This document shows positions 1 through 11,204 of a stretch of DNA of 11,204 nt, one piece after another. Source of the DNA: a bacterium (GTDB taxonomy: Bacteria; CSSED10-310; JAJRTK01); NCBI GenBank assembly GCA_024278345.1, contig JAJRTK010000013.1:1-11204 (forward strand), read 5' to 3'. The stretch's first letter is position 1. Each line of letters starts with the position of its first letter. A program made the position numbers and the translations under genes. The notes beneath the pieces were generated by a model. That model had not been told where the DNA came from and made no database searches. It saw only the letters and a list, made by a program, of their open reading frames with translations.

Positions 1-1357
1 GAGTGATTCCACGGCATTCGCTGCGGCTGCGCACGCCCATTCTGGCGCGGATATCACGAGCGGAACAGTGGTGGATGCGCGGGTTGATGCTGCGCTAGCG
101 CGGGATGTTGAGGTGTTCGGCCTCGTGACGGTCGCGGATGGGACGGGCTCTACACTGGACGCGGACTTACTGGATGGGCTGGATAGCACGGCTTTTCTTA
201 GGGCGGATGCCGATGATACCTGGAGCAATGGCGCAGGCGCGGGACTTTTGACGTTGGGAGATCCCAACGACACGGTTGCCGTGACCAATGCTTTGACAGT
301 GGGGGGGAGTCTTGGTGTCGTCGGCAGTGCCTCCTTCGGATCGGGCGCCGGTGTTCAGGCGATGGTTTTCGGAAGCTCCGGGAGTGACACGAACACGTTC
401 AATGGGACGGCGACCTTCAATGACGCGGTGACCGCAGCTTGGGGCGCAGCCGGAGAGAGCATGACACTTTCGAATTCCACGACCTCCGCCGGGAACGCTT
501 ATCTTCTGAAGGTGGAGTCCACGGGGACCGGCGCCGGGTTCAGCAGTGGAATCATCGTCAGTGTCACGGACCCGAATGCCATTACGACCGGTTTGGACGT
601 TTCCGATCCCCAGCTTCAGAATGCCTTGGACATCGGTGGCAATCCCATCACGGGAACGAACTTCTCAGTGACGGGAGCTGGTGCGGTGACGGCGGCGAGC
701 GTGACCGACGGGACGGCGACATTGACGGGAGGGAACCTGACGGGAGTTGGGACCCTGACGACGACTGGCAACGCGACGTTGGGTGATGCGGCGGCCGACA
801 CTCTTACGGTCAATGCGGTGCTACAGGGGGGTACGCCGCTGGTTTTCGAAGGCGTTACGGTGGATGCAAACCAAACGATTCTTGCTGTGACAGATCCTAC
901 TGCTTCTCAAACGATAACACTTCCCGATGCCACTGGCACGGTTGCTCTTTCGGGGCAGATTGCGCCGGCGGACTTGACGGGCGTGGATGCACCGTTTGTC
1001 CTGACTGCTTTCTTGCCGGGAGTGGCAACAACGACTGTTGGTCCGAACGTGGATGGTGTATTTTTCACTTATGATCCTGCGGTGAGTGGTTCGATCACTC
1101 TGTCCAAATTCCAGTGTTTCGCTCAGACGCTAAACGGACCAGGAGATTCCACGACCATCGACATCTCCGTTGATGGTGGGACAACTTCAGATTCGTGCGT
1201 GATTGGCAATAACAGCTATTCCTGTTTAGTCACGACCTTTACCAATGCTCCATCCATTGGAGCGGCACAGACGGTGATCCTGGCGATTTCGGCTGTCACG
1301 GGAACCGGAGCCAGCGACTTGACTTGCACAATCGAAGGTTTGGTGCCGGTCGAATAG
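1..1357 (+). CDS. Fibre-like repetitive surface/extracellular protein, 5' end outside window
   Basis: The frame is open from base 2 to the TAG at 1355-1357 (451 codons visible); the GTG at 68 is an internal codon, so the start lies to the left. The protein is rich in Gly, Ala, Thr, Asp and Ser with almost no Lys. It carries motifs typical of long phage-tail-fibre-like bacterial proteins: an H-x-HSGADITSGTV block near the edge, LDADLLDGLDSTAFL (about 170-210), a TGVGTLTTTGNATLG block, and the TITLPDATGTVALSG strand near residue 300 of the GTG-started frame. The DSTAF peptide occurs twice, about 175 bases apart. The last 110 residues form a separate domain with four Cys, the best hint of a globular tip. 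No C-terminal anchor is visible. The next gene starts 55 bases downstream on the same strand with no terminator between them, so co-transcription is likely. Its function is not known; a trimeric or beta-solenoid fibre is inferred from composition only. Confidence 0.8.
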   Translation, partial: SDSTAFAAAAHAHSGADITSGTVVDARVDAALARDVEVFGLVTVADGTGSTLDADLLDGLDSTAFLRADADDTWSNGAGAGLLTLGDPNDTVAVTNALTVGGSLGVVGSASFGSGAGVQAMVFGSSGSDTNTFNGTATFNDAVTAAWGAAGESMTLSNSTTSAGNAYLLKVESTGTGAGFSSGIIVSVTDPNAITTGLDVSDPQLQNALDIGGNPITGTNFSVTGAGAVTAASVTDGTATLTGGNLTGVGTLTTTGNATLGDAAADTLTVNAVLQGGTPLVFEGVTVDANQTILAVTDPTASQTITLPDATGTVALSGQIAPADLTGVDAPFVLTAFLPGVATTTVGPNVDGVFFTYDPAVSGSITLSKFQCFAQTLNGPGDSTTIDISVDGGTTSDSCVIGNNSYSCLVTTFTNAPSIGAAQTVILAISAVTGTGASDLTCTIEGLVPVE

Positions 1358-1412
1358 GATTCTTAGGGTAGAAGTTCGAGCTTCGGAGCTTGCTGGAGCT
1401 AAGGAGATGAGG

Positions 1413-3230
1413 ATGTTCATATCGAACAGGAAATGGTCGGCCCTCTTGTTCTTTGGAGTCATGACTCTTTTTCCGGGAGTCGTCCAGGCGCAGTATTCGT
1501 TGACGTCGGAAGGGTTCAGCGGAGTGGGGGCTGCGGTGGTGCAGCGGGATTCCGGGGGGACTGGCGTGGCATCCCAGGTGAGCGCCAACGTGGGTGGAGC
1601 TTCCGCTGGCGGCGTCTTGACCGGCGGTGGCTACGAACTGGTGGCCAGCGCGGGATTCCGATTGACGACTCGATTGGCACAGGTACAGGAATTCGACACT
1701 GATGGCGATGGGAACATCGACCAGGCGGCGTTTACGTACGAGGCCCCGGTTTTGTCGGCGACAGCCGCGGATCTTTACACGGTGGCCGGCCAGTTGGGCG
1801 ATTCGATCCAGAGTCTGTCGGCGGATGGGAAGACCGTCACCGTGGCCGTGTTGAACGTGACGGGGACGGATCGAAAGACGGCTCGGTACAGTGCCAGGGA
1901 TGGCGTAATGACGGATGGGTTTGGCAACCCGGTCATCCATTGGCCGGCGCCCGCGGGGCGCCGGGCCAGCCAGGTGGAACAGGATCGGGCGGCGCCGGTG
2001 GCCACCATCACGGATCCAGGGCCGTTGGCTCTGATTTCCGGGGTCTTTCCCATGAGTTTCACTTCGTCGGAATCGCTCAAGGCGAGCGTGACGTTGACGG
2101 CTGTTCGGGTTCGTGGGAAGGCTGATGCCGGCTCGCCACACCCGACTTCGGGGACGCAGACGGCGGATTCTTCGGTGAATGTGGATACGTCGATGCTGAA
2201 TCTGGTGGAGGGCGCCGGTTACCGGATCGAGATGGCCATGTCGGACAAGGCGGACGAGGGGGATCCCGGGACAGCGACGCCCAATGCGGGACAGACGGAG
2301 GTCTGGGACCTGATCTACACGGGACAGGGGACCGGTTTTCGCTACGTTTCTTCCACCAATGGCAATGACGCTAGCGGCGATGGCTCGCCGGGAAACCCCT
2401 ACCGGACCCTTGGGCGTGGATTGCAGGACGTTGCCCGAGCTGGCGGCAATGTCTTTGCCCTGCCCGGGTTCTATAGCGGTGAATCCTTTCCTCTCAGCCT
2501 TCCGTCGGGAGTGACGTTGCGAGCTGCCGGAGCCGATGTGACGGAAATCCAGGGAAATTCCGGGTGTGGGGTGCTCTTCCAGGATGCCATGGGTTCCGAG
2601 CTTGTGGGTTTCACGGTAAAGAATGCCGGCCGTTCCAGTCCGGTGGATTTTCTAGAGGATTCGGCGGTCTGTCTCTATGGCGGGAGCGACAACCTGGTCC
2701 ACAACAATATCCTTCGCTCCAACCGGAGTGGAGTGAGGATCGAAGAGTCGGATCCCCAGGTTTTTCTGAATACCATCGTTCAGGGGGATGTGCATGGGGT
2801 TACTCTGCGTTATCCCGATACCGCCGCCACGTCGGTGACGAACAACGTGATTGCCGACAACAGTGGCACTTGCGTCTACTACGAGATCGCGGAGGCCGAT
2901 GCTCCCGATGCCGGGAACCTGGTGTTCGGGAACACGCTTTTTCCTGGCGGTTGCGGGAGCACCACCAGCGGTTCCAGCCTGTCGGGAAATAATACTGAAG
3001 CCGATCCGCAATTGGATGAGAACTATATTGCCCAGAACCCTGCGTCGAGCGGCATGGGCTGGAATCATGGGGACGAGGGGACGGAGCAGAATCAGAACGT
3101 GCCGCCTCCCGCGGTTCGGGCCATGGACGGTCTTGGTTTCCTGCTGGCGATCCTGACGGCGGTGATTGTGGCGGGCTTCGTGCTCCGCAGGCGCCGCGGC
3201 AACGGAAAGGATCCTCGCCCCCGGGCTTGA
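1413..3230 (+). CDS. Secreted DUF1565/parallel beta-helix protein with IPTL-CTERM-like C-terminal anchor
   Basis: The start at 1413 is chosen because AAGGAG (1401-1406) sits 6 bases before it. The ATG at 1407 (two codons longer) would directly abut that site and could only use the GGAG at 1395-1398. Residues 1-26 form a Sec signal peptide (Arg/Lys, hydrophobic core, VQA before QYSL). DTDGDGNID at 95-103 is a calcium-loop-like (EF-hand/dockerin/TSP3-type) motif without the terminal Glu. Residues 309-382 match DUF1565 (YVSSTNGND, GSPGNPYRTLGRGL, VFALPGFYSGESFPL), and 383-525 read as beta-helix repeats (LVHNNILRSNRSGVRI, VFLNTIVQG, VTNNVIADN). After a Pro-rich linker the C-terminus is AVRAMDGLG, a hydrophobic stretch at about 574-591 and RRRR at 592-595, which is the three-part layout of CTERM sorting signals. 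It is probably exported and anchored or sorted at the envelope. The ligand is unknown; beta-helix proteins can be carbohydrate-active, but no catalytic residues can be assigned. Confidence 0.85.
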   Translation: MFISNRKWSALLFFGVMTLFPGVVQAQYSLTSEGFSGVGAAVVQRDSGGTGVASQVSANVGGASAGGVLTGGGYELVASAGFRLTTRLAQVQEFDTDGDGNIDQAAFTYEAPVLSATAADLYTVAGQLGDSIQSLSADGKTVTVAVLNVTGTDRKTARYSARDGVMTDGFGNPVIHWPAPAGRRASQVEQDRAAPVATITDPGPLALISGVFPMSFTSSESLKASVTLTAVRVRGKADAGSPHPTSGTQTADSSVNVDTSMLNLVEGAGYRIEMAMSDKADEGDPGTATPNAGQTEVWDLIYTGQGTGFRYVSSTNGNDASGDGSPGNPYRTLGRGLQDVARAGGNVFALPGFYSGESFPLSLPSGVTLRAAGADVTEIQGNSGCGVLFQDAMGSELVGFTVKNAGRSSPVDFLEDSAVCLYGGSDNLVHNNILRSNRSGVRIEESDPQVFLNTIVQGDVHGVTLRYPDTAATSVTNNVIADNSGTCVYYEIAEADAPDAGNLVFGNTLFPGGCGSTTSGSSLSGNNTEADPQLDENYIAQNPASSGMGWNHGDEGTEQNQNVPPPAVRAMDGLGFLLAILTAVIVAGFVLRRRRGNGKDPRPRA

Positions 3231-3538
3231 GCGGTTTTTCAGTGAAGAGCGAAGAGGCTCCGTTTCCTGGTTTTGATCGGGGGACGGAGCTTCGTTTGTC
3301 AGGGACTTCACTGGAAAGTCCCCTTACGGAGCTGCGATGGTGGCTTTAACCGGGGCCTCTCATCACGTCTCTACCGCAGCGGCTGATCCATCGTTTCCAC
3401 TGGCCTCCTCGTCGGCCCGCTCCTCGACTGCCCTGCCGATGGAGCCCGTGGGAATATTGCCGGTTCGTGGCCGTTGCCCGGGGAGCGACGGGAGCGGCTG
3501 CGACTGGCGCGACCGGAACTCAACCCTAAAAAAGATGC
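3231..3538. other. Convergent non-coding gap with nested inverted repeats
   Basis: These 308 bases lie between the 3' ends of the beta-helix gene (+) and the MazG-like gene (-). The left part holds three inverted repeats: CAGTGAAG (3240-3247) with CTTCACTG (3306-3313), enclosing GCTCCGT (3257-3263) with ACGGAGC (3284-3290), and an alternative GGGACTT (3302-3308) with AAGTCCC (3316-3322). None is followed by a clear T-tract on either strand. A run of six T (minus-strand reading) follows the MazG-like stop at 3529-3534, without a convincing hairpin. I see no credible coding sequence or RNA gene in the rest. Confidence 0.4.
3302..3322. terminator. Possible transcription-end hairpin between convergent genes
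   Basis: A perfect 7-bp stem GGGACTT/AAGTCCC with a 7-base loop lies 72 bases after the stop of the beta-helix gene. It lacks a downstream T-tract, so it is at best a weak or Rho-assisted terminator. It competes for bases with the longer CAGTGAAG/CTTCACTG pairing (3240-3247 with 3306-3313). Confidence 0.2.
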
Positions 3539-3967
3539 TCAGGATGCGGAGGCTGGGGGTCTTTGGATCTTTTTGGGTGGAGCATTGGTGGGAAGGCGGG
3601 TGTATTTGGTGGCCGTGCCTTTGGAGAGGTGGGCGGGGTAGCGTATTTCATTGAGCTTGAGCTTTCGGTCCATGGCCGCTTCGAGGTCGATTCCGAGGTC
3701 GTGACAGAATAGCGTGAGGTAGATGGCGATATCGGCGGCCTCTTGTTCGATTCTTTCCCTTTCTTCAGGCGTTAATTCGGTCGGTTTTGGATCGGTCCAC
3801 TGGAAGTTTTCCAGAAGCTCGGCGGCTTCGAGAGAGATGGAAAGAGCGAGGTTCTTGGGCGTGTGGAACTGCTGCCAATGGCGTTTGGCACGAAAGTCGA
3901 GGATTCTGTCGCGTAGGCTTGATGGGGGTGTGTCGGGCTTCGTCGGGGACTGATTGTTGGCTAGCAT
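3539..3967 (-). CDS. MazG-like nucleotide pyrophosphohydrolase (dCTPase/RS21-C6 type)
   Basis: This 142-residue protein belongs to the all-alpha NTP pyrophosphohydrolase family, which hydrolyses (d)NTPs to monophosphate and pyrophosphate and is thought to clean the nucleotide pool in the cytoplasm. The family signature is complete. It has FRAKRHWQQFHTPKNLALSIS leading into the first metal-binding ExxE (E47, E50), the second acidic pair ExxD (E76, D79) in EQEAADIAIY, the DLGIDLEAAMDRKL helix, N106 and Y110, and the closing KGTATKYT segment. Length is normal for a single-domain member; the Pro-rich N-terminal 17 residues and the last 20 residues are variable tails. The ATG at 3965-3967 has no obvious Shine-Dalgarno sequence. 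A TATAAA box lies about 40 bases upstream. The gene appears monocistronic, convergent with the beta-helix gene and divergent from the PATAN/TPR gene. Substrate preference (dCTP or another nucleotide) cannot be read from sequence. Confidence 0.9.
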   Translation of the reverse strand: MLANNQSPTKPDTPPSSLRDRILDFRAKRHWQQFHTPKNLALSISLEAAELLENFQWTDPKPTELTPEERERIEQEAADIAIYLTLFCHDLGIDLEAAMDRKLKLNEIRYPAHLSKGTATKYTRLPTNAPPKKIQRPPASAS

Positions 3968-4006
3968 AGCGAGGGGTCCGTTGTTAGAGGAGGCATTTGT
4001 GTAGAT

Positions 4007-4012
4007 TTTATA
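4007..4012 (-). promoter_or_regulatory. Possible -10 element for the MazG-like gene
   Basis: Read on the minus strand this is TATAAA (then ATC), about 40 bases upstream of the MazG-like ATG in the AT-rich divergent spacer 3968-4110. No good -35 box is seen at the usual distance, so the assignment rests on the -10 match and position. I could not find a convincing plus-strand promoter for the PATAN/TPR gene in the same spacer. Confidence 0.25.
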
Positions 4013-4098
4013 GGTTTTGCTCTAAAGTCATCTATTTTTGTAGCGTGTACGTGAGTCATCTCACATTGAGGCAAGCCTTATTCCGCTGAAGTTTTTTT

Positions 4099-4104
4099 GA
4101 GGAA
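4099..4104 (+). promoter_or_regulatory. Ribosome binding site that fixes the TTG start
   Basis: GAGGAA with a 6-base spacer precedes the TTG at 4111. With the in-frame stop at 4087 and the next in-frame ATG only at residue 39 (inside the PATAN domain), it decides the start codon. Confidence 0.6.
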
Positions 4105-4110
4105 GTTCCG

Positions 4111-6912
4111 TTGATTCTTTCTGGTGATTTGAGCGAGAGCACACTTGTTGATGCGTTCCAGATCCTGAGCAGTACTCGAAAGACTGGAATCTTGCACGCC
4201 TCGTGCGCGGACGGCGAGATTCGTATGTACTGGGAGCAGGGAATTTTACTCTATGCTGAAAGTAGTCGTCTTGGGTTGGGTTTGCGGGTGCGGATCGAGG
4301 GGCGCGTTGGTCGGGCCGTGGTCCAGACCGCGATGGAGAAGCATGGCGGTGCGTTGGGTTTGGCGGCGCGGGAGTTGGTGAGAGAGGGGCTCCTGGAGAA
4401 GGAAGTTCTGAAGGCGCTGGCTCGAGAGACATCGTGGCGCGGCATCTTGGATATGTTTTGTTGGGCCGAGGGTGGCTTTGAGTTTTCGGAGGGTCCGTTT
4501 TCCGGGGGTGATGTTGTGGAGGCGGTGCTGGAGCTCCGGCCGCTCCTTTTGGAGGCGAGCCGTCGGGTACAGCAAATGGCGGAGGTCCGAAAGGTTCTGC
4601 CGAATCTCCGGGCGATTTTTCGTCTCTCGGAACTACCGGTCGATAGCATTCGTTCCATTCGCCTCAGCGGTGAAGAGTGGGCCGTGTTGTCTCTCATCGA
4701 TGGGCGCCGGATGGTGGAACAGCTTTGCAAGGCCGCCAAGAGTGAGGAGATCCAGACGCTTTTAACACTTGCCCGGCTGCTTTCAGCAGGATTGATCGTG
4801 CAGGTCGATGACATGGAGCGGACCGACTCGGGGCTGCTGGAGCTCGGGCAGATCAAGTACACGCGGATCCTTGAAGTTTATTGTGAGCTCCACAGTTTGC
4901 TTGCCGATCGGTTGCGATCGGAGGTTGCCGTGGCCTCGGCGCGGCCCATGAGGCAGCTTTTCCGGCAATTGGCTCGGGCTTTTCCGGAGCTCTGGGAGGG
5001 GGGGGTGGTGGATCCGCTGGGTGGCTTGCCGGCGGTGGAGATCCTTTCCAGGATTCTTCGGCAGCCTGTGGACAAGCGAGTGGAGCTGATGGTCTATTCG
5101 TTTGGGCGATTGCTTTTGAAGGAGCTCCTTATCCTGCGGCACCTTTTGGGCGAAGACGCTGGAAAAGAGGCGATTTCGGATATGCGGATGGTGGTTCAGC
5201 TCGGTTCCCGGCGTTATCCGGAAGTGTCGTCGAAGGTATTGCGGCACATTCTGGGGGTGCTGCGGCAGGCCGAGACTTTCCCCAGCCGTTACGCTCAGGG
5301 GTTCGATTGTTTCGAAAACCACCGCTATGCAGAGGCGCTTCGCCATTGGAAGTCGATTCCTCCCAGCAACCCGAAACATGAGTCAGCTCAGAAGCTCATG
5401 GCCCGTGTTCAGAGGTTGATGGCCGGCTGTTCACCGCTGAAGCAGGCGTTGGAGCGGGGGGAAAACGCGGCGCGAGAGGGCTGCTTGGCGAAGGCTATCC
5501 AGATTTGGCAGGAGGCGATGTCGAGATCCCCCAGAGAAGCTGGCAGTGGCGAGGAGACGCGGGCGCGGGAGCTTCTTCTGCGGCGCCTCGATCTGGCTTC
5601 CAGAGTGAACCTCCTCATGGAGGATGCCGGGAAACTGGCGGGAGGACACTGTTACGAGCAGGCCCGTCGAGTGCTCCAAGAGGCCCACAAACTCATGCCT
5701 TACCACCCGGGAACGCGGGCTCTGCTCGAGGAGATCACGGAGAAACTGGATCGGACGGAGAATATCCCGGAGTTGGTGACGGGAGGGCTCGAGCTCTACC
5801 GGAATGAGGAATATGTCTTGGCCATGGAGAAGTTCGAGCGGGTCTTGGCCATGGCTCCTGGCCATCAATTGGCTGCGGATCATCTTCGGTTCAGTCGCGA
5901 TCGGCTTTTGGCGATGGTGTCTACAACGCCTGAATACTCCGATGTTTGGGGCGCGATTCGGGTTGGAAACGCGACGGTGGCGTGCGAGGAGCTGGAGCGA
6001 CTCTTGGCCTTGTCGCCAGAGGATAGCGTGGCGGCCTATTTACTCGGGGAGCAAAAGCGAGAATTGAAGGCTTGCCGCCTCTATGAGGAGGCGATGACCT
6101 ACTGCGAAGAGAGCAAGTTTGAGCGTGCTATCGAGTTGGCGGAAAAGGCGTTGGAAGTCAATCCCAGCCACGCCGAATCCTCACGATTGCGGGAGCGTTG
6201 CAAGCGGAGCCTTCAGGAAGCCACCGAGGCCAGGGAGCTATTCTCTAGGGCAGAGGCTCTTTATCTGGCGGGGAAAATCGAGGAGGCACGAGACGCACTC
6301 GATGCTTGTCTGGTCATCGATCCGCACAACCAAGAGGCGCTCATGGCCAGGGCCCAGGTGGAGCAGTGGGCGGAAGGAGATGATTCCACCAACGTTGCCC
6401 AGCGGGGTACCTTCGTCTATCGTCCTCCAGAGGAGGCCATGGAGGAGGAACCTCGGGATGCCCTCCTGGATGGGGCTTCGGAGCACGTCTATGCCGAGCT
6501 CTTTGATGCGACACCAGCGAGCGGGGTCGAATCGGAGCCCCTAACCCATACGGAAGATCCCACGGAAGTCGAGGCTGCGGTCGTTCACCCGGTGGCTGGC
6601 GGACTGCTTCCGAAACCCGGGGAACCGGAAGCAGAGCCTGCAACGCTGGCGACCGCTTTGATCGAAGATTGTCCGCCGGATCTGGTGGCTGAGGCATGGG
6701 CCAACGACTCCGGGGCTGCCAGTGCTTTCGAGGACCCTCCCACGGAGAAGATCCCCGTTTTCGACGATTGGGAGGCCCAGAATGAGGCATTGAGGGAGGC
6801 GGGAGACGCAGAAGAGAAGCCCGAGGAAGCATCGACGGACAATTTGACGAGGCTCCGCGAGCATGTAGATCGACGGCTCGCGGGCGGTGATGATGGCGCG
6901 AAGCTTCTATAA
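4111..6912 (+). CDS. PATAN/DUF4388 domain protein with TPR repeats and acidic tail
   Basis: The start is TTG at 4111. An in-frame TGA lies at 4087-4089, GAGGAA (4099-4104) sits 6 bases upstream, and the family's conserved LSGDLSE N-terminus begins at residue 3, so no other start fits. Residues 1-130 are a DUF4388 (PATAN) domain (LSGDLSESTLVDAFQILSS, KTGILHAS, GEIRMYWEQGILLYAES). Residues 150-235 contain the helical LSGEEWAVLSLIDGRRMVEQL segment that often follows it. TPR-like helical pairs run from about 395 to 745 (for example 395-430, 555-590, 655-690, 705-740). The last 170 residues are acidic, low in structure and Pro/Glu/Ala-rich. There is no signal peptide, so it is likely a cytoplasmic scaffold. 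PATAN domains are known from bacterial two-component and motility/polarity proteins, but the partner here is unknown. Its 3' end overlaps the glycosyltransferase start by 26 bases, implying co-transcription and coupled translation. Confidence 0.88.
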   Translation: MILSGDLSESTLVDAFQILSSTRKTGILHASCADGEIRMYWEQGILLYAESSRLGLGLRVRIEGRVGRAVVQTAMEKHGGALGLAARELVREGLLEKEVLKALARETSWRGILDMFCWAEGGFEFSEGPFSGGDVVEAVLELRPLLLEASRRVQQMAEVRKVLPNLRAIFRLSELPVDSIRSIRLSGEEWAVLSLIDGRRMVEQLCKAAKSEEIQTLLTLARLLSAGLIVQVDDMERTDSGLLELGQIKYTRILEVYCELHSLLADRLRSEVAVASARPMRQLFRQLARAFPELWEGGVVDPLGGLPAVEILSRILRQPVDKRVELMVYSFGRLLLKELLILRHLLGEDAGKEAISDMRMVVQLGSRRYPEVSSKVLRHILGVLRQAETFPSRYAQGFDCFENHRYAEALRHWKSIPPSNPKHESAQKLMARVQRLMAGCSPLKQALERGENAAREGCLAKAIQIWQEAMSRSPREAGSGEETRARELLLRRLDLASRVNLLMEDAGKLAGGHCYEQARRVLQEAHKLMPYHPGTRALLEEITEKLDRTENIPELVTGGLELYRNEEYVLAMEKFERVLAMAPGHQLAADHLRFSRDRLLAMVSTTPEYSDVWGAIRVGNATVACEELERLLALSPEDSVAAYLLGEQKRELKACRLYEEAMTYCEESKFERAIELAEKALEVNPSHAESSRLRERCKRSLQEATEARELFSRAEALYLAGKIEEARDALDACLVIDPHNQEALMARAQVEQWAEGDDSTNVAQRGTFVYRPPEEAMEEEPRDALLDGASEHVYAELFDATPASGVESEPLTHTEDPTEVEAAVVHPVAGGLLPKPGEPEAEPATLATALIEDCPPDLVAEAWANDSGAASAFEDPPTEKIPVFDDWEAQNEALREAGDAEEKPEEASTDNLTRLREHVDRRLAGGDDGAKLL

Positions 6913-8464
6913 ACCGTTGGATCCGCCGCCTTCTTTCGCTCAAAACCACGGGACTAAAGACAAATCCTTGCGGGCGACTGGCCGAAGTGGCTTGTTTTTG
7001 GTTTTGGCAGCGGCCTTGCTTATTTGGCACTCTAGCCAGTGGTTTGGCTACACCGTGGACGACGCTTTTATTTCGCTTCGGTACGGTGAGAATCTGGCTG
7101 AAGGTCACGGATTGGTTTTCAATGCCGGCCAACGTGTCGAGGGCTACTCCAACCTGCTTTGGACGCTCTTGTTTGGGCTTCTAAGCCGCGTGAGCCAGGA
7201 TCCGGTGTCTTGGATCAAGCTCTTGGGATTGGGACTTGGCGTGTTGTCTCTGATCCCACTCTTCGATTTTACGCGGCGAGCCGCTGGTTCAGACCTCGCG
7301 GGCTTGTTGGCGGCTTTCCTGGTGTCGGTCAACGGGTATGTGGCGGTTTGGCTCGTCGGTGGGCTGGAAGGGCCTCTCTTCTTGTTCGAGTTGTCCTGGC
7401 TTGCTTTGGCGGCGGTCAGAGGGTGGGGAGCAGTTGCTGGGCTCGCCGGCGCGGCTCTAGCTTTGACGCGGCCGGAAGGGATCGCCTTGGCGCTGCTGGT
7501 TGCCGCGGAGCGTACGTTGGCGAAGAGGCGGATTCCGTGGTGGGGACTGGCTCCAATGGCCGCCGTGGCGGGGCAGATGGGGTTTCGTTTGTTCTACTAT
7601 GGCGATTGGGTGCCCAACACGGCCCACGTCAAGTTGGGCGGCGGTCTGCCTCAGGTTTTTCAGGGGCTAGGCTATGTTGCCAGTCTACTGCTGGATTGGG
7701 GTGGCCTCTTGGGGCTCGTGGCCTTGGTGGAGGCTGGTCGCCGATCAGAGCTTCGCCGGGAGCTTGGGCCGGCGTTAGTGGTCGTTACGGGCTACTTGCT
7801 CTTCCTGGTTTACTGTGGAGGAGACTACTTTGCTCACTATAGGCTGGCAGTTCCCATCTTGCCGCTTTTTGGCGGAATCGTCATCGTTGTGGGTTTTCAC
7901 GGATGGCAGGTTTCCCGAGGTTCGCCAGGATGGAAGGCGGCGCTCTTGCTCTGTGTGGGGGCGGTTGCTTTCATCGCCTTGCCGATGCTGAAAAGTGGTC
8001 CCAGCCGGGGTAGACTGCGCCACGAGATGCGGATGCTTCAGGACTTTTCGATTCCGGCGGCGGGCTGGCTGCGGGAACATTCACCCCCTGGCGCGGTCCT
8101 GGCGTTGACGGCCGCGGGAGCGATTCCCTATTACAGCCGTCTGAAGATCATCGACCGTTTCGGGCTTTGCGATGCCGAGATTGCCCGAGCCAAAGTCCCC
8201 TGGACCGATGTTCGCTCCGGGATCTCGAAGTACTCTCCAGAATCAGTGCTACGGCGGAAGCCAGACTGGATTCTTCTTGACACCAACGAGTGGAAACTGC
8301 TCCGCAGCTCTATCGATCAGCTTCATCCAGCGGATCGTGCGCTCTTGAGGCAGCCGGACTTCCGAGCCCGTTACCGTTTGGTTCATCACTGGCTGGGCCG
8401 GCCCGCGGAAAGGTTGGCACTTTACGTGCGCAAGGGGAGCTCCGCGGAGCGTTCCCTTCGGTAG
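6887..8464 (+). CDS. GT-C membrane glycosyltransferase, AftB-like / family 39-like
   Basis: The protein has 525 residues and about ten membrane segments (first at about 34-50, last at about 350-367), followed by a soluble C-terminal domain. Hallmarks of the AftB-like GT-C group are in order: the acidic pair D58-D59 in YTVDDAFISLRYGENLAEG (first outer loop, expected catalytic site), GLVFNAGQRVEGYSNLLWTL, GGLEGPLF (158-164), TRPEG (194-198), YGDWVPNTAHVK (238-249), CGGDYFAHYRLAVPILP (310-326), and AAGAIPYYSRLKIIDRFGLCDAEIA (409-432). Such enzymes use polyprenyl-phosphate sugars to glycosylate an envelope polymer, lipid or protein on the outer face of the inner membrane. Donor and acceptor cannot be inferred. 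The GTG at 6887 is followed at once by ATG at 6890 and 6893; any may be the start. All lie inside the upstream gene, and no strong Shine-Dalgarno is seen, consistent with translational coupling. Confidence 0.87.
   Translation: MMMARSFYKPLDPPPSFAQNHGTKDKSLRATGRSGLFLVLAAALLIWHSSQWFGYTVDDAFISLRYGENLAEGHGLVFNAGQRVEGYSNLLWTLLFGLLSRVSQDPVSWIKLLGLGLGVLSLIPLFDFTRRAAGSDLAGLLAAFLVSVNGYVAVWLVGGLEGPLFLFELSWLALAAVRGWGAVAGLAGAALALTRPEGIALALLVAAERTLAKRRIPWWGLAPMAAVAGQMGFRLFYYGDWVPNTAHVKLGGGLPQVFQGLGYVASLLLDWGGLLGLVALVEAGRRSELRRELGPALVVVTGYLLFLVYCGGDYFAHYRLAVPILPLFGGIVIVVGFHGWQVSRGSPGWKAALLLCVGAVAFIALPMLKSGPSRGRLRHEMRMLQDFSIPAAGWLREHSPPGAVLALTAAGAIPYYSRLKIIDRFGLCDAEIARAKVPWTDVRSGISKYSPESVLRRKPDWILLDTNEWKLLRSSIDQLHPADRALLRQPDFRARYRLVHHWLGRPAERLALYVRKGSSAERSLR
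8432..8458. terminator. Strong hairpin at the convergent 3' ends of the GT-C and LD-carboxypeptidase genes
   Basis: AAGGGGA (8432-8438) and GCTC (8439-8442) pair with GAGC (8447-8450) and TTCCCTT (8452-8458), giving about 11 pairs with one wobble, one bulged G and a CGCG loop. The core GCTCCGCGGAGC is a perfect 12-base palindrome. It sits inside the last codons of the glycosyltransferase and 26 bases beyond the LD-carboxypeptidase stop on the other strand. No T-tract abuts it on either side; a T6 run occurs at 8488-8493, 30 bases downstream on plus. It could end minus-strand transcripts or protect both 3' ends. Confidence 0.3.
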
Positions 8465-8484
8465 CGGACTTGAGTTCACCGCCA

Positions 8485-9453
8485 TCATTTTTTGTGTTGC
8501 GTTCCGCTCCCGTCACCGGCCATCCGGCCGCCGCCAGTCGCCGCTTCCTCGACGGTCAGGCGCCCTCGGCTGCCGCCCGTTTCGATTCTGGCCATGACCC
8601 CCATGGGAATGGTGAGAGGGTTTGGCAGATGTCCGGTTCGAAGGCCCATGAGGATGGGATAGTCGGTGCCACGGAGGCATTCGAGCACGGCCTCCGGGAT
8701 CGTGAGAGTCGGCTTTGGACGGTCGGGCACACAGTCGGTCAAGGCGCCGATGACCATTCCGCCAAGCTCCTCTAGATGGCCGGCCAGCCGCAAATGGGTG
8801 AGCATCCGGTCGATCTGATAGGGCTCCTCCCCCACATCTTCCCAAAAGAGGATCGCCCCCGTAAGATCGGGCATAAATTCGGTTCCCACAAGGCGCGAAA
8901 GGAGCGACAGGCAGCCCCCAAGGAGAGGGCCTTGCCCCCGACCGGACCGGAGGATCTGTGGCGCCGGAAGATCGCCAAGGGGCCGGGAAGAGGTTGCCTG
9001 GAGCAGGTGTTGAAAAGCGGTTTTTCCGTGGGGACCGGCGATATCCACGGCGGCCAGGAGCCCGTGGAATCCCATGAGATTCGCCTGGCGGTAGGCCGCC
9101 AAGAGGATCGCCGTGAAGTCGCTGTACCCGATGAGTATCTTGGGGTCGTCCGCCAGGCGGTAGAGATCGAGCCGGTGCAGAATCCGGAGTGCTCCATAAC
9201 CGCCACGGACGGCCATGATCGCCCGGATTTTTGGATCGGCCAGGGCGTGATTCATGGCCTTGGCCCTGGAATCGTCGTCGCCAGCCAGATAACCGTGACT
9301 GGAGCAGGCATTTTCCGCGACATCGGTCTTGAATCCGGCGGATTGGATCAGTCTGACGGCAGCCTCGATTTTGCCGTGTTCCGCTGGATAGGAGGGGGCG
9401 CAGAGATGGATCGTATCGCCGGGTTGAAGCGGGGGAGGGCGTCGAGGTTCCAT
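8485..9453 (-). CDS. ldcA: LD-carboxypeptidase, peptidase family S66 (muramoyltetrapeptide carboxypeptidase)
   Basis: This 322-residue protein is close to the usual family length (about 300). It cleaves the terminal D-Ala from L,D-linked muropeptide tetrapeptides during peptidoglycan recycling or maturation; MccF immunity proteins share the fold. The family features are present: PPPLQPGDTIHLCAPS at the N-terminus, SHGYLAGDDDSRAKAMNHAL (52-71), IRAIMAVRGGYGALRIL (77-92), the nucleophile motif GYSD with S111, GPLLGGCLSLL (175-185), the acid in FWEDVGEEPYQIDRML (E205), and the His in GLRTGHLPNPLTIPMG (H275). The Ser-Glu-His triad is therefore complete. No signal peptide is present, which fits a cytoplasmic recycling enzyme. 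The ATG at 9453 has AGGA six bases upstream on its strand. It is convergent with the glycosyltransferase (20-base gap) and divergent from the bactofilin. The last 15 residues are a variable polar tail. Confidence 0.92.
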   Translation of the reverse strand: MEPRRPPPLQPGDTIHLCAPSYPAEHGKIEAAVRLIQSAGFKTDVAENACSSHGYLAGDDDSRAKAMNHALADPKIRAIMAVRGGYGALRILHRLDLYRLADDPKILIGYSDFTAILLAAYRQANLMGFHGLLAAVDIAGPHGKTAFQHLLQATSSRPLGDLPAPQILRSGRGQGPLLGGCLSLLSRLVGTEFMPDLTGAILFWEDVGEEPYQIDRMLTHLRLAGHLEELGGMVIGALTDCVPDRPKPTLTIPEAVLECLRGTDYPILMGLRTGHLPNPLTIPMGVMARIETGGSRGRLTVEEAATGGGRMAGDGSGTQHKK

Positions 9454-9498
9454 TGGTTATCCTGGGTTTTGATGGTAAACTTCCCCTGTGTGCCGGAT

Positions 9499-9520
9499 CG
9501 CGCCGAAGGCGCGTTTTATT
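9499..9520 (+). terminator. Intrinsic terminator upstream of the bactofilin promoter
   Basis: CGCGCC (9499-9504) pairs perfectly with GGCGCG (9508-9513) across a GAA loop, followed on the plus strand by TTTTATT (9514-9520). This is a compact Rho-independent terminator. On the plus strand no gene ends just upstream (that stretch is antisense to ldcA), so it would stop stray plus-strand transcription before the bactofilin promoter. On the minus strand the hairpin would be in the ldcA leader without a T-tract. Confidence 0.55.
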
Positions 9521-9547
9521 GGCTGGAAGCATCGCGCCGGTTAGCAT
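9519..9547 (+). promoter_or_regulatory. Candidate sigma-70-type promoter for the bactofilin gene
   Basis: TTGGCT (9519-9524) and TAGCAT (9542-9547) are separated by exactly 17 bases, each matching four of six consensus positions, and lie 45 bases before the bactofilin ATG. The -35 box overlaps the end of the terminator T-tract. A 9-base direct repeat ATCGCGCCG occurs at 9497-9505 and 9531-9539, the second copy inside the spacer. Confidence 0.35.
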
Positions 9548-9592
9548 TCTAGACAGGCGTGCTCTGTTGCGGGACGAGGCGAGGATCATCAG

Positions 9593-9913
9593 ATGAAATC
9601 GAATTCTTTGATAGGGAATAAGACGTTTATCATGGGCAAAATCCAGGCCGAAGAACCGTTGGTCATCCGTGGCCGGGTTCAAGGGGAGGTCAGAAATACG
9701 GCGGACGTCTTCGTTGGCGAGGAAGGGCATGTCGTGGCCGAGGTCCACGGACAGACCATCACCGTCAGCGGTTATGCGGAGGGCGCGGTCTATTGCCAGG
9801 ATCTTTTTTGCCTTCACCAGTCCGGGACGATGAATGGCGATGTCCATTCGCCCAGGATCCAGATTGAGGAAGGCTCGACCTTTCAGGGCACCATCGATAT
9901 GGCGCGACGCTAA
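9593..9913 (+). CDS. Bactofilin (polymer-forming cytoskeletal protein)
   Basis: At 106 residues this is a short bactofilin (DUF583/BacM/CcmA-like) consisting almost only of the beta-helical core. Evidence is the N-terminal SLIGNKTFIMGKIQAEEPL, then the repeating short-strand pattern VIRGRVQGEV, DVFVGEEGHVVAEV, TITVSGYAEGAV, MNGDVHSPRIQIEEGSTFQG, with the typical regular Gly spacing. Bactofilins form filaments without nucleotide, often membrane-bound, and scaffold cell-wall enzymes in stalk, curvature or shape control. The start ATG at 9593 has AGGA eight bases upstream; the short N-terminal tail has no clear membrane-targeting helix. It is divergent from the LD-carboxypeptidase, a peptidoglycan enzyme, which suits a cell-wall role. 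It has its own candidate promoter and terminator insulation. It converges with the DipZ-like gene (49-base gap). Confidence 0.92.
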   Translation: MKSNSLIGNKTFIMGKIQAEEPLVIRGRVQGEVRNTADVFVGEEGHVVAEVHGQTITVSGYAEGAVYCQDLFCLHQSGTMNGDVHSPRIQIEEGSTFQGTIDMARR

Positions 9914-9962
9914 CCCTGCTGTTGCCCGGAGCCGGCCCATTTGCCATGAGAGAGTTTCAGGT

Positions 9963-11204
9963 CTATCCAGACTGCTTGGCTCCCTCGGTCGTGAAGCCGC
10001 TCTTGTAGACGCGCAACCCGTCGGTGTGGCATCGAATCTTCAGATGATGCCGCCGTAGATGTTCGCCGCTAAGCAGGTGATAGAGTCGAAATTCCAGGAT
10101 CGGGATTGATTTGCCCCCGGAGGTTTGCTCCTTCGCCCAGTCTTTTGTCGCCGATTCGGACGGAATTAAGCCTGCCGTGGATTCGATTTCGATCTCCGCG
10201 CCTGCCGCGGCCTCCGCCAACAAATAGATGTCTTTTGCCGTGCATTGGATCTCTAGGGTGGAGGGCTCTCCATCCATCGGTCTGGTCACGAGGCACTCGG
10301 CCTCGCACTGCCATCCGCCGCCAAGACTTGGCCGCTCTTGGCGCGGCGTCACACTCCCCTCGTAGATGATCGTTTGGTGTGGCAGATACCCCTGCGGGTT
10401 TGCGATCTGCCCGAATCGATAGCCAAGGTGGATCTCGTCGGTTGCCGTCAGGATGACCCTTCCCGGAGTGTCTTCCGGAAAAAGCGGGTCCAGAAGCCTG
10501 ACGGAGGTTGGCATTCGTTTGGCCAGGATGCGCTGGAGGTCGATTTCGATTTGACGTGGGCTTGTTCCCGGCGGGTAGTTTTGTTTGAGCTTTCCCCCGG
10601 GCCGGAAGAGGAGGCAGCACCCAAGACCCGTGCCACCAAGGCCCTTGAAGACTTCTTCTTGTGGTGAATCCGCCACAACAGGGAGATTCAGTTTCTGGTA
10701 CTGGAGAGTGGTTTTGATGGCCAGGGGGTCGCGGGCCCGATCCAGGTCTGAACGGTGGATTGTGACCAGGCGGAGGCCATGTTTCTCGTAACGCTCCCGC
10801 CACGCCTGGAAATAGTGGAGCAATCTCAGTGTACCGATGGAGGTCAGGGAGAAGAAGCCGATAAGGCACGGGCCCTCTTCCAGAAGCTCCAAATTCCCTT
10901 GGATCAGGTTTCCATGAGCGAGTACATCAGACGGAGTTTGCCACTCAACAGGATTCTCACCAGCGGCCTCACCGCCTGGAGTAGATAGAAAAGGCCGCCG
11001 GGAATCTCCGCGGCCCGAGCGTCCGCCATCCCTGAAAGGCCGCCGGGAATCTCCGCCGCCCGAGCGTCCGCCATCCCTGAAAGGCCGCCGGGAATCTCCG
11101 CGGCCCGAGCGTCCGCCCTCCCTGAAAGGCCGCCGGGAATCTCCGCCGCCCGAGCGTCCGCCATCCCTGAAAGGCCGCCGGGAATCTCCGCCGCCAGAGC
11201 GTCC
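9963..11204 (-). CDS. Arg/Gly-repeat protein with redox-inactive DipZ-like thioredoxin fold, 5' end outside window
   Basis: The frame is open without a stop from the TAG at 9963-9965 to the right edge (413 codons), and there is no in-frame ATG, GTG or TTG before the TTG at 10892. That TTG encodes an ordinary Leu inside the first strand region of the fold, so the gene starts beyond the window. Numbering from the edge: residues 1-71 are five copies of a 15-residue unit (FRDGGRSGGGDSRRP, with G/R and D/E variation, the first partial), 72-104 a linker, about 105-230 a thioredoxin-like fold (EEGPCLIGFFSLTSIGTLR; GLRLVTIHR; NLPVVADSP; CCLLFRPGGKL), and 230-413 a beta-rich domain like the C-terminus of DipZ-type proteins (EIHLGYRFGQIANPQG, LGGGWQCEAECLV, IQCTAKDIYLLAEA, EFRLYHLLSGEHLRRHHLKI, GLRVYKSGF). 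The CxxC position reads S122-I-G-T125 and the cis-Pro is not seen, so disulfide chemistry is unlikely. Function unknown; scaffolding or binding is inferred. Confidence 0.72.
   Translation of the reverse strand, partial: GRSGGGDSRRPFRDGGRSGGGDSRRPFREGGRSGRGDSRRPFRDGGRSGGGDSRRPFRDGGRSGRGDSRRPFLSTPGGEAAGENPVEWQTPSDVLAHGNLIQGNLELLEEGPCLIGFFSLTSIGTLRLLHYFQAWRERYEKHGLRLVTIHRSDLDRARDPLAIKTTLQYQKLNLPVVADSPQEEVFKGLGGTGLGCCLLFRPGGKLKQNYPPGTSPRQIEIDLQRILAKRMPTSVRLLDPLFPEDTPGRVILTATDEIHLGYRFGQIANPQGYLPHQTIIYEGSVTPRQERPSLGGGWQCEAECLVTRPMDGEPSTLEIQCTAKDIYLLAEAAAGAEIEIESTAGLIPSESATKDWAKEQTSGGKSIPILEFRLYHLLSGEHLRRHHLKIRCHTDGLRVYKSGFTTEGAKQSG
10993..11204. repeat. 45-bp tandem repeats, 4.7 copies, running off the right edge
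   Basis: Units are 10993-11037, 11038-11082, 11083-11127, 11128-11172 and a partial copy 11173-11204. They are nearly identical. Unit position 20 alternates G, C, G, C, C; copy 3 has C instead of A in its CCATCC segment; and the partial copy has CCAGAG for CCCGAG. The 45-bp length keeps the reading frame. They lie inside the minus-strand gene and encode its Arg/Gly-rich units. Confidence 0.95.

What the first reader, a model, noticed from the sequence alone, without database searches (positions are those of the whole stretch)
9963..11204. Arg/Gly/Asp-rich tandem repeats joined in frame to a DipZ-like thioredoxin fold
Seen directly: one minus-strand frame without stops links five 15-residue units (consensus FRDGGRSGGGDSRRP) to a thioredoxin-like fold and a DipZ-type C-terminal domain. 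An automatic caller would start this gene at the TTG at 10892 and lose the repeats. Known: Arg/Gly-rich low-complexity repeats usually belong to RNA-binding or phase-separating tails, whereas DipZ-type C-terminal modules are normally envelope redox proteins. Inferred: the combination may be an envelope or nucleic-acid scaffold of a new type.
Basis: partly seen in the sequence, partly recalled or inferred. Interest (0 to 1): 0.7.

Follow-up and report, generated by a model that had tools for sequence, protein, structure and literature searches.

The report
Dead DipZ-like domain beside cut repeat
The contig ends inside a short DNA repeat next to a gene for a DipZ-type thioredoxin-fold protein that has lost its catalytic residues; whether the repeat is part of that protein cannot be decided from this sequence, so the proposed new kind of scaffold is not shown.

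Summary
The stop-free frame, the five 15-codon repeat units and the DipZ-type fold are all there. The claim that the repeats belong to this protein is not established.

The folded part is a DipZ C-terminal module: Pfam Thioredoxin_10, with M. tuberculosis DipZ as best structure match at Z 27.4 over 277 residues. The catalytic CxxC is S122-I-G-T125 and the cis-proline is G195, so it is probably not an oxidoreductase. CxxC is also lost in 44 of 64 relatives, so that loss is not unusual. The missing cis-proline is unique to this protein in the sample.

The repeat sits at the contig end; the window is the whole contig. It has no stop in five of six frames, so openness proves little. The segment joining repeat and domain has codon usage in the lowest 0.7% of coding windows here. 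Codon statistics favour another frame, whose ORF stops 11 bases before TTG 10892. Against that, the TTG lacks a well-spaced ribosome-binding site. I put the in-frame fusion at about even odds.

No relative carries the repeat, and the unit has no RGG triplet. This is a degenerate new member of a known family with an unresolved N-terminus.

The parts
10989..11204 (-).
10904..11203 (-). Rival open frame (+1) through the array: units DARAAEIPGGLSGMA, ending at TGA 10904-10906
   Evidence: favoured by codon statistics
10893..10988 (-).
10890..10892 (-). TTG, only usual start codon in frame ahead of the fold; AAGGG lies 3 nt upstream, closer than this genome's usual 5-11 nt
10512..10907 (-). Thioredoxin-like fold (residues about 100-231)
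   Evidence: AlphaFold2 model with pLDDT mostly above 90 from residue 111 on; fold matches
10830..10841 (-). Degenerate active site: S122-I-G-T125 in place of CxxC
10620..10622 (-). G195 in place of the cis-proline that all 64 aligned relatives keep
9975..10460 (-). C-terminal beta-sandwich (Thioredoxin_10, Pfam PF17991, best stretch residues 255-401)
   Evidence: E 3.8e-10, 40.9 bits, cut-off 27.1

Best explanation
The gene encodes a two-domain protein of the DipZ C-terminal kind: a thioredoxin-like fold followed by a beta-sandwich. Shown: the family match, the predicted fold, and the loss of both the CxxC and the cis-proline. Inferred: the protein no longer does thiol-disulfide exchange and instead works by binding, with the dead thioredoxin fold as a protein- or ligand-binding platform and the beta-sandwich (which resembles a domain of a carbohydrate esterase) as a second binding surface. 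The repeat next to it is a young minisatellite of 15 codons, one of several in this genome, at which the assembly broke. Whether it is translated in frame with the domain as a disordered N-terminal tail, or belongs to a separate upstream ORF in another frame, or is not translated, is not settled; I put the in-frame fusion at about half.
For: Thioredoxin_10 above its cut-off. AlphaFold2 model confident from residue 111 to 410 and disordered before 104. Best PDB matches are the DipZ C-terminal domains, Foldseek E 3.7e-18 and Z 27.4, rmsd 2.4, 277 aligned. S122..T125 and G195 at the catalytic positions. A family profile built without the window protein scores it at 142 bits, aligning from residue 108 only. 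Array open in five frames; rival frame favoured statistically; other tandem arrays in the same genome, many with periods divisible by three, several at contig ends.
Against: Binding function is inference only; no ligand site was tested. The beta-sandwich's likeness to a carbohydrate-esterase domain is a fold match (2waa, Z 12.2) and does not show sugar binding. A dead active site could also mean a decaying gene, though the reading frame is intact and the fold region scores as coding (+48.6 bits over non-coding).
Confidence: 0.62

Rival explanations
1. In-frame fusion: the repeats are a translated, disordered, Arg/Gly/Asp-rich N-terminal tail or linker of the dead DipZ-type protein, with the true start beyond the contig end.
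For: No stop through 104 codons ahead of the fold, and no ATG/GTG/TTG between array and TTG 10892. TTG lacks a well-spaced ribosome-binding site and would cut the first predicted helix, residues 100-110. Relatives that could be judged begin further upstream than the TTG equivalent. Variation among units is gentler in this frame: one silent change, one D/E, one G/R.
Against: Joining segment has codon usage in the lowest 0.7% of coding windows and scores -6.5 bits against non-coding, versus +5.0 for the +1 frame; only 3% of true-frame windows show such a deficit. Residues 73-104 align to the family's N-terminus no better than their own shuffles (470 of 1000 as good). No relative has such a tail.
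Confidence: 0.48
2. Two genes: the array is the 3' end of a separate upstream ORF in the +1 frame ending at TGA 10904, and the DipZ-type gene starts at TTG 10892, 11 bases on, by translational coupling.
For: Codon model prefers +1 in the array (+14.9 versus -8.2 bits) and in the joining segment; the stop lies just ahead of the TTG.
Against: The array's five units are not independent, so its score is worth only 2-4 bits. TTG start without a well-spaced Shine-Dalgarno. The +1 product has no credible family match and radical L/R and M/R changes between units.
Confidence: 0.4
3. The array is a non-coding intergenic minisatellite and only the domain is translated.
For: The genome has arrays whose period is not a multiple of three too, such as a 23-bp unit at several contig ends; the array is open in five frames for trivial reasons.
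Against: Its period is a multiple of three, as for most long-period arrays in the sample (22 of 36), which fits coding repeats better.
Confidence: 0.12

Closest known systems
C-terminal domains of Mycobacterium tuberculosis DipZ (PDB 2hyx, 5cyy)
   Same: Same two-domain order and fold over 277 residues, Z 27.4
   Different: DipZ has SCINC at the active site (PMC6107167) and, from general knowledge, a CcdA-like membrane part; here CxxC and cis-proline are lost, and what precedes the domain is unknown
Pfam PF17991 Thioredoxin_10
   Same: Matches above the curated cut-off
   Different: Low score (40.9 bits) and very long branch (3.38 changes per column)
CxxC-less relatives in Solirubrobacterales and Thermoleophilaceae (e.g. 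L053, L055) and in Ignavibacteriota (L041, L042)
   Same: Thioredoxin-like domain of the same family with active-site cysteines replaced
   Different: They keep the cis-proline and have no such repeat ahead of the domain
NHLRC2 thioredoxin-like domain
   Same: Relative in fold; reported to lack classical insulin-reduction activity (PMC6107167)
   Different: Has CCINC and an NHL propeller

Membership tests
DipZ C-terminal module / Thioredoxin_10 | Thioredoxin-like fold followed by the family's beta-sandwich | tested here: met
   Pfam; model; PDB matches
DipZ C-terminal module / Thioredoxin_10 | Redox-active CxxC (defines the enzyme, not the fold family) | tested here: not met
   S122..T125; also lost in 44 of 64 aligned relatives, so it does not define descent, but the protein should not be called a DipZ-type oxidoreductase
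DipZ C-terminal module / Thioredoxin_10 | cis-Proline opposite the active site | tested here: not met
   G195; proline in all 64 relatives
Full-length DipZ | N-terminal CcdA-like membrane part | not testable with these tools
   Contig ends in the array; no other contig carries it
RGG/RG-motif proteins | Clustered RGG or RG motifs | tested here: not met
   Reading the 72 residues: no RGG, two RG
RGG/RG-motif proteins | The low-complexity stretch is translated as part of the protein | tested here: inconclusive

The most novel reading that the evidence does not exclude
The repeats are translated in frame, giving a redox-dead DipZ-type module with a disordered, positively charged N-terminal repeat tail, an architecture seen in none of the 64 aligned relatives, acting as a non-enzymatic binding scaffold.
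Probability: 0.25. Interest if true: 0.35.

Novelty: new member of a known kind. Interest (0 to 1): 0.15.

Why it matters
Mostly as a caution: in GC-rich contigs a stop-free frame through a tandem repeat is weak evidence for a fusion, above all at a contig end. It also shows that loss of the catalytic cysteines is common in the sampled DipZ-type family (45 of 65 proteins, in several phyla), which would be worth asking about in its own right.

Tried and rejected
Own-genome search for the array's other flank: only this contig. Same-phylum genomes: none of seven has the domain, and their neighbourhoods of the LD-carboxypeptidase gene show no shared order, so synteny could not reveal the upstream part. 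Repeat peptide in same-phylum genomes: only weak hits, none of them a convincing relative. Repeat pattern in viral contigs: none. First genome-contig scan with the whole protein found nothing; the second, with a profile, gave 57 relatives. My own early argument that the family's conserved W (W88 here) proves translation of the joining segment was dropped after the shuffle test. A first regular-expression table of active-site states was misaligned and was replaced by an alignment-based one. Papers on RGG proteins and on redox-inactive thioredoxin domains gave nothing specific.

Full report
What is there. The window is the whole of contig C246 of a 6.06-Mb, 550-contig assembly. Minus-strand 9963-11204 is open for 413 codons and runs off the contig. 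Its first 72 codons are five near-identical 45-bp units.

The folded part. Residues 255-401 match Thioredoxin_10. A model built on 14 relatives is confident from residue 111 to about 410, with a thioredoxin fold and a beta-sandwich, and disordered before residue 104. The C-terminal domains of M. tuberculosis DipZ are the best match by two methods. A profile of relatives made without this protein finds it at 142 bits, but aligns only from residue 108.

The active site. Aligned with 64 relatives, the CxxC positions are S122 and T125, and the cis-proline is G195. CxxC is lost in 45 of the 65 proteins, including all those from Solirubrobacterales and Thermoleophilaceae in the sample; the tree needs at least four changes and its well-supported branches force two. 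The missing cis-proline is unique to this protein. Its branch is the longest in the tree, so its position is unsure. The inferred role is binding rather than catalysis.

Is the repeat part of the protein? For: no stop, no usual start codon between array and TTG 10892, a TTG without a well-spaced ribosome-binding site, relatives that start further upstream, and mild variation among units in this frame. The training ORFs were chosen by length alone, so some are spurious, and an unusual disordered tail could mislead such statistics. I call it about even.

Context. In 662 kb of the same genome plus the window there are 44 tandem-array rows (overlapping rows can describe one array); of those with period 15 or more, 22 of 36 have a period divisible by three, and several arrays lie at contig ends. 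So a repeat at a contig end is what this assembly does, and in-frame minisatellites are part of this genome.

Verdict. The protein is a degenerate member of a known family.

Noticed in passing
L149:7885-11055 (contig C250 of the same genome): A 1057-residue open frame that looks like an exported subtilisin-type protease (by eye, not scanned) carries about 34 degenerate copies of a nine-residue repeat, consensus QDWLLSPAG, in its C-terminal part.
   Followed up: partly
L098:1-111, L149:16225-16324, L153:1-95, L175:20-126 and others: A 23-bp unit with a short palindrome (GTCACGTTTGCGTGAC) recurs in tandem or singly on 11 of 64 sampled stretches, often at contig ends.
   Followed up: partly
window 8485-9913: A bactofilin gene (9593-9913, +) and an LD-carboxypeptidase-type gene (8485-9453, -) are divergent neighbours. 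The carboxypeptidase has a match in all seven same-phylum genomes; no bactofilin match was found in the fetched neighbourhoods of six of them.
   Followed up: partly
L041, L042 and most of L046-L094: Many relatives of the DipZ-type family in Actinomycetota and Ignavibacteriota lack CxxC, for example WDFCRPNSLRTLPYL, yet keep the cis-proline.
   Followed up: partly
window 4111-6912: A 933-residue frame combines an N-terminal DUF4388 domain with C-terminal TPR repeats.
   Followed up: no
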